Assembly: GCA_016933575.1 (NCBI GenBank)
Contig: JAFGAR010000004.1
Span: forward strand, 1 to 64,000
Origin: Candidatus Thorarchaeota archaeon
Lineage (GTDB): Archaea; Asgardarchaeota; Thorarchaeia; Thorarchaeales; Thorarchaeaceae
Length of the DNA stretch: 64,000 bases
Reading direction: 5' to 3'
Each line of letters opens with the position of its first letter. Positions within the stretch are counted from its first letter, which is position 1. Shown one piece after another: positions 1 through 64,000 of the stretch. The position numbers were made by a program, and so were the translations under genes. Below the pieces are notes generated by a model. That model did no database searches. It was not told where the DNA came from and worked only from the letters and a program-made list of their open reading frames with translations.

Positions 1-125
1 CGACTCTGTGAGGTCAGATGCGTGTCAGGACAACCTCACGATCCTATCTCTGGACTATTGTATTTAAAGACCTATAAGAATGGTTCAAACAACCATCAAA
101 GAGCTGTCCAACTCTGTCCAGTATT

Positions 126-461
126 TCAGTAGCTGTTGTCAACCCTCCAATATCCACCGGTCTGAAAATTTACCTGCTCTGAAGCACCTTGATAATCTAT
201 TGAGAAATATGCGATATTGTCCATATCAGTAAGGTTCCAAGGATAAGTCAAACAAAGAAATGTAAAATTCACTTCATGAAAGATTACAGAATACGATTCG
301 TTTCCATTTTGATTGTAAATATCACTGACGTAACAGAGTTCCCCAGCTTCTTCATTCCAACAGATTCCAAGATAACGTGAATCAACAATAGACCCCTAGG
401 TAAGTGCAACTATTAGAATAATGGAAAGACCAAATGAAGCAATGACATATCTTCGCCTCAA
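126..461 (-). pseudogene. Small secreted protein interrupted by an in-frame amber codon
   Basis: Read from a TTG at 461-459, which sits 9 nt after a strong GGAGGTG ribosome binding site, the minus strand encodes a basic start (MRRRYV), a hydrophobic signal-type segment (IASFGLSIILIVALT) and then a TAG at 398-396. The same frame stays open for about 90 more codons to a TGA at 128-126, giving a Tyr/Asn-rich, exported-looking domain with WNEEAGELCYVSDIY and ending in RVDNSY. The start is 22 nt past the stop of the flavoprotein gene upstream, so the two could share a transcript. Either the gene is broken, the TAG is a sequence error, or the stop is read through. No family was recognised. TAG is an ordinary stop for other genes here. 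Confidence 0.5.
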
Positions 462-483
462 GTTCAGCTGCACCTCCGTAAGA

Positions 484-999
484 TTATTTCTTCATCCTTT
501 CAGGGGGTATTGTTGCCTTATAGCCAGCATTGGTATGGTCGCCCCTCATCTCCATGATGCTAATTCCAAGACCATAACAGAAGATTGTAGGCTCAGGATT
601 GATCTTGATAAAGACCATCTCATCTTCAGATACATCTGTTGCTAGATTCATTCTACCAATCCTTGACTGGCTCATAGACCATCTTGCATCTATGTTATTG
701 AAAGATACTAGTTCTGCAGTGCCTCGAAACATGGCATAGCTGGCAGGAACGAATCGAAGCCAATAGTGTGGAAAAGTAACAACAAGTGAGACCTGATTAT
801 TTGCTTTGATATTACGCACCTTAGCATAGTTCTTTCCAACTAGAATATAGAGTGCAAAGGGCGATGTTGGAGGAGAGACTCCATAGATGATTCCTGTACT
901 ATGAGGTCGTCCCTTAGAGTTAATGGTTGTTAAAACCCCGAAGCTCTTCTTTCGTACAGCTTTCTCAACACTCTCAAAACTAAATCGTTCTTTTGTCAT
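484..999 (-). CDS. Pyridoxamine 5'-phosphate oxidase-like FMN split-barrel protein
   Basis: This 171-residue protein has the layout of the pyridoxamine 5'-phosphate oxidase-like split barrel, a flavin (FMN or F420) binding fold of soluble oxidoreductases. The N-terminal part KKSFGVLTTINSKGRPHSTG is the typical first beta hairpin, followed by a strand with ALYILVGKNYAKVRNIKANN, where this family binds the flavin phosphate, and by VSLVVTF and a FRGTAELV strand. Length matches single-domain members. The substrate cannot be read from sequence. The gene is followed after 22 nt by the amber-interrupted secreted mini-gene. Fold assignment is fairly safe; the cofactor is not. Confidence 0.75.
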   Translation of the reverse strand: MTKERFSFESVEKAVRKKSFGVLTTINSKGRPHSTGIIYGVSPPTSPFALYILVGKNYAKVRNIKANNQVSLVVTFPHYWLRFVPASYAMFRGTAELVSFNNIDARWSMSQSRIGRMNLATDVSEDEMVFIKINPEPTIFCYGLGISIMEMRGDHTNAGYKATIPPERMKK

Positions 1000-1079
1000 G
1001 TAGTCCCCATTCCTTTCTAAGATCTTGTGAAGATTGCTAACTAATTTAGGTATTTGGAATGAAAAACGATTAATGAAAC

Positions 1080-1113
1080 AAAAAAAAGAATGAGATGGGG
1101 AGTTACCCCCATC
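1080..1113 (-). terminator. Intrinsic-type terminator after the anchored surface protein gene
   Basis: On the minus strand, just after the stop codon at 1123-1125, GATGGGG (1113-1107 read as complement) pairs with CCCCATC (1100-1094) in a 7-bp GC-rich stem with a 6-nt loop. It is followed by TTC and a run of eight T (complement of the A tract 1080-1087). A stem plus T-run is a strong stop signal; archaea often need only the T-run. Confidence 0.65.
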
Positions 1114-1122
1114 ATTGATACC

Positions 1123-1785
1123 TTATTTACGCTTGACGCAGACAATCACGAGAACTACCAGAACGACAGCTCCTGCAATAATGATAAGGAAATTATCAGC
1201 TATTGTAGTCATGAATCCTTGACGGGATATTGCAATATAGCCTGTTCGAACATCATTCTCGAATTCCTCTACTGTGAGCTTGGCAAGAAAACCATCAGAT
1301 TTGAAGTATCGTGCCGCAACAGTTGTATGCTCAGTAGATGAAGTGTCCACAGTGTATTGAACACCCCAGTAGAAGACGTCATCTATCATTACCTCACCTG
1401 TTAGAGCGGCTGAAACAAGTGTAGTCATTAGAGTGAAGTTACCTACTGGAACAGACATATGGCTACCGACCGCAATCAATGTCAAGAATATCAGTCCATA
1501 GAGACCAATCGAAGTATCATTTGCAGCCCATTTCCAGTCTGAAACTGCAGTTGGTACAGCTCCCCAACCACTGATTGAATCAGGAATTACTGGCGTTGAA
1601 GTTATTGATGCATACATTGGTTCATTAATTGAATCTGTATCGGTATCAACTACGAAATTGAAATCGATCCTATCACTGACACTGACACCCCAAGACAGAC
1701 CTTGATTTGACTGAGCAGCAACAGGTGCTACAAGAAACATTCCAACAACAAGGAATACAAACATAATTTGGATAGCGCGTTTCAT
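1123..1785 (-). CDS. Secreted protein with C-terminal membrane anchor
   Basis: The product is 220 residues when started at the ATG at 1785, which has GGAG 9 nt upstream; an earlier in-frame ATG at 1827 would only add residues ahead of the signal peptide. MKRAIQIMFVFLVVGMFLVAPVAAQS is a classic signal peptide with an Ala-X-Ala type end. The C-terminus has one strong transmembrane helix (FLIIIAGAVVLVVLVIVCVKRK) with a basic tail, so the roughly 150-residue middle should face outside. A weaker hydrophobic stretch (IGLYGLIFLTLIAVG) lies in the middle. The layout matches other Asgard surface proteins, but I recognise no domain and assign no function. A hairpin terminator follows it. Confidence 0.7.
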   Translation of the reverse strand: MKRAIQIMFVFLVVGMFLVAPVAAQSNQGLSWGVSVSDRIDFNFVVDTDTDSINEPMYASITSTPVIPDSISGWGAVPTAVSDWKWAANDTSIGLYGLIFLTLIAVGSHMSVPVGNFTLMTTLVSAALTGEVMIDDVFYWGVQYTVDTSSTEHTTVAARYFKSDGFLAKLTVEEFENDVRTGYIAISRQGFMTTIADNFLIIIAGAVVLVVLVIVCVKRK

Positions 1786-1920
1786 AATTCTAATCTCCAT
1801 TGACTCAAATCGAGAAATGGTGTTCATTTGTATAGAACATAACTTGAAAAAGTCTTCGACTTCAATTGATTACTATAGACCTTCTTTGAAGCTTATTCGA
1901 TATGTGTGCCTTTGGCTTAT

Positions 1921-3501
1921 TTATTTGTTTAGTCTACGGTGCATGGCTTTGTTGTTTTTGTAGAGATTGAGAAACTCTGAATAGATACGATTGTATAACT
2001 TGTGATTCTCGGGATTTGGGTGAAAGATATTGGAATATTGAACTAAGTTGGATATATCATCAAAACTACAGATGCCTAAACCAACTGCTGCAATGAATGC
2101 AGCACCACGAGCATTTGCCATGATTGGATCTTTTACCTGTCTGACCGTTCTACTCAAGACATCTGCAAAGATCTGGCACCAAACGTCGGATTGTGCACCA
2201 CCGCCAATGATGTTCACAGGGTCCATCTTCCGTTTGATGAACTTCTCTACAAGCTCGAAGAGCCATCGGGTGTTAAATGCAACGCCCTCAAAGATTGCAC
2301 GAATCATATCATCTCGGGTCACAGAGAGGGAGATATTGTGAAGACCACCTCGGATGGTATGATCCTCTACAGGAGTGCGTTCGCCGTATAGCCAAGGAGT
2401 GAAGATGAGACCGTTGCTCCCAGGCGGAACTTTCTCTACGATTCTATCGAATTCTCTATAGACCTCCGGATTCTCAATCCGTGATTCATCATCGATATAG
2501 AGTACCTTGTCTCTTAAGAACTTCAAACAGGCGCCTGCAGTCTCTTGTTCATTCGCAACAAAATATCTACCAGGTACAGCTGAAGGTAGAGAGGCCATAT
2601 TATGAGTGATATCTGTCTTCTTGAAGGGTACATGACACATCGCCCAGCTACTTGTCCCAATATAGATATGTCCCTCATAGTCACGTACTGCACCAGAACC
2701 AATTATTGCGGAGTGTAAATCTGGGGAACCTACAACGACTTTTGTGGCCTCACATACGCCAAGTGCTTGAGCGACATCCTCCTTAACAACTCCTAGAACA
2801 TCTATCGACTGTTTCAGTTCAGGCAATTTTTCCCGATGAATACCCATTTTCTTGATCAGACCAGCGTTATAGTGGATGTTATTGATGTCTCGGATATCAG
2901 TCACCCAATGGAGCATTATCGAGTCAAAAGATGCTGCAAACTCACCTGTCAATCGGAGGTTAAGATAGTCCTTAGGTTCCAGGAATTTGAAGGTCCTATC
3001 GTAAATATCAGGATGTTCGTGCTTGATGTAGAGAATATGAGCAATGGGATCCTTCCCTGCTTTAGCAGGAAGTCCGCCTGTAGACCGTAACCATCTAACA
3101 AGATTCAGGAGTCCATACCCAGAGATATTGATGATACCCTCATTGATCTTCTTGATGTAGGGTTCACCACGAGAGTCCATCCAGATGATCGCATTCATCA
3201 AATGGTCGCCATTATCGTCAACAGGAACAGTTCCTGACCATTGGCTAGAGACACATATAGCAACGATTTGCTCAATAGGAACAAGTCCCTTTCCAAGCAG
3301 TCTGTTAGTGGCTTTGATTAACGCAGTCCACCACTCGTCGGGGTCTTGCTCGGCTCCTCCATCTGGAAACAGGTAGAGGGGAGTATCCTCATACTCAAAA
3401 GCGAGTATCTCGCCACAGGGATCAGCAAGTGCTACTTTCATTGCTGAGGTCCCATGATCTATTGCCAAGATGTATTTCTTCTCACCTTTCTCCTCGGACA
3501 T
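1921..3501 (-). CDS. FGGY-family carbohydrate kinase (xylulokinase-like)
   Basis: This 526-residue protein is a two-domain FGGY sugar kinase, which phosphorylates a sugar or polyol with ATP in the cytosol. The N-terminus has the phosphate-1 loop YILAIDHGTSAMKVAL, then SSQWSGTVPVD and NAIIWMDSRG at the substrate site. The C-terminal domain has GHIYIGTSSWAM, EGVAFNTRWLFE and the adenosine motif INIIGGGAQSDVW-type region (VNIIGGGAQSDVW) plus ANARGAAFIAA. The length is normal for xylulokinase-like members, but the substrate is unknown. It is one of two FGGY kinases in the window, and they are not close copies. The saccharopine-dehydrogenase-like gene upstream on the same strand ends 57 nt before its start, so co-transcription is possible. 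Confidence 0.85.
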   Translation of the reverse strand: MSEEKGEKKYILAIDHGTSAMKVALADPCGEILAFEYEDTPLYLFPDGGAEQDPDEWWTALIKATNRLLGKGLVPIEQIVAICVSSQWSGTVPVDDNGDHLMNAIIWMDSRGEPYIKKINEGIINISGYGLLNLVRWLRSTGGLPAKAGKDPIAHILYIKHEHPDIYDRTFKFLEPKDYLNLRLTGEFAASFDSIMLHWVTDIRDINNIHYNAGLIKKMGIHREKLPELKQSIDVLGVVKEDVAQALGVCEATKVVVGSPDLHSAIIGSGAVRDYEGHIYIGTSSWAMCHVPFKKTDITHNMASLPSAVPGRYFVANEQETAGACLKFLRDKVLYIDDESRIENPEVYREFDRIVEKVPPGSNGLIFTPWLYGERTPVEDHTIRGGLHNISLSVTRDDMIRAIFEGVAFNTRWLFELVEKFIKRKMDPVNIIGGGAQSDVWCQIFADVLSRTVRQVKDPIMANARGAAFIAAVGLGICSFDDISNLVQYSNIFHPNPENHKLYNRIYSEFLNLYKNNKAMHRRLNK

Positions 3502-3558
3502 TTCCTAACCCACTACTCTACATGGTCAAACGACCATATATACAGTGACTATTTTTGT

Positions 3559-4773
3559 CTACATCTTCAGACGTTCGGCTTTTCCAGTCTTATCTATAGA
3601 TTCGATGATTAAGGGTGATTCGCCACCGGTCATCTTGTCCAATTTCAGATGTTCTTGCATAAGACCAAGAAAGTCAAGTGGTGTTACACATGCCTCAGGA
3701 GGAAGAACTCCTTTCTCTGTGATCTTGCCACGCTGCATTAGAATAGCCCCAAGCGCTGCTGGAATTCCAGTCCCTTCACCCATGGACTGACCAATGGATG
3801 CCATCGAGAAATCGTACTGGCGGGGTTCACCATCCTCTATTCCTGTTATTGTAATCTTGAGACAACCCCGTTGTTCACCGAATTTCGCTTCACGGAGTAT
3901 CCGTTCTCTCTGTTGAATAATGAAGGCAATGGCAAAATCTCGAGGGACAACATGTTGGTCGCCAACAGTCAATGGCTCTTCGCTCACAATACCGAGCCGT
4001 GCAATATCCTGAATCATTCGATAGTATTCAGGTGGAATCACACAGCCCAGATTGGTGACTCTCTTACACTTGATGTAATTTGGTAATGTAATGGTCTCAG
4101 GGTGAGGATAGGGATAACACCGATATGTACCAACACAGTGGAAGGTCACGTCTTCTTCTAGAGCACGTCCACTCTCTCCGAAGTAGTCCACTGTAGTAAA
4201 TTTCCCATCAAGAAACATGGGAATTGGAGAGGTCATACTATGTATTCGATGAGCAACAACTGCTGCACCTTCTGTTGGTTCACCACCATGAGCATGAAGA
4301 ATATCAATCGAATCGACTTCATCGAGCATTAGATCTGAGCAGAACTTTACAAGAAGATTCGCTACACCAGGAGAACTACCCATCCCCGTTAGAGCAGAGA
4401 TACCTGCCTTTTTTGCAGCCTTGTTCATCTCGAGGAGTTTTTTTGTTGCGTCATAGTCATCACAGACATCAACATAATTGATACCGGATTCAATTACAGC
4501 TTTCAGTACGATAGGACCCAGCTTGTAAAAAGGACCGCAGCAATTGAGAACAACATCGGACCCATTGATTGCCTCTTTGATTGCTGATGGGTCACTCGCA
4601 TCGACCCCGAATGAAGAAAGGCATTCATCACCAATCTGAGATATACATTCATTTGCCTTGTCAAGATCAATATCACCAATCACTATTTCTGAGAAATCTC
4701 CAGAAGCAATTAGAGTCTTGACAGCAACTGTGCCAACAACACCACATCCGCCTAATACCGTTACACGCGACAT
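3559..4773 (-). CDS. Saccharopine dehydrogenase-like NAD(P)-dependent reductase
   Basis: The start is taken at ATG 4773, giving 404 residues that begin directly with the Rossmann strand MSRVTVLGGCGVVGTVAVK; the longer open frame has no better start. Features fit the saccharopine dehydrogenase family: the GGCGVVG nucleotide loop, IGDIDLDKA after the second strand, DVVLNCCGPFYKLGPIV and YVDVCDDYDAT. The C-terminal part would bind an amino-acid-type substrate. An AT-rich TATCTAAATAT stretch about 25-35 nt upstream of the ATG suggests a short leader. Members act on saccharopine, carboxynorspermidine or unknown substrates, and context (a sugar kinase downstream) does not settle it. Confidence 0.8.
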   Translation of the reverse strand: MSRVTVLGGCGVVGTVAVKTLIASGDFSEIVIGDIDLDKANECISQIGDECLSSFGVDASDPSAIKEAINGSDVVLNCCGPFYKLGPIVLKAVIESGINYVDVCDDYDATKKLLEMNKAAKKAGISALTGMGSSPGVANLLVKFCSDLMLDEVDSIDILHAHGGEPTEGAAVVAHRIHSMTSPIPMFLDGKFTTVDYFGESGRALEEDVTFHCVGTYRCYPYPHPETITLPNYIKCKRVTNLGCVIPPEYYRMIQDIARLGIVSEEPLTVGDQHVVPRDFAIAFIIQQRERILREAKFGEQRGCLKITITGIEDGEPRQYDFSMASIGQSMGEGTGIPAALGAILMQRGKITEKGVLPPEACVTPLDFLGLMQEHLKLDKMTGGESPLIIESIDKTGKAERLKM

Positions 4774-4834
4774 AAGGTAAGTTAAGGTACTCCTGATATT
4801 TAGATATACTGGACCTTCAAAGCGCACTCAAGAT

Positions 4835-5377
4835 TTAGTGAATGATGTAATCACGTAAAACATGACCTTCTGCATCAAATTGGACCCCTTCAAGTTCTAG
4901 GAGTTTTTGCTTCATCTGAAGACCACCCTGAAATCCGCCTAGAGCCATATCGGACCGGATAGCTCGATGACAAGGAATTATGATTGGAAACGGATTGCGT
5001 GCAAGTGCATTGCCAACGGCACGGTAGGCATTTGAACCAATCTTCTTTGCGATCCAGCTGTATGTTGCAACTTTTCCATAGGGAATTGACCACTCGGCTT
5101 TAATCACCTTTATCTGAAATGGATAACAGATTGTTAGATTCAAAAAATCCAGAGGAAATTTCACAGGTTTTCCTTCAAAATAATCGACGAGAAGATCAGT
5201 CAGAGGTTCTATGATTTGGGGTTGTCTGGGTACTGCTTTTGGAAAAAGAGATAGAATATGTTTTACGACCTGACTCTTCGAACTAGGAAGTATGATTCGT
5301 TCTACGCCAGCTTGTTTTGTTCCTTCATGAACTAGCCCTATATGACCAAAAGTTGTTTCGATAATGGCATAATACAT
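4835..5377 (-). CDS. ogt: Methylated-DNA-protein-cysteine methyltransferase
   Basis: This is a 180-residue O6-alkylguanine-DNA alkyltransferase, a suicide DNA repair protein that moves the alkyl group from guanine to its own cysteine. The C-terminal DNA-binding domain is complete: IPYGKVATYSWIAKKIG, the helix-turn-helix with AYRAVGNALARNPFPIIIPCHRAIRSD split around the active-site PCHR, and ALGGFQGGLQMKQKLLELEG. The N-terminal domain is short and divergent. ATG 5377 has a good AGGAGG site. It is encoded upstream of the saccharopine-dehydrogenase-like gene on the same strand with a 61-nt gap. Confidence 0.93.
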   Translation of the reverse strand: MYYAIIETTFGHIGLVHEGTKQAGVERIILPSSKSQVVKHILSLFPKAVPRQPQIIEPLTDLLVDYFEGKPVKFPLDFLNLTICYPFQIKVIKAEWSIPYGKVATYSWIAKKIGSNAYRAVGNALARNPFPIIIPCHRAIRSDMALGGFQGGLQMKQKLLELEGVQFDAEGHVLRDYIIH

Positions 5378-5514
5378 CTTTAATCCTCCTAGAATACGGG
5401 CTCTAGTAATTTTTCACGAATACTGCTATCAAAGAATAGGTTGTAACAATAGGCTTTTGTAATATCCGTTTGCCATGGAATTCTTGGTGTATTTTACCCT
5501 TGACCGAACACAAT

Positions 5515-6237
5515 ATGTCCTGCATGATATGCGGTACTGAACTAGTCTATGATAAGTCAGCCCGCATGCAGACCTGTACATACTGTGGTTCTATAGAATC
5601 ATCACCAATCTACTGCCCAGCAGGCCATTTTGTCTGTGATAGTTGTCATTCAAAAGATGCACTTGCGTTCTTGGAACGTCTTGTTGAGTTAGATAGGAGT
5701 ATCGAACCCCTAGATATTGTTCACAAGGCACTCACTCACCCCAGTTTTAAGTTTCACGGACCAGAACATCATAGTCTCGTACCAGCAGCAATCCTCATTG
5801 CTATGAAGAACCGCGGAATCCCAAAGCTTGATGGCACTCCTGTAACAAAACAAGTGATTCTTGAGGGTATAAAACGCGGTTCAAAGATTCCTGGAGGTTA
5901 CTGTGGTTATGCTGGTGCCTGTGGAGCGTGCATCGGAGCAGGTATCGCAATTGCACTTTATCTTGGTTCAACACCAACCAAAGGTCCTGAGAGAAAAGCG
6001 GCTCATAATGCCACTTCCAAGGCATTAACCTTGTCAAGTGATGGTCTCTGTAGATGCTGCAAACGTGCGACCTATTTTGGTTTGACATCTGCAATGAGCA
6101 TCCTGAAGGATGAATATGGCATTAATCTTGGTACACTTCCACAACCTGAGACCTGCGAGTATTCAGAGCGTAATCGCGACTGTGAGCGTGAAGACTGTAT
6201 CTACTATACAGACTCTTTGATATCTACTCAATCTTGA
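5515..6237 (+). CDS. DUF5714 cysteine-rich protein
   Basis: Started at the ATG at 5515, just before the first zinc knuckle, the protein has 240 residues. The N-terminus MSCMICGTELVYD ... CTYCG is a rubredoxin-like zinc ribbon, followed by a second CPAGHFVCDSCHSKDA Cys/His cluster. The remainder matches what I know of DUF5714 proteins: HPSFKFHGPEHHSLVPAA, PGGYCGYAGACGACIGAGIA and RCCKRATYFGL, and then a Cys-rich end (CEYSERNRDCEREDC). DUF5714 is common in anaerobic archaea and bacteria, sometimes fused to or near methyltransferases or radical SAM enzymes; its activity is not established to my knowledge. The many conserved Cys and His suggest metal or Fe-S binding. Confidence 0.8.
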   Translation: MSCMICGTELVYDKSARMQTCTYCGSIESSPIYCPAGHFVCDSCHSKDALAFLERLVELDRSIEPLDIVHKALTHPSFKFHGPEHHSLVPAAILIAMKNRGIPKLDGTPVTKQVILEGIKRGSKIPGGYCGYAGACGACIGAGIAIALYLGSTPTKGPERKAAHNATSKALTLSSDGLCRCCKRATYFGLTSAMSILKDEYGINLGTLPQPETCEYSERNRDCEREDCIYYTDSLISTQS

Positions 6238-6300
6238 TCATTCGAATCTCATTATAATCAGTGATGACCCGAATGTAGCCCCTTATGATGCTATTAGCCA
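6226..6300 (-). pseudogene. Leftover 3' end of a second NAD-kinase-like gene
   Basis: On the minus strand this stretch ends ...RGYIRVITDYNEIRMIKIE and a TAG at 6228-6226. It matches the C-terminus of the complete NAD kinase at 7169-8296 (RGYIRVITDYNEIRLMKVD). Across the 13 codons GYIRVITDYNEIR, eight codons differ but none changes the amino acid. Upstream of about 6290 similarity fades, and a stop at 6355-6353 closes the frame, so the rest of the gene is gone. The fragment overlaps the 3' end of the DUF5714 gene by 12 nt. Confidence 0.7.
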
Positions 6301-6369
6301 TATGAAGATAAACCTCATAAGCAGTGACTCGGTTGTTAGTATGTGGTGGAGATTATTAAACTCTGGATA

Positions 6370-7071
6370 ATGAAGCCTTTAATTACAGACAGAAGGCACT
6401 TTTTCCTGCTTGAAGGGAGTGATGTACCTATAGATCTCATCGTTGAACCCTTTTGCGAAAATGGATATCGCAAAATCCAATCAAATGAGAGTGAAGCAAT
6501 TTGCCATATCGTCAAAGATGATAGAATAGTAACATTATATCAGATGCGTGAAACAGCAGATAAGCAACAAGTTACTGGAACCATTATACTAGGTGCTAAA
6601 GAATTGGCTGAGGCACGAAAAATCCAACGTGTGGGAACAATTCTCGCGATACCATTCGTATTGTATTGTATCGCTACGCTCTTGCTATACATATTACCAA
6701 TTGTTACAACTTTGTTAGGATGGCTTGATTTCATAGACATCGTAAGTCCAATAACACCATTTCTAGGCATAGGTTTCATCATATTCGCGATAATCCTGCT
6801 ATTGCCTCTGTCCTATTCAACTTGGATTCTACCAGTTCAGAACCGCGAAATCGCACGCAATGTTCTGGAAGATCTAGTTCGAATCATAAATGACACTTGC
6901 CCTAACGTGGAACTTCAATCAACTGAAACTAAACAGCAAAACTGGCCAGATTTCAGAATAAGTCATGGAATACCAGAAGATATTCTGCTTAAACTGCAGG
7001 CAATCGAAAACGCATTTCCTGAATTTGGAAATCTAGAGATGCAATTGAATTCTGTGAAAGCTCAATTGTGA
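6370..7071 (+). CDS. Hypothetical two-helix membrane protein
   Basis: No family was recognised. The 233-residue reading starts at ATG 6370 (MKPLITDRRHF); an in-frame GTG at 6343 is possible and would add 9 residues, and a GGAG at 6347 is too far from the ATG to decide. The soluble N-terminal 80 residues are followed by two strong transmembrane segments (GTILAIPFVLYCIATLLLYIL and PFLGIGFIIFAIILLLPLSY), which bracket a short loop, and a C-terminal cytosolic-type tail of about 75 residues that is helical and charged. The layout resembles a small membrane-anchored sensor or assembly factor, but that is a guess. The region upstream still contains the NAD-kinase remnant on the other strand. Confidence 0.6.
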   Translation: MKPLITDRRHFFLLEGSDVPIDLIVEPFCENGYRKIQSNESEAICHIVKDDRIVTLYQMRETADKQQVTGTIILGAKELAEARKIQRVGTILAIPFVLYCIATLLLYILPIVTTLLGWLDFIDIVSPITPFLGIGFIIFAIILLLPLSYSTWILPVQNREIARNVLEDLVRIINDTCPNVELQSTETKQQNWPDFRISHGIPEDILLKLQAIENAFPEFGNLEMQLNSVKAQL

Positions 7072-7168
7072 AAAGGTATGACCATGAACATAAAATATGA
7101 ACATTTGGTCCAAAGTGATTGTGTTTTTCAAAATTAATGGTTTTAATTCACAGTGTCCATTTAGTTGG

Positions 7169-8296
7169 TCAGTCAACCTTCATTAAACGTATTTCATTGT
7201 AATCAGTAATAACCCGGATGTAACCTCGCAATAGTTCATCGACTGCGGAATCACCAGTATCGACCTTGAGAGTTTCTCCTTCAATCCCCTTTAGCTTAGA
7301 CTGTGTGGATATAACGTAGATATGATCTTTTCCAACTCTCTCAATGACTCCGGGACTAATTTGTTGATTACCTCGCCCAAAGAGCATACCTTGATGCCCA
7401 ATTGGTGACACTATAATCCATGTCATTTCGAAGTCTTTCACTAACTTGATGATGTCTGATTCATTTACATCATTGTATGTATCGCCATTCTGATAAATAT
7501 CAACTCCAAGAATGGTCTTTTTAATCTCTAACTGATCTGCTATGGTTTTGACAGTTGTTCCAGGACCAAGAATGTATGTTCCCATTGGAACCATCTTTTG
7601 AATGATATACCGTGCAATTGCCTCCTGTGCCTCATGCTCGTCTGATGTTTCAGGACTTGCTTGTTTGGCACCTTGGAACCTAGCTGGAACAGAGGGTCCC
7701 TTCAGATAGCCATAAAGACGGATGACGAATCGATCCTCACGAAAGGCGGTCTCATCTGCATCCATCACCTCAAAGTCAGTAATGCCAGTTCCCCCAGCAT
7801 TGACAAGATTTACGACTTCTGCTGCATCAGCAGGATTCACGACGAATATACCACTATACATCTTCACACCAGATGGTACTCCGAGGACCAACAGGTCATC
7901 CATACCATGTACCACGATGGCATCGAATATGTCACGGGCAGTACCATCCCCTCCAACAAATACAAGGAACCTGATGCCAGCCTTGTAGAGGGCAACTATG
8001 CAATGGTGGGTGTCATCAGAACCAGTCATATCTCCAATCGTGACATCAACCACAGAATAGTTAAGCCCCACCTCCTGGATGATGTCCTCGCCCATGGGAC
8101 CAGGGCAGACGACAAGTTCAATCTCAGAGTCGCGCTCCATATATGGAGATAATGCCTGCAAAAACTCCCGGGCTCGCCCAGGTGCCACTGGTTGAGCGCC
8201 TCTCTTAATAGCCTCATCAAGAACTCCATCAGTTCCCTTCAAACCCACTCGACCGCCCATTCCAGCAATAGGGTTAACAAGAAGACCTAGACGCAT
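7169..8296 (-). CDS. ATP-NAD kinase family protein
   Basis: With the ATG at 8296 the protein has 375 residues and begins MRLGLLVNPIAGMGGRVGLK, the expected first strand and turn of the family. ATP-NAD kinases phosphorylate NAD to NADP. The catalytic GGDGTARDI motif is present (VFVGGDGTARDIFDAI), and later GPGTTVKTIADQL and SPIGHQGMLFGRGNQQISP match the C-terminal domain of the COG3199-type long NAD kinases. A longer frame to 8338 lacks a supported start. The gene lies 58 nt after the 194-residue hypothetical gene on the same strand. A decayed second copy of the extreme 3' end is found near 6230. Confidence 0.85.
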   Translation of the reverse strand: MRLGLLVNPIAGMGGRVGLKGTDGVLDEAIKRGAQPVAPGRAREFLQALSPYMERDSEIELVVCPGPMGEDIIQEVGLNYSVVDVTIGDMTGSDDTHHCIVALYKAGIRFLVFVGGDGTARDIFDAIVVHGMDDLLVLGVPSGVKMYSGIFVVNPADAAEVVNLVNAGGTGITDFEVMDADETAFREDRFVIRLYGYLKGPSVPARFQGAKQASPETSDEHEAQEAIARYIIQKMVPMGTYILGPGTTVKTIADQLEIKKTILGVDIYQNGDTYNDVNESDIIKLVKDFEMTWIIVSPIGHQGMLFGRGNQQISPGVIERVGKDHIYVISTQSKLKGIEGETLKVDTGDSAVDELLRGYIRVITDYNEIRLMKVD

Positions 8297-8354
8297 CAAG
8301 ATTCTATGACCTCTGCACTCTGAAAGGTACAACCGCACTCTAAAGCAGTTTTGA

Positions 8355-8939
8355 TTATGACTTTAAAGCGTTGACCTGAGCAGCTGACTGGATCCAGAAA
8401 GAGACCCGCACTAGGACCTCTTCCAAGAATTTCTCACGATTATCTGGTGTTGCATCCTCAGGCCACTTGTTCTTGCGATAATCATCAAATTTCTTGAATG
8501 TGCGGCCATATTTCGTTGTAAGTGGAATCTCTACCTTTCTATCACATGCAGTATTGAGAGCCCGGATTAGAGTGACATAATCAAACTTGTTCCGAATCAA
8601 CCACTTGCGTAATGCTATGAAGAAGGAGCGGTCATTGATCTCACCCCAAGGGAGACCTTTCAGTCCCTCACGATCGGACCCATCTATTCTCTCCGAGTTG
8701 AAGGAGCATTCCTTGTTATAATTGCAGCGAGCTCTCACAAAGAGCTTCTTCTTCGACAACCAGAGGAATATCTCATGGTCGCCTTTCTTTTTCATCAGTT
8801 CTTTATGGGCTCCAGCAGGGAAGACGAGTTCTACAATCCCACCCTCTTTGATCTTACCACCAGCCTTGAAATACAGATCTAGAGCCCATGCTAGAGCTGG
8901 AATCGTGTTGACTGAATAGTATTCCTCAGCGTCGACCAT
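8355..8939 (-). CDS. Hypothetical soluble protein, 194 residues
   Basis: I do not recognise a family. The protein is soluble, mixed alpha/beta and rich in Lys, Trp and Phe (for example LPWGEINDRSFFIALRKW and FDDYRKNKWPEDATPDN). It has no signal peptide, no membrane helix and only two Cys in a loose pair (CNYNKEC). The start at ATG 8939 has no clear ribosome binding site, which is consistent with a short-leader transcript. It lies between the small GTPase gene and the NAD kinase on one strand, so a common transcript is possible; nothing else links them. Confidence 0.6.
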   Translation of the reverse strand: MVDAEEYYSVNTIPALAWALDLYFKAGGKIKEGGIVELVFPAGAHKELMKKKGDHEIFLWLSKKKLFVRARCNYNKECSFNSERIDGSDREGLKGLPWGEINDRSFFIALRKWLIRNKFDYVTLIRALNTACDRKVEIPLTTKYGRTFKKFDDYRKNKWPEDATPDNREKFLEEVLVRVSFWIQSAAQVNALKS

Positions 8940-9025
8940 GGGTATAGTTCACATCGCATCAGTCCCACTGATATGGATTAGTAATTAGACATTTGTGATA
9001 CGACAAGGATTAGCGAACGGAACTT

Positions 9026-9574
9026 CTAAACATCCTTTTCCATTCGGTTGTCTACAAGTACCTCAGCGAGCTCCCCGAAGATATCAACAATACCTTCGCC
9101 TGTCTTCGCACTGGACTCGATGTAGGGCATGTCATGGCTGTCTGCAAACTCACGACCCTCTGAGGGCTCGACCACTCTATCGGGAAGGTCTGTCTTGTTT
9201 GCCACCAGCACCAGAGGTATCTTCTTGCCAAGCGCCTTGTGGAGTTCCTCAAGCCACTCTTCTAGCACGATGAAGGTCCTTCGTCGAGTGACATCATACA
9301 CAAGTAGGCCACCACTGCTTCCCCGGTAATACATAGGTCGGAGAATCTGGAAACGCGACTGCCCGGCGACATCCCAAATCTGCAATTTAACAGTTATTTT
9401 TTCGGAGTTTGGTCTGATTATATCGACGTTCTTTACAGCAAACTGTGAGCCAATGGTGGTCTTATAATCCGTCCTGAAGAAACCGTGAGAGAATCGCGTG
9501 ACAATGGCAGTCTTCCCGACCGCACCTTCTCCTAACACTACGATTTTGAAGAGATAGTCATACGTACTACTCAT
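9026..9574 (-). CDS. Rab/Ras-like small GTPase
   Basis: A 182-residue single-domain GTPase with all five eukaryote-like G motifs: P-loop GEGAVGKT (residues 15-22), switch I Thr in YKTTIG (37-42), WDVAGQ (67-72), NKTD (126-129) and ESSAK (153-157). The stretch YYRGSSGGLLVYDVT and the TIG..F switch I spacing resemble Rab more than bacterial MglA types. In switch II the usual AGQERF reads AGQSRF, so the Glu next to the catalytic Gln is replaced. There is no C-terminal cysteine for prenylation, so membrane attachment must work differently or be absent. ATG 9574 has GGAG 8-9 nt upstream. Such GTPases are a hallmark of Asgard archaea; the role here is unknown. Confidence 0.93.
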   Translation of the reverse strand: MSSTYDYLFKIVVLGEGAVGKTAIVTRFSHGFFRTDYKTTIGSQFAVKNVDIIRPNSEKITVKLQIWDVAGQSRFQILRPMYYRGSSGGLLVYDVTRRRTFIVLEEWLEELHKALGKKIPLVLVANKTDLPDRVVEPSEGREFADSHDMPYIESSAKTGEGIVDIFGELAEVLVDNRMEKDV

Positions 9575-9966
9575 GTTTCAGCTCTCCGAGTTTGTGAGGA
9601 CTGTGGATGTGTACCTTGAGTTGGAATTTCGCATATGAAATGTCCGTGTGTGTATTCATCCGAGGTCCCCATGCAATCTATTGGCGTTGATTGAACTTGC
9701 ACGGCCAAAGCGTAAAGGGGCGTATGGACCTAATAAGGTTTCGCGAGATTAGTATCCTTGTCAACAGCGGCGGCGGAAACCAATCATACCAGCTCTTTGA
9801 CCTACCATTCATCTGACGTTTAGTGCTGACACTATGATATGATGTCATTTGTACAATATCAAAATGAATACTTTGGATTGATTAGGAAAAAAGAGGGGGA
9901 GCATGATGGGTAGAAGAACCTCAAGTTACGGATTCTAATTCTTGCAATTCCTACCTCTGTTAACAC
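9575..9966. other. Gene-free stretch upstream of the small GTPase
   Basis: No open frame worth calling was seen in either direction. The part next to 9574 holds the leader of the GTPase gene with its GGAGAG site. A short (GGC)n-like run (GCGGCGGCGG, around 9768) and an A/G-rich stretch (GGAAAAAAGAGGGGGAGC, around 9886) stand out. I found no tRNA-like cloverleaf and no convincing C/D-box pair. Confidence 0.4.
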
Positions 9967-10470
9967 TCATTGTACTTTTGCTTCCAATTCAAACCACTTT
10001 GCGCAGTTCTGACACTGAACCTTTCCTTCCACATTCACAAGCACTCTTGTTGAGTACCTTGCATGACATGATGGGCATTCAAAGTCCTCAGTAAATGTGA
10101 TAGTTCCATCTTCAAGAATGTCTTCAAATCTCTCATAATACTCCCGAATTCTCACCTCTACCTCCTTAAGGGTGGATTCAGCTTGCCCCCATACTCGGTT
10201 TACTGCATAGCTCGCTTGGATTGTGACCATTGCAGAGGAAACATCTCGCTGATATTCTGATAGAATTGTGATGATGACTGGCTCTTGAACTCCACAGGAG
10301 AGGACATCGACTCCATATACAAGATCATCCTTATGACCTGCTTTTGCAACCAATCTTGTCAACCCAGCTTCAAAGAATCCTTTCTGTCGCTCCCAGATAC
10401 TAGGCAATCTATTGAGAAATGATAGAAAAGTTACCTCGTCTACTCCATAAAGTACAGCAGTCTCGACCAT
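9967..10470 (-). CDS. Hypothetical protein with C-terminal zinc ribbon
   Basis: The 167-residue product has an unrecognised N-terminal domain of about 125 residues (mixed, ending in a charged helix with STLKEVEVRIREYYERFEDIL). At the C-terminus is a two-knuckle zinc ribbon, CPSCHARY ... CQNCAKWFE, of the kind seen in archaeal transcription and translation factors. ATG 10470 has GAGGGG about 10 nt upstream. It is transcribed away from the giant surface protein gene, with 343 nt between them. The fold at the C-terminus is clear; the role is not. Confidence 0.65.
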   Translation of the reverse strand: MVETAVLYGVDEVTFLSFLNRLPSIWERQKGFFEAGLTRLVAKAGHKDDLVYGVDVLSCGVQEPVIITILSEYQRDVSSAMVTIQASYAVNRVWGQAESTLKEVEVRIREYYERFEDILEDGTITFTEDFECPSCHARYSTRVLVNVEGKVQCQNCAKWFELEAKVQ

Positions 10471-10813
10471 AGTTACAGAGCCCCTCGGAGAAGTATTTGC
10501 TTCAGAACGTATTGAGCTTTACGATGGTCATTAAGAATAATGGTAGAAATACAGATATCAAACCTGCATGATTCTGGTTATCTTACAATCGCTGTAGACA
10601 TCACTACCTGCACGGGGGCTATTGATAGCTGAAATCTGCGGAGCGACAAGAGTATTCCGTCAGAGGGTCCAGTAGTCCTGATTATGATATATGCCTAAGA
10701 CAATTTATCAGTTCGTTTGTTATCAAATGGTATCGGCAAATATCAGTATAGTTTCTTAAGATTGGCAAGAGCTATGATTCTTTTTTCGTGATATTGCTTT
10801 GGAGGAGTCAATC
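10471..10813. other. Divergent promoter region before the giant surface protein
   Basis: No gene is visible. The stretch separates two genes transcribed outward and should hold both promoters. AT-rich elements occur near 10683 (TTATGATATATGCC) and 10772-10790 (GATTCTTTTTTCGTGATATT). The GGAGGAG ribosome binding site that decides the GTG start of the surface protein is at 10801-10807. Confidence 0.4.
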
Positions 10814-13800
10814 GTGGATTTTGGAAATGTACTGTTAAAGTTGGTGCATAAGAAATCAAAATTCTGCTTTCGAATTAGTGTTGTAATGATTCTTATAGTT
10901 ATGATCTCATTGGTCGAATTTGAGTACGCTGCAAATCAAGCACTACCTGTCGATAATCCAGTGCTGATACCTTATGAGAACACAACTGAGAGTGGTGATC
11001 CTCCACGAAATCCCTCTTCGTTGAAAGGACTTGTCCAAGAACTCATCGATCTCCTGCCTCCATATCCACCAGATGCAGATGACGATGGACTCCCTGATGT
11101 AGTGGAAGCGATTATCGGAACAAACTCTACGAACAATGACACAGACCACGATTCACTGACTGATTACTTTGAGGTATTTGCAGATTCGGACCCCTTAGAA
11201 CCAGATACAAACTTTGATGGACTGCCTGATAAACATGAGTTCTACGTTTCAGTCAGCGACATCGATGGAGATGGCATACCGAATGTTTGGGACTTTGATA
11301 ATGATGGCGATGGTGTCAATGATGACCTTGATGCTGACCCATTCAGAAGGACCAATACACGTATGGAATTTAATATGAGTATAGATTTGAGTGGTGTGTC
11401 AACATACATCACCTTTCAGTTGATACCTGCCAATGTCGAAAACCTACAGCTAGTAGATCAATTCTGGGATTGGCCCTATGATGCAACTGGTGCTATGCAA
11501 GATTTGGATTCTTCCAAGGAAGATGTGAAAGTCATTCCAATGTTGAATATCACACTCAATTCAATTCCTGAACAGACAGATGTGGAAGACTACGGAATTC
11601 AGGTGGTATCGAATGGCATCCATGTTCCTATCAGTCCTGTTATGGAAAATGAGCGAGTAGTGGCATTCAGTAGTAAAATGTTCTTTCCTGCGACAGAGCC
11701 CATTATCTTGATGATGAGCGTGGAACTCGAATGGGAGGTTATCGGGTTCACAGACATTAACGCAATTGCACTAAACTCCTCATCCAAAGGATATGTAATT
11801 ATAAATTCAACCGGATATAGTGTAGCTTGTGAATCCTCAATTGAGAATGCTGCACTTCAACGTGTGATCTGTGGGAGGAACCAAATAGCACTCAAAGAAG
11901 TTGGTGGTGGTTATCTCTCCGTGACTGAGGATGGTCGTGTTGTGGCAAGTGCATCCGATATAGATTCTGATGAAACATTTACTGTTCACTATATCGATGA
12001 TACCATCATCACTCTAGAGACTGCAGATCATAATTATATTGGAATTGGAGATGGTGGATTTCTCATTGCTAATGCAAGTTCTTCAACAGCAGAGCATTTC
12101 AATATGACAGACCTTGGATACAGACCTGATTCCACATTGCTTGTCACATATAATGAAGGTTTCATGCTCACAGGAATGGCTGTTGAAGAGATGCATTCCA
12201 GTAGTGTAGGTTTATTCTATAGCTCAAACAGAAACATGACACTAGCAGCTGATATGATCATACCCTACATCTTTCAACATAATTCAACAAATCATCTTGC
12301 TGATATTCCATCACTCCTACCAGACTACGACATCAGCCTTCAATCCATTACAGATGACTTTTCCCATCGTGACGAGGCACTGATCGCCCTTAGTAATGAG
12401 CTGATCCCATCTGCTCTGGAATACTTGCCTGACAATGAAAATTATCCAATCATCATTGCAACTGAAGATGCTATGAAGACTGCAGACCTATCAGACATAG
12501 TTCCTGAATCCTTTTTGATTACAGGTCCTATTGATCTGAATTTGACAGTATGTGATCTTGTGACATTGAAATCCTCCAAGACACACTTCTATAACACATC
12601 ATCTAAATCAGCTCTCTCTTTGATGGAGGTATTTGATGAGATTGATAGCTGGGCACTCAGTGAAAATGCCACATTCAACATCATATCCATGATGCTTCGC
12701 TGGCACACTGGTGAATATACTATATTTGACCCAAGTACTCCAACGGTACCGTATTCACCTGAAACAAGCCTAGTGGATACAGTTGTCTATGTGACAGTAT
12801 TAGGATTGGAAGCAGTTGGTGTGATTTCTCAAGGCCTAACAGGATGGAAGGCTTGGAAATGGTTGGACTCCATGTATACGAAGGGATGGAACAAGGCATC
12901 AGTTGGTAGGTATCTCAAGACCAAGAGCTCAAGCACCTTGACACAGTGGTCAAAGGTCTGCAAGGGTCTCGATAAGATTGATGATACTTCAAAGTTTGCC
13001 AAATCTGTAAATCGTCTTGATGAAATCATGTTGGTTGTAGGTATCATTATTGATCTAGGGATCTCCATAGCGGGAGGTATTATGCTAGCCAATAGTATCG
13101 GAGGTAGTTTTGGGAAAGCAGTAGGTGCCACATTTGGTACTGTTTCAGCTGTTGTTAGCCTGGTTATAACAGGCATTCTCTATGGAATAGTCCAGATTCC
13201 TTATGTTGGATGGGTATTGGCAATTGGTATGGTCATTGCTGACATGATTGGTGGATACTCAGATGAGCTTGTGTCGTGGTTGACAAATGTGATTGTCGGT
13301 GATGTAGAGGTCTATTCTAAAGTGACACCTTCATTTGATCGAGAAGAAGATTTTGATATCACAATTACAGACAAGGATAACAATGGACTTGATGCCAACG
13401 ATAGAATAGATGTTGTAGCTAGAATAATCGCTATTCTTAATGCGACAGGCCCTGGTCGAAATCAGGGAATTAGTGGTAGCCACAATATTCCAAAAATCAC
13501 TATAGCTCCTCCATGGGGTGCTCTGTACTCCAATACATGGGCGAGTGAACCTGTTGAGGAAGAAAGTGCTACGATGGAAGGAGATGGCTATACTGTCAAG
13601 GAGCGGACATACCGTTGTGAGGCGTGGATTGAACCTAGTACAGGTATGCCCAACTTTCCAGTGACTCTTATCCTGCACAATGATTTCTATTTGAATAATA
13701 TCTACCGCAATTATTGGCTTGGTCTTTTCCCAGAATATCACTATCAACCGCTGAGTGATTCCGAATCCACTTTAGAGTACGCAACTCTCTATTATGATGT

Positions 13801-16800
13801 GATGCCAGATAGTATTGAAAGCTTCACTCGTTGGAGATACATAACTCCTCTCGACCATGACCATGATGGTCTGAATGATGATGATGAACTCCCGGGCATG
13901 GCGTGGAAGTGGGACTTTGATCAGGATGGTCTGAGTGATTATTATGAAACGATCATTGGTTCAGACCCAGGTTCAGCAGATACGGATACTGATGGACTTA
14001 TTGATGGATGGGAACTGAATTATGGAACCAATATCACTGATAGAGACTCTGACAAGGATGGACTGAGAGACCTCAGAGAGATAGCAGGATGGCAGGTTTC
14101 CTTCGAGTTCGAATCCACGCCATTCAAGATCCATGTCTATGCAGACCCAAGAATTCCTGATTCTGAGGGGGATGGGATTGACGACTATAGCGAGTACTGG
14201 AGTAACACCAATCCTCGATCTTACGACACGAATGGTGATGGGACATGGGATGAGGAGAAACCCATGATGCAGTATTCAATAGAGTTCGAACGCAGTTGGG
14301 GCACGGATCAGCCTATCGATACAACATTTGCTAGTATTGAGAGTGACCTCAATGGAGACCTCTATGTCCTAATGGGTGATGGTGGATATTCAAGTGATAG
14401 TAGTTATTATCCAGGTGCAAGTACGTGGTGGATAACAAAACTGGACTCAAATCTCAGCGTTATACCAACAGGTTCCTATTTCTCAGCATTTGATGGAGAG
14501 CCTATATGTAAGCCAGTATTAACAATCGACAAGGAAAATGAAACATTATATTGCCATGATTTCTACTCCTATCCTGCAGACTGCATGTTCGAATCATATA
14601 GTCTTAATGGGAGTACGCATTACGGTACTATTGATACAGGCCAACCATGGATGTATGATGCCAGTTTTTCTCCACCTAACATGCTACATTATATTTGGGA
14701 CATCGAAAGCAGTGGTTTTCTTAGTTTAAATGAGATCCTCACGCCATCATCATGGACTTACGTGTGGGATGAATCCATTCCCAATATTGAATCAGACTTA
14801 GGTACACTTGGTCAGCCCATTTCCTGTGCATATAGCAAAGAGAATCAACTCATGTATGTTGCCTGTCAGAATAGAGTATTTGGTTATGATCCTACTGGAA
14901 CAATCAGCCCATTTCTCTTTGATGGGACGTTCACATATCCAAGGGGAATCACAATTAGTGATGAGAATATTATCTATGTTGCAGATACTGGTGGACATAG
15001 TATTCGTGCCTTTGATCTGAATGGTGAAGCAATTCCCACGTGGGGAATCAATGGAACCTATGGTTTCTCGGGTTATGAGGAGGGGAACTTCACAAATCCT
15101 ATGGACATCACTGTTGGAACTGATGGTTCATTTTACGTTGTCGAGAATTGGGTCGAACATGGAAGGGTTCAGAAATTTGTGTATAATAGTACATGTCAGA
15201 GTGATCAGCTCGTTGCCACCGATGATTCAGACTTTGATGGTCTCACAAATGAGGTCGAAGTAGCTGGATGGTCTACATCGATTACAGACTCCATCGGCAC
15301 TCATCAAGTCAATGTCTATAGTAACCCGCTCCTCAATGATTCTGACTACGATGATTTAGATGATTATACAGAGAATCAGATTGGAACTGATCCCCAAAGC
15401 ATTGATTCTGATGGTGATGGATTGAGTGACGCCATCGAGGTCGAGCTAGGTACTGATCCTCTTCATTGGGACTCAGATAGAGACCTACTTGGTGATGGCA
15501 CAGAGATCACCTATGGTTGTAGCCCTCTATCAGATGATACTGATGGTGATGAGCTCACAGATTTTACGGAGTTCCTACTTAACTCAGATGCAAATTCAAC
15601 AGATACCGACAATGATGGTCTTGATGACAAGACTGAGTTTGATTTCAATTCTAGTCTTGTGAACGCTGATTCGGATGGGGACCTCATGTTTGACGCACTT
15701 GAGTATGAAGAAGGCACGAATCCCAACTCTCTCGATTCTGATGGCGATGATGTAGTCGATGGTATTGAGATGCTATATGGTACGGATACAATGTTAGTGG
15801 ACACAGATGGCGATAGAGCTCCTGATGGGCTCGAGCTTGTGCTCTGGCTTGATCCTCTCTGTTCTGATTCTGATGGTGATGGACTGGGCGACATGGATGA
15901 GTTAGAATTTGGCGTGAATCCATGGAGCAATGATACTGATCTTGATGGGATTCCTGACCTCTACGACCCTGATTCCTTCAACACTGAGTTGCTTGATGTT
16001 CTCATTGTTTCTGACTCAGACATTCTCCTATGGAGTGAAGACTTTTGTGAAAATCTGGATGAACTCGCTGATGTATCCCTTCTTTCCTCTGATAATTTCA
16101 CTTCAAGTTACAGAGATTCTCCATATGTTGTCATGATTGGTAGACCTAAGGCTAATGAAGAAGGAATATGCGGATTGATGTATGATGTCCTTGAGGATAC
16201 TGGTAGTGTCCTTCAGGGAATGATGCAGCCGGGAGCTCACATGATTGCCACTCGATATGGTGTTTGGACAGAGACACAGACTGTAGTGATGTTGACCGAT
16301 GCAACAGGGTATGATGTCTACTCGGTACTTGCAGCACTCAAAGGAAAGGAGGTCACTGTCCTTCCTGACACGATCCGGATTGCGTACTCATCCTGTGCTG
16401 TGAATGCATCCAGCTATGCCGCCCGTTACGTGATGGACTCCATTGATGCCATCAAACAGACAGATTGTATTCTTGCCTTTATGATTGATTCATCTGAGAA
16501 TGTCGTGCTCAATGTGACGAGATACGCTGAGGAAACAACGCCTCATCCCCTAATAGCCAGTTCTGGATTGATGAATGATGAAGTATCTCTTGGAAGATAT
16601 ATAGACATCCAACTCACAGTTGGTGGAACAGAGACTCATGAGGTCGAAGAAGCACTTGTCAAGATGTATTATAGGCAATCTGATCTTGATATGAACAACA
16701 ATGGATTACTAAACGATACAGTGGATGTCAACGAGACTACATTGGTCCTCTATCACTTTAATGATACAACCGGGGTCTATACGAGACTATCTACTGATTT

Positions 16801-17029
16801 GGTTTGGGTTCATGCATGGGGTGTGAATACCACTGATGTTGAGATTTACGGTGAACTCTATGCGGGATATGTATGGGCCAGAGTTACTCACCTATCCATG
16901 TTAGCCATAGCTGGCTCTATGAATGTGTATTCTAGTCCAGACCAATCTCTCCTAATGATTCTGATAGTATCCTCTGGAATTATTGGTATTCTTTTGGTAG
17001 TTTTCCTCATTAAGCGGAGGAAACAATGA
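10814..17029 (+). CDS. Giant surface protein: Asp-rich repeats, beta-trefoil, NHL-like, C-terminal anchor
   Basis: The GTG at 10814 is chosen over the TTG at 10799 because GGAGGAG lies 6 nt before it. The 2071-residue product starts with a signal peptide (FRISVVMILIVMISLV). Three blocks of thrombospondin-3/calcium-type repeats with DxDxDG loops lie at about residues 87-176, 1015-1146 and 1472-1721. A fascin-like beta-trefoil half (GGYLSVTEDGRVVASASDI, then FLIANASSSTAEHF) lies at about 320-430. A hydrophobic, Gly-rich region at about 655-815 (VGIIIDLGISIAGGIMLANS and others) could insert into a membrane. NHL-like blades (IIYVADTGGHSIRAFDLNGE) lie at about 1370-1450. A C-terminal helix ends in KRRKQ. 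It likely forms or decorates the cell surface and binds calcium. Domain calls apart from the repeats are by eye. Confidence 0.85.
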   Translation: MDFGNVLLKLVHKKSKFCFRISVVMILIVMISLVEFEYAANQALPVDNPVLIPYENTTESGDPPRNPSSLKGLVQELIDLLPPYPPDADDDGLPDVVEAIIGTNSTNNDTDHDSLTDYFEVFADSDPLEPDTNFDGLPDKHEFYVSVSDIDGDGIPNVWDFDNDGDGVNDDLDADPFRRTNTRMEFNMSIDLSGVSTYITFQLIPANVENLQLVDQFWDWPYDATGAMQDLDSSKEDVKVIPMLNITLNSIPEQTDVEDYGIQVVSNGIHVPISPVMENERVVAFSSKMFFPATEPIILMMSVELEWEVIGFTDINAIALNSSSKGYVIINSTGYSVACESSIENAALQRVICGRNQIALKEVGGGYLSVTEDGRVVASASDIDSDETFTVHYIDDTIITLETADHNYIGIGDGGFLIANASSSTAEHFNMTDLGYRPDSTLLVTYNEGFMLTGMAVEEMHSSSVGLFYSSNRNMTLAADMIIPYIFQHNSTNHLADIPSLLPDYDISLQSITDDFSHRDEALIALSNELIPSALEYLPDNENYPIIIATEDAMKTADLSDIVPESFLITGPIDLNLTVCDLVTLKSSKTHFYNTSSKSALSLMEVFDEIDSWALSENATFNIISMMLRWHTGEYTIFDPSTPTVPYSPETSLVDTVVYVTVLGLEAVGVISQGLTGWKAWKWLDSMYTKGWNKASVGRYLKTKSSSTLTQWSKVCKGLDKIDDTSKFAKSVNRLDEIMLVVGIIIDLGISIAGGIMLANSIGGSFGKAVGATFGTVSAVVSLVITGILYGIVQIPYVGWVLAIGMVIADMIGGYSDELVSWLTNVIVGDVEVYSKVTPSFDREEDFDITITDKDNNGLDANDRIDVVARIIAILNATGPGRNQGISGSHNIPKITIAPPWGALYSNTWASEPVEEESATMEGDGYTVKERTYRCEAWIEPSTGMPNFPVTLILHNDFYLNNIYRNYWLGLFPEYHYQPLSDSESTLEYATLYYDVMPDSIESFTRWRYITPLDHDHDGLNDDDELPGMAWKWDFDQDGLSDYYETIIGSDPGSADTDTDGLIDGWELNYGTNITDRDSDKDGLRDLREIAGWQVSFEFESTPFKIHVYADPRIPDSEGDGIDDYSEYWSNTNPRSYDTNGDGTWDEEKPMMQYSIEFERSWGTDQPIDTTFASIESDLNGDLYVLMGDGGYSSDSSYYPGASTWWITKLDSNLSVIPTGSYFSAFDGEPICKPVLTIDKENETLYCHDFYSYPADCMFESYSLNGSTHYGTIDTGQPWMYDASFSPPNMLHYIWDIESSGFLSLNEILTPSSWTYVWDESIPNIESDLGTLGQPISCAYSKENQLMYVACQNRVFGYDPTGTISPFLFDGTFTYPRGITISDENIIYVADTGGHSIRAFDLNGEAIPTWGINGTYGFSGYEEGNFTNPMDITVGTDGSFYVVENWVEHGRVQKFVYNSTCQSDQLVATDDSDFDGLTNEVEVAGWSTSITDSIGTHQVNVYSNPLLNDSDYDDLDDYTENQIGTDPQSIDSDGDGLSDAIEVELGTDPLHWDSDRDLLGDGTEITYGCSPLSDDTDGDELTDFTEFLLNSDANSTDTDNDGLDDKTEFDFNSSLVNADSDGDLMFDALEYEEGTNPNSLDSDGDDVVDGIEMLYGTDTMLVDTDGDRAPDGLELVLWLDPLCSDSDGDGLGDMDELEFGVNPWSNDTDLDGIPDLYDPDSFNTELLDVLIVSDSDILLWSEDFCENLDELADVSLLSSDNFTSSYRDSPYVVMIGRPKANEEGICGLMYDVLEDTGSVLQGMMQPGAHMIATRYGVWTETQTVVMLTDATGYDVYSVLAALKGKEVTVLPDTIRIAYSSCAVNASSYAARYVMDSIDAIKQTDCILAFMIDSSENVVLNVTRYAEETTPHPLIASSGLMNDEVSLGRYIDIQLTVGGTETHEVEEALVKMYYRQSDLDMNNNGLLNDTVDVNETTLVLYHFNDTTGVYTRLSTDLVWVHAWGVNTTDVEIYGELYAGYVWARVTHLSMLAIAGSMNVYSSPDQSLLMILIVSSGIIGILLVVFLIKRRKQ

Positions 17030-17127
17030 TTGAATTGATTCAGAAGAGAGAATGACACATTGTACTGCATGTGAGAGTGTGGAACATCATCCATAAAGAT
17101 CATAGCACGGTAGGACTTTGAAATCAT

Positions 17128-17940
17128 TCATAATGAGGTTTGTACACCAGCGGTGTTTTCTGTCCATTTTACGAACTTGTAGAGAAGCCTGTTGAATTCC
17201 TCATGTTGCTCAATCATGGGAGTATGGCTAGCATCACGAATGACAGCAAGATCTGAGCGTGGAAGGTCTGCTTCGAACTCTCTTACAACTTCAGGACTAA
17301 TTATGTCATCATGTTCACCTACTAGGACAAAGGTGGGTAAATCGATAGCTGTCACCTTATCACGAATGTCAAATCTGTTACAGGCATTCAGGTCTCGCAA
17401 CATGACATTCGGATTTGCCAGTCGCATCTCTTCCTCAAGCTTCTTCAGTCGATGAGCATCTGAATAGTTTTTATGGTCCTTGTTATTGAAAAAGTTGAAG
17501 CGGTCCTGGAGTGTTTCTTTCACAAGGCCTGGCGCTAGTTCTGCAAGTTTCAGATTAGGAGAAGTATCTACAAGGACGAGGGATTTTGGTCGAACAAGAT
17601 CAGATTTGAGAGAATATGACATCGCCACACAGCCGCCCATTGAATGGCCGATGAGAATGAAATCAGATAATTCAAGGTGATTGACAAGACCTGCCACTTC
17701 GAGTGCATACCCTTCTTCAATAGACACTTCCTCGGAGAGTTCATCGGACTTGCCATGACCGGAGAGATCGATTGCGATAGTTCGATTGGACTTGGAGAAC
17801 TCTCTCAACTGCAGAGCCCAGCAGATGTGTGAAGAGCCTGCACCATGGATGAAGATGAGCGGGAGGCCTTGTGATGAGTCATCTCGGTTGTCGATATCGA
17901 CATAGTGAATATTTGCGTCCTTATAGTCAAAGAATGGCAT
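17128..17940 (-). CDS. Alpha/beta hydrolase
   Basis: This 270-residue cytosolic enzyme has the alpha/beta hydrolase fold. The oxyanion region FIHGAGSSHICW, the nucleophile elbow GHSMGGCVAMSYS, the acid in LVGEHDDIISPEVV and the His in DASHTPMIEQHEEF form a full catalytic triad. The length is typical of esterases, MenH-like enzymes and haloperoxidase-like hydrolases of the superfamily, and the substrate cannot be told. It is convergent with the giant surface protein gene, and an AT-rich TTAGATATAA lies directly upstream of its ATG. Confidence 0.88.
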   Translation of the reverse strand: MPFFDYKDANIHYVDIDNRDDSSQGLPLIFIHGAGSSHICWALQLREFSKSNRTIAIDLSGHGKSDELSEEVSIEEGYALEVAGLVNHLELSDFILIGHSMGGCVAMSYSLKSDLVRPKSLVLVDTSPNLKLAELAPGLVKETLQDRFNFFNNKDHKNYSDAHRLKKLEEEMRLANPNVMLRDLNACNRFDIRDKVTAIDLPTFVLVGEHDDIISPEVVREFEADLPRSDLAVIRDASHTPMIEQHEEFNRLLYKFVKWTENTAGVQTSL

Positions 17941-18043
17941 GGTTATATCTAAAGCGCCATAGAAAAGATATCAATATTGACATTAGCTGCATAAATCAGG
18001 TACCTTTTTTTCATAACTGTGCATTTGAAAACCAGTGAATCTA

Positions 18044-19423
18044 ATGACAGGAAGACTGTTTGGTACTACTGGTGTCAGGAAGGTCTATGGTGAAGAGTTC
18101 GATCTTGAGATGGCATTGAATCTTGGGAAAGCCTTGGGGACCTATCTGAAGGGAGAGGGAACAGTCATCCTTGCTCGAGACGCAAGAACAACAGGATTGA
18201 TGGTGGCCGATACGCTCTCAGCTGGTCTACTCTCTACTGGAGTCAATGTGGTTCGAGGAGGAATCATGCCAACGCCGACTCTTGCTTACACGACAAAGAG
18301 GAAAGGATTTCATGCTGGATTGATGGTGACTGCATCTCACAATCCACCGGAGTACACAGGCATTAAGTTCTGGTCGAAGAATAGTATGGGATTCACACCA
18401 AATGAGGAGAGAGAACTCGAACAGATCTACGAGTCTAAAGAATTCATTGTTGCAGCTTGGGATAAGCTGGGAGAAGAACGTGTCTTAGAGACCGCTGTAG
18501 AGGACCATATTAATGATATTTTGAAAAAATGTGATAGTGACCTGATACGTTCAAAATCATTCAAGGTCATTGTTGATCCAGGAAATGGAGCTGCCTGTGT
18601 TCTGACACCGTATCTGATGCAACAAATAGCATCGAAAGTGATTACAATCAATGGTCAATTAGACGGTCATTTTCCAGGAAGGAAATCAGAACCTGAAGAG
18701 AGCTCTCTCGGTGACCTGATTCAGATGATGAAACAAACCAAAGCGGATCTTGGAATTGCACATGATGGAGATGCGGACAGGGTGGTCTTTGTGACAAGAG
18801 AGGGAGAAGTAATCAGAGGTGATAGAACCATTGCACTTCTTGCCCAAGACTATCTGATGACAGATAAACCAGGGACTATTGTGACCACAGTGGATAGCTC
18901 GCTTGTATTGGACGAGACCATCGAAAATGCAGGAGGAAAGAGCATCCGTACTCCTGTTGGTGACATTCAAGTTGCTATCAAGGTACAAGATACCAAAGCA
19001 GTCATGGGGGGTGAGGCGTGTGGGGTCTTCATACTCCCCGAGTTCCATCTAGCCCCAGAGCCTTTTCTTGCAGCCTGTAGGATCTTGGAGAAGATGGCTC
19101 GTACAGGAAAGAGCTTTGGTGAGCTGATCGCAGAGATTCCAATTTATCCGTTGATGAAGGCGAAAGTGGAATGCTCGAATGACAAGAAACAGGCAGTCAT
19201 GGATAGACTCTCAACAGCCCTGCCAGAGGGATTGAAGGATGTAGTTCAAGTTCTCACCGTTGATGGTATTGGTATCACATTGAAAGAGGGATGGATTCTC
19301 GTTAGACCATCAGGAACAGAACCAGTGATTAGAATTACCTGCGAAAGACCTAGTGCAGAACTGGTTGAAACCACTCTGAATAGTGCAAAAACAATTGTTG
19401 AGAGTGTGATTGATACAACATGA
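18044..19423 (+). CDS. Phosphoglucosamine mutase / phosphomannomutase
   Basis: This 459-residue alpha-D-phosphohexomutase interconverts the 1- and 6-phosphates of a hexose or hexosamine. The start MTGRLFGTTGVRKVYGEEF gives the normal N-terminus; a GTG at 18035 would add three residues. The phospho-serine loop TASHNPPEYTGIK, the metal loop AHDGDADRVVFV, the sugar loop GGEACGVFI and the phosphate-binding RPSGTEPVIRIT are all intact. In archaea this type often acts as phosphoglucosamine mutase, feeding UDP-GlcNAc, but mannose use cannot be excluded. UDP-GlcNAc would supply both the BshA homologue at 20677 and the UDP-GlcNAc epimerase at 61834. Confidence 0.9.
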   Translation: MTGRLFGTTGVRKVYGEEFDLEMALNLGKALGTYLKGEGTVILARDARTTGLMVADTLSAGLLSTGVNVVRGGIMPTPTLAYTTKRKGFHAGLMVTASHNPPEYTGIKFWSKNSMGFTPNEERELEQIYESKEFIVAAWDKLGEERVLETAVEDHINDILKKCDSDLIRSKSFKVIVDPGNGAACVLTPYLMQQIASKVITINGQLDGHFPGRKSEPEESSLGDLIQMMKQTKADLGIAHDGDADRVVFVTREGEVIRGDRTIALLAQDYLMTDKPGTIVTTVDSSLVLDETIENAGGKSIRTPVGDIQVAIKVQDTKAVMGGEACGVFILPEFHLAPEPFLAACRILEKMARTGKSFGELIAEIPIYPLMKAKVECSNDKKQAVMDRLSTALPEGLKDVVQVLTVDGIGITLKEGWILVRPSGTEPVIRITCERPSAELVETTLNSAKTIVESVIDTT

Positions 19424-19502
19424 TATTTGACCAGAATCTAAATGCAGACAAGGTTTATAGCGATAACAACAACCTGAGGTATGAATTCACGGAGCTGTAG
19501 AT

Positions 19503-19910
19503 ATGAGCAAAGAAAAGAAAGAACTTGAAGATGCCGTCATGGAGGAATTCGAGTGGGCACTTCAAGATCCAAATACAGAGAAGATTCGTCAGCTCGGAGA
19601 AGTGGTGAGTATTATCACTACGAAGCTTACAGAGGCAATCAGTGAACTTCAAGTCACTACCGGTCAACTCAGATCACAGCTAGAATCCTTGGATTCGAGG
19701 GTGAGTTCACTCTCAAGTCGTATTGCAAGTGGCGGGACGATATCACCAGGAGCTGCATCTCTTGGTGGTGGTATGGGAGATGAACCAATCCCAACCATGG
19801 CAAAAGCTCCTACTGCGCCTCCGCCATCAGCAGGTGGAGGGATGAGTATGATGGGCGAATTGAAGCAACTACTTGCAGCCAGAAGAAGAAAGACTGAAAC
19901 CGGAGATTAA
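19503..19910 (+). CDS. Small coiled-coil, Gly/Pro-rich protein with basic C-terminal helix
   Basis: No family was recognised. The 135 residues divide into a charged helical start (KKELEDAVMEEFEWAL), a coiled coil of roughly residues 30-75 with regular hydrophobic spacing (TEAISELQVTTGQLRSQLE, LDSRVSSLSSRIAS), a flexible Gly/Ala/Pro linker (PTMAKAPTAPPPSAGGG) and a short basic helix at the end (GELKQLLAARRRK). ATG 19503 has GGAG 8 nt upstream, and TTTATAGC near 19455 could be its TATA box. Coiled coil, proline-rich linker and short basic helix recall small cytoskeletal regulators, but no residue pattern proves it. Confidence 0.7.
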   Translation: MSKEKKELEDAVMEEFEWALQDPNTEKIRQLGEVVSIITTKLTEAISELQVTTGQLRSQLESLDSRVSSLSSRIASGGTISPGAASLGGGMGDEPIPTMAKAPTAPPPSAGGGMSMMGELKQLLAARRRKTETGD

Positions 19911-19919
19911 CAACTTCTG

Positions 19920-20573
19920 TCATAGTAGGGATTCAACACTATTCTCCTTGTAAAACGGACCAGCATGCTCAGGTAGAGTAATTGTAAAAGCCTCAGCACG
20001 ATCGCACTTTGCCTGTATCCCTCTGAGTCGCGTTCTAGCATCATAGAGCTTCTCATAGAAGGAGTCAATCTTTTGTATCTGCGATTTGTGTTCCTTCAAT
20101 GCATGTAGGGCAATAGGGTAGGTATCCGAGATGTTCACATGCACATGAGGATGAGGTATCATCGTATTGATTTCCATATTGTAAATTCGATCCACACGAT
20201 GTGCATCATCAAAGACGGTCGTGTGAGAAGCCCATTCGACTGCATCAAAGACAAGTTTTGCACATTGTTGATGATTCAGATTGTAGTCATCAAGAGAATG
20301 GGTGATGATGACCTTCGGGCGGGTCTTCAGTATTGCACCGATGATCTCATTCCTCAAGGTCATGTCGATTGCAAAGTCATCGCGCTCACTAAGATAGAGA
20401 TTCCGGGCTCCAAGAAAAGAGCATGCAGACCTTAGCTCTGCATTCCGAACCTCGTTGCCTGTCATGCAATGGATATCAACCGGAATTCCCTGGTCAGTGT
20501 GTCTTTTGATTGTGCCGCCAGCACCTATGCACTCGTCGTCAGGATGAGCAACGACTACCAGAATCGAATCCAT
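19920..20573 (-). CDS. LmbE/PIG-L family deacetylase (BshB-like candidate)
   Basis: A 217-residue zinc hydrolase of the LmbE/PIG-L family, which removes acetyl groups from N-acetylglucosaminyl compounds. The zinc motif VVAHPDDECIGAGGTI (His10, Asp13) and the second histidine region HSLDDYNLNHQQCAKLV are present. It is transcribed divergently from the bshA-like gene, with 103 nt between their starts. In bacillithiol-making bacteria BshB deacetylates GlcNAc-malate between BshA and BshC, and this enzyme is the natural candidate for that step. Alternatives are a bacillithiol-S-conjugate amidase (Mca-like) or an unrelated sugar deacetylase. A second LmbE protein lies at 61075. Confidence 0.85.
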   Translation of the reverse strand: MDSILVVVAHPDDECIGAGGTIKRHTDQGIPVDIHCMTGNEVRNAELRSACSFLGARNLYLSERDDFAIDMTLRNEIIGAILKTRPKVIITHSLDDYNLNHQQCAKLVFDAVEWASHTTVFDDAHRVDRIYNMEINTMIPHPHVHVNISDTYPIALHALKEHKSQIQKIDSFYEKLYDARTRLRGIQAKCDRAEAFTITLPEHAGPFYKENSVESLL

Positions 20574-20633
20574 ACGTGGTTCTTCTTTCGGTATCTAATC
20601 AAGTTTTGGCAAGGAGAGTTGTTCAAACCAAGT

Positions 20634-20643
20634 GCCTTAAAGG
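20634..20643 (+). promoter_or_regulatory. TATA-like element of the bshA-bshC unit
   Basis: GCCTTAAAGG lies about 34 nt before the bshA ATG, with a purine-rich GGGAAGGG site in between, a spacing fitting an archaeal promoter with a short leader. It is a weak match, called by position only. Confidence 0.3.
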
Positions 20644-20676
20644 GGAAAAAACAGTACCCTGGGAAGGGTTTCTACT

Positions 20677-21840
20677 ATGCGCATCGGCGTAAATCTATAT
20701 CCATCAGTTGGCGGTTCAGGATATGTCGCGACAAGACTAGGACAGCATCTGACTGATAAAGGCCACATCATCCATTTCATCACTTATCAGAGACCATTCT
20801 CAATGATGTGGCAGCAGACAAAAGGAGTTCATGTTGATCTTGTTGATAGATTCGACTACCCTCTATTTGGAGCAATAGGACCTCCATACACAATGGCTCT
20901 TACATCAAAGATCATTAAAGTTGCCAAAGCAGCCGAATTAGATGTTCTGCATGCACACTATGCAATCCCACATGCAATGGCGGCATACATGGCTCGAGAG
21001 ATTGTCAATTTACCTTATGTTGTAACACTACATGGATCAGATGTTCATTCACTCGGTCTAGACCCAGCATATCAACCGGTCGTGCAGTACACGGTGGAGA
21101 AGGCTGATGGGGTCACAGCAGTTTCTGAGTTCTTGAAAAAGAAAGCCATTGAAGAACTTGGAATTGAGAGAGACATCAAAGTGATTCCAAACTTTATTGA
21201 TACGACCCAGTTCTCACGGGTCAAGGGAGTCAGACTTGTTGTAGAGAGTGGATGTGTGTCAGTAAGGAGAGAAGATGAAGCAATCGAGATTAGCCCTGAT
21301 GAGAAGATACTCCTTCACGCTTCCAACTTCCGAGAAGTCAAGCGTATTGTAGAACTCATAGAAATAATGCGAATCATTGTCAACGAGAATCCCAAAGCAC
21401 GTCTTATTATCGCAGGGGATGGTCCAACACGAATCGATGTTGAGCGGCGCATTGAGAAACTAAAGTTATGTAACAATGTACATCTCTTAGGTGTAAAGAG
21501 CAATATGCAAGAGATCATGTGTTCTGCGGACCTCCTTCTTCTTAACTCAACACTTGAGGGAATGCCTCTAGTTCTTCTTGAAGCCATGGCCTGTAGCCTT
21601 CCTGTGGTCACTACACCAGCTGGAGGAATTCCTGAACTTGTGCGTGCTGGAAAAGATGGTTTTGTGACTAAGGGATACGAGAATGAGGAATTTGCAGAAG
21701 CTGTACTTGGGCTGCTTAACAATGATGACGAGAGAAGAAGACTCGGACACGCGGGACGATTGCGTGCAAATGATTTCGATTCAAAGAAGATAGTTCCAAT
21801 GTATGAGAAGGTCTTTGAGGAAGTTCTCGAAAAGAAGTGA
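20677..21840 (+). CDS. bshA: BshA-like GT4 glycosyltransferase (N-acetylglucosaminyl malate synthase)
   Basis: This 387-residue GT4 enzyme resembles BshA more than generic GT4 proteins. BshA joins UDP-GlcNAc and L-malate in the first step of bacillithiol synthesis. Diagnostic stretches are the start IGVNLYPSVGGSGYVATRLG, then HIIHFITYQRPF, LHAHYAIPHAMAAYMA, VTLHGSDVHSLGLDP, ILLHASNFREVKRI and the GT4 EX7E motif EGMPLVLLE (Glu294 and Glu302). About ten residues are inserted before the second Rossmann domain (around VESGCVSVRREDEAI). It is followed after 12 nt by the bshC-like gene, and the deacetylase gene diverges from it. The neighbour BshC homologue strongly supports the pathway call; the acceptor has not been proven to be malate. 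Confidence 0.82.
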   Translation: MRIGVNLYPSVGGSGYVATRLGQHLTDKGHIIHFITYQRPFSMMWQQTKGVHVDLVDRFDYPLFGAIGPPYTMALTSKIIKVAKAAELDVLHAHYAIPHAMAAYMAREIVNLPYVVTLHGSDVHSLGLDPAYQPVVQYTVEKADGVTAVSEFLKKKAIEELGIERDIKVIPNFIDTTQFSRVKGVRLVVESGCVSVRREDEAIEISPDEKILLHASNFREVKRIVELIEIMRIIVNENPKARLIIAGDGPTRIDVERRIEKLKLCNNVHLLGVKSNMQEIMCSADLLLLNSTLEGMPLVLLEAMACSLPVVTTPAGGIPELVRAGKDGFVTKGYENEEFAEAVLGLLNNDDERRRLGHAGRLRANDFDSKKIVPMYEKVFEEVLEKK

Positions 21841-21852
21841 GAGGTAGGGACT

Positions 21853-23568
21853 TTGAAACCCAGCGTATACAATGTCTATCAGGACTTTATCTGGAAAGAA
21901 CAAAATGTCAATTTAGCAAGTACATTGTATAACATGCCCCCACTCACCTTAGATAGTCTACATGAACGAATTCCAACTCTGAAGAAAGAGTATCGAGAGA
22001 CGTTGTGGCACATTGAAGATAGAATGGACCAGTTGGAGAAGGCACTCATATCAATCAATCAAGACCTTCATTGTCTTAACCCCGAGGTTGAATCAAATAT
22101 TTGTCTCTTGAGAGATGGCGCAATAGAGGCTGCCCATCAGTCAGTTGTACTTGGTGGTCCTTCATACATATTGAACAAGGCAGTAACAGCTAATCAGGTT
22201 GCTAAATTTTGTCAGGACAAGGGGATTGACATTGGAGTATTCTTCTGTGTAGCTGATTACGATAGTGTCCAATCAGAATTGACGAACATACGCATTCCAG
22301 TGATGGGATCTGGTGGTACTCTGATTAGCATCCCAACGCCCGAGGGATTTGAATTCTCACCGGTCAATGTTATCCCTCTACCAAGAAAGGACTGGTATGA
22401 TAAAGTCGAGGATGATATTAGGGATAGCTATCGTCCAATGTTCAAGCCTCTAGAGGGACCAAAAAGATTGGTATTTGAGGAACGCTTGGAGCAAGCACTG
22501 GCAGTTAGTCGTTGGGGTTTTCTCAATTCTAAGACACTAGGAGAGTGGGCCATGAGGATCATGGGTAGACTCTTCAATATCGAAGGAAATTTAGGAATAC
22601 CTCTTGTTCCTGCTTCAACGCCTGAAGTGAGGGACTTGCTAATTGAGGGGATGGAGCTATTACTGGATAGGAGTAATCGGGAGAGGATGATAGATACTTT
22701 CAATGATGTGACCTCACTCATTGAAAGCAATGGTTACAATCCAGGTGTAGGTCCAAGAGCTACAGATTATGTTCCGTTCTTCTACGAGTGTCCTGAGAAG
22801 GAGTGCAACAGTGCCCGTACCGAGCTGCACTATGAAGACCATGGGTCAACTGCTGTTCTGACAGGTAAATGTCCAATCTGTTCAGAGAACATTGAGATTG
22901 AAACACCCTCAGAGAGTCCCTATTTGGGGGACATTGCAAGACATATCTCACCACGGGTGGATTCTAGGCAGCTTGTGATTGATACTATTATTCCAACTAT
23001 GGCACATATTGGAGGTCCTGGAGAAACTGCATACTATGCACAGGTTATCCCCAGTGCTAAAGCAATGGGATTACCATTTCCAGAGTTTATAAAATATCCA
23101 AGGGTCTACTTCAATACCCCATGGAATGAGAGTCTGGCGAAATCGCTGGAAGAGAAAGATATCAAAGTCCTGCATGGTAGCAACCTGTTCAGCTCTTTAG
23201 GGAAGCTCTCTCGTTTTAGAAAGAAGAACAGATTTGAGGACATGAATGAAGAGCTAGTGAATTTCACGAATTTACTACTGACCACGCACTCTGATTTGAA
23301 TAGGAAATTAGCTGAAATTGATACGGACATTGGTCAGTCATCAAAAGATGAGATAGAATTTCTTCAATCTCTCAAACTTGAGATAGAACGATATCTTAGT
23401 TGGACCTTTGGGCAGTATGCTGAAGAAAAATTTGGACAAGAGTCTTCATGGTCGTGGATAGAATGGGCTATCAACTCTGGATTCGTAGATCTATTTGGAC
23501 CATATGAGCGTGCATATGTCGGTCAGATGAAGAATGGTGCGACTGTCTTTGTAAACTTCTCAATATAA
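21853..23568 (+). CDS. bshC: BshC-like cysteine-adding enzyme with zinc-ribbon insert
   Basis: The 571-residue product starts at a TTG behind GAGGTAGGGA, 12 nt after bshA. BshC is the putative cysteine ligase that completes bacillithiol from GlcN-malate. Matches are AAHQSVVLGGPSYILNKAV (the TGQQxGLxxGPLYTxxKA site, diverged), and further on HISPRVDSRQLVIDTIIPT and MAHIGGPGETAYYAQVIP, which are close to the conserved BshC core. The C-terminus has the expected helical coiled coil (LNRKLAEIDTDIGQSSKDE). Unusual is a zinc ribbon Cys313-X4-Cys318 ... Cys340-X2-Cys343. The usual GQQ reads HQS, so whether it is catalytically equal to BshC needs testing. A hairpin follows the stop. Confidence 0.8.
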   Translation: MKPSVYNVYQDFIWKEQNVNLASTLYNMPPLTLDSLHERIPTLKKEYRETLWHIEDRMDQLEKALISINQDLHCLNPEVESNICLLRDGAIEAAHQSVVLGGPSYILNKAVTANQVAKFCQDKGIDIGVFFCVADYDSVQSELTNIRIPVMGSGGTLISIPTPEGFEFSPVNVIPLPRKDWYDKVEDDIRDSYRPMFKPLEGPKRLVFEERLEQALAVSRWGFLNSKTLGEWAMRIMGRLFNIEGNLGIPLVPASTPEVRDLLIEGMELLLDRSNRERMIDTFNDVTSLIESNGYNPGVGPRATDYVPFFYECPEKECNSARTELHYEDHGSTAVLTGKCPICSENIEIETPSESPYLGDIARHISPRVDSRQLVIDTIIPTMAHIGGPGETAYYAQVIPSAKAMGLPFPEFIKYPRVYFNTPWNESLAKSLEEKDIKVLHGSNLFSSLGKLSRFRKKNRFEDMNEELVNFTNLLLTTHSDLNRKLAEIDTDIGQSSKDEIEFLQSLKLEIERYLSWTFGQYAEEKFGQESSWSWIEWAINSGFVDLFGPYERAYVGQMKNGATVFVNFSI

Positions 23569-23570
23569 TA

Positions 23571-23598
23571 GGACACCGGGATGACCCCGGCAATGTCC
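23571..23598. terminator. Hairpin between convergent bshC and aminotransferase genes
   Basis: GGACACCGGG (23571-23580) pairs with CCCGG (23586-23590) and, after a CAA bulge, TGTCC (23594-23598), a 10-bp stem with a 5-nt loop. It sits in the 40-nt gap between two convergent stops and could end both transcripts. There is no T-run, so its action as a terminator is inferred. Confidence 0.45.
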
Positions 23599-23608
23599 CA
23601 TGAATAGT

Positions 23609-24880
23609 CTAACCAAGCTCAGTTGAGAGAAGCTTACCCAGACGTTCTATTCCCTCAGAGATGATCTCGGGAGAAGCATATGAGAAACCAAGTCGCATTG
23701 TATTTGGTTCAGGTACACTTGTTTCTAATTCCTTACCATTTGATGAAACTGTATAGCCTGTTATTGGATAGAATGGTCCACCGGGCACATAGAGTAGCTC
23801 ATTTGGAATTGCAACACGCTGCATGAACTCACTCGAGTCGAAATCAGGTTTCGCGCTCTGCCACCAAATGAAGAAACCTCCTGTTGGATCAGTTCTTGTA
23901 CCATCTGGGAAGAACTCATCCATTGCCTTTGCCATTGCTTCATACCGTTTCTTGTATAGAGGTATACCGACTTTCATCGCTTGGTCAATATATTTTCTAT
24001 AATACTCATCCAATATTCGTTGAACAAGAGTTGTTGTACAGAGATCAAGGTAGCCCTTGTCTTTTAGCACCTGTTCGCGAACATTGACTGGGAGAACGGA
24101 GTATCCAACTCTCAAAACAGCTGCTTCCTTGCTACTTGTACCAAGATAGGCAACACGAGTGTTTTCCTTATCAAGCGTCTTTATTGGCTTTGGATTTGGT
24201 TTGAATTGAATCTCGGCATAAGCGGAGTCTTCCAGAAGGAGGATATTGTGGTTCTCGCATATATCGAATAGGGCTCTTCGTCGCTTCATTGAAAGCGTGG
24301 TACCCTTTGGATTATCACTGTCAGGAACTACATAGAGTAGGTCTGGAGTCTTACCGAAATTGATCTTTGAGAGGTGAATAGCTCGTTCAACAAATTCAGG
24401 GATGATTCCTTCATTATCAGTAGGTATTGTGATAACACGAGCTCCAAGTTTGACAGCAGGTACGAGAAATCCGAGGTATGCGGGTGAAGGTGTAAGAATG
24501 ACATCACCGGGATCAATCAATGTATCGAGCAGAGCATAAAGTGCCTGTTGCGAACCATTAGTGATTGAAACACGATCCCACTCATCCTCACAATTTATCG
24601 GTATCTTCCGAACATCGCAAAGCCGTTTAGCCAGTGTTTTCAGGAACCAAGTCTGACCACCTGTCGGCCCATAGTTAAGGTCGTCAAGGGCCATTGCTGG
24701 GTTTTCTTTATACTTGACACTGAGATCTGCCATAATATCAGCGAAGATATCAGTAGGAATGATTCCAGGTTTTCCTCCAGCAAAGTAGTATTTTACACTA
24801 AATTTTAGAAGGGCACGAATCTGAGACTCCTCTATGAAAGAAGTCCATGTTGCAAAACCATAGCCTCGATCATTTGCCAT
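23609..24880 (-). CDS. PLP-dependent aminotransferase, class I/II
   Basis: This 423-residue fold-type I aminotransferase is closest by eye to 2-aminoadipate / aromatic or MocR-type aminotransferases without a DNA-binding domain. Visible are YGPTGGQTWFLKTLAKRL, TNGSQQALYALLDTL (PLP phosphate), SPAYLGFLVPAV, VPDSDNPKGTTLS (the Asn that holds PLP), LLEDSAYAEIQ (the Asp/Tyr pair) and GTSSKEAAVLRVGY with the Schiff-base Lys and phosphate Arg. ATG 24880 has GGAG 9 nt upstream. The substrate is unknown: aspartate, aromatic and branched amino acids are all possible. Confidence 0.88.
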   Translation of the reverse strand: MANDRGYGFATWTSFIEESQIRALLKFSVKYYFAGGKPGIIPTDIFADIMADLSVKYKENPAMALDDLNYGPTGGQTWFLKTLAKRLCDVRKIPINCEDEWDRVSITNGSQQALYALLDTLIDPGDVILTPSPAYLGFLVPAVKLGARVITIPTDNEGIIPEFVERAIHLSKINFGKTPDLLYVVPDSDNPKGTTLSMKRRRALFDICENHNILLLEDSAYAEIQFKPNPKPIKTLDKENTRVAYLGTSSKEAAVLRVGYSVLPVNVREQVLKDKGYLDLCTTTLVQRILDEYYRKYIDQAMKVGIPLYKKRYEAMAKAMDEFFPDGTRTDPTGGFFIWWQSAKPDFDSSEFMQRVAIPNELLYVPGGPFYPITGYTVSSNGKELETSVPEPNTMRLGFSYASPEIISEGIERLGKLLSTELG

Positions 24881-25067
24881 ATGGACGCACTCCGAGGAAT
24901 GAACCTCGTCTTGTTAAGAAGCATGAACACTTCTGTACATGAACTGCAAGTGTTGTCCTTTATCTGTTTCTAATCGAACACACATGCTGACGTTCGTTTC
25001 TGCGATATGATGTACACAAGTGGTCGTCACGAACAAGCTTGTGCACAAAACAGGTCCAGTTGAGTCC

Positions 25068-25853
25068 CTATCGGGTCTCTGCATTGATAGCTGCCGCGGC
25101 TGCTGCAGGATCAGGAGACTCGATAATGGAACGGACCGCAATCACATAGCTCGCTCCAGCTTCGATTGCTTCTCGGGCACTTCCACCCTGAACGCCTACA
25201 CCAGGGCACATGATGGGTATCTCATCGCCCAGTACAGTACGTATCTCCTGTATCTTGTCAGGATATGTTGCACCAACTATTACTCCATCCACATCCCAGA
25301 GTCTTGCTTGGCGAGCAAATCGTACATAGAGGGGTTCTTGTTTCTTTGTCTTCTCATCAGGAGCGACCAGTAATCCATAACCATCCTTGGCACCTGGATG
25401 CGACATGTAACAGAGAGTGATGACCCCTCGTTTTCGATTTGTAGCTGATTCAAAGACCGTATCGAGACCACCCTCCATCCCTACAAAGGGATTCACAATG
25501 ATAGCATCGAATCCTGCATCAAAGTAATACTTTGATATGACCTTGTTCGTGTTCCCTATATCATTCAATTTACAATCGACTATGGCTGTGAGTCCTAGAT
25601 CGTGAATTTTGTCCACAATGCGGGGAATTCCGTCATAGACTCCAAGAGGTAGGATGAGGTGCCTGTTTATCTTGAAGGCAACAGCATATTCTGCTGTCTT
25701 GGCTATCAACTCTATTGCCTCTCGTTCCAGTCGGTCCTTCTCAGCTTTTATTCCCGCAGAATCCTTTCCAGTCATATTAGCAACGAGATCAAGACCAATG
25801 ATCAATTTACTCTTCCGAACAAAACTTGATGCAGCAAGCTTTCGTTTGTACAT
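25068..25853 (-). CDS. pyrF: Orotidine 5'-phosphate decarboxylase
   Basis: A 261-residue OMP decarboxylase, which makes UMP in the last step of pyrimidine synthesis. The catalytic Asp-Lys-Asp array is seen as IVDCKLNDIGNTNK, with the phosphate-binding end CPGVGVQGGSAREAIEAGA and YVIAVRSII. KINRHLILPLGVY and the 260-residue length fit the longer PyrF type rather than the roughly 210-residue form found in many archaea. ATG 25853 is used because GGAG lies 8 nt upstream; the in-frame GTG at 25862 overlaps that site. Confidence 0.88.
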   Translation of the reverse strand: MYKRKLAASSFVRKSKLIIGLDLVANMTGKDSAGIKAEKDRLEREAIELIAKTAEYAVAFKINRHLILPLGVYDGIPRIVDKIHDLGLTAIVDCKLNDIGNTNKVISKYYFDAGFDAIIVNPFVGMEGGLDTVFESATNRKRGVITLCYMSHPGAKDGYGLLVAPDEKTKKQEPLYVRFARQARLWDVDGVIVGATYPDKIQEIRTVLGDEIPIMCPGVGVQGGSAREAIEAGASYVIAVRSIIESPDPAAAAAAINAETR

Positions 25854-25967
25854 ATGGTTCACTCCTGTACCCGAAGACCCCTCAGTTCAATGGGCCACTT
25901 GATGCTGAATGTAATCACTTCCAAATAAATTCTCGTTCGTTAGGATTTTGCGTACCATCGAACCAAA

Positions 25968-25975
25968 CTTATAAC
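25968..25975 (+). promoter_or_regulatory. TATA box before the multi-pass membrane protein
   Basis: CTTATAAC sits 35 nt upstream of the TTG start at 26010, with GGAGAGG between, matching archaeal promoter spacing. Confidence 0.4.
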
Positions 25976-26009
25976 AGACTCACTACGTTGTAAAGATGGA
26001 GAGGCAAAA

Positions 26010-27050
26010 TTGAGTCCCGACTGGTTAATGACAAGGGTGACTGTAGTACTGCTAGCCATAGCAGGACCCATCTACTTCTTTCTACTCATGCTCTTTATCC
26101 CCCAGATGACACCATTTGCAGATCCAATGTTGAATCTACTGTTTCATTATGTTACAGCCCCAACAGTCTTCACACTTCCATGGATAGGTACGATATACTA
26201 CCAGAGATACCGGTTAGCCAATACTGTATACATAATGGATGAGACTATCACTGCGGTCCCGCTCCGCTGGAGAATATTCTATGGTGCCAATGCCCTCTTC
26301 GTATTGATGGTCTTCGTCCTCCCAATGGCGACGCCAATCATTGCATTGATTGAGGGGCTGATTGTTGCAGGGCATGTATTCTATCGGGTAGGATTTGGAA
26401 AGATGGGGGGAGGAAAACCAGCTGCATTCCTAGGAGTCATTGTGGCACTTGCCCTATGTATTCTTCCAGCATTTGTCATCATTGAGTTCATACCTGGATA
26501 CTTAACAGTGTGGGAAACGATTCTCCAGACCTGGACTGATTTCTGGCTGGATGTGGCATATGGTGTTGCTCAATGCCTTGTCAATGCGCTCAGTTTTGGA
26601 GCACCCGTATATTTCATCTATTTTGGCGCTCAAGAGTATGATAAAGGACTCTATGGAGAAGTCTATACCAAGACTCCAACGAACTGGATCCGTTTTGGAG
26701 AATTGGTCATCTTCATCATCTTCATTGTGATGTACCTTCCACCAATCCCAACACCAATTGGAGTCGTTCCATTTCTCGACTTGTCATTTCTATTTCAGAA
26801 TTATATCAATTGGATCTCACTGGGAATCGTAGCAATAATGATCTTGGTGAAAATGGCATTGAAGGTCAAAGGAGATACAGGTATGGGCGGCTTTACGAAT
26901 ATCTTTGTCATCGGCCTGTTTCTCGTAGTAGAACTGGTCAATCGAACAGACTTCCTTCTAAAGACATCAATCATTATACTGGCATTCACTGTGTATGCAG
27001 GCTTGGCTGCGGTCAGTTATCTGAGAGCCTCATCGAGAGAACTCTATTAG
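26010..27050 (+). CDS. Multi-pass membrane protein of unknown function
   Basis: The TTG at 26010 is chosen since GGAGAGG is 8 nt before it. The 346 residues form about eight or nine transmembrane helices with short polar loops, for example VTVVLLAIAGPIYFFLLMLF, LFVLMVFVLPMATPIIALI, LVIFIIFIVMYLPPI and SIIILAFTVYAGLAAVSYL. A loop carries GFGKMGGGKPA, and the region between helices has QEYDKGLYGEVYTK. I recognise no transporter or enzyme signature. It stands alone between pyrF (divergent) and a short convergent gene. Confidence 0.7.
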   Translation: MSPDWLMTRVTVVLLAIAGPIYFFLLMLFIPQMTPFADPMLNLLFHYVTAPTVFTLPWIGTIYYQRYRLANTVYIMDETITAVPLRWRIFYGANALFVLMVFVLPMATPIIALIEGLIVAGHVFYRVGFGKMGGGKPAAFLGVIVALALCILPAFVIIEFIPGYLTVWETILQTWTDFWLDVAYGVAQCLVNALSFGAPVYFIYFGAQEYDKGLYGEVYTKTPTNWIRFGELVIFIIFIVMYLPPIPTPIGVVPFLDLSFLFQNYINWISLGIVAIMILVKMALKVKGDTGMGGFTNIFVIGLFLVVELVNRTDFLLKTSIIILAFTVYAGLAAVSYLRASSRELY

Positions 27051-27086
27051 ACCCGATCACTCAGAGTGAGTATTTGGATGGACAAG

Positions 27087-27446
27087 TTACATATCAAGTA
27101 TCTCAAGTTTCTTTGCTAATCGTATGATTGGAAGAAACATGGTCATAGGTTCAGAGTCAGCAAGAGAATCAACAAAGTCAATGGCCTCTTTCGGTCGATT
27201 CTTGTAGGAAATGTAATTTCCTTTTGGTGGACCATCTCCTTCTGCATGAACCCATAGCGGAAGTCCATACATCTCATAGTAGCCATGGTTGGAAATCAAG
27301 GTTCCGTAGATGTGCTTTCCTTCATGTTCGAAATATAACATACTTGCAGGTCTTTCTCTCTGGGACCATGATACAAGCATCCTTGTTAAATCGGTCATAG
27401 AAGCAATTTTCATATTTACTGGTGGTCGAATATTGTCCTTGCTCAT
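27087..27446 (-). CDS. Hypothetical soluble protein, 119 residues
   Basis: Unrecognised. Begun at ATG 27446 it has 119 residues; the open frame allows a TTG or GTG up to 27461. The sequence reads like a compact alpha/beta domain: MTDLTRMLVSWSQRERPASM, then strands LYFEHEGKHIYGTLISN and YEMYGLPLWVHAEG, and a C-terminal helix PIIRLAKKLEIL. No signal peptide or membrane helix is present. It lies upstream on the same strand as nothing obvious and converges with the multi-pass membrane gene. Confidence 0.55.
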   Translation of the reverse strand: MSKDNIRPPVNMKIASMTDLTRMLVSWSQRERPASMLYFEHEGKHIYGTLISNHGYYEMYGLPLWVHAEGDGPPKGNYISYKNRPKEAIDFVDSLADSEPMTMFLPIIRLAKKLEILDM

Positions 27447-27520
27447 ACTGTAGCGCACCAAATCGTTTTTCGTTCATGCCCTTATAAGAGCAAGCATTGT
27501 ACTATGGAAAGGGACTGAGG

Positions 27521-29749
27521 TCAAGTTGATGCATGAAATATCGAGCGAATTTTATCTGCGAGGGTGATGATATGTTTTCTATCTATGCCAACAATAACGA
27601 TTGGGAGTACCAACAGCGATTGACTGGCTCCAACAGAGAAAATAGCTCGAATACCTTCTTTCCTGAAACAGACAAAGGTAAAGCCATCTTCATGGATCAG
27701 ATTCTCTACCTCAAGCCCTGTTGAATCTATACCAGCAGCCACCCACCCAATGAGATCTGAAGGAGCGGTATCTTCACGTTCTATTATTACAACCTCACGG
27801 TGATCATCCTTTGAAGTGAAGAGGAAATCATGAGATGAATGACTGTACAGTATTTTACGGGTAGTGGCCTTTGAGAGCAAATCCTTTGATACGGGTCCAA
27901 ATGTCTTCACTAAGACTTTTGAAACATCAATTGGTGTTTCGGAAATAGACTCAATCTGAACTTCACGAGGCTCAATTAGCTCTTCCGTTTCAGGGACCTC
28001 CTCAACACGGGGTGAGGCTTCATCAGTGATACTGTATTCCTGCTTCTGCTCCTCAAAGAGAGTCTCTACATACTCTCTCATCCAGCCATCAAGGACCTGC
28101 CAGTCTTCTTTGCTCAACTTCAAGGGAGGACGAGGCACTTCAGGAAGATCTTCAGCGAATTCTTCCTCAGTCTCTTCAATTTTTTCAAGTTCTTCGACTT
28201 CTCCCCCTGTAGTTACTTCCTCTTCAGGTTCTGTCACATCAGTGAATTCTTCATGGTCTTCAGGCATAAGGAGCTTTACCGCCTCAAAGAGACCGGATAG
28301 TCTGTCAGTCCCACCATGCTGAGATAACCGCGGGCGAACTTGCATGATAAAGCCACGCTTGTTCTCTGTAGCTTGATCAAAGACGAGAGCTACACCACGA
28401 GGAAGACTACTAATGAACACCTTATCACGAAACTGCTCGGGCATGACGGCAGGAGCACGTTGTTGCAGAGCACGGATATCATTATCATGAGAGAGTGAAT
28501 GGGAGATGATGATATCTGCCTGTGAGATTGCCTCATCAGATACAGCTGATGGTTGTTGTGTGCAGAGAACCAAGCTACAACCAAACCTGCGACCAAGTTT
28601 AGCGTAACTTACTATAGCATCCTTAGCAGGTGTGAGTCCAGATCGTGGTACAAGAGTGTGTGCCTCATCGATGATAAGCCAAGTTGGAGGAAGCTCTTCT
28701 CTTGCACTGGTACCATCATCCGTCCATGCCATGCGATATGTCAACACCTGTCGACAGAGCATATTGGTCAGGATAGCGAGTACAGCCTCAGCATCAGAAC
28801 CAAGCGGTGCAACATCAATGACTGTGATCTGTCCAGCAACAGCAAGGTCCTGTGCACTTGTCCCACCAGGATGAAAGACACCCAATCTATCTGCACGTCT
28901 CAACCTCTGAATGAGTGCAGTTCGTGAAGCAGGTTTGTAGAACTCGATGATGGTGGGATTGGAATCGATACACTCAATCATATCCTTAATACTGAAATCA
29001 CGCTTGAGCTTGACATACTCACCAGATTCAAGGGTGTAACCTTTCCGTACACTATCGAGGGTCTCACCAATCAGATTCTCCATAACAGTGCTCAAAGAGC
29101 CACCCTTTTCCAGTACATAACCCCAATCGGATGTAGTCAGTTCTTTTGGACCAATGGACAGGGGAAACAGACGGGCCTTCTTCTTTACCTCATCAGGGAG
29201 GCCAACATAGGTTCTGCGGGGAATATAGACATTTACAGGGAATCCTCTTGCCTCATATCCCCACTTTGTTAGAACATCCATTTGGTCATCATTCGAATCA
29301 ACCATCTGCCTAAAGACATCTACTGTGTCTACGACTACAGCTGCGACCTCAATCTCTCTACGTTCCATGGCTAAGGCCAGTTCTTCGGCTAGTATACCGA
29401 GAGTGTAGCTCTTTCCAGATCCTCGCTTCCCAGCCACAAAAATGACATGAGGACTCATTAGGTCAAGCAACACAGGCATTCCCATGAGGGATGTAAGAAC
29501 ATCATCGGAGGTCTCTGTAACACCTCCAATCATTCCAAGTCCACCAGAATGATATTTACGATGGAATGACTCAGACCTCCCAAGGACTACGCCTACGCTT
29601 AGGTCGACATGTAGATCGATAGGCTCTACTACACGGGGGTGGTACGGTAGGACTGATTTTGGGAGAAGACTGATTGGCTTATCGTCTCCTTGTGGTGGAT
29701 TCTCGGGATCTTCATCTTCAGGCGTGTCTTGGTTTCCCGTTTCGTTCAA
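27521..29749 (-). CDS. HerA/DUF87-type ATPase with long acidic linker
   Basis: The TTG at 29749 is selected because GGAGGTG lies 5 nt upstream, giving 742 residues. The ATPase core is HerA/FtsK-like: Walker A VIFVAGKRGSGKSYTLG, Walker B TWLIIDEAHTLVPRSG, the sensor region LVLCTQQPSAVSDEAI and ADIIISHSLSHDNDIRALQQ. HerA works with NurA in archaeal DNA end resection, but there is no nurA here and no HAS barrel is apparent, so another DUF87 role is possible. After the core comes a Glu-rich stretch of about 60 residues (EEEVTTGGEVEELEKIEETE) and a 170-residue C-terminal domain I cannot place. Confidence 0.78.
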   Translation of the reverse strand: MNETGNQDTPEDEDPENPPQGDDKPISLLPKSVLPYHPRVVEPIDLHVDLSVGVVLGRSESFHRKYHSGGLGMIGGVTETSDDVLTSLMGMPVLLDLMSPHVIFVAGKRGSGKSYTLGILAEELALAMERREIEVAAVVVDTVDVFRQMVDSNDDQMDVLTKWGYEARGFPVNVYIPRRTYVGLPDEVKKKARLFPLSIGPKELTTSDWGYVLEKGGSLSTVMENLIGETLDSVRKGYTLESGEYVKLKRDFSIKDMIECIDSNPTIIEFYKPASRTALIQRLRRADRLGVFHPGGTSAQDLAVAGQITVIDVAPLGSDAEAVLAILTNMLCRQVLTYRMAWTDDGTSAREELPPTWLIIDEAHTLVPRSGLTPAKDAIVSYAKLGRRFGCSLVLCTQQPSAVSDEAISQADIIISHSLSHDNDIRALQQRAPAVMPEQFRDKVFISSLPRGVALVFDQATENKRGFIMQVRPRLSQHGGTDRLSGLFEAVKLLMPEDHEEFTDVTEPEEEVTTGGEVEELEKIEETEEEFAEDLPEVPRPPLKLSKEDWQVLDGWMREYVETLFEEQKQEYSITDEASPRVEEVPETEELIEPREVQIESISETPIDVSKVLVKTFGPVSKDLLSKATTRKILYSHSSHDFLFTSKDDHREVVIIEREDTAPSDLIGWVAAGIDSTGLEVENLIHEDGFTFVCFRKEGIRAIFSVGASQSLLVLPIVIVGIDRKHIITLADKIRSIFHAST

Positions 29750-29941
29750 GTGTGCACCTCCGGACAACTCAATCTCGACTTCGGATAAAGTTTAGCTTAG
29801 TAGTATTTAGAGGCGCCTTTTCATTCAGATATTATGAAAGATGCTAAAATTAGATTATGGCATGCTCTCTACCATACTCCAGAATGCAAAGTAGTGACTG
29901 TGTAGCAACACTCAAAACACAACCGCAACAGAGAACAGACC

Positions 29942-30766
29942 ATGCAAGAACTAATTCAGGATGGAGATATCATCTTCATATTCCTTGATGCAAAAAGAAA
30001 TTGGATTCGCCGAGTAAAATCTGGCGAGCAATTCCACTCCAACAAGGGTCTAATTGTTTATGATGATATTATCGGTAAGCCCTTTGGAATCAAGGTTGAG
30101 AGCCATTCTGGAGTAGTTTTTCAGATTCACAGACCAAGTGCAACAGACGTTCAGATTGCAATGGGAAGGAATACTCAGATCATCTATCCAAAGGATGCTG
30201 GTGTGATTCTTGTTGAGGCGGGTATTGGAGCAGGTGCCAGAGTTGTTGAGTCTGGGACAGGATCAGGAGCACTCACAGGTATTCTTGCAAGAGCTGTGGG
30301 ACCAACAGGGCATGTCTATACCTACGAGATTCGGGAAGATATGTATCTTGGAGCAAAGAAGAATCTTGAGAAATTTGGACTCGAAGAGAATGTGACCCAA
30401 TATAACCAAGACATCCTTGAAGGTATAAAAGAACAAGACCTTGATGCGATAGTACTGGACCTTGCCACACCCTGGCTCGTTGTGGATGAGGCGCATAGAG
30501 CCCTGAAACCCAGTCGGATCTTTGTAAGCTATAGCCCTACTATCGAACAGACAATGAAGACTTGCCAAGCTCTGTCAAGTGAAGGAAAATGGGGTATGAT
30601 AAAGACTCTTGAGGTCCTAGAGCGTGAGATAATGGTGAGAGAGAATAAAACACGTCCGACAACATGGATGGTTGCACATACGGGATATATGACATTCGCA
30701 AGAAAGATGGTCGAAGAAGTACCGTTAGAACGAGACAGAGAGCAAGAAAAGAAGGATTTGGACTGA
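29942..30766 (+). CDS. trmI: tRNA (adenine-N1)-methyltransferase TrmI
   Basis: The 274 residues match archaeal TrmI, which methylates A57/A58 of the tRNA T-loop using SAM. The small N-terminal barrel (QDGDIIFIFLDAKRNWIRRV) is followed by the Rossmann part: IIYPKDAGVILVEAGIGAGA, motif I RVVESGTGSGALTGILAR, VYTYEIREDMYLGAKKNL, and the catalytic loop DAIVLDLATPWLVVDEAHR. YSPTIEQTMKTCQAL and RPTTWMVAHTGYMTFARK complete the family pattern. It is divergent from the HerA-like gene, and its start has no clear ribosome binding site. Confidence 0.93.
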   Translation: MQELIQDGDIIFIFLDAKRNWIRRVKSGEQFHSNKGLIVYDDIIGKPFGIKVESHSGVVFQIHRPSATDVQIAMGRNTQIIYPKDAGVILVEAGIGAGARVVESGTGSGALTGILARAVGPTGHVYTYEIREDMYLGAKKNLEKFGLEENVTQYNQDILEGIKEQDLDAIVLDLATPWLVVDEAHRALKPSRIFVSYSPTIEQTMKTCQALSSEGKWGMIKTLEVLEREIMVRENKTRPTTWMVAHTGYMTFARKMVEEVPLERDREQEKKDLD

Positions 30767-30828
30767 AACAAATCCTTAAATGCAGTTGCGATATATGTGT
30801 CGATTGTTGTTGACGGTTGTTGATAGAC

Positions 30829-31173
30829 ATGACATATCGCCATAAACGCGATTCCTGCGTTAAGGAAACCAAGGATATCATTGAGAATATTCTCCAGATG
30901 ACTCATTCTGATTATGAATTGACAAGTACCTCAGAAGTCATCACGTCAAGAAAATCAGTAAAACTGGCAGCTGCTCAGGAGCAATCTAATATAATTCATA
31001 GTGAAACTGAAGCTGTTAATCAGGAAGAATGCATCACCGTGGACGACATGGAAGAATACGAACCATGTCAGCACATAGATTTTGAGATTTCTGAAGTAAA
31101 AGAAGTGTTTGAGAAGAAAAAGAAGAAGAGAAATTACATCGAATTCAGGCCAGACTATGGAAAAATGGAGTAG
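30829..31173 (+). CDS. Small charged hypothetical protein
   Basis: An unrecognised 114-residue protein from ATG 30829 (a TTG at 30817 would add four residues). It is highly charged: the middle is acidic (CITVDDMEEYEPCQHID), and near the end is a Lys run (EVFEKKKKKRNY). Secondary structure looks mostly helical or disordered. CTTAAATG around 30775 could be its TATA element. The winged-helix gene follows after 12 nt, so they probably share a transcript. Confidence 0.5.
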   Translation: MTYRHKRDSCVKETKDIIENILQMTHSDYELTSTSEVITSRKSVKLAAAQEQSNIIHSETEAVNQEECITVDDMEEYEPCQHIDFEISEVKEVFEKKKKKRNYIEFRPDYGKME

Positions 31174-31185
31174 TGAGGGGATAGA

Positions 31186-31560
31186 ATGGCGAATAATCAA
31201 GACTTTGAAGCACTGAAGAAAGAAGTCAGCGATCTGAAAAAGACAGTCTATGGTCTAAAGAACACCATTGTTGAGCTTACAAACCAGTTGGAGGCTAGTG
31301 ATGGAAAGTCACCATATGATGGAGGACAATACAGTATATTCCCAAATAGAGCTAATTGCCTTGAGGGAGATGTCAGCTGGGATAGACTGCTAAACCTCCT
31401 GAGTGATGCCGATCGTGGATTGACTGCTACAGAGCTTGCTGAGAAGTGGGGAAGATCACGTTCGAGAACAAGTGAAGTCCTCAATAAACTTGCAGAAGAT
31501 GGGCAGATAGTCAAGTATAGGGACGGTCGTCTGATTCGTTTTAGAACTCCTGAAGAATAG
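31186..31560 (+). CDS. Coiled-coil plus winged helix-turn-helix protein
   Basis: The 124-residue protein starts with a coiled coil (residues about 5-35, EALKKEVSDLKKTVYGLKNT) that probably makes it a dimer. The C-terminal half is a winged helix: WDRLLNLLSDADRGLTATEL, the recognition region AEKWGRSRSRTSEVLNKLAE and the wing DGQIVKYRDGRLIRFR. It resembles archaeal MarR/ArsR-like DNA-binding proteins. ATG 31186 follows GAGGGGA. It probably regulates transcription; its targets are unknown, and it could control its own two-gene operon. Confidence 0.75.
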   Translation: MANNQDFEALKKEVSDLKKTVYGLKNTIVELTNQLEASDGKSPYDGGQYSIFPNRANCLEGDVSWDRLLNLLSDADRGLTATELAEKWGRSRSRTSEVLNKLAEDGQIVKYRDGRLIRFRTPEE

Positions 31561-31733
31561 ACCAATCGCACACTACTCGAACCCATCCAAAAGATGGATA
31601 AAGCAGAATGATAAGAGGTAGTTGACCCGCCACTTTATTTATCACGTTCAGCGCGATTCATTTGGCGCAAGTACGCTTAAGTAAGTGATAGATGTTACAC
31701 TCTAGGGTTGGATATATTCAGGAGGCGTTGTAA

Positions 31734-34061
31734 ATGGCCAATGTTCTACCAGGTTCGAAAAAAGCAAGTAGTCCAAAACCAGAGGATGATGCTCTAATCT
31801 ATACAAGTCTGCTTTTCGAACTCAATCTCAAAGCACAAGATGCAGTAAGAGATTTCGCACTTCATGACATTGATGATAAGGAAGGTCTGGAGACCAAGCG
31901 TATCACAATGCATGACGCCTTTACTGAATTATATGAAAATGTGGCTGCGTTTAGCGAACAGGTCATGATTGAAGACTTTGATATGAATTATCTAAAGGGT
32001 AGGATTGCCCAGACAGAGGGAGAGGCAAAAGAGCAACTTGAGAAGGCTGTGGACGAACTTGTAGAACAAAGCAAGAAGAATCTTGCAGATTTGTGGATGG
32101 CGCGAGTCTTGGCTTGGCTGCATCAGGCTGCTGCAGCGAGCGGACCCTTTGTAGAAAGCGAACATGAAGATAAACAGCGGAATGCATCGAAATATCTTGC
32201 TAGAGTGTACACGATGCTTGAGAAGCCATTCTCAGCAATTCCACAGAAGGCCGATGGGACACAAAAACTACGACGTGTGGCCCTTGGACTTCAGGCTTAC
32301 AATCTCTTGAAGCAGTCTCATGAGGAGACTGATGATGAGCTTACTAGTATTCTTGGAAAGAACAAGAGTGCTGAAGCAGAGTTTTACGATGAGTTTCTTA
32401 ACGAGTTGATAGGTCAAGAGAGTACATTCAGACAGGCCTTCAATCCATTTGATGAATTGATTTGGAGGGACATCCTCAGCTCGTTCATCTTTGAACAAGC
32501 AACAGACCTTTACAACGAGGCAATTCCACTCTTCAAGAAGAAGAAAGATCTCAAAGAAAAGCTCACAACCATCACATCCTGGAAGAGTAATACAGCAGGA
32601 CTGAGCGAAGTCTATCTCGCAATGACCTATACGGATATTGCAGACTCTCAGATGCGAGCAGGAAACCTAGAAGATGCATCAAAGTTGTATGCAGTTGCTT
32701 CAGATGCCTTCGGTCGTGCTGAGAAGTGCTTCAGAGAGACCTTGGCACTTCAACCCAATGCTGAACAATCAAGGCTCGATAAGGAGCATAAGAAGGCACA
32801 GAGCCTATTCTGTAGTGCAGAAGCGAGTGTGAATATTCTCACAGAACTAATCCGAATGAACAACAAAACGGAGTCGAAGACTACACTCAAAGAGATCTTC
32901 AAGAATCTAGAGAAGGCAGAGAAACTCGCACAGACACGAGAGCTTGTTGGAGCCATCAAGGAAGATCTGAAAACTTTCTCGTTTGTCGAGGATCTTCTGA
33001 AGAAGAAGGGTGATGATATCAGTGGCATAATTGATCAGATTGAATTTGCCAAGGACCTTAGAAAGACCGGTCTGATTCAGGATATCAGTAAAGCCCTTGA
33101 TGAAGCTACTATCAAGATGAGCAAGAAGCCAGCGGAATCATTGGACTCGATCAGAGAAGCATTGAACACACTTGGAATCCTATTGAGTCTGGATGTAGAA
33201 GACGAAGAAGTTGGCAAACTACGAAACAAGACTCTAGCATTACTGAATAATGTGAAATACATGATTCAATTTCAACTGAGTTCTCAGCTTCAACATGGTG
33301 TTAAATTCATCAGTTCTCGGATCCTTGAAAACCTTCATGCTGAAGAAGCAGCTTCCTACTACAAGATAGTAGGGGAGAAAGAGACTGCAGATGAACTGAT
33401 GGATCTTGGAAAACTCGCACTTGCCACAGCCTTTGCCTCAGAAGCACAAGTATACTCCCGTCAGTCTGATCAGTGGGCCTTTAGAGCACAGATAGAACGA
33501 TTGAATGCCTTTGAGGTGCTCCAAGATGAACTAGCACAACTTGAAGCAGACGACCCAATTGATGACGTCCTTGAAACGCATGATAATACGATCAACAAGA
33601 TCAAGCAGACCGTGGCTTCTTTTGAAGCAGCAGCCAACGAGTTAGACAGTGTAAAGGGAAAACAGATTCGTACAAAGAATAATGTCGAACTCCAAGTAAA
33701 ACAACTACAAGGAGTTGTTATGAAATTTAGAGGCGATCTCTCACGGATGGAAGCAGCTAAAAACGATTTCATGGCTGAGCTGATGTTCATGAAGGGGGAA
33801 AGGTCGAAAGCGAAGATCCACTACTCAGATGCGAATGACCAACTACGGGAGGCTGTAGGAAACTACACCGTGGCTGCTCAGGTGTTCCAATCAGTGGGTG
33901 ATGCTCAGTCAGCACAGAATGTTGACGGAAAAGCTAAGACTACTGACCTTCTTGCTCGAAGCGTGTGGGATAACAGACAGCGCATTGAGAGAGACCAGAG
34001 TCCTAGTCCAAAGGGAGAATCCGAACTTGCAGCTCTCTATCTGGGGACCTCTGGTCAATAG
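31734..34061 (+). CDS. Large all-helical solenoid protein
   Basis: The 775-residue protein is almost wholly alpha-helical, with no signal peptide or membrane helix. Two parts look like TPR-type repeats: YLAMTYTDIADSQMRAGNLE with DASKLYAVASDAFGRAEKC (about residues 290-340) and KAKIHYSDANDQLREAVGNY (about 690-710). A coiled-coil part with ANELDSVKGKQIRTKNNVE lies before the second. ATG 31734 follows AGGAGG; TTTATTTATC near 31637 may be the TATA box, implying a leader of about 75 nt. It could be a scaffold, but I recognise no family. Confidence 0.7.
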   Translation: MANVLPGSKKASSPKPEDDALIYTSLLFELNLKAQDAVRDFALHDIDDKEGLETKRITMHDAFTELYENVAAFSEQVMIEDFDMNYLKGRIAQTEGEAKEQLEKAVDELVEQSKKNLADLWMARVLAWLHQAAAASGPFVESEHEDKQRNASKYLARVYTMLEKPFSAIPQKADGTQKLRRVALGLQAYNLLKQSHEETDDELTSILGKNKSAEAEFYDEFLNELIGQESTFRQAFNPFDELIWRDILSSFIFEQATDLYNEAIPLFKKKKDLKEKLTTITSWKSNTAGLSEVYLAMTYTDIADSQMRAGNLEDASKLYAVASDAFGRAEKCFRETLALQPNAEQSRLDKEHKKAQSLFCSAEASVNILTELIRMNNKTESKTTLKEIFKNLEKAEKLAQTRELVGAIKEDLKTFSFVEDLLKKKGDDISGIIDQIEFAKDLRKTGLIQDISKALDEATIKMSKKPAESLDSIREALNTLGILLSLDVEDEEVGKLRNKTLALLNNVKYMIQFQLSSQLQHGVKFISSRILENLHAEEAASYYKIVGEKETADELMDLGKLALATAFASEAQVYSRQSDQWAFRAQIERLNAFEVLQDELAQLEADDPIDDVLETHDNTINKIKQTVASFEAAANELDSVKGKQIRTKNNVELQVKQLQGVVMKFRGDLSRMEAAKNDFMAELMFMKGERSKAKIHYSDANDQLREAVGNYTVAAQVFQSVGDAQSAQNVDGKAKTTDLLARSVWDNRQRIERDQSPSPKGESELAALYLGTSGQ

Positions 34062-34082
34062 ACATGTCGTTCAATAACCGGA

Positions 34083-36254
34083 TCATTGCACAGTATAACT
34101 GGATGGGACTTGTACTAGCCTAATTGGTCGACTGTGTAATCGTTTCGCACAGAAAGGTTTGAACTCAACACCGCCTGCATGATAGAACTTCGAAAACCAC
34201 TCAACATAATGTAATCTGAGCGTGTGCATGAATCCAAGCAGACCCTCAAGAATTCCTACAATGAGTGTGCCAATGATTGCACCCAATAAGGGTAGACTTG
34301 CCGCAACATGTTCGCCATCTATGAAGAACTCGTGTGGTATAATCTCAACTCCAAATAGGGTCAACTCAGGGAAGTATATCATGACCAGTGGAGGCAACAT
34401 CTCAATGAATACAGAACTTAGGATGATATGGACTGTGTTCAGAGCGAAGATACGTGCATAACTGACAGTGTGACTGACCATTCCAATAGCATTCTCCAGG
34501 AAAGCTACGGCTCCATCCATTCCACCAAGTAGTGAAGTGATAGCCATCAATGCAAATGGAATAATGAACATGACTATTGAGAAAATCATGGGAGATATTG
34601 GAAGCGCAGGATAGATTCCATTGTTTCCTGTGCCATATCCAATACCCGCAAAGGGTATCCAAAGATAGACGTTGCCAGTAGAGCTGAACCACTCTCCAAT
34701 ACTATTGTAGCTCACTCCAAAGAGAAGGTTGACAAAGCCAAGGTAGAGCATGAGATATGATGCAGCAGCAACGACCTCTCGATAGTTCTTATGCTTCAAC
34801 TTGTTATAGAGATTGAGAAGGATTCCAAGGGATAAGTGGACTGCACCAATCTCGATTGATAGTTTGAGCATATGGGCGTCTTTGTATGGATTCTTCTCAC
34901 CATCAATCGTATGCACGAAGGTATGCCATAATGGCTCAATAACAGTCTCAGAACCGAAAAAGCTTCCAAAGAGAAAGCCGCCAACCATCGCAAATATACC
35001 CATGAGAATAAGCCCTTCAGCACCATTCTGAACATAGCCAAGAATGGCACCCCAGTCCTGCTCCTTTCGCTTTGCACGAAGAGCTCCAAGACCGATGAGG
35101 AGAATGAGAAATCCTTGACCAACATCAGCAAACACGAATCCGAAGATCAGGGGAAATGAGAGCCACATGATCTTTGTGGGATCAAGGTCATGTTTAGAGG
35201 GTACTCCGAAGGATTTGACTACATCCTCTGTGGGCTTCATGAATGATGGATTTGAGATATAGGTGGGAGCTTCATGTTCCGCAAAATCAGGTCTATCAAA
35301 TGTGACCTCAAGAGCTGCCCCTACACGCTCACGAAGCAGTGGTTCGAGGAGTTTTTCTTTGCTCTCAGGAATCCAACCCCACATCTTGATTGATTGGTCT
35401 GTGTAGACTATTTGACTCTTGATCTCAATCCGCTGTTTTTCAAGCAAGAGTATCTCCCAGGCTGCAAGAATACGAAGACCCCATTCTGAGGCGATTGTAT
35501 GTTTTCTCTGGAGTAGTGCGGATATCTCGTTCTCCAGTTCAATCATTCGAGCAATGGCATCCTCAGCAATCTTCTCAGGTCTTCCACTCTCACCTTCAGG
35601 AATTGGGAATGATTCAAACTCAAGTGCGGATAGGATTCGTTCTACTGCATCTTTCATCTCTATTGATACAGTAATGACGGTAGCAGCAGATCCATCCTTG
35701 AGTGGATGAATACCAAGGGTGAAAGTCCCCTCTGTGACTTCATTTAGGCTCCATTCAAGCTCGTCTTGTCTTCCGGAAGGCACTTTTCCAGCAGTCGTGA
35801 ATGTAAAATCGGTGGTGCCTATGAAGCTGGGATCAACACCAAGAGGCTTCAATGAGTTTGCTACATCTCGAATACCTCTCTGTCTTTCTAATTCCGTCTT
35901 AGCCACCATGAGATCTGTATCAATCTCAAGGACTTCACTCTCGATGGCTACAATGACCTCCGAGGCGTGTTCAAGTGATTTCTGAAGTGAAGAATCATCT
36001 ACTTCAACATATGAACCTGTGCGTTTTCCAGTCTTGAGATCGAGGGACGTGACGATTTTATCTAGCCGATCTAAAGCAGTGAACACGGTCTCCTCTTCTC
36101 GGGTTCTTTTTACCTCTACCAGTCCAGCTTGACGGCGTACATCGATGAATTCAAAGAACTTGAACTCCTCAAGTGCCAATAGGACTGAACGTTCCCGTTC
36201 TCGATGAGAAACCACTTTGGCAACAATCATTTTTTCAGGACTCATAAAGCCCAT
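34083..36254 (-). CDS. atpI: A/V-type ATP synthase subunit I (a)
   Basis: Subunit I is the membrane stator that forms the ion half-channels against the c-ring. The 723 residues have the usual two parts. The N-terminal 340 are cytosolic with long helices (DTDLMVAKTELERQRGIRD, and helix ENEISALLQRKHTIASEWGL). The C-terminal part has about seven to eight membrane helices, including IMWLSFPLIFGFVFADVGQG, FLFGSFFGSETVI, YARIFALNTVHIILSSVF and GTLIVGILEGLLGFMHTLRL. It is divergent from the subunit H-E pair. An in-frame ATG 9 nt later would give MSPEKM. A typical archaeal operon has I beside H in the same direction, so this copy is inverted. Confidence 0.92.
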   Translation of the reverse strand: MGFMSPEKMIVAKVVSHRERERSVLLALEEFKFFEFIDVRRQAGLVEVKRTREEETVFTALDRLDKIVTSLDLKTGKRTGSYVEVDDSSLQKSLEHASEVIVAIESEVLEIDTDLMVAKTELERQRGIRDVANSLKPLGVDPSFIGTTDFTFTTAGKVPSGRQDELEWSLNEVTEGTFTLGIHPLKDGSAATVITVSIEMKDAVERILSALEFESFPIPEGESGRPEKIAEDAIARMIELENEISALLQRKHTIASEWGLRILAAWEILLLEKQRIEIKSQIVYTDQSIKMWGWIPESKEKLLEPLLRERVGAALEVTFDRPDFAEHEAPTYISNPSFMKPTEDVVKSFGVPSKHDLDPTKIMWLSFPLIFGFVFADVGQGFLILLIGLGALRAKRKEQDWGAILGYVQNGAEGLILMGIFAMVGGFLFGSFFGSETVIEPLWHTFVHTIDGEKNPYKDAHMLKLSIEIGAVHLSLGILLNLYNKLKHKNYREVVAAASYLMLYLGFVNLLFGVSYNSIGEWFSSTGNVYLWIPFAGIGYGTGNNGIYPALPISPMIFSIVMFIIPFALMAITSLLGGMDGAVAFLENAIGMVSHTVSYARIFALNTVHIILSSVFIEMLPPLVMIYFPELTLFGVEIIPHEFFIDGEHVAASLPLLGAIIGTLIVGILEGLLGFMHTLRLHYVEWFSKFYHAGGVEFKPFCAKRLHSRPIRLVQVPSSYTVQ

Positions 36255-36327
36255 AATATCATCACCGTGCCCACAGCTTCATGTTTTTTTGTCGAAACTG
36301 CGTTGATAATGGCAGGCGCAAGCCGGC

Positions 36328-36338
36328 CATAAATAACC
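36328..36338 (+). promoter_or_regulatory. TATA-like element before atpH-atpE
   Basis: CATAAATAACC lies in the divergent gap between atpI and atpH, about 70 nt before the atpH start, which itself has a GAGGG site. Called by composition and position. Confidence 0.35.
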
Positions 36339-36408
36339 TTTGTGACAGGTCAACGTTTATCTAGGACATTTCTAGCATGACTCAAGTAACTCTGTAGAGG
36401 GTTTTCGA

Positions 36409-36732
36409 ATGTGTGCTGCACATGAAGATATCGATCAGATTCATGAGGCCGAAAAAGCCGCTCGGGAGAGAATCGAAGAAGCTGAGAAACAGGCACGGCT
36501 CATACGTGAAAATGCTGACAAAGAAGCTAAGGCACTAATGGCAAAGGCTGAGCATGACGCGAAGAAGAAAGCGTCGCAGATGATGTCAGATGCGGAAGGG
36601 AAAAAGAATGACATCGAGGCGAATGTCTTTAGTGATACTGAGAAACAGATCGAGAGCATGACTAAGACCGCAGAGAAAAAGAAAGGAAAAGCACACGAGA
36701 CGGTCTATAAGATTCTTTCAGGAGAGGAGTAG
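36409..36732 (+). CDS. ahaH: A/V-type ATP synthase subunit H (peripheral stalk)
   Basis: This 107-residue protein is nearly all one charged coiled coil rich in Ala, Glu and Lys (AARERIEEAEKQARLIRENA, DAKKKASQMMSDAEGKK), the hallmark of the G/H stalk subunit that pairs with subunit E. It lies 4 nt before the E gene, which supports the call since sequence alone is low-complexity. The start at ATG 36409 follows GAGGG. Confidence 0.8.
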   Translation: MCAAHEDIDQIHEAEKAARERIEEAEKQARLIRENADKEAKALMAKAEHDAKKKASQMMSDAEGKKNDIEANVFSDTEKQIESMTKTAEKKKGKAHETVYKILSGEE

Positions 36733-36736
36733 AGAA

Positions 36737-37363
36737 ATGAGCGGTCTGGATCACATCGTTGATATGATTAATGAGAAGACTACAGAGAAAGAAGACAAAA
36801 TCATCAAAGAAGCTGAACGTCACAAGAAAATCAAATTAGAAGAAGCTCAGCGGAGAGCAAAGGATGTGGCTGATGCAATCACAAAGAAAGCTGAATTGCA
36901 GGCAAAGTCCGAGCTATCAAAATATGAGGCAAGTGCCAAACTTAAGTCAAAGTACAAGATCTTAGAAGCGAAAGAGACCCTTATCGCGGACACGCTCAGT
37001 GCTGCAGAAGAAGACCTTGAGAAAATCGTGGGAAAGGCAGAATACAAGAAGATACTGGCAAGACTTGTTCTTGATGGTGGTCTAGCCCTCGCAGAAGATT
37101 CTCTCGAACTGATCCTCCCAGAGAATCATTCATCACATATTGACATCGCACTACTTGAGAAAGATATCTCAAAAGCCATAGGGAAAAAGGTGAAACTCAC
37201 AATATCCAAAGAGACTCTTAGGTCCAAGGGTGGTGTCATCATTCGCACAATGGATGGTTCAAGATGGGTCGATAATACCTTTGAGAATCGACTTGAGAGA
37301 TTTGAGAACAAAATAAGAGATACCATCGCAAGTATTCTTTTTGAACAAGAGGATAAGAAGTAG
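36737..37363 (+). CDS. atpE: A/V-type ATP synthase subunit E (peripheral stalk)
   Basis: A 208-residue subunit E: a long N-terminal helix (IKEAERHKKIKLEEAQRRAK) that pairs with subunit H and a globular C-terminal head with SKETLRSKGGVIIRTMDGS and RWVDNTFENRLERFENKIR, the conserved E-family end. ATG 36737 follows GGAG in the end of the H gene. It converges with the c-ring gene, with a hairpin between. Confidence 0.92.
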   Translation: MSGLDHIVDMINEKTTEKEDKIIKEAERHKKIKLEEAQRRAKDVADAITKKAELQAKSELSKYEASAKLKSKYKILEAKETLIADTLSAAEEDLEKIVGKAEYKKILARLVLDGGLALAEDSLELILPENHSSHIDIALLEKDISKAIGKKVKLTISKETLRSKGGVIIRTMDGSRWVDNTFENRLERFENKIRDTIASILFEQEDKK

Positions 37364-37385
37364 AGAGTGGAGGAAACCACCTCTA
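37361..37385. terminator. Hairpin between convergent atpE and atpK
   Basis: TAGAG(A)GTGG (37361-37370, including the atpE stop) pairs with CCACCTCTA (37377-37385), a 9-bp stem with one bulged A and a 6-nt loop. Its place between convergent stops suggests it ends both transcripts; no T-run follows. Confidence 0.4.
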
Positions 37386-37407
37386 CTATGCAGCCTAAAT
37401 CGCTCTA

Positions 37408-37818
37408 TCACATAATAATGATTAGATTTGGAATGTATCCTACAAGAAGGAAGGCAATTACAAACCCATAGATAGCTACAGCCTCGATGAACACAACGTA
37501 CAAAATACTCTTACCAAAAGTCTCTGGTTTCTCAGTTATTGCACCTAATGCTGCTGCGGAGGCAGTACCCATACCCAGACTAGCACCAACACCAGCTAGT
37601 CCAAGTGCAAGACCTGCTCCAATTGCAAGTCCAAGAATACCGAGTCCAGGTCCATCAGTGGTCTGTAGCATCTCAAATCCTTGGCTTGGGGATATGCTTC
37701 CTAATGCACTCATTGCAGCTGGTCCATCAATACTAATGAGCATAAATGCCCCTAGAACGGTTACAATAGCACCCGCCATGAACAAGACCAGACTTGTGAT
37801 TTGATTATCAATTCTCAT
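37408..37818 (-). CDS. atpK: A/V-type ATP synthase subunit K (c-ring)
   Basis: The ATG at 37818 is used because GGAGG lies 8 nt upstream; the earlier in-frame ATG covers that site. The 136-residue proteolipid has an N-terminal helix (SLVLFMAGAIVTVLGAFML) that is probably a signal peptide or extra helix, and then one c-type hairpin: GLGILGLAIGAGLALGLAGV and ILYVVFIEAVAIYGFVIAFL, with the ion-binding Glu in FIEAVAIYG. A single Glu in one hairpin is the simple F-like arrangement of a c subunit. It follows the subunit C gene with 18 nt between. Confidence 0.9.
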   Translation of the reverse strand: MRIDNQITSLVLFMAGAIVTVLGAFMLISIDGPAAMSALGSISPSQGFEMLQTTDGPGLGILGLAIGAGLALGLAGVGASLGMGTASAAALGAITEKPETFGKSILYVVFIEAVAIYGFVIAFLLVGYIPNLIIIM

Positions 37819-37836
37819 TTGTATTTCCTCCATCTC

Positions 37837-38898
37837 TCACCAGATTGTGATCATTCGTCTAATTGCTTCAGCAGTCTCGCCTCTTTCAATCCCAACAGCA
37901 ATAGAGCGTATGTTACGAATCTCGTATTGCTTGAGACTAAAGAATCCAATGATTGTACCCAAATGGAATGGAAAGGCAGTCATAAGTAGTTTGACCCTCT
38001 GAGCAATAAAGTCTTCAATTGCTAATTCAACATTTGCTAGGTCATTTGACTCTTCATAGAGTCTTGTGAGTCGACCTGCAAGTTGAGCAAACCGAGTGGA
38101 ATCTAACTTCGCAAGGACTTCTCTCCATGTCGTCGTGTTCTTTATCGCCTCTGTGAGATCTCGTGCTCGCGAATATCGTATGAGTGAGAGCTCAAGAGCG
38201 CGGGAGTCCAGATGGAGCAATGTTGCGCGTAGTCCTGTTAGGATGTTCTTGAGAATCACCCTAGAGTCGAGGATATCAAATACTCGCTCCCGTTCTCGAT
38301 CCGAGAACCCTTTGAGAGCGTCGAGTACTTTTCGCAGGTACCACTCTTCGATAGCAACCTCAAGAGGTGCTGTCGAATCGAATTCTTGGTACATTGGAAG
38401 ACGTGTAAGAAGTGATACTTTAAGATCCCATAGTGGGATGAGGTCAATCATCTTACTTACAGAATCTGAATCTACAAAGGTCTGGAAAAGAGCTGCCTCA
38501 CTGGGAGACCTCGCAACTGAGAATCTCAATATCTCATCCTTCTCGAGACCGACGTGTAGACCCCTCATTATCGATTTGATGCTCTCTACTAGGAACACGT
38601 CCAGATAGGTATCTGTGAACTCACGTACCTTTCCAGTCAGGGATTTAGATAGATTCGATGTTACATCAGCAAAATCATGAGAGAGAATGAGGGCAAGCTC
38701 GTCTGGGTCCGGAACCGCACTCTGTGCATGCTTTGTAATGATAGATCCATAGTACGTTCCAGATAGGATTTTGATGAAGTCTTGATAGCTATTTACTTGA
38801 AGCAGACTCTCATATGTTCCAATGCTCAGGAATCGAGACTTCAGACCTCGAATCCTTGCATTGACAAAGCCATATTCGTTTGCTGCTCTTATGCTCAT
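37837..38898 (-). CDS. atpC: A/V-type ATP synthase subunit C
   Basis: This 353-residue protein matches the archaeal C (V-type d) subunit, the socket linking the central stalk to the c-ring. The start ANEYGFVNARIRGLKSRFLS is typical, and YLRKVLDALKGFSDRERERV plus the end NIRSIAVGIERGETAEAIRR fit the family. Typical length is 340-360. It is followed by the c-ring gene. A TATAAAAG box at 38961 lies in the shared divergent region. Confidence 0.9.
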   Translation of the reverse strand: MSIRAANEYGFVNARIRGLKSRFLSIGTYESLLQVNSYQDFIKILSGTYYGSIITKHAQSAVPDPDELALILSHDFADVTSNLSKSLTGKVREFTDTYLDVFLVESIKSIMRGLHVGLEKDEILRFSVARSPSEAALFQTFVDSDSVSKMIDLIPLWDLKVSLLTRLPMYQEFDSTAPLEVAIEEWYLRKVLDALKGFSDRERERVFDILDSRVILKNILTGLRATLLHLDSRALELSLIRYSRARDLTEAIKNTTTWREVLAKLDSTRFAQLAGRLTRLYEESNDLANVELAIEDFIAQRVKLLMTAFPFHLGTIIGFFSLKQYEIRNIRSIAVGIERGETAEAIRRMITIW

Positions 38899-38958
38899 CC
38901 CAATGATTCCTGCCTATTCTCAATCTGATGAATACTGATGTGGAAACCTTGAAGGCCC

Positions 38959-38968
38959 GATATAAAAG
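38959..38968. promoter_or_regulatory. TATA-like element between atpC and a membrane protein gene
   Basis: GATATAAAAG lies in the 142-nt divergent gap, 73 nt before the plus-strand ATG at 39041 and about 60 nt before the atpC start. It is a good TATA match for one of the two directions; which one cannot be told. Confidence 0.35.
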
Positions 38969-39040
38969 TGACGAAGGCGCAAAACACCCTTTGTTTAGAA
39001 GAATTCAAATAACGAACTGCCTTCAATAGCAGTGGTCATT

Positions 39041-39625
39041 ATGACAGATAGCGGAGCGCCAGTTCACAAGTCCGAAGATTACATCAATCTTGGAAGTCTA
39101 TTCAGAAGCTCTGCAACGATAACTTTTGTCGTTCAGATAGTAGCAGTCATTGTTATGCTAGGGTCACTTGCCGGCTATTTAGTTGGTAATGTATTCCTAT
39201 CTCTTACGGTGGAATTTCAGATACTTGCACTTCTTCTTGCCAGCATCGTGGCACTCATTATCTTTTTAGCTGCGATCAGTGCCTTCGTCAGATTCTCACG
39301 ACGAATAGGAGATGCAGTTGTCGGTCCAGGAGTCGAAGAAGTACGAATGGATACACCACGGGTCAAGACGGTCGTGATCCTCTATGGATTACTTGTTGCA
39401 CTCATGGCTGTTACTGGGATCTATACATGGTATCTCATTGATACAAATTACCTCGTTGCATGGGCCGTAACCTACAACTCGATTTCACTGCGTGTATTTG
39501 GACTCGCAATGGGTGCATTCATCATTGCGTTACTCATCCAGATAATCATTGCAGGAGTTGGAAGAAGCGCAACTAAGGTCATCATCGAAGTTCTTGATGC
39601 AGATGATTCTGAGTTTTTAGACTAG
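39041..39625 (+). CDS. Four-helix membrane protein, hypothetical
   Basis: Begun at ATG 39041 it has 194 residues. Four transmembrane helices are clear: ITFVVQIVAVIVMLGSLAGY, FQILALLLASIVALIIFLAA, VVILYGLLVALMAVTGIYTW and LAMGAFIIALLIQIIIAGVG. The loop VGPGVEEVRMDTPRV is polar and the C-terminus acidic (VLDADDSEFLD). No family was recognised. It converges with the AtpZ-like gene with one base between their stops and sits beside the ATPase genes, so a role in ATPase assembly is conceivable but unproven. Confidence 0.65.
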   Translation: MTDSGAPVHKSEDYINLGSLFRSSATITFVVQIVAVIVMLGSLAGYLVGNVFLSLTVEFQILALLLASIVALIIFLAAISAFVRFSRRIGDAVVGPGVEEVRMDTPRVKTVVILYGLLVALMAVTGIYTWYLIDTNYLVAWAVTYNSISLRVFGLAMGAFIIALLIQIIIAGVGRSATKVIIEVLDADDSEFLD

Positions 39626-39626
39626 T

Positions 39627-39944
39627 TCACTCGGAGGTCTCGTCATCCAAATCGAAGACGACATCCTCCAATATCTCATCCAATGGCGGCATGTACGTAG
39701 GACGATTCTTTCGTTCTACTTCTGCTCGTTCTAGATAATTCACCGTCCGATAGGTCCCATACACACCTAGAAAGAATCCGAAGATTGCTCCGAGAATAGC
39801 TCCCCAAGTCGCTCCCGAGCTCCCGGATATGGACTGCCCTACAATCTGCCCTACTAACAGAAGTGCAATGACTGAGCATGGAATCTCAGAAGCAATTGCT
39901 ATCCACGGACCTATGCCTCCAAAGCCAGTATCGGACTCGTTCAT
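39627..39944 (-). CDS. AtpZ/AtpI-like small membrane protein
   Basis: The 105-residue protein has two membrane helices with Gly-zipper character in the order of AtpZ/AtpI-like proteins: PWIAIASEIPCSVIALLLVG, then a turn with SGSSGATW, and AILGAIFGFFLGVYGTYRTV, followed by an acidic tail. In bacteria AtpZ and AtpI help F-type c-ring assembly and cation supply. Here the nearest ATPase is an A/V type whose c-ring gene is about 2 kb away. The family match is by pattern only; a generic two-helix protein is possible. Confidence 0.55.
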   Translation of the reverse strand: MNESDTGFGGIGPWIAIASEIPCSVIALLLVGQIVGQSISGSSGATWGAILGAIFGFFLGVYGTYRTVNYLERAEVERKNRPTYMPPLDEILEDVVFDLDDETSE

Positions 39945-40050
39945 AATCCTATAGGAAACAGAGCCCTCGAATATTCATTGTGGTACGAATGAAGTGCACC
40001 TTGGTCAATGTTTTTGTGGACACTTTGCATCCTAGAGGTGAGGTTTCGCA

Positions 40051-41343
40051 GTGGAAATAGCTATTACATATGGTGATGGCAGACTCAAGCTCAAGATTCC
40101 AGAGGAGAATCTCGCAGGAATCATTCAGCCAAAACAAGTAGCACCTAAATCGAATACATTGGCTGAATTGGAGCGGGTACTAGACAATCCCCATGGACCA
40201 AGATTGAGTGACCTAACGAGGAGCAAGAGTGTTTGTGTTCTTGTAGAGGACCATACTCGTGACGAGCCACATTGGGATCTCATCACATCAGTTGTGCCTC
40301 GGTTGAGAGATGCCAGCAAGGTCCAATTCATCGTTACCACAGGGTCGCATGAAGTCAATCATCCAAACAACCTTGAGATTGTTGAGATGATAAAGCGAGC
40401 CGCACAGGACTCACATCTGCGAGACTACGACGTCATCATTCATGACTGCCACGCACCAGATATGGTTGATCTTGGAAAGACTAGTCGAGGAACACCAGTC
40501 ATCATCAACAAGGTCGCTGCAGAGCATGATGTGTATGTAAGTCTTTCAGACATGAAAGCACATTATTTTGCAGGTTATTCGAATGTTGTGAAGAACTTCT
40601 TACCCGGAGTCTGCGCTTTTGTCTCTATTGAAGCGAACCATGCAATGGCACTTGACCCAAGGTCAACATTTGGCCTACATCCATTTCATCCAGATGAAAA
40701 GAGAAGAGAAAATCCGCTAGCTGAGGATATGAAAGAGGCGATGGAAATCATTGCAGGTAATGCAGAGATATTCCTACTTGCAGTCATCACTAACAGTGGG
40801 AAGCTTGTATGGGCAGACGCAGGCCAGATTGAATCTGTGACTGCGGGAGCCATCGAGATTTTAGATGAGACCTCTAGTTTCACAGTGACTCCGCAAGAGC
40901 GTATTATCGTTTCACCAGGAGGCTATCCCCAAGACAAGAGTCTCTATCATGCACAACGTGCAATTGAACTGACAAAGAATGCAGTATCTAGAGGAGGAGA
41001 GATTCTCTTTCTAGCAGAATGTAGAGATGGAGTTGCTCCAGAATCTGCAATAGAGAACTTCTATAACAAACTCACAGCTCCACTCGATAAGGTAATTGGT
41101 TCGATAAGCAATCAGTATCATCTCTATGAGCATAAGGCATACAAGTTTGCGGAGCTTCTCAAGGCAGTGTCAAAGATCTGGATGTATACTGAATTGGATA
41201 CTAGAACGGTGGAAGCCGTCCATCTCAAGAAGACCAAAGATCCCCAAGCAGTTGTAGATCGTTGGATTGCTGAGAATCCGAATGTCAGGATACTTGTCCT
41301 CGACAAAGGCAATAAGATTGCAGTCTATGCAGATTCCAACTAG
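40051..41343 (+). CDS. LarA-like protein (DUF2088, lactate racemase family)
   Basis: The 430-residue product starts at GTG 40051, behind GAGGT. LarA uses a nickel-pincer cofactor to racemise lactate or other 2-hydroxy acids. Family signs are VEDHTRDEPHWDLI (for the usual DxTRPxP), TGSHEVNHPNN, HDCHAPDMVDLGKTSRGTPV, and SDMKAHYFAGYSNVVKNFLP with GVC, where family members have a His and Lys that bind the cofactor. No larB, larC or larE lies nearby, and the lactate specificity is not shown. Its stop overlaps the convergent FGGY kinase stop by a CTAG. Confidence 0.8.
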   Translation: MEIAITYGDGRLKLKIPEENLAGIIQPKQVAPKSNTLAELERVLDNPHGPRLSDLTRSKSVCVLVEDHTRDEPHWDLITSVVPRLRDASKVQFIVTTGSHEVNHPNNLEIVEMIKRAAQDSHLRDYDVIIHDCHAPDMVDLGKTSRGTPVIINKVAAEHDVYVSLSDMKAHYFAGYSNVVKNFLPGVCAFVSIEANHAMALDPRSTFGLHPFHPDEKRRENPLAEDMKEAMEIIAGNAEIFLLAVITNSGKLVWADAGQIESVTAGAIEILDETSSFTVTPQERIIVSPGGYPQDKSLYHAQRAIELTKNAVSRGGEILFLAECRDGVAPESAIENFYNKLTAPLDKVIGSISNQYHLYEHKAYKFAELLKAVSKIWMYTELDTRTVEAVHLKKTKDPQAVVDRWIAENPNVRILVLDKGNKIAVYADSN

Positions 41344-42860
41344 AGATCATCCATCCGTATCTTTGAGATTGCTTCATAGAGACCTTTGAAGGTCTCGAAT
41401 CCTTTCTTATAGACCTGGAGGGTTTCAGCACGAGGTTCTAGAGGCGGTCTTGTTTTGACCATCTCTTCAGCCGCCTTTGCCACAGATTTGAATACATTCA
41501 CACCTTTGAATGCTAGGATGGCAGCACCTACAGCTGTTGCTTCTTCCATTTGAGTTCGGACCACAGGTATTCGAAGAATGTCTGCTTGTATCTGCATCCA
41601 AGTTTCACTTCTTGCAGCGCCCCCGGTTACACGAACTTGCTTCACCGGTATCCCCAATTCTCGCATAACATCAATATTGGTTCGTATCTCATATGCAACA
41701 CCTTCAAGAATTGCACGCATCAGATGAGCTCGTGTATGACCCAGCGCAAGACCTGCAAAGATGCCTCGTGCGTGAGGATTCCAGTTTGGTGCTCCAGCGC
41801 CAACAAAATGTGGAATGTGAATCACACCTTCAGAACCAGCTGGCACATCCTTTGCACAGTCAGTGATGACATCGTATGGATCAGCTCCAGTCTCGTCGGC
41901 TATCGCCAGCTCCTCACTTCCTAGATTGTCGCGGAACCATCGTAGGGCAGAACCAGTTGTAAACATGCTTGCTTCTATGACAAAGGCATTTGGTACTACA
42001 TGACGACTGCAGAGCACTCTCCTGGCAGGGTCATGTCTCACAGTGTTTGAATACGCCAGAATGAAGGTCCCTGTTCCAGTTGTAGATTTAATCATGCCCT
42101 CACGAACAACTCCAACACCAAGCGCTGCACATTGCTGGTCACCGCCGCCTGCAATAATGGGAATCCCAGCCTTTAGACCAGTGTCCTTTGCAGCTTTTTC
42201 AGTCAACGTACCCACGTGAGTTCCGGGTTCCACTGGTGAAGGTAGCTTCTCCCTTGTGATATCCAGTGTGTTCATCATCACATCGGACCAGTCTGCAGTC
42301 CTAATATCAAAGAGCAGAGTTCTACTGGCGTTTGAGAAATCAGTGATTAGTTCTCCGGATAGACGATAAATGAGGTAATCGTGAACTAGAAGGAATTTGT
42401 GGGTCTTCTCAAAGATTGACTTCTCCTTCTCTTTTATCCAAAGAATCTTTGGTGCTGTGAAGTATGGGTCCACCGTGAGACCGGTTATCGAATAGACCTG
42501 AGCTGGTGGAGTCTCCTTCTTAATGAACTCGCATTGAGGGACCGTGCGACGATCCTGCCATACAATAGCGTTTCTTAGGGATTTTCCATTTTCATCTATG
42601 GGAACCACGGTTTCCCGTTGATTTGTCACACTTATGCTGATCACGTGTTCAGGACTGATGTTTGATTGAGTGATACATCGTTGAATAGTCTTGCAGGCCT
42701 TCTCCCACCAACTCTCTGAACGTTGTTCCACCCACGAAGGATTAGGGTAGAGTGACTCGAATTCCTCGTAAGCTTTTGCTGCGACCTTTCCAGATTTCTC
42801 AAAGAACATTGCTCGAACGCCAGTGGTTCCAGCGTCGATAGCTAAGACGAGTTCAGTCAT
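41340..42860 (-). CDS. FGGY-family carbohydrate kinase (glycerol/xylulokinase-like)
   Basis: The 506-residue protein begins at ATG 42860 (MTELVLAIDAGTTGVRAMFF); a GTG at 42893 would only add an unlike N-terminus. It has the FGGY phosphate loop, VTNQRETVVPIDENGKSLRN and AIVWQDRRTVPQCEF, similar to glycerol kinase, whereas EGVAYEIRTNIDVMRELGI and QVRVTGGAARSETWMQIQAD look more like xylulokinase. The substrate is therefore open. The second FGGY kinase is at 1921. The neighbouring convergent gene is LarA-like. Confidence 0.87.
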   Translation of the reverse strand: MTELVLAIDAGTTGVRAMFFEKSGKVAAKAYEEFESLYPNPSWVEQRSESWWEKACKTIQRCITQSNISPEHVISISVTNQRETVVPIDENGKSLRNAIVWQDRRTVPQCEFIKKETPPAQVYSITGLTVDPYFTAPKILWIKEKEKSIFEKTHKFLLVHDYLIYRLSGELITDFSNASRTLLFDIRTADWSDVMMNTLDITREKLPSPVEPGTHVGTLTEKAAKDTGLKAGIPIIAGGGDQQCAALGVGVVREGMIKSTTGTGTFILAYSNTVRHDPARRVLCSRHVVPNAFVIEASMFTTGSALRWFRDNLGSEELAIADETGADPYDVITDCAKDVPAGSEGVIHIPHFVGAGAPNWNPHARGIFAGLALGHTRAHLMRAILEGVAYEIRTNIDVMRELGIPVKQVRVTGGAARSETWMQIQADILRIPVVRTQMEEATAVGAAILAFKGVNVFKSVAKAAEEMVKTRPPLEPRAETLQVYKKGFETFKGLYEAISKIRMDDL

Positions 42861-42915
42861 AGAAACCACATGATGAAAGAACAGAACTTCCACGATATGA
42901 AGGCTTCGAGAATTG

Positions 42916-43203
42916 TTATCGATAGCTCAATTCGGAATCTATGACCTCGTAGATATCACGTCTTGGACCAATACAGGCCATCTTGAACGGGTAATCCTTC
43001 TTCAGACGATTCTCAAGCTGCATAGCTTCACTATGTGACTCACATTCTTTGATATACACAACATAGACGGGCCTGTGAGCCCGAAGATAGGTTGCTGACC
43101 GGGCACTGTTGGACACATGCTCTGTAAATCGACGGGCCAAGTCATTGGTCATCCCTGTGTAATAGGTTCCATCCTCAGTTTCTATTATGTAGACAAAATA
43201 CAT
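42916..43203 (-). CDS. GIY-YIG nuclease domain protein
   Basis: A 95-residue standalone GIY-YIG domain: VYIIETEDGTYYTGMT contains the two diagnostic strands, followed by the catalytic Arg region DLARRFTEHVS and the Glu in EAMQLENRLKKDYPF. Such small proteins are structure-specific endonucleases or relatives with unknown substrate (YhbQ/UPF0213 type). Length is normal. It sits at the 3' end of the nuo operon, where methanogens carry fpoO, and 56 nt before the FGGY kinase start. Confidence 0.85.
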   Translation of the reverse strand: MYFVYIIETEDGTYYTGMTNDLARRFTEHVSNSARSATYLRAHRPVYVVYIKECESHSEAMQLENRLKKDYPFKMACIGPRRDIYEVIDSELSYR

Positions 43204-43276
43204 GTTCGAGTCACTCTACTACAATCCAATGATGAGTAATGGCCACTTACCAATCTTTTCATAGATACTCCCATGC

Positions 43277-44830
43277 TCAAGGAGTGAGTGCCGCATGTAT
43301 TGCTGAGAGAAAGTCCCCATTCAGAAGGGCAGTACCAGCATCTACAGCGAGATTGAAGATGGGACCCGGAAAGATACCAATGATAATCAATGCAAGAGCC
43401 AACATTCCCATACCGATGAGCATAGAGGGATTGGACCTGTGGGCATTCTCTGCAACTGGCGAGACCGGACTGAACCATACTACTGACAACATTCTAAGAT
43501 AATAGCCGAGTGCAAGAAGGGCATTGAACACTGCAACTATTGTAAACAGAAGGTAGTAGTCCCCTGCCTGAACACCAGCCAAGAGGATTAGAAACTTAGA
43601 ATAGAATCCTGCAAATGGTGGCATACCCATTAGGGAGAGGACACCAATGGCAAAGAAAGCACCAACAATGGGCATTCTCTTACCAATACCACGCAGGTCC
43701 TCTAGATTCCTTGTACCAACTGCGTGTAGAAATGCTCCAGCACAGAGGAACAATAGGCCCTTTGTTAACGCATGAACGATGATATAGAAGATACCACTCT
43801 GATATCCAAGTTCAGTTGCGGCACCGAAGGCAAACAGGATGAATCCAATCTGTGTGATAGAGCTATATGCTAGCATTCGTTTTAGATCGGTCTGTGTGAG
43901 AGCATAGAAGTTACCAGCAGTCATGGTCACGATAGCAAAGATACCTAGGAGAAGAGGCCAGTTGATTGTGATTGGAGAGAACAGAGACACGTTCATTCTG
44001 ACGATTCCGTAGACTCCAACTTTGATGACTACTCCTGAGAGCATAGCGCTTATTCCACTTGGAGCTGCAGGGTGTGCATCAGCAAGCCAAGCTGCGAATG
44101 GAACGACAGCTCCTTTCACACCAAATCCAGCGGTCATGAGTGCAACAAGAATTGGAAGCAGCGGGTTATTGGATCCTGCAAGAGCTGTTGCCATGGCAGA
44201 GAGATTGAGGGTGCCGGTCAGACCATAGAGGTAGCTTGCTGAGAATAGTATAAGCGTGGAACCAATGGCAGACATCATGAGGTACTTGATAGCGGCCTCA
44301 ATACCTTCCCAATTCCTTCTGAAAGCAACAAGAACAAAGCTGCAAAGTCCCATTATCTCATAGAAGATAAAGAGAGTAAAGAGGTCACCAGCAATGACCA
44401 CGCCATTCATGGCACCAACCATGAGCAGTAAGAGAACATAGTATTGGGTAAGCCCACTGTCTTCACTCATATATCCAATAGAGTAGATGCTCACAACCAG
44501 CCCAAGGAATGTGAAGAGACCCATGAGCACGACAGAAAATGCATCCGCGGCAAGGATAACGCCAAGCTGAGTAGTTGAGGTCTCTCCAGCGGCAGACCAG
44601 AAGAAACTTGTCGCACCACTAGCCCATACCTCCTGCCCTAGGAAGAAGACATAGAGAAAGGTGACTGCGAAACCAACAGTAGCAATGATAGCAGGGACTA
44701 CTCGGGTCTCCCTCTTTGTAATGAGAAGGCTAAGAGCTGCCAACACAGCTGTAAGTACTCCGAAGGCAATTGGTAGAAGCACTGGCATGACAGTACTATA
44801 TTCCGGGATGATTAGAAAATCAAGTTGCAT
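43277..44830 (-). CDS. nuoN: Complex I membrane subunit N (NuoN/FpoN-like)
   Basis: The 517-residue antiporter-like proton pump has about 14 membrane helices. FIFYEIMGLCSFVLVAF carries the conserved Glu of the channel, IKYLMMSAIGSTLILFSASY the Lys, and the MnhD/Nuo core has GAVVPFAAWLADAHPAAPSG and QTDLKRMLAYSSITQIGFIL. ATG 44830 has GGAGG upstream. It is the last gene of the J1-J2-K-L-M-N run. Related Mrp/Mbh antiporter subunits cannot be excluded from sequence alone. Confidence 0.88.
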   Translation of the reverse strand: MQLDFLIIPEYSTVMPVLLPIAFGVLTAVLAALSLLITKRETRVVPAIIATVGFAVTFLYVFFLGQEVWASGATSFFWSAAGETSTTQLGVILAADAFSVVLMGLFTFLGLVVSIYSIGYMSEDSGLTQYYVLLLLMVGAMNGVVIAGDLFTLFIFYEIMGLCSFVLVAFRRNWEGIEAAIKYLMMSAIGSTLILFSASYLYGLTGTLNLSAMATALAGSNNPLLPILVALMTAGFGVKGAVVPFAAWLADAHPAAPSGISAMLSGVVIKVGVYGIVRMNVSLFSPITINWPLLLGIFAIVTMTAGNFYALTQTDLKRMLAYSSITQIGFILFAFGAATELGYQSGIFYIIVHALTKGLLFLCAGAFLHAVGTRNLEDLRGIGKRMPIVGAFFAIGVLSLMGMPPFAGFYSKFLILLAGVQAGDYYLLFTIVAVFNALLALGYYLRMLSVVWFSPVSPVAENAHRSNPSMLIGMGMLALALIIIGIFPGPIFNLAVDAGTALLNGDFLSAIHAALTP

Positions 44831-44834
44831 TTGG

Positions 44835-46388
44835 TTAGCCTCCTAGAACTCCAGTAATCAAGTCCAGTGCAGGACTTACCCATCGCCATAGAAGCCATGG
44901 ATAGATTCCTATTACCACAACGAAGAGGACCAAGACGACTCCAATGAAAAGGATCATTCGCGGTGGATCGTTCACATTCTCTAGTTCTTGCAGTACGGGG
45001 CCATAGAATATTCTACGGACCGCCCAGAGATAGTAAGCAGCTGTCAATCCGGTGGCGACAACAGCAATCACTGTAAGAGCGACTAGAGCGAGAACACCAC
45101 TACTTATTGCGAGTTCTGCAACGCCAGCAAAGATCATCCATTCACCTGCAAATGCAGAGAGAGGAGGAGTACCAGCAAGCGCAAGGGACCCGATGATAGC
45201 AATGGTAGCTAGATAGGGCATCTTTGGTCCAAGACCGCCCAACTTATCAAATTCCATTGTTCCAGTCCTTAGCTTGATTGCACCAGCACAGAAGAACATG
45301 AGACTCGCAAGGACTCCATGATTGATGAGCTGGAATGCTGCGCCGTTCACACCAATCACGGTCATTGATGAATAGCCCAGCATGAGATAGCCAAGTTGAC
45401 TGATACTTGAGTATGCCAGCATCATCTTGAGATCCTTCTGTGAGATGGCCAGCATAGCACCATAGAACATGGTGATGATTGAGATGACCATCAGTCCGGT
45501 CGAATACGCACTGAGAGCTGTCCCAAAGAGTGGAATGACAATACGAATCACACCATAGGCGGCTGTCTTTGTCATTGCCCCACTAAGCAGAACAAGGACA
45601 GGCATTGGAGCCTCTCCATAAACAGGAGGAGCCCATACATGCAAGGGAACAAGACCGAGCTTGATGCCAAATCCGAGTAGAAATATCAGACCGATGAGCT
45701 TTGCAACCTCTGTGGCAATGCCAGATGTTGAGAGATATGCCAGAGTGGTAGGACTGGTCTGAGTGACATACTCCATTGTTCCAGTCTGGCTGAAGATGAT
45801 GAATACTGCAACCAGAGAAATGAGTCCGCCCACAGCAGTCCATACCCAGAACTGCAATGCATTTCTAGAACGTTTCTCAGGGTCTTCAGACACTCCATAG
45901 AGATAGACCAGAATGAATGCAGGGATAAGCATGAGCTCATAGAATAGGAAGAACTGCATGAGGTTGGTTGCATAGATGACCCCGACCATGGCTGCAATGA
46001 ACCAGACTAGTAATGAGTAGTATACGCCAGGATTCTTGAGGTCCTTCATATACGAGAATGAGAACAGGGTTGAAAAGAAACCAAGTCCAGTGATAAGGAG
46101 GACTACGGGAACACTTAGTCCATCAGCAAGAAAGCCAAGAGTGAGGATTGGTGTCGTATCAATGGCCAACCAGACATAACTCTGGAAGATAAAGGCTCCA
46201 TGTTGAACTTGTATGAGCAAAATGACATTGAGAAGGATAGCGCCTGCAAGAGAAATGGCTGCCATGAGTTGCCCAACCTTCTCAGAACGTTGTCCAGTAA
46301 TCAGAGTGAGAAGACCTCCGATAATGAGGACAAGGAGTGTCAGTTCCATTGATGAGTTAGCAATAGTTGCGATATCGAGTCCTTGCAT
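44835..46388 (-). CDS. nuoM: Complex I membrane subunit M (NuoM/FpoM-like)
   Basis: A 517-residue antiporter-like subunit with about 14 helices. FFLFYELMLIPAFILVYLYG holds the channel Glu, FGIKLGLVPLHVWAPPVYGE the Lys/His of the core, and QKDLKMMLAYSSISQLGYLM the broken-helix motif. ATG 46388 has GGAGG. The 4-nt gap to the N gene and the 12-nt gap to the L gene mark an operon. The input module and NuoH are not in the window. Confidence 0.9.
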   Translation of the reverse strand: MQGLDIATIANSSMELTLLVLIIGGLLTLITGQRSEKVGQLMAAISLAGAILLNVILLIQVQHGAFIFQSYVWLAIDTTPILTLGFLADGLSVPVVLLITGLGFFSTLFSFSYMKDLKNPGVYYSLLVWFIAAMVGVIYATNLMQFFLFYELMLIPAFILVYLYGVSEDPEKRSRNALQFWVWTAVGGLISLVAVFIIFSQTGTMEYVTQTSPTTLAYLSTSGIATEVAKLIGLIFLLGFGIKLGLVPLHVWAPPVYGEAPMPVLVLLSGAMTKTAAYGVIRIVIPLFGTALSAYSTGLMVISIITMFYGAMLAISQKDLKMMLAYSSISQLGYLMLGYSSMTVIGVNGAAFQLINHGVLASLMFFCAGAIKLRTGTMEFDKLGGLGPKMPYLATIAIIGSLALAGTPPLSAFAGEWMIFAGVAELAISSGVLALVALTVIAVVATGLTAAYYLWAVRRIFYGPVLQELENVNDPPRMILFIGVVLVLFVVVIGIYPWLLWRWVSPALDLITGVLGG

Positions 46389-46400
46389 TTCTTTAGCCTC

Positions 46401-48407
46401 CTACATATAGATCAGAATCAAGAGAAACGCGATGATGCCAATCATCATGCCCAACACATTGGTATTGAGCACACCAGTCATGGTGCGTCGCCAACCCTTT
46501 GACAGGGAGTCCATGCCGCCACTGAGTGCACCACTAAATGCAATCAGAGCAGTCTCAACACGGTTCTTTAACCCGTTACTTAACCAGAGATAACCATCAA
46601 CAAAAATCCGGTTCCAGAGGGCGTTGATGTACCAGCGATTGATGAGGAACTTGTAGATACTGCCTTCCTTGAGGCTGGAGAAATCACGACCATTCTTCCA
46701 GTAGATCCAATATGCTGGACCGATACCAATAGTCCAGACAATTATTGTGAGAATGGTAGTGAGACCAAAGCCCCATGGAACAATATGAGTCCATTCCAAG
46801 ATCTCTAGACTGACTGCACCAAAGGTGTTGAAGAAGCCAAGCTCGAATAGTCCTCCAACGAGTGCAAGACCTGCAAGAATGGTGAGAGGAATGGTCATGG
46901 TGGGTGGAGCCTCGTGGATGTGATGCCCGTGAGCCTCTAGTTCCTTGATATGAGTGGATTTCTCACCATGGAATGTCTGATACACCATCCGGAATGTGTA
47001 GAATGCTGTCAGAATCGCTGTAAGGAAGGCCATCCCAAAGAGTAAGTAGTCGCCACCATGCCAGAGTGCCTCGAAGATCAGTTCCTTCGACCAAAAGCCC
47101 ACAAAGGGAAATACTCCAGCTAGTGACAACGCACCAAAGGTGAATGCCCACCGTGTGATCTTCATATCGTTCTTAATGCCGCCCATCTCACTCATCCGTT
47201 TGGTCTGTGTGGCATGAAGGACTGCACCAGCAGCAAGGAAGAGGAGTGCTTTGAATATGGCATGAGCCATGAGGTGGAATGCACCAGCCGCATAGGCAGC
47301 GGCACTCTCAGCAACAAGACCGGAGGCACCGAAGGCCATGAACATGTACCCGAGCTGGGATACTGTTGAATAGGCAAGGACCTTCTTGATCTCATCCTGG
47401 ACAAGAGCCATTGTCGCAGCCATGAAGGCTGTGAATGCGCCAATCCAGGCCACTGTCTGGAAGAAGATGATCATCCCATCAATGTGAACCATGACCTCCA
47501 AGAATATTGGAACGAGTCGTGCCACAAGATAGACACCAGCCTTCACCATTGCTGCTGCATGGATGAGAGCTGAAACCGTCGTGGGACCTGCCATAGCTTC
47601 AGGGAGCCAGATGTGCAGAGGGAACTGAGCACTCTTACCGATAGGTCCTGCAAAGAGGAGGATAGCAACGAGGGGGAGAAGGCTTGCTACAAGACTCACA
47701 TCTATTGGCCAACTATTGGTCTCAGCAAGATGAGTCAACTCCTGATAGTTAAAAGTTCCAGCAATGAAGAATGTAAGAAGCACACCCGCAAGAAGCCCAA
47801 TGTCACCTACTCGCGTGACCATGAAGGCCTTCATCCCACAGACTGCGTTATACTCACCCTCGGTCTCGTATTCAGGAACGGGGCTTGGGGTCTTCAGGTT
47901 ATGCCAGAAGCCAATCAAGGCGTAGCTGCACATACCTACAATTTCCCAACCAATGAAGGTCATGAGGAGGTTATCAGCGACCACGAGTAGGATCATGCCC
48001 GATACGAAGAGTTGCATGAAGAAGTAATAGCGAGTGAGGCTTGGGTCCTTGACAAGGTTGCCCTGTTCATCATGCCCAGTCATGTATCCAACACTGAAGA
48101 GAATAATAAGTGAACCAATTCCACCAGCGATGACAGCAAGAAGAACACTGAGTGGGTCAATGAGGACACCAAACTCGATGATTCCAGCCACTGCAACCCA
48201 GCGGAAGGGCTCAACTGCGAAGACCACAGGTGAAAGGACCATTGTGAGGAGCATATCGACAGCAATGAAGGCTGTGACAAATCCGATTAATACCGCCATG
48301 AGGTCTCGAAAGTTTCCATTGATTCTCGCAAAGATAGGAGTTAGAACTGCACCAAGGGCAGGGATCAGAAAGACAAGCCAGCCTGCGAGCTCGAGTGGTA
48401 AGATCAT
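46401..48407 (-). CDS. nuoL: Complex I membrane subunit L (NuoL/FpoL-like)
   Basis: At 668 residues it is the longest of the three antiporter-like subunits. FIGWEIVGMCSYALIGFW has the key Glu, GPIGKSAQFPLHIWLPEAMA with GPTTVSALIHAAAMV the classic NuoL motif, and QDEIKKVLAYSTVSQLGYMF the broken helix. A roughly 170-residue C-terminal extension with a last helix (VLGMMIGIIAFLLILIYM) fits the lateral helix part of NuoL. Its ATG overlaps the K stop (ATGA), indicating coupled translation. Confidence 0.92.
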   Translation of the reverse strand: MILPLELAGWLVFLIPALGAVLTPIFARINGNFRDLMAVLIGFVTAFIAVDMLLTMVLSPVVFAVEPFRWVAVAGIIEFGVLIDPLSVLLAVIAGGIGSLIILFSVGYMTGHDEQGNLVKDPSLTRYYFFMQLFVSGMILLVVADNLLMTFIGWEIVGMCSYALIGFWHNLKTPSPVPEYETEGEYNAVCGMKAFMVTRVGDIGLLAGVLLTFFIAGTFNYQELTHLAETNSWPIDVSLVASLLPLVAILLFAGPIGKSAQFPLHIWLPEAMAGPTTVSALIHAAAMVKAGVYLVARLVPIFLEVMVHIDGMIIFFQTVAWIGAFTAFMAATMALVQDEIKKVLAYSTVSQLGYMFMAFGASGLVAESAAAYAAGAFHLMAHAIFKALLFLAAGAVLHATQTKRMSEMGGIKNDMKITRWAFTFGALSLAGVFPFVGFWSKELIFEALWHGGDYLLFGMAFLTAILTAFYTFRMVYQTFHGEKSTHIKELEAHGHHIHEAPPTMTIPLTILAGLALVGGLFELGFFNTFGAVSLEILEWTHIVPWGFGLTTILTIIVWTIGIGPAYWIYWKNGRDFSSLKEGSIYKFLINRWYINALWNRIFVDGYLWLSNGLKNRVETALIAFSGALSGGMDSLSKGWRRTMTGVLNTNVLGMMIGIIAFLLILIYM

Positions 48408-48733
48408 CCTCTCAACCTCCTGAGTTCACGGATGTCCAATGTGCCGTAATGGCGGTACGCTTTGACAATCAGGCTCATCGCTACTACTGCAATGGCACCA
48501 CCAATGCAGATTGAGATTATAACAAAGTCCTGAACAAGTGGGTCTACAGAGTCAATGGTACTCGGTCCAGTTGTGAAGGCACCAAGAGCAATGAAATTAA
48601 GATTAACTGCAGCTACGAGTATCTCTATGCCCATGACCAACTTGACCATGTTCTTTGAACTTGCAAGGGTATAGAGTCCGAGCATATATAGAAAGATCGC
48701 AAAGATGAGATAGAAATGGAGCATGTCAAGCAT
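48404..48733 (-). CDS. nuoK: Complex I membrane subunit K (NuoK-like)
   Basis: Begun at ATG 48733, behind GGGAGGTT, it has 109 residues and three helices. SSKNMVKLVMGIEILVAAVN holds the conserved helix-2 Glu of the NuoK/MrpC family; FVIISICIGGAIAVVAMSLI is helix 3. The C-terminal extension YRHYGTLDIRELRRLRG is basic. MrpC has a similar fold, but the operon order points to K. Confidence 0.88.
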   Translation of the reverse strand: MLDMLHFYLIFAIFLYMLGLYTLASSKNMVKLVMGIEILVAAVNLNFIALGAFTTGPSTIDSVDPLVQDFVIISICIGGAIAVVAMSLIVKAYRHYGTLDIRELRRLRG

Positions 48734-48734
48734 T

Positions 48735-48983
48735 CTATTCAACCTCCCGTTGAGCGGTCCTGAACATAGCTGAAGCGCCCATCACTGCAGCCAGAAGTAA
48801 TGTGACTTGAGCTAGAATGTCAATAGCCCTGTAGGTACCCAACCATTGAGCTACAGCATCGTTCGCATCAATGTAGTCGAGTAGAGGCAATGCAAGTGAG
48901 AAAGTAGAGTAGTCGATCAGTTGTCCGATAATCAGTACGAGTATGAGAACTCCCAGAGTCAATGCTGCAATCTTGTATCTCAT
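48735..48983 (-). CDS. Second half of split NuoJ (J2)
   Basis: An 82-residue two-helix protein. The first helix is IAALTLGVLILVLIIGQLID, the second LGTYRAIDILAQVTLLLAAV with MGASAMFR. In full-length NuoJ the C-terminal half carries these last helices. The TYRAIDILAQVT stretch also recalls the MbhE/MrpB-like end of antiporter complexes. Start and stop codons overlap those of J1 (TGATGA), so translation is coupled. The J-J-K-L-M-N order matches the fpo operon of methanogens, which also has two J genes. Confidence 0.7.
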   Translation of the reverse strand: MRYKIAALTLGVLILVLIIGQLIDYSTFSLALPLLDYIDANDAVAQWLGTYRAIDILAQVTLLLAAVMGASAMFRTAQREVE

Positions 48984-49273
48984 CAGGCAATCACCTCGTC
49001 TGAAGTATTCTTAGGGGGCTCTTCATTCTCAGGTGTATCAAGGTTCATTGTAACGAGAAAGAGGATTGCTACAGCGCCCGAGAATACTGAGAGATTGAAG
49101 ACTGCCACAAGAGGCGCGCCAAGAACAAAGAATGATAGGCTCAGAAAACCATTCCCAACAGCAAAAGCAATGATAGCAAAGGATAGCTTTCGATACTCAA
49201 TGGACACCACCAAGAAGATGAACATGAGTACAAGGATGATAACCTGAAGCACTTCGAGTAGTGTTGTGATCAT
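48983..49273 (-). CDS. First half of split NuoJ (J1)
   Basis: A 96-residue protein with three helices: LLEVLQVIILVLMFIFLVVS, FAIIAFAVGNGFLSLSFFVL and APLVAVFNLSVFSGAVAILF; the last matches the conserved NuoJ helix with the pi-bulge region. The tail is acidic (NLDTPENEEPPKNTSDEVIA). It opens the J1-J2-K-L-M-N run. The upstream 140 nt must hold the promoter of the complex I arm and of the divergent epimerase gene. Confidence 0.72.
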   Translation of the reverse strand: MITTLLEVLQVIILVLMFIFLVVSIEYRKLSFAIIAFAVGNGFLSLSFFVLGAPLVAVFNLSVFSGAVAILFLVTMNLDTPENEEPPKNTSDEVIA

Positions 49274-49413
49274 CGTACAGCCCTACCTTGGGTCTAACCA
49301 TAGTTGACAGCTGCGTCGGCGTGGCTAGTGCTTCATAAGTCTAACTGAGTGTACATAAGAATCATAATCAAGAGAAAGGATTACATGGGTGTCGTTCTAT
49401 CTCTTCCATTGAA

Positions 49414-50361
49414 ATGACAAAGAGAGTATTGGTCACAGGAGCGGCAGGTTTTATCGGTTCAAGACTTGTTGAGATTCTACTTTCTAAGGGATATCAAGTA
49501 GTGGGCATTGATAATTTTAGAACAGGAAAGAGAAAAAATCTGGAGGAAGCCCTACAGAATGACCGATTTCGATTATATGAGTTGGATATATCGCAGGCAG
49601 TTCCCACAACAGATATCAATGGACCAATAGATGTAGTCTTCCATCTTGCTGCAATCTCATCAGTGAAGGAATCGATTGAAAGTCCAATTCTTGTGGATAG
49701 CACAAATGTAGTGGGTACAATTAATGTCCTTGAGCTAGCTCGTAGATTAGATGTTAGAAGGATAGTCTTCAGCTCTAGTGCAGCAGTATATGGAGACCCC
49801 GAACGAATTCCTATCACTGAAGACACTCCAGTAAGTCCTCTAAGTCCATATGCTGCATCAAAGATTGCCGCGGAGATGTACATTCAGACTTATTCAAAGC
49901 TCTACGGAATAGAGGGAACGATTCTTCGTTACTTCAATGTCTTTGGCCCTCGACAGGCCTATTCAGAGTATAGTGGTGTCATTTCTATATTCATCAATGA
50001 AGCCCTCAACAATAGCCCTATCAAGATCGAAGGCAGTGGTGAACAGACTAGGAGTTTCATCTATGTGGACGATGTGGCAAAGGCAAGTATCCTGGCTGCT
50101 GAGAGAGAGGGGGCTAGAGATATGGTCATGAATATCTCTGGCACAAAGGCTGTTTCAATATCATCTTTGGCACAACAAGTGAAAGAACTGGTGAGAGGAA
50201 CTCGCTCTGACATACTCAATATTTCACCACGACCCGGGGATGTGACACACAGTATTGGAAATATTGAGCGAGCCCAGAGGATTCTGGGCTTTACTCCAGA
50301 GATGACTCTAGAGGATGGGCTCAACCATACCATCGACTGGTACAGGTCGCACCATACCTAG
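49414..50361 (+). CDS. NAD-dependent nucleotide-sugar epimerase (GalE/WbpP-like)
   Basis: A 315-residue extended SDR. The NAD loop VLVTGAAGFIGSRLVEIL, SSSAAVYGD with the catalytic Ser/Thr site, PLSPYAASKIAAEMYIQTYS with the YxxxK pair and LRYFNVFGPRQAYSEYSGVI fit UDP-glucose or UDP-GlcNAc 4-epimerases. It is near UDP-sugar dehydrogenase and 2-epimerase genes, so UDP-GlcNAc derivatives are likely substrates. It converges with the UPF0182-like gene by a 4-nt overlap. Confidence 0.88.
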   Translation: MTKRVLVTGAAGFIGSRLVEILLSKGYQVVGIDNFRTGKRKNLEEALQNDRFRLYELDISQAVPTTDINGPIDVVFHLAAISSVKESIESPILVDSTNVVGTINVLELARRLDVRRIVFSSSAAVYGDPERIPITEDTPVSPLSPYAASKIAAEMYIQTYSKLYGIEGTILRYFNVFGPRQAYSEYSGVISIFINEALNNSPIKIEGSGEQTRSFIYVDDVAKASILAAEREGARDMVMNISGTKAVSISSLAQQVKELVRGTRSDILNISPRPGDVTHSIGNIERAQRILGFTPEMTLEDGLNHTIDWYRSHHT

Positions 50362-53300
50362 GTCACTGTTATGATCAGATTGATCTGGTCCACTTCTTCT
50401 ATCTCAGTTCTGAGAATCACCTGTACGATATATTGTCCACTCACCTGCCCTTCAGGGAGATAGACTGTCAATAGAGGGATTGTTCCATAGAGGTCACCTA
50501 TGCCAACATCTCCAACATCAAGCGTGTATTTCGAATTGACAGATGTCACCACAGAGCCATGCCACAGAATGGAGAAGTTACCAGACGGTGGAACGACAAT
50601 ATCTATGTAGAGGTGATGGGTGACATTGTCATTATTCCGCATCAACGCTGTGAGACTAGTGTATTCTCCAGATGTAATGGTAACAGGATTGAAGGTCACG
50701 GACTCAAATCCGACTTGGCCCTCTTCAATCGTGCTTCTATTCAAGAGACCAAACATCTTGTAGTATGCCTCGATGACATTCTCTCCCAGCTCAACTCGTT
50801 CTCCAGTACGAGCATCGACAAGTCCCACGCCACCAAGCTTCTGGATGACTCTATTTGTTGAGGTCTCCACCTCAAGAAAGACTGGTACTATGAAGAAGAG
50901 GTCACCACCAAGATGATAGAGCAGTCTGTTACCATAACGGTGTGACCCCCAAAGCTGAAGCTGGGTTCGAACGACGTCGTTTGTTTCAAAGGCCTGTACC
51001 ACAGCTGTCGGTCCAAGCCAGTTAGAGGCTCCACTCTCACCTGCTCGATAGAATGTAAATTCTCCAAAACGTTGGTTACCACAACCCATGACGTAGATAC
51101 CTGCTAGATTATGTGCAGAGACCGCAGATGAAGCAATTTTGAACTCACTATTGTGATAGGCTATAAACCGCTCCTCACCCTCAATATTCATGATGACATA
51201 TCGTGTATCAGAATCATCTGGTTTCTGATGGAAGTCGACACCATCAAGCCATGTGTTAGGGTTGTTCACATGGTAGATGTAGGCTGTATCGAGTTGGCGC
51301 TCGTAGAGGTCTTCAGGCCATTTCAGTTGATATTGAAGCCAATCGGGACACTCATGCCAATCATAATAGTTCTTGTATGTATTATCAAGGAAGAGATCAT
51401 CACCAAGAACAGGGGATTCGTAGAAAGCCATCTCACCAGTCTCAACATCTACAAGAACTACACCCATGAATCTCATGTAGTGCTCATGTGCATATCCAGT
51501 AGAAAGACGATAATCAATGAAGATGGAAACAGCATAGCTGATCGTACCATATGGATCAACAACGATGTAGGGGTCTAAGTCAACAGATAATCCCTGTAGC
51601 ATCACAGCACTGACCCGAGACCTAACATCACGTTCCACAAGGATATCCATGTCTCGGCCCAAGTATGACCAAGCCTCAGGACCCATAGTAAAGAGATAGA
51701 ACAGCGACTCAAAACCACTCAGTGTATAATCGGGGGTTCCCTCAAATGTCGTATTTCCAACCTCTTCGAAATTGGGAACGTTCACAAAGATGATATCATT
51801 GAATCCATCGCCTTCTCCATAATAGAAATTAACGGAATCAGTTCGATTGAGAAGTGAGATGTAGTTGGCGTCTTCGACAATCTCGCCACTATAAGCATCA
51901 AGAATGACCATGCCTTCAGTATGTGTATAGATGATACGTTGATTGAGGAAATTGGTCCGGGTTGCACCAGTCTCAAAGGTCAAGGGTGCAATCCAATACT
52001 CGTGTCCCTTCAGATAGGTGATATCCGAGTCCGCCAACTGCATCCAGTTGGCACCTATTTGGTTCCGCATCCGAAGGTAACTCGCAGTCTGATCCCACTG
52101 CCGGACCGTAGTCAGGGACTCTATCTCACTCTCAGGTGTAGCATTCGATGTAAGGTCATCAAGACTCTTTATCTCCAGATCAGATATGCCAGCAGCCCAG
52201 TTTGTTATCTCAATCTCCTTTGCTGTTTCGTAATTGAACTTCCAATCGATGAATTTGTCCCCATCCATTTGAATTCCATAGTAGAGAGCCTGTGTCACCG
52301 GAAGCATTACTACGATTGCGATGAGAAAGACAGAGAGTAGCGCAAAGTTCCGTGGCGACCCTCCAATTGGAATCATTCGTTCAATCTTGAGTCGTCTGAG
52401 TTCGTTGGAGATATGAGCACGGTCTTCCATGAGATAACCTACTCGTGTTCGGTATTCTTCAGCAGTGGTCGCGCCAGACTCATACTCCTGTCGCAATGAG
52501 AGTAACTCGCCCTGAAGTCTGGCTAGGTCACCCTCAAGTGATGCAATCTTTGACTTGAGTCGTGTTCGAACGTCTCCAGAACGAACGCGAATGACCATGA
52601 AAGCAAATGAACCAAACAGACATGCTCCAAGAGCAATGATCATGGCAAGATAGCTCATCCAAGTACCTGCGTTCACAGTCCACGTGGGAACTGCAAGTAT
52701 CTCTAATAGAAGCGCGAGTGCACCTACTAAGAGACCCTTGGAGATGACTACGAAGATGTCCCGTCGCTGCATCATGAGGTCGGTGATAATACTTAGTACT
52801 AGTCGAGCTGCGGTAGCGATAATCAATGTAGAGATGAGTCCAGAATAGAGCTGGTACGCCTCCATAGCAGGAATCAAGGACATGATTGATTCTGCAGAGG
52901 TTCCAGGGGAGAATGGAAGTGCAAAGAGGGTTGAGAATTGTGTAGCAGATATTGAGATGGATCCATCCCCAGCCAGCATCATGAGAAAGGCTACATTCTG
53001 GCCTGTGACTGCATAGCCGCCTGTTGATACATAAAACAGGAAGAATGCACCGAACTCAAGCAGACGCCAGATTATCGCAGTCTTGTTATCAAGTCGTTTA
53101 ATCAGTGGACCAGTCTGACCCACTGCGGAAACAAACGTGAGAAATGTTGAACGTGACCAGAGGGTGACTAGGCTACTAAGAAGAGCCAAGAGTAGGGATG
53201 CTGTGAAGATATTATTCCGAAGCGTCCAGGTCATCCAGAAGTCTACACTGGCCTTTGCATTGTAGGTACTAATGTAGATACTTTGACCTAGCAACCAACC

Positions 53301-53375
53301 GTATACTGTAGCAAGAACCGCAGCAGCAATTACTGCAATGATGCTGAAGATAATTAGAATACGTAGGAATTTCAT
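50358..53375 (-). CDS. UPF0182-like large membrane protein with coiled-coil insert
   Basis: The start at ATG 53375 follows GAGAGG by 8 nt and gives 1005 residues. The N-terminal 370 hold about seven helices (ILIIFSIIAVIAAAVLATVY, LLVGALALLLEILAVP, FALLSVFLIAIVVMLPVTQA). A charged coiled coil (IASLEGDLARLQGELLSLRQ) is inserted before the last helix. The outer part has VRQWDQTASYLRMRNQIG, FLNQRIIYTHTEGMVILDAY and DIDPYIVV-like DLDPYIVVDPYGTISYAVSI, which resemble UPF0182 (COG1615). The function of UPF0182 is unknown to me. The call is by pattern and deserves a profile search. Confidence 0.65.
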   Translation of the reverse strand: MKFLRILIIFSIIAVIAAAVLATVYGWLLGQSIYISTYNAKASVDFWMTWTLRNNIFTASLLLALLSSLVTLWSRSTFLTFVSAVGQTGPLIKRLDNKTAIIWRLLEFGAFFLFYVSTGGYAVTGQNVAFLMMLAGDGSISISATQFSTLFALPFSPGTSAESIMSLIPAMEAYQLYSGLISTLIIATAARLVLSIITDLMMQRRDIFVVISKGLLVGALALLLEILAVPTWTVNAGTWMSYLAMIIALGACLFGSFAFMVIRVRSGDVRTRLKSKIASLEGDLARLQGELLSLRQEYESGATTAEEYRTRVGYLMEDRAHISNELRRLKIERMIPIGGSPRNFALLSVFLIAIVVMLPVTQALYYGIQMDGDKFIDWKFNYETAKEIEITNWAAGISDLEIKSLDDLTSNATPESEIESLTTVRQWDQTASYLRMRNQIGANWMQLADSDITYLKGHEYWIAPLTFETGATRTNFLNQRIIYTHTEGMVILDAYSGEIVEDANYISLLNRTDSVNFYYGEGDGFNDIIFVNVPNFEEVGNTTFEGTPDYTLSGFESLFYLFTMGPEAWSYLGRDMDILVERDVRSRVSAVMLQGLSVDLDPYIVVDPYGTISYAVSIFIDYRLSTGYAHEHYMRFMGVVLVDVETGEMAFYESPVLGDDLFLDNTYKNYYDWHECPDWLQYQLKWPEDLYERQLDTAYIYHVNNPNTWLDGVDFHQKPDDSDTRYVIMNIEGEERFIAYHNSEFKIASSAVSAHNLAGIYVMGCGNQRFGEFTFYRAGESGASNWLGPTAVVQAFETNDVVRTQLQLWGSHRYGNRLLYHLGGDLFFIVPVFLEVETSTNRVIQKLGGVGLVDARTGERVELGENVIEAYYKMFGLLNRSTIEEGQVGFESVTFNPVTITSGEYTSLTALMRNNDNVTHHLYIDIVVPPSGNFSILWHGSVVTSVNSKYTLDVGDVGIGDLYGTIPLLTVYLPEGQVSGQYIVQVILRTEIEEVDQINLIITVT

Positions 53376-53437
53376 CAATTCTACCTCTCAGGTCCTCAAT
53401 GTAAGAGTTTTGAACGTGAGCATAAGAGGATAACGCT

Positions 53438-53944
53438 TCAAGATTTTTGAAGAAGTTCATGTTGACTTGTCAGGGAAAACGAGTGTCCATCGATTGCACG
53501 TGATACTGCAAGGATGCCCTCTAGATGGTCATATTCATGTTGTAAGAGTTCGGACAGGTCATCTGCGAGTTTCATCGATTGAGATCTCCAATGTTGATCT
53601 CTATAATCGATTATACAAAAGCGATGTCGTCTTACTCGAACAAGAAGCTCGGGAAAGCACATGCAATCATCCCAGAGTTCTATCATTTCCCGACTCAAGT
53701 CCCTCAATACTGGATTGACAAATACAACAGGTCTGTCGATGTGAATGTAGATGATGCGTTTCATCACTCCAATCTGAGGAGCAGCAATCGCGCGACCAAC
53801 ACCGTACTCTTCGCGAAAGACCATCATAGTATCATGGAGGTCCTGAACAACACGCTGAACCAAGTCAATCTCTGTCTCATGCACTTCTTCAGATACTTCG
53901 TAGAGCTTGGGATTACCAAGCAATAGAATTTCTTGTACTGTCAT
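53438..53944 (-). CDS. Peptide deformylase-like protein
   Basis: Begun at ATG 53944 it has 168 residues, typical for deformylases. Motif 1 reads GVGRAIAAPQIG (residues 48-59), with two extra residues compared with the usual GxGLAAPQ. Motif 2 reads WDDCMCFPEL (Cys94 the likely metal ligand) instead of EGCLS. Motif 3, QHEYDHLEGIL, keeps His136, Glu137 and His140. Archaea do not start proteins with formyl-Met, so the substrate must differ or the protein act on something else. It lies just past the UPF0182-like gene start on the same strand and diverges from the ferredoxin gene. Confidence 0.85.
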   Translation of the reverse strand: MTVQEILLLGNPKLYEVSEEVHETEIDLVQRVVQDLHDTMMVFREEYGVGRAIAAPQIGVMKRIIYIHIDRPVVFVNPVLRDLSREMIELWDDCMCFPELLVRVRRHRFCIIDYRDQHWRSQSMKLADDLSELLQHEYDHLEGILAVSRAIDGHSFSLTSQHELLQKS

Positions 53945-54042
53945 CAATCCGTAATAGATACATTCTGTGTTAAGAATATGGTTTAAGATGCGATTCACAC
54001 TAAGTCGATACTAATATCAGACCCGTTGTATGTTGATGACCT

Positions 54043-54873
54043 ATGGCACGATCCATGCGGTTCGTCAACCTCCTGAAACGGACTTTTCCACGAAGACGGG
54101 CTATTGCAAAGATGACAAAGGTACCTCTGTTAGGCAGGCTCATAGACAAGATGCTCTTTGAGGGAGATGATATAATGTATCTGCCAAAGGACACTGTATA
54201 CCAGAAGACAATCCAGATTGGTAAGACACTTGACCGACCGGAGGAGACTGCGCTCCCCTCAGAGATTGTGCATCACTTTATCGATAAGGCAAATCACCAC
54301 TGGATCATGAACTTCTGTCTCTGCCGAGATGCCTCAAAATGTGAGGACTATCCTATAGAATATGGATGCCTCTTTCTTGGAGAAGCTGTGCACGGCATCA
54401 ATCCCAAACTCGGACGTCTCGTCACAAAAGAAGAAGCCCATGAGTACGTGAGGAAATGCAGAGAAGCAGGATTAGTCCATTTGATAGGGAGAAACAAGCT
54501 CGATTCTTCTTGGCTTGGAGTATCTCCAGGTGATAAGTTATTGACCATCTGCAACTGCTGTCCGTGCTGTTGCCTATGGAAGATTCTGCCTGACATGAAT
54601 CCTAAGATTGGCAGGAAAGTGACTAAGATGCCGGGTGTCGATGTCAAGGTAACTGATGCCTGTGTTGGATGCGGAACATGTACGGAAGAAAATGTCTGTT
54701 TTGTAAATGCTATCAGCCTTGTTGATGGGCGGGCTGTGATAAGTGAGGAGTGCAGAGGTTGCGCGAGATGTGTTGAAGTCTGCCCAAATGATGCCATAGA
54801 GTTGACTATTGATCGACAGGAGTTCATCAATGAGTCAATTGATAGAGTGTCGTCTGTTGTCGATGTTGAGTAG
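54043..54873 (+). CDS. Cys-rich protein with two C-terminal 4Fe-4S clusters
   Basis: The 276-residue protein ends in a bacterial-type ferredoxin domain: DACVGCGTCTEENVCFVNAI and SEECRGCARCVEVCPNDAI, about residues 205-250. In the first motif the fourth Cys is followed by FVNAI instead of CP, so it reads CxxCxxCx4C. The middle has more Cys clusters (NFCLCRDASKCEDYPIEYGC and ICNCCPCCCLW) that could bind another cluster. The N-terminal 50 residues are basic. The role is probably electron transfer, and no partner is seen. UDP-ManNAc-type dehydrogenase gene follows it. Confidence 0.85.
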   Translation: MARSMRFVNLLKRTFPRRRAIAKMTKVPLLGRLIDKMLFEGDDIMYLPKDTVYQKTIQIGKTLDRPEETALPSEIVHHFIDKANHHWIMNFCLCRDASKCEDYPIEYGCLFLGEAVHGINPKLGRLVTKEEAHEYVRKCREAGLVHLIGRNKLDSSWLGVSPGDKLLTICNCCPCCCLWKILPDMNPKIGRKVTKMPGVDVKVTDACVGCGTCTEENVCFVNAISLVDGRAVISEECRGCARCVEVCPNDAIELTIDRQEFINESIDRVSSVVDVE

Positions 54874-54951
54874 CCATGTGGTAATGTTTTTTACTTGACA
54901 CGCTTCGGCTCTCTCACTCATCTAGAGGTCATGACCTCAAGAGGGAGCCTC

Positions 54952-56292
54952 ATGGATACTAAGATTACAGTCATAGGCCTTGGTTACGTAGGTATACCTT
55001 GTGCTGCGCTATTAGCTGATGTAGATGGCTTTCAGGTCACTGGTCTTCAGCGACGATCGAAGAGGTCGGGATGGAAGATTGAGTATTTGAATGCTGGAAA
55101 ATCTCCTTTTGCAGGAAATGAGCCGGGTCTTGATGAGTTAATTGCTAGAGTGGTAAAGAAGGGTACATTCAAGGCAACAGATGATGTCCAAGTTCTCTCA
55201 GATTCCGATGTCATCCTCATTGATGTACAGACACCAACAGATGAGAATCATGTCCCTCAATATCATTCTCTGAAGGAAGTCAGTGAAGAGATTGGAAAGC
55301 GGATTAAGAAAGACACTCTTGTTGTTGTAGAGTCTACAGTAGCACCGGGTACCACGCATAATATTGTCCAGAAACTGATTGAGGAACACTCGGGTATGAA
55401 AGCAGGGGAAGACTTTGACCTTGCATTTGCCTATGAGCGAGTTATGCCAGGTAAATTGATCTATAACATTGTGAACCTTCCAAGAATAGTTGGTGGAATT
55501 ACTCCAAAGAGTGCAGATCGTGCTGTAGGAATCTACTCAAAGATTGTTAAAGCCAAAATTCACAAGACTAATGTCATTACTGCAGAGCTCTCAAAGACCA
55601 TTGAGAACGCCTATAGAGATGTAAATATCGCCTTTGCTAATGAGATGGCTCTTGTCTGTGAGAGTCTAGGAGTGAATGTGTTCGATGTCATAGAACTTGT
55701 GAACGAACTTCCAAGTAGAATGATGCACATACCCGGCGCAGGAGTTGGAGGCCATTGTCTCCCAAAGGATACTTGGCTTCTTAGGTATGGTCTCAATGAG
55801 TACGGAACTCAGAAGATGGAACCACGATTCATTGCTCTTGCACGAGACATTAACAATCATATGCCAGTCCATATGGCAATTCTCGTTGAAGATGCCCTAA
55901 AGCAAAGAGAGGTCAATATCAAGGGAGCTACAGTCACAATTCTCGGAATTGCTTATCTTGAAGATTCCGATGATACAAGAAACACTCCAGCAGCAGCGCT
56001 TGTTTCAACTCTTGAAAAGATGGGAGCAAATGTTATACTTCATGACCCATTTGTAAGGGAATGGGACTTTGGATTACACACAATTGAGCGAGATATTAGA
56101 AAGGCTGCAAAGAATTCAGATTGTCTTGCCTTAGTCACGAAACACAAGCAGTATTTCACACTTGATTTTGACGACCTTCGTACCATCATGCGGACTCCTA
56201 CCTTCATAGATGGTCGTAATGTCTACAACGCAGAAACCATCAAATCAAAAGGTTTCGAGTATCGAGGTATTGGAAAAGTCGGAGTGTTGTAG
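54952..56292 (+). CDS. UDP-N-acetylmannosamine / UDP-sugar dehydrogenase
   Basis: Begun at ATG 54952 (GGGAG just before) it has 446 residues: MDTKITVIGLGYVGIPCAAL. This family oxidises a UDP-sugar at C6 to the uronic acid. Features are DVILIDVQTPTDE, VVVESTVAPGTTHNIVQKL, AYERVMPGKL, the helix ELSKTIENAYRDVNIAFANE with the catalytic Lys, and the catalytic Cys in GAGVGGHCLPKDTWLL. GVGGHCLPKD suits the WecC/WbpO/VipA group, so UDP-ManNAc or UDP-GlcNAc is likely; the UDP-GlcNAc 2-epimerase at 61834 would supply UDP-ManNAc. Confidence 0.88.
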   Translation: MDTKITVIGLGYVGIPCAALLADVDGFQVTGLQRRSKRSGWKIEYLNAGKSPFAGNEPGLDELIARVVKKGTFKATDDVQVLSDSDVILIDVQTPTDENHVPQYHSLKEVSEEIGKRIKKDTLVVVESTVAPGTTHNIVQKLIEEHSGMKAGEDFDLAFAYERVMPGKLIYNIVNLPRIVGGITPKSADRAVGIYSKIVKAKIHKTNVITAELSKTIENAYRDVNIAFANEMALVCESLGVNVFDVIELVNELPSRMMHIPGAGVGGHCLPKDTWLLRYGLNEYGTQKMEPRFIALARDINNHMPVHMAILVEDALKQREVNIKGATVTILGIAYLEDSDDTRNTPAAALVSTLEKMGANVILHDPFVREWDFGLHTIERDIRKAAKNSDCLALVTKHKQYFTLDFDDLRTIMRTPTFIDGRNVYNAETIKSKGFEYRGIGKVGVL

Positions 56293-56323
56293 CGAGAGTC
56301 GTGGGATACTATCTCAATCAGTT

Positions 56324-57565
56324 TCAAGCACCTAATTTCTCGATATGACCAGCATAGCCAAGGAGTAAAGGCATAACATCCATTCCCCGTATTGTGTGTA
56401 ATGCACCTTGAGCTGCATCAAATTCAGAGTATCGTTCCACACAGTCCGACCTCATTTGAGAGGACCAGAGAACTATTGGTACAGGATCACATGCATGCTC
56501 TCCAATTGTTACAGGTGTTGTGTGATCTCCTGTGACAACTAGTACAATCTTGTCGCGTGTTGATTCTAGGATCTCTCCGAGCATCTTATCGGTACGTTCG
56601 ATTGCGAGTATCTTCTCTTTGACATTTCCATCATGGCTTGCATTATCTGTCGCCTTGATGTGAACAAAGATGTAGTCGTAATCAGATTCGATGCATTCAA
56701 TGGTCTTCAGTGCAATATTATGGAAGTTTGTATCAATGGTACCTGTCTGACCTTCAACAAGTGCATGCTCCATTCCTACATATTTTGCAGCACCAATATA
56801 GAGTGCACCACCCGCAATCACTACTGATTTTATCCCATACTTTTCCTTCAGCGTTGTAATCTCATCATGACGACCAGGGCCTCGTAGTAGAATTGCATTT
56901 GCTGGAGGGATTCCATGTCGCGCTCGTTCTTTATTCAACGGTAGGTCCCTCATACGACGATTGGCTTCAATCATGAGCTTATTGACAATAGCAGCAGTCC
57001 GCTTGGATTCGGGGCTTAGGGGTTTGCACTCAAGTATCTTCTTCCCAGTCTCATGAGGGTCAACATCACTGATGTTTGCATAGAGCCCTTCTCCACGAAG
57101 CACAAGCGCGCCTCTGTGTTCAACTGTTGCAAGAAATCGAACCTGTACTCCATCGATTTCGATACCATCTATTACGGACTGAAGAGCGGCCTGTTCCTCA
57201 GGTGTAAAGACGCGACCGGCTCGACGATCTGTCACAATCATGTCTTTATCTACGCTGGCGAAGTTCGAACGGAATGCAATATCTCCAGGTTTTGTTTCCA
57301 GGCCAGAGCCAAGAACCTCAAGCGGGCCCCTACCAGGATAATTGGTATAGGGATCATAACCAAAGAGTGCAAGATGGGCTGCATCAGACCCAGGTGTGAT
57401 CCCTGGTCCGATAACATTCATTAGACCATTCTGACCCTCTTTTGCAAGTATATCCATAACTGGAGTATTGGCAGCCTGGAGAGGAGTCATTCCTCCCAAC
57501 TCGGGAGTCGGGCGGTCACCAAGACCGTCCATAACAACAAGAACTGCTTTCCGTTTTGTTGACAT
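56324..57565 (-). CDS. apgM: 2,3-bisphosphoglycerate-independent phosphoglycerate mutase, archaeal type
   Basis: A 413-residue ApgM, converting 3- to 2-phosphoglycerate. The start VLVVMDGLGDRPTPELGGMT carries the first metal Asp, the catalytic Ser is in PGSDAAHLALFGYDP, and the C-terminal metal sites are HIKATDNASHDGN and VTGDHTTPVTIGEHACDPV. The archaeal ApgM type (about 400 residues) is distinct from the 510-residue bacterial iPGM. It follows the enolase gene with only 3 nt between, so they form a two-gene operon. Confidence 0.95.
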   Translation of the reverse strand: MSTKRKAVLVVMDGLGDRPTPELGGMTPLQAANTPVMDILAKEGQNGLMNVIGPGITPGSDAAHLALFGYDPYTNYPGRGPLEVLGSGLETKPGDIAFRSNFASVDKDMIVTDRRAGRVFTPEEQAALQSVIDGIEIDGVQVRFLATVEHRGALVLRGEGLYANISDVDPHETGKKILECKPLSPESKRTAAIVNKLMIEANRRMRDLPLNKERARHGIPPANAILLRGPGRHDEITTLKEKYGIKSVVIAGGALYIGAAKYVGMEHALVEGQTGTIDTNFHNIALKTIECIESDYDYIFVHIKATDNASHDGNVKEKILAIERTDKMLGEILESTRDKIVLVVTGDHTTPVTIGEHACDPVPIVLWSSQMRSDCVERYSEFDAAQGALHTIRGMDVMPLLLGYAGHIEKLGA

Positions 57566-57568
57566 TAA

Positions 57569-58867
57569 CTAATATTTCCTCCAAGCAATTCTAAACTCAG
57601 AGCTTGGGTAGCCACATTCGCCGCCAAGAAGATCATAGATCTCCAATAGTCTATTGTATTTCTCGACCCGATCACTGCGAGCTGGAGCACCGGTCTTAAT
57701 CTGTCCGTTTGAGAGAGCGACAGATAGGTCTGAAATGAATGTGTCAGAGGTCTCTCCGCTTCTGTGACTGACTACGACACTCCATCCTGCACTATTTGCC
57801 AACTTTGCAGATTCTATTGCCTCTGAAACAGTTCCAATCTGGTTGACCTTGAGCAAGAGCGCATTTCCAGCTTTTTCATCGATAGCCCGTTTCACAATCT
57901 GGGGATTAGATACTGTCAAATCATCGGTGATTACCTGTATCTTAGTACGTCGTGTATAGTCTGTAAAATCAGCAAAGCTCTCTTCTTCAAAGGGATCCTC
58001 TACTATAGAGAGAGGGTATGACCGCTCGAGATTGATGTAGAAATCACGAAGTTCTGGGGGATCAAGCTGTTCACCATCGATGTGATATTTTCCGTTTTCA
58101 AAGAAACCACTAGCAGCAGCATCAATACCAAGTACTACATCCTTCTTTGGTCGATACCCAACTTCTTCGATCGCACGAATGATTGCATCAAAAGCATCAG
58201 TAGTGGACTTTAGTCCAAATCCACAGTATCCACCTTCATCCCCAACATGCTTTGCCATTCGACCATATTTCTTGATCATTCCTTTTCCCAGAGTCTGGTA
58301 GACCTCGCTAACACATCTCAAAGCCTCTGGAAAACTCTTCATTCCAATTGGTAGAATCATGAACTCCTGGATAGCCAGTTCATTACCTGCATGCGCACCA
58401 CCATTGATGACATTTGACATAGGAACGGGCTGGAGATATCGGACAGGCCTATCAAGGACCTTGGTTCGCAGATATTCAAAGAGCTCCATCTGTAGGTGTT
58501 TGGCAGCCGCAGCCGCAGTGGCCATAGATACTGAGAGAATGGCATTTGCACCTAATTCTCCCTTCCCCTTACTTGAATCCAAGCCAAGGAGAGCTTCATC
58601 AACAGCCTTCTGTGAGAGGGGATTGACAGATATCATGGCTTCAGCAATTGTCGTGTTCACATTCTTCACGGCTCTTGTGACGCCCTTGCCGCCAAATCGT
58701 TTCCCACCATCCCTGAGTTCAACGGCCTCATGAATGCCTGTTGAAGCTCCACTGGGTACTTTAGCCTCTCCGACCGACTCGTCAGAGAGAACGACCTTTG
58801 TCAATAATGTAGGATTTCCTCTGGAATCCAGAATCTCAATCGCATGTATTCTTGTGATTTCTACCAT
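57569..58867 (-). CDS. eno: Enolase
   Basis: This 432-residue enolase turns 2-phosphoglycerate into phosphoenolpyruvate. The family signature LLLKVNQIGTVSEAI, the metal-site region SIVEDPFEEESFADF, the loop EVKVPSGASTGIHE-like AKVPSGASTGIHEAVELRD, KHVGDEGGYCGFG and the C-terminal VVSHRSGETSDTFISDL are all present. It heads the eno-apgM operon. Its 136-nt upstream region has an AT-rich box and two palindromes. Confidence 0.97.
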   Translation of the reverse strand: MVEITRIHAIEILDSRGNPTLLTKVVLSDESVGEAKVPSGASTGIHEAVELRDGGKRFGGKGVTRAVKNVNTTIAEAMISVNPLSQKAVDEALLGLDSSKGKGELGANAILSVSMATAAAAAKHLQMELFEYLRTKVLDRPVRYLQPVPMSNVINGGAHAGNELAIQEFMILPIGMKSFPEALRCVSEVYQTLGKGMIKKYGRMAKHVGDEGGYCGFGLKSTTDAFDAIIRAIEEVGYRPKKDVVLGIDAAASGFFENGKYHIDGEQLDPPELRDFYINLERSYPLSIVEDPFEEESFADFTDYTRRTKIQVITDDLTVSNPQIVKRAIDEKAGNALLLKVNQIGTVSEAIESAKLANSAGWSVVVSHRSGETSDTFISDLSVALSNGQIKTGAPARSDRVEKYNRLLEIYDLLGGECGYPSSEFRIAWRKY

Positions 58868-58903
58868 TTGTGGTCACCAAAACTGCAAAACTGCAACTAT
58901 GTC

Positions 58904-58948
58904 CTGAAAATTCAGAACCTTCTTTAATTTATGTTCATGCATGTGAAC
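58904..58948 (-). promoter_or_regulatory. Enolase promoter with two palindromes
   Basis: Upstream of eno, the minus strand has CATAAATTAAAG (about 58922-58933), a good TATA box. On its distal side is GTTCA-N6-TGAAC (58933-58948), and on its proximal side CTGAAAATTCAG (58904-58915). Short palindromes hugging a TATA box are typical operator positions. No regulator is identified. Confidence 0.4.
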
Positions 58949-59003
58949 GTTGACCTATATTATTCTGTCTTTGGACGTGGCAGTATTTTGTCGTACCAAT
59001 TAT

Positions 59004-60179
59004 TCAGTAGAGAGAGTCGTAATCCATATCATGTGAGATAGTAGGATGCAATGATGAAAAATATCCGTACCCATAGAATCGTATACCATACCGGCGTAGA
59101 AAATCACGGATGTCATGTACAAGAGGTGTCAGATTACCAGTTATTTTCAGTGTTTCAACATTCATCACAACTGTGCCAGGTTTCTTACTCTCGCCTCTGA
59201 AGGTGAGAAGAATATTAGCATCGCCTGCAAAGGCTTTTGGAGGAACTTGGGGTCCTCTAAAATATGAAAGGACAATCTTTTCAGAGCCATGTGTCATTTC
59301 AAAAAGAATACCTCTTTCTTCCTCAACAACTCGGGTGACATCAAAGCCTTTGTCAATGAGTAGGGGTCTGTAGGTCTGCAAGATTTCTATCATCAATTTG
59401 TCTTGTTGCTCTTCAGAGATTGGAGTGGGATAATCAGTCTTGATTACCTTGGCGGGAATTCCTACAGCAACACATCGTGGAGGCAGTGATCTTGAAACAA
59501 TTGCGCCAGCTCCGATAGTAGTACGCTCACCAATCTCAACGCCGGGTAGTATTGTTGCCCGCATTCCAATGATTACCCAGTCATGGATAGTAATGGAGGC
59601 GTATGTGGCGGAATATCCCTCAAGGACTGATTGCCAATAACCATGAGTTATGAGGATGACATCTGGGCTTAATCCAACATCGTTACCAATTGATACTGGT
59701 TTTGCTAGATTGATGAAATTGTTGTGCATTGTACAACGGTCGCCCACAGTTAGAATTGCATCAGGTTCGTTTCTACCTCCACCACCTACACGAAAACCGT
59801 TCGTAATGAAGACATCATCGCCAAGCGTTACCTCACGACCACGTATATGCGCCTGATTACCAATACGAGATGTCTTTCCCATCTTGAAGAGTGAATAGGG
59901 TTGGATATCGTTGTTGTTACCAATGCTAGATTCAAATCCAAGTTCGATCTGATTGCATCGAAGCATACAATTCGAACCAATCTTCACATCAGAATCTAAT
60001 ACTAGATTCTTTGTGAATATTTTGGTATTGGGTCCTATTTGGACTGCGTCACCAATCTTGATTTTTTTGGCAACAATCTGCGCAGTCTCGTGGATTACAA
60101 CACTTTTTCCAATATCCGCACCTTTGTTGACTAATTCAGCAACTCTGTCGACTGGTTTTTGACTCAAGCCCCACCACAT
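59004..60179 (-). CDS. Left-handed beta-helix acyltransferase
   Basis: The 391-residue protein is a hexapeptide-repeat acyltransferase: repeats such as VVIHETAQIVAKKIKIGDAV, IGNQAHIRGREVTLGDDVFI and VEIGERTTIGAGAIVSRSLP make a long left-handed beta-helix, with the usual end PPRCVAVGIPAKVIK near residue 250. A further 140-residue C-terminal domain is unusual and unrecognised. Such enzymes acetylate sugars, often nucleotide-linked. It directly follows the SDR gene (5 nt) and is divergent from LmbE and the UDP-GlcNAc 2-epimerase. Confidence 0.82.
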   Translation of the reverse strand: MWWGLSQKPVDRVAELVNKGADIGKSVVIHETAQIVAKKIKIGDAVQIGPNTKIFTKNLVLDSDVKIGSNCMLRCNQIELGFESSIGNNNDIQPYSLFKMGKTSRIGNQAHIRGREVTLGDDVFITNGFRVGGGGRNEPDAILTVGDRCTMHNNFINLAKPVSIGNDVGLSPDVILITHGYWQSVLEGYSATYASITIHDWVIIGMRATILPGVEIGERTTIGAGAIVSRSLPPRCVAVGIPAKVIKTDYPTPISEEQQDKLMIEILQTYRPLLIDKGFDVTRVVEEERGILFEMTHGSEKIVLSYFRGPQVPPKAFAGDANILLTFRGESKKPGTVVMNVETLKITGNLTPLVHDIRDFLRRYGIRFYGYGYFSSLHPTISHDMDYDSLY

Positions 60180-60184
60180 CCTTA

Positions 60185-60931
60185 CTAGAAATACAGTCCA
60201 CCATTAACATGTATGACCTGTCCGGTGATGTACGATGCCTCCGGAGAGGCAAGAAACCCAATTGCTGCGGCTACCTCTTCGGGTCGTCCGAACCTTCCTA
60301 TTGGTATCTGTTGGATTAGATCTTGTTGCATCTTCTCTGGTAGACGCTGACCCATACCAATATCGATGTAACCTGGCGCAACTGCATTTGCAGTGATCTC
60401 ATACCGAGCTACTTCCAAAGCAAGAGACTTGGTAAAGCCAATAATTCCCGACTTTGCTGCGGCATAATTTGATGCACCAAATGCGCCAGTGAATCCCGTT
60501 ATTGAACTGATATTGATAATTCGCCCCCAACCACTTTCACGCATGAGAGGAATTACTTCTCGAGCACAACTAAATGCGCCAGTGAGACATACATTCAGAA
60601 CTTGATTCCAGGTTTCATCACTCATCTTCCGTATTGTAGCGTCAATATTGATTGCTGCATTATGGACAAGAATATCAACAGAACCCAATTCAGAAGTGAC
60701 TGACTGGAACATATGATGCACTTCAGAAGGATTAGCAATATCAGCTTTAATTGGAAATGCCTTATTGCCAAGATTCTGTATCTCTTTGCAGACTTCTTTA
60801 GCACCTTTAGCGGATGCATTATAGTTTACCGCTACATTAGCTCCCATCTTTGCCAGGTACAAGGCGATTGCCCGTCCAAGGGATTTTCCCGCACCTGTGA
60901 CAAGGACTGTCTTTCCATCTAGTTTCTGCAA
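60185..60931 (-). CDS. Short-chain dehydrogenase (FabG-like)
   Basis: A 248-residue classical SDR from a TTG start at 60931 behind GAGGAG. TVLVTGAGKSLGRAIALYLA binds the cofactor, LVHNAAIN is the NAG motif, and INISSITGFTGAFGASNYAA with AKSG hold the Ser-Tyr-Lys catalytic set. The NYNAS loop after the second strand lacks an acidic residue, which fits NADPH. It resembles 3-oxoacyl-ACP reductase, but archaea lack typical fatty acid synthesis and the neighbour is a sugar acyltransferase, so a sugar-ketone reductase role is as likely. Confidence 0.85.
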   Translation of the reverse strand: MQKLDGKTVLVTGAGKSLGRAIALYLAKMGANVAVNYNASAKGAKEVCKEIQNLGNKAFPIKADIANPSEVHHMFQSVTSELGSVDILVHNAAINIDATIRKMSDETWNQVLNVCLTGAFSCAREVIPLMRESGWGRIINISSITGFTGAFGASNYAAAKSGIIGFTKSLALEVARYEITANAVAPGYIDIGMGQRLPEKMQQDLIQQIPIGRFGRPEEVAAAIGFLASPEASYITGQVIHVNGGLYF

Positions 60932-61074
60932 AACATTCTCCTCACCGAAGGGTAGTTAACAGTAATGTTGATGTTTCGGATAGGCAAACTACAAAAAGAT
61001 TATGGACTATCTACAATTGACTGTCTATCTTAGATGAGCTTACCTATTTAACAGATTCAGCAGGTGCTGGAAGT

Positions 61075-61710
61075 ATGAACTTCAAAAATGTCTTACTCAT
61101 ATCTGCGCATCCTGATGATGCAGAAATTGGAGCGGGAGGAACCATTGCATTCTTGGCACATCGAGGTGCACAGATAGACCATCTAGTCTTTAGTCAGTGT
61201 ACAAAGAGCTTGCCAACAGGGATTACACAGGATCAACTACTTGATGAATGTCGAGCCGCCGACAAGATACTTGGTATCCAAGATACAGAGATTCTGGATT
61301 ATCCTGTTCGAAGGTTCAATGAATATCGCCAAGAGATTCTCGATATCCTGTGGCAAAAACGTCAACAAAAATATGATCTGATACTATGTCACTGGCCAAA
61401 TGATACTCATCAAGACCATCAACAACTAGCTAATGAGGTTGTACGAGCTTGGAAACGTGCCCTACCAACAATTCTATTTTATGAGATTCCAGCGAATTGT
61501 ATGGGATTTGCTCCAAACTACTTCTTCATACTTTCAGAGAGAGAAGTCGAAACCAAACTTAATGCACTCAATGAATATCAGAGTCAAGTTATACGAACAC
61601 CAGAATATTTCTCATTGGATAAATTCCGAGCTGTTCTAACCTACACAGGAATGCTTGTTGGCGAGAAATATGCTGAAGGATTCGTAATGCACACTAGCAC
61701 TATCCGATAA
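61075..61710 (+). CDS. LmbE/PIG-L family deacetylase (second copy)
   Basis: A 211-residue zinc deacetylase: LLISAHPDDAEIGAGGTIAF (His12, Asp15) and LCHWPNDTHQDHQQLANEVV with the third ligand. It is only distantly similar to the LmbE protein at 19920. In this setting, between an acyltransferase-SDR pair and a UDP-GlcNAc 2-epimerase, it probably deacetylates a GlcNAc-type sugar. It may also be an alternative BshB for the bacillithiol-like pathway. Confidence 0.88.
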   Translation: MNFKNVLLISAHPDDAEIGAGGTIAFLAHRGAQIDHLVFSQCTKSLPTGITQDQLLDECRAADKILGIQDTEILDYPVRRFNEYRQEILDILWQKRQQKYDLILCHWPNDTHQDHQQLANEVVRAWKRALPTILFYEIPANCMGFAPNYFFILSEREVETKLNALNEYQSQVIRTPEYFSLDKFRAVLTYTGMLVGEKYAEGFVMHTSTIR

Positions 61711-61833
61711 TGCAGAGAGAACAAGAGGTTGCGATTCCAAATAACACAGTCGAACGATATTTTTGGTTTTGACAAAAGCTCTTAAACTGGGATAGCAAGG
61801 ACCCAACATGCAAAACCGGAGGGACCTCTAAGA

Positions 61834-62937
61834 ATGCTCGTTTCAATCGTTACTGGAACAAGGCCGCAGATAATCAAATCAGCCCCTGTCATTCATGCAA
61901 TGAGACAACAAGGTGTTGATTATGAGTTCGTTCATACAGGGCAACATTATGACTTTGAACTAGCGCAATCATTTGTCAATGATTTTGATCTGAGTAAACC
62001 ATTCAATCTTCACGTCGGGTCTGGAGATTATTGCTATCAAGTCTATTCGACCATTGAACGTCTGTCGGATCATTACCAAAAAAATCGCCCAGATATTATG
62101 ATTGTTCCAGGAGATACAACCTCTGCTCTGGGTGCGTCTATGGTTGGGTTCAAGATGGAGATTCCCGTATGTCATCTTGAGTCAGGTCTTCGAAGATACG
62201 ATCTTACAGTTCAAGAGGAACTTAACAGAAGACTAATTGACCATGGTTCATCCGCCCTATTTGCGCCTACACCTACAGCTGCAGAGAATCTCGAACTTGA
62301 ACGAGTACAAGGAGAAGTGTACATGCTAGGTGATACAATGTATGATGTGCTCAAGAATCGGATGAAGATCTTTCTAGACCCACCATTTCAGGAAGAAGTG
62401 CTCTCAAAATACAATGTATCAACTGGAGATTATGCGATAATGACATTTCATCGAAGAGAGCATGTCGATGTCAAATCCAATCTTGAGCAAATTGTCAATG
62501 CTATCAATCAATTAGAGTTTCCAATTATCCTGGCAATGCATCCGAGAACAAAAAAGAACCTTATCGATGCCCATCTCGAGTTGAAGAGTCCGAATCTGCG
62601 TGTCGTTGCTCCACTTCCATATGATGAATTCATGTGCTTGATGGCAAATGCTGGTCTTGCAATCTCTGACTCGGGGGGTATACAGAAGGAGAGTTACATT
62701 CTTGGAACCCCACTTGTTTCACTGCATAATTGCACAGAATGGGTTGAAACTCTGAAATATGGTAAACATAGATTGGGTGAGCTAAAAACTGACCGAATTC
62801 TGAATGACTGCAAAGACCTTTTTGGAAAGAGGTATGAGAGTGACCCTTCAGTTTATGGGGATGGAAAATCAGCGGAGAAGATACTACCAATACTCCTCTC
62901 TGGTGAAGTGAAAATCCCAACAAAACTTCGTTATTGA
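61834..62937 (+). CDS. wecB: UDP-N-acetylglucosamine 2-epimerase (WecB)
   Basis: The 367-residue product converts UDP-GlcNAc to UDP-ManNAc. The start LVSIVTGTRPQIIKSAPVIH, then FVHTGQHYDFELAQSF, IMIVPGDTTSALGASMVG, VCHLESGLRRYDLTVQEELN, MTFHRREHVDVKSNLEQIV and ISDSGGIQKESYILGTPLV are the full WecB pattern. ATG 61834 follows GGAGG. Together with the dehydrogenase at 54952 it would make UDP-ManNAcA for surface glycans. Confidence 0.93.
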   Translation: MLVSIVTGTRPQIIKSAPVIHAMRQQGVDYEFVHTGQHYDFELAQSFVNDFDLSKPFNLHVGSGDYCYQVYSTIERLSDHYQKNRPDIMIVPGDTTSALGASMVGFKMEIPVCHLESGLRRYDLTVQEELNRRLIDHGSSALFAPTPTAAENLELERVQGEVYMLGDTMYDVLKNRMKIFLDPPFQEEVLSKYNVSTGDYAIMTFHRREHVDVKSNLEQIVNAINQLEFPIILAMHPRTKKNLIDAHLELKSPNLRVVAPLPYDEFMCLMANAGLAISDSGGIQKESYILGTPLVSLHNCTEWVETLKYGKHRLGELKTDRILNDCKDLFGKRYESDPSVYGDGKSAEKILPILLSGEVKIPTKLRY

Positions 62938-63064
62938 AGACTATAGTCAGAGCTAATGATACCTATGGGAAATATTGTAAGTGTAGTATATCAGGCGATT
63001 ATTGAGAAAAGACAAGTTCTATTATGTTCTTTGTAAATTGGAAAATCGTCAGGTGATAATTGAG

Positions 63065-64000
63065 ATGGTATTCGATACCCCAAATTCTAAGATCGTTTGT
63101 ACAATAGGTCCAGCTTCTAAATCAAAAGAAGTATTGACCAAGATGATAGAAGCAGGAATGGATGTTGCTAGGCTCAATCTATCACATGGTGACCATGATA
63201 CTGTAAGAACCACGTTCAATACAATTCGTTCCATCGATGATACGGTCCCGATTCTCTTTGATCTGCAAGGACCCAAGATTCGTATAGGTGAGATGACAGA
63301 ACCTGCCACTCTTGTATCAGGAAGTGAGTTCATACTCTCAACTGATGAGTTTGTAGGTGATGGGTCAAGAGTATCGATCTCATACAAGGACCTTCCAAAG
63401 GATGTGAAGAAGGGAAATATCATCGCCCTCAATGATGGAATCATACGATTGAGAGTCAAGACGATAAAGAAGAATGATGTCATCACAGAAGTTGTTCATG
63501 GAGGGCCAATCTCTAGCAGAAAGGGAGCAAACATTCCCGGTATCAAACTTTCATGCAAGGTGCCGACGACTGAAGACCTCCGAGATCTGGATCTTGCCGC
63601 TGAACTTGAGCCAGACTTCATTGCACTCTCATTCGTCACAGAGGCTGATGATGTCAAGAGACTGAGGTGGGCAATGGAATCACGAGGTCTTGAGAATGCA
63701 AGTATAATCAGTAAGATCGAGCACAGACTTGCTATCAAGAACTTTGATGCAATCCTTGAGGCTTCGGATGGTGTCATGGTTGCGCGGGGTGATCTAGGAA
63801 TAGAAGTTCCAATCGAAGATGTTCCTATACTCCAACGCGAATTGATACGTAAAGCGAACATGTGGGCAAAGCCTGTAATTGTAGCAACGCACATGCTTGA
63901 GTCGATGACCGAAGAAGTGGTGCCAACGAGAGCGGAAGTGAGCGATGTCGCTCATGCTATTCTTGAACGGGCAGATGCAGTTATGTTGAGCGGAGAAACA
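63065..64000 (+). CDS. pyk: Pyruvate kinase, cut by the window end
   Basis: The frame is open from ATG 63065 to the window edge, giving the first 312 residues. Pyruvate kinase makes ATP and pyruvate from phosphoenolpyruvate. The N-terminus SKIVCTIGPASKSKEVLTKM, ARLNLSHGDHDTVR with catalytic Arg, DLQGPKIRIGEM, the ISKIEHRLAIKNFDAILEAS active-site Lys region, MVARGDLGIEVP and VMLSGET are normal. One oddity is ATHMLESM where the family usually has ATQMLESM. It completes a lower-glycolysis set with eno and apgM nearby. Confidence 0.95.
   Translation, partial: MVFDTPNSKIVCTIGPASKSKEVLTKMIEAGMDVARLNLSHGDHDTVRTTFNTIRSIDDTVPILFDLQGPKIRIGEMTEPATLVSGSEFILSTDEFVGDGSRVSISYKDLPKDVKKGNIIALNDGIIRLRVKTIKKNDVITEVVHGGPISSRKGANIPGIKLSCKVPTTEDLRDLDLAAELEPDFIALSFVTEADDVKRLRWAMESRGLENASIISKIEHRLAIKNFDAILEASDGVMVARGDLGIEVPIEDVPILQRELIRKANMWAKPVIVATHMLESMTEEVVPTRAEVSDVAHAILERADAVMLSGET

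Follow-up and report, generated by a model that had tools for sequence, protein, structure and literature searches.

A Conserved Bacillithiol-Type Gene Set in Thorarchaeota and Its Predicted Cysteinyl-Glucosamine Thiol

The window analyzed here is a 64,000-nucleotide stretch of DNA from a Thorarchaeal genome. A preliminary description placed three open reading frames between positions 19920 and 23568 and assigned them to the steps of bacillithiol formation. All three frames were recovered there, with 12 nt between bshA and bshC and with the deacetylase gene divergent, as had been claimed. The features of the locus are as follows.

18035..19423, + strand: archaeal phosphoglucosamine mutase GlmM (UDP-GlcNAc supply), conserved neighbor; TIGR03990 (Arch_GlmM), 508.1 bits, cut-off 439
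19503..19910, + strand: small ORF of 135 aa, apparently coiled-coil, between glmM and bshB; gene family f5, 21 loci
19920..20573, – strand: PIG-L/LmbE deacetylase of 217 aa, proposed BshB step (GlcNAc-X to GlcN-X); PF02585
20574..20676, no strand: divergent intergenic region between bshB and bshA
20677..21840, + strand: BshA, GT4 glycosyltransferase of 387 aa, proposed first step (UDP-sugar plus malate or a similar acid); TIGR03999
21556..21567, + strand: donor-sugar loop EGMP of BshA, residues 294–297
21853..23568, + strand: predicted BshC-like cysteine-adding enzyme of 571 aa, divergent Asgard-specific clade, proposed third step; PF10079
22789..22881, + strand: Cys4 zinc-ribbon-like insert of the BshC-like protein (C313, C318, C340, C343)
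23609..24880, – strand: class I/II PLP aminotransferase, conserved convergent neighbor; PF00155, 70.4 bits

The bshC-like frame opens with a TTG start and has GAGGTAGGG upstream. A Pfam search with the 135-residue product of 19503..19910 gave no convincing match. GlmM (gene family f4) adjoins the cluster in Thorarchaeal loci, and the aminotransferase (gene family f3) lies beside bshC in Thorarchaeal loci and in two loci of Asgard family f9. A second PIG-L gene at 61075–61710 was considered as a bacillithiol-conjugate amidase; this assignment is unsupported, and the gene adjoins a UDP-GlcNAc 2-epimerase.

The host is an Asgard archaeon, as first proposed, and BshA is 79% and 75% identical to its counterparts in two Candidatus Thorarchaeota genomes. 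The genome that carries the window is a draft with 6.9% contamination, and BSH pathways are common in bacteria, as would suit bacterial contamination, mis-binning, or one recent acquisition from a bacterium. Against such an origin, the synteny of glmM, bshB, bshA, and bshC recurs in other Thorarchaeal loci, including that of the single-contig genome G186, and in base composition and GC3 the genes are close to their neighbors. In the tree, the divergent BshC proteins form an Asgard-only clade (support 100), on which ground recent transfer from bacteria was rejected for this class. The probability left to a bacterial origin of this kind is close to negligible.

BshA was identified with 388.9 bits against the TIGR03999 equivalog cut-off of 273.7. 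The protein carries YPSVGGSGYVAT near its start (residues 8–19), as expected from the preliminary description, and matches the BshA structures 5d00 and 3mbo with an E value of ∼1e-75. When 12 other Asgard GT4 enzymes were used as the outgroup, it was grouped with bacterial BshA and apart from those enzymes (SH-aLRT 99). Residues H119, N172, K222, E294, and E302 are conserved in Thorarchaeal BshA. Mutation of H118, T120, K209, E280, or E288 kills the enzyme from S. aureus (PMC10361700); H118, K209, E280, and E288 are kept in the Thorarchaeal protein as H119, K222, E294, and E302, respectively, and T120 is conservatively replaced by S121.

The deacetylase passes the PF02585 cut-off of 28.2 with 74.3 bits. 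Its best NCBIfam model is BshB1 (TIGR04001) at 76.7 bits, and the equivalog cut-off of 182.5 is missed. The AHPDD metal motif of the PIG-L family is present, and H10, D12, D13, D96, and H101 are invariant across 47 Asgard homologues.

The BshC-like protein scores 66.9 bits against PF10079, over the cut-off of 27, and 72.7 bits (E 2.7e-20) against TIGR03998, far under the equivalog cut-off of 265.8. The anticipated core IGGPGETAYYAQ is found at residues 386–397. Among solved structures the profile of the protein matches only BshC (4wbd, E 1.6e-24), which is the sole PDB match at E ≤ 1. An hhalign comparison with bacterial-type BshC gave 99.9% and an E value of 5.9e-31 over 399 columns. The homology, which takes in the Rossmann core, rests on these profiles instead of the predicted structure, for which the mean pLDDT is 34.5. 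Divergent and bacterial-type BshC are 15–19% identical. Ten positions hold the same residue throughout, from the Bacillus protein to those of Thorarchaeota: Q96, G102, K109, D137, E142, F309, R322, G388, E391, and Y394. The Cys4 insert is absent from the bacterial-type BshC proteins compared; C313 and C340 are invariant in 24 divergent Asgard sequences.

The gene set is conserved in about 40% of Asgard genomes, and bshA and bshC lie no more than 5 kb apart in 79 of the 85 that have both. Gene order varies between Asgard families, and the Thorarchaeal loci examined share the arrangement of the window. Chance association is excluded by the clustering in the 79 genomes together with the repeated Thorarchaeal arrangement. 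The deacetylase subfamily of the cluster is also present where it is unlinked (f5, f6, G039). A search for viral occurrence gave no match. The BshA and BshC trees show broadly the same order except for Asgard family f11 (loci L103–L106), whose BshC is nested among bacteria. The f11 operon draws on the same three enzyme families within the same phylum; it is bacterial-type, with the gene order C-B-A, and in L104 all three enzymes exceed their equivalog cut-offs (386.5, 222.5, and 423.8 bits). On the strength of these scores, f11 probably makes true bacillithiol. The three-gene set of the window appears to be an early archaeal form of the pathway known from bacteria.

The use of such a thiol is suggested by DinB-type genes. 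Across 227 genomes of the Asgard phylum DinB_2 tracks BshC, being detected in 93 of 105 genomes with BshC versus 24 of 122 without. DinB/STL proteins of B. subtilis are bacillithiol S-transferases (PMC5815605), and predicted S-transferases of this type (PF12867) occur in 41 of 47 Thorarchaeal genomes, with four copies in the genome of the window. Two examples contain an HEAMH motif, which is consistent with a His triad. In the same 47 genomes, no bacilliredoxin BrxA/BrxB (TIGR04191) was found, and the search for the bacillithiol disulfide reductase YpdA (TIGR04018) gave nothing over cut-off and weak matches at the flavoprotein level. A glutathione-type pathway was also considered, but the 47 genomes yielded no full-length gamma-glutamylcysteine ligase; the PF04107 matches cover about 45 aa within an ORF of 1150 aa and were not accepted as this enzyme.

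An alternative without any thiol was weighed, in which the BshC-like enzyme adds an amino acid other than cysteine or the three enzymes modify a glycan or a lipid head group. BshC-like proteins do occur without BshA in families f9, f10, f19, and f20, with a GT2 enzyme encoded beside the BshC-like gene in f19 and f20, and BshC activity in vitro had yet to be shown by 2015 (PMC4360819). In most Asgard families that have BshC, however, all three Bsh enzymes occur together, and the DinB thiol-transferase genes track the Bsh set. We regard a pathway without a thiol as improbable.

Given the conserved clustering, the adjacent GlmM, and the tracking of BshC by DinB, the best reading of the cluster is a pathway to a low-molecular-weight cysteinyl-glucosamine thiol of bacillithiol type, and we consider this likely. 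In the proposed route, GlmM beside the cluster would feed UDP-GlcNAc synthesis, and BshA would act as a retaining transferase, with an N-acetylhexosamine as the donated sugar and a small hydroxy-acid as the acceptor, most likely GlcNAc and malate, respectively. Deacetylation by the PIG-L enzyme would use one catalytic metal ion, and the amine so freed would be coupled to cysteine by the BshC-like enzyme. The thiol may buffer redox state and metals and serve as the cosubstrate of the many DinB-type S-transferases of Thorarchaeal genomes.

The active site of BshA bears on the identity of the product. The ESFG loop that contacts GlcNAc is replaced by EGMP in 24 of 24 Thorarchaeal BshA proteins and reads EGAP in family f12, the sister of Thorarchaeota; the other BshA groups examined have ESFG. 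The places equivalent to S281 and G283 are occupied by G and P in every Thorarchaeal sequence (24/24) and every f12 sequence (7/7), and by S or T and G in other groups. In S. aureus BshA, S281 binds the acetyl group of GlcNAc; P in place of G at 283 marks an enzyme that uses UDP-Gal and that, once this P is mutated to G, prefers UDP-Glc (PMC10361700). A second change affects the N-terminal domain, that of the acceptor: the pair E22/R44, conserved throughout 81 bacterial BshA proteins, reads R20/S42 in Thorarchaeal BshA. Families f11 and f24 retain the pair, and every divergent family departs from it.

These replacements favor a variant of the cysteinyl-glucosamine reading in which the chemistry is the same and the molecule another, with BshA of Thorarchaeota and f12 using a different sugar nucleotide (e.g., UDP-GalNAc) or a different acceptor. 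The product would then be a novel member of the bacillithiol/mycothiol class of thiols rather than bacillithiol. EGxP loops are, however, common among GT4 enzymes with various donors, so the loop alone leaves the donor unfixed, and the adjacent GlmM points to GlcNAc metabolism. The change at E22/R44 was dropped as proof of an altered acceptor; f12 has an R/E swap in 5 of 7 sequences, which fits a salt bridge, so the pair may have no contact with the acceptor. R138 of B. anthracis BshA, considered as a malate contact by analogy with MshA, was likewise set aside: bacterial BshA proteins differ from one another at this position. A different molecule is possible, on the doubtful side.

The other variant of the cysteinyl-glucosamine reading is canonical bacillithiol, identical to the Bacillus product, with the differences due to neutral drift. 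Its support comes from the BshA score over the equivalog cut-off, the retained catalytic residues, the DinB co-occurrence, and the three f11 enzymes over their cut-offs. The donor-loop change, fixed in 31 of 31 Thorarchaeal and f12 sequences, argues against it, as do the low identity of BshC to the bacterial type and the added zinc-ribbon-like insert. We place canonical bacillithiol somewhat short of an even chance.

The match to the three Bacillus steps in the preliminary description therefore holds as far as a conserved set of BshA, BshB, and BshC type is concerned; the full equivalence it implied is weakened by the sub-cut-off scores of BshC and BshB and by the altered donor loop and E/R pair of BshA. 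Two outcomes that the preliminary description had named as refuting, BshA among unrelated GT4 enzymes and BshC outside its family, were not observed. Because of the low scores and the altered residues, malate, and even GlcNAc, are given here as predicted substrates of the Thorarchaeal BshA, and the product and physiological role of the pathway are likewise proposed from sequence. The altered active sites, the full set, and its wide conservation point to a distinct pathway variant. A more specific proposal, rather unlikely in our estimate, is an ancient pathway, inherited within the Asgard lineages rather than acquired recently, whose BshA, altered in donor sugar or acceptor, and zinc-ribbon BshC would yield a non-bacillithiol thiol in Thorarchaeota and the sister family, and in which a GT2 enzyme standing in for BshA would yield another in f19 and f20.

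The preliminary description had also regarded a thiol of this kind in an Asgard cell as new. That view gives way in part: Rawat and Maupin-Furlow in 2020 reported InterPro matches to BshA and BshC, 39 each in archaea and mostly in Asgard, and suggested that archaea may make BSH (PMC7278568). The accessible text of that article says nothing of the deacetylase, the clustering of the genes, the division of BshC into divergent and bacterial-type forms, the donor-loop change, or the DinB link. The literature consulted here, including PMC7278568, contains no measurement of such a thiol in any archaeon. An article of 2025 stated that the complete bacillithiol pathway is absent from archaea (PMC12719100); the f11 operon, in which the three equivalog cut-offs are passed, corrects this.

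No group is closer to the eukaryotic cell's host than Asgard archaea, and eukaryotes use glutathione. In the literature consulted here no major thiol is established for any Asgard archaeon. From the conserved set one can predict, lineage by lineage, whether an Asgard archaeon should carry a cysteinyl-glucosamine thiol, and the identity of the product becomes a testable question in view of the altered donor loop and the zinc-ribbon-like insert in BshC.

Bacillithiol biosynthesis in Bacillus, Staphylococcus, Thermus, and Bacteroidota (BshA, BshB1/B2, BshC) employs the same three enzyme families as the Thorarchaeal set and shares with it the BshA catalytic residues and the ten invariant BshC positions. 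The Thorarchaeal set differs in the Cys4 insert of BshC, the BshB score under cut-off, the EGMP loop, the clustering with glmM, and the lack of bacilliredoxin and of YpdA over cut-off. At 78 bacterial bshA loci, the Asgard models detected no bshB or bshC within about 5 kb. The mycothiol pathway (MshA, MshB, MshC) follows the same logic of a GT4 enzyme, a PIG-L deacetylase, and a cysteine ligase. The MshC model gave no match, and the third enzyme matches only the BshC model. BshA of the window scores 60.7 bits against the MshA model (cut-off 462.5) versus 388.9 against that of BshA, and the deacetylase 29.3 bits against the MshB model (cut-off 224.35) versus 76.7 against that of BshB1.

A bacillithiol (BSH)-type gene set had been proposed in this archaeon, with BshA (UDP-GlcNAc + malate), the deacetylase BshB and BshC (cysteine addition). 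The three open reading frames were located and read as proposed:

19920-20573, minus strand: bshB, PIG-L deacetylase (217 aa)
20677-21840, plus strand: bshA (387 aa)
21853-23568, plus strand: bshC-like gene (571 aa; TTG start, GAGGT-type site upstream)

The described 12 nt between bshA and bshC and the divergence of the deacetylase gene, across a gap of 103 nt from bshA, were both recovered. The start residue of the BshC-like protein is common to many aligned homologues. The source is a draft genome of 3.47 Mb (85.5% complete, 6.9% contaminated). Among named genomes, the closest BshA proteins (79% and 75% identical) come from two bins of Candidatus Thorarchaeota, and on this basis the window's own genome family, f1, is labeled Thorarchaeal; the 75% bin also carries the B/A/C cluster. 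Upstream of bshB, the closest gene with an annotation encodes an archaeal phosphoglucosamine mutase (508 bits, cut-off 439), which ties the cluster to UDP-GlcNAc. A small open reading frame between glmM and bshB (19503-19910), apparently coiled-coil and without a family match, is kept in nearly all Thorarchaeal loci.

BshA scored 388.9 bits, over its equivalog cut-off of 273.7, but the BshC-like protein (72.7 bits, cut-off 265.8) and the deacetylase against BshB1 (76.7 bits, cut-off 182.5) fell under theirs, although these models were still the best for both proteins. Homology to BshC was nevertheless confirmed. PF10079 (BshC) gave 66.9 bits against its own cut-off of 27, and among 14 control genomes it matched only in Bacillus, Thermus and Deinobacterium. 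Searched against the entire PDB with a limit of E ≤ 1, a profile of Asgard BshC matched a single entry, the BshC structure 4wbd (E 1.6e-24); it also aligned with the bacterial-type profile over 399 columns (E 5.9e-31). Ten residues are invariant across Bacillus, Paenibacillus, Deinococcus and Thorarchaeota. These results place the predicted protein in the BshC superfamily, but on a remote branch.

Trees of BshA and BshC were inferred by a quick method with no bootstrapping, and the BshC tree has long branches. All divergent (Thorarchaeal-like) Asgard BshC sequences form one clade apart from bacteria (SH-aLRT 100), and those of Asgard families f11 and f24 group with the bacterial type. Bacterial and Asgard BshA were held together as one clade (SH-aLRT 99) against other Asgard GT4 enzymes, as expected if BshA is not an unrelated GT4 enzyme. 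In the BshA tree itself, a branch with support 93 separates off the bacteria, f12 is sister to Thorarchaea, and f5-f8 group together as a clade; for both Asgard groupings the BshC tree agrees. The simplest reading would be an old Asgard bsh system passed down as a set, with f11 and f24 having gained a bacterial-type BshC.

Of 228 Asgard-phylum genomes, 105 contain PF10079 and 90 a BshA scoring over its cut-off. Among 98 of the BshC genomes, 85 have both genes, and in 79 of these the two lie within 5 kb of each other; of the remaining six, five have them on different contigs and one has them ~8 kb apart. Gene orders are as follows:

Thorarchaea: glmM, an open reading frame, bshB leftward, bshA and bshC rightward
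f12, f7 and most f8: bshC rightward, bshA leftward, bshB beyond
f6: bshC rightward, bshA leftward, bshB farther off
f11 and f24: bshC, bshB and bshA, all rightward; a bacterial-type operon (loci L103-L106 in f11, L118 in f24)

That the genes stay linked through these rearrangements is good evidence that they work together. Neither bshB nor bshC was found within ~5 kb in 78 bacterial bshA loci, a weak statement because the Asgard models used may miss bacterial homologues. In f6, f7 and some of f8 (L084-L091, L096, L097), a Tsr3-like rRNA-modification gene is located close to bshA or bshC; in L085 it matches PF04034.

At L104 (f11), BshC (386.5 bits), BshB1 (222.5) and BshA (423.8) each exceed the equivalog cut-off, and among archaea the operon of f11 and f24 is the strongest candidate for making true bacillithiol. 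In f19/f20, a GT2 glycosyltransferase, BshB1 and divergent BshC are encoded in a row (L114:2626-5955, L116:5246-8571, L117, L120). BshB1 of L114 is over its cut-off, and no BshA over cut-off was found in the genomes of these four loci; the set possibly makes a thiol with a different glycosyltransferase. Loci L098-L102 of f9/f10 have divergent BshC and lack both an Asgard-type BshB and any BshA above its cut-off. The f9 gene adjoins a class I/II aminotransferase of the family that also flanks bshC in Thorarchaea.

In S. aureus BshA, activity is abolished by mutating H118, T120, K209, E280 or E288 (PMC10361700); the window protein has H119, S121, K222, E294 and E302 at these positions. The S. 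aureus ESFG loop (280-283) holds GlcNAc, with S281 touching the acetyl group, and P replacing G283 occurs in a UDP-Gal enzyme (PMC10361700). This donor loop is EGMP in 24/24 Thorarchaeal and EGAP in 7/7 f12 sequences, and ESFG or ETFG in all other groups covering it, including 81 bacteria. Bacteria, f11 and f24 keep the E22/R44 pair (numbered as in B. anthracis) with little or no variation. The pair is altered in every divergent family; its Thorarchaeal counterpart is R with S or A. Judged from these residues, neither the donor nor the acceptor of the putative Thorarchaeal BshA can be taken for granted.

Thorarchaeal BshC contains a hairpin insert (C313-x4-C318 and C340-x2-C343) that is not present in aligned bacterial-type BshC. 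C313 and C340 are invariant in 24 aligned divergent Asgard sequences; in f5-f10 no Cys occupies the C318 position, and f9 and f10 have one two residues earlier. We infer that the hairpin may bind zinc in a zinc-ribbon-like manner.

Among 47 Thorarchaeal genomes, no canonical bacilliredoxin, no YpdA over cut-off and no credible gamma-glutamylcysteine ligase was seen. A GCS2-like match in 32/47 was rejected as a full ligase, being a 45-aa stretch inside a conserved ~1150-aa open reading frame. A 2020 review likewise gives only two archaeal YpdA homologues (PMC7278568). DinB_2 is the superfamily of bacillithiol S-transferases, eight of which are active in B. subtilis (PMC5815605), and occurs in 41/47 Thorarchaeal genomes, in up to 13 copies. 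It is present in 93/105 BshC-positive versus 24/122 BshC-negative genomes (227 of 228 tabulated); the Fisher p of 6e-27 ignores relatedness and is read only as strong association by family. Expansion, to as many as 13 copies, is seen in BshC-positive Asgard genomes, and the superfamily is rare in others.

In that 2020 review, Rawat and Maupin-Furlow list 39 archaeal matches to BshA and 39 to BshC, most of them from Asgard genomes, and suggest that archaea may make BSH, which itself had not been detected (PMC7278568). A 2025 BLAST study with Chlorobaculum queries against RefSeq (E 1e-20, identity above 25%, coverage above 80%) reported no archaeon with the full pathway (PMC12719100); given L104, that statement fails for uncultured Asgard genomes at least. 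The Thorarchaeal cluster is real and conserved. From the original proposal, a bacillithiol-type logic for the predicted pathway is well supported; the exact product is not. Relative to the consulted portion of the 2020 review, what is added here is the deacetylase, the cluster, two Asgard BshC classes, the changed donor loop, the zinc-ribbon-like insert of BshC, the links to GlmM and DinB, and BshC-positive families without BshA.

Elsewhere in the window, a 2076-aa open reading frame (10799-17029) probably encodes a surface protein; its product has one hydrophobic segment close to either end and numerous D-rich repeats of the calcium type, resembling thrombospondin type 3. A second PIG-L deacetylase gene (61075-61710) adjoins that of a UDP-GlcNAc 2-epimerase (61834-62937), and this pair probably serves glycan metabolism.
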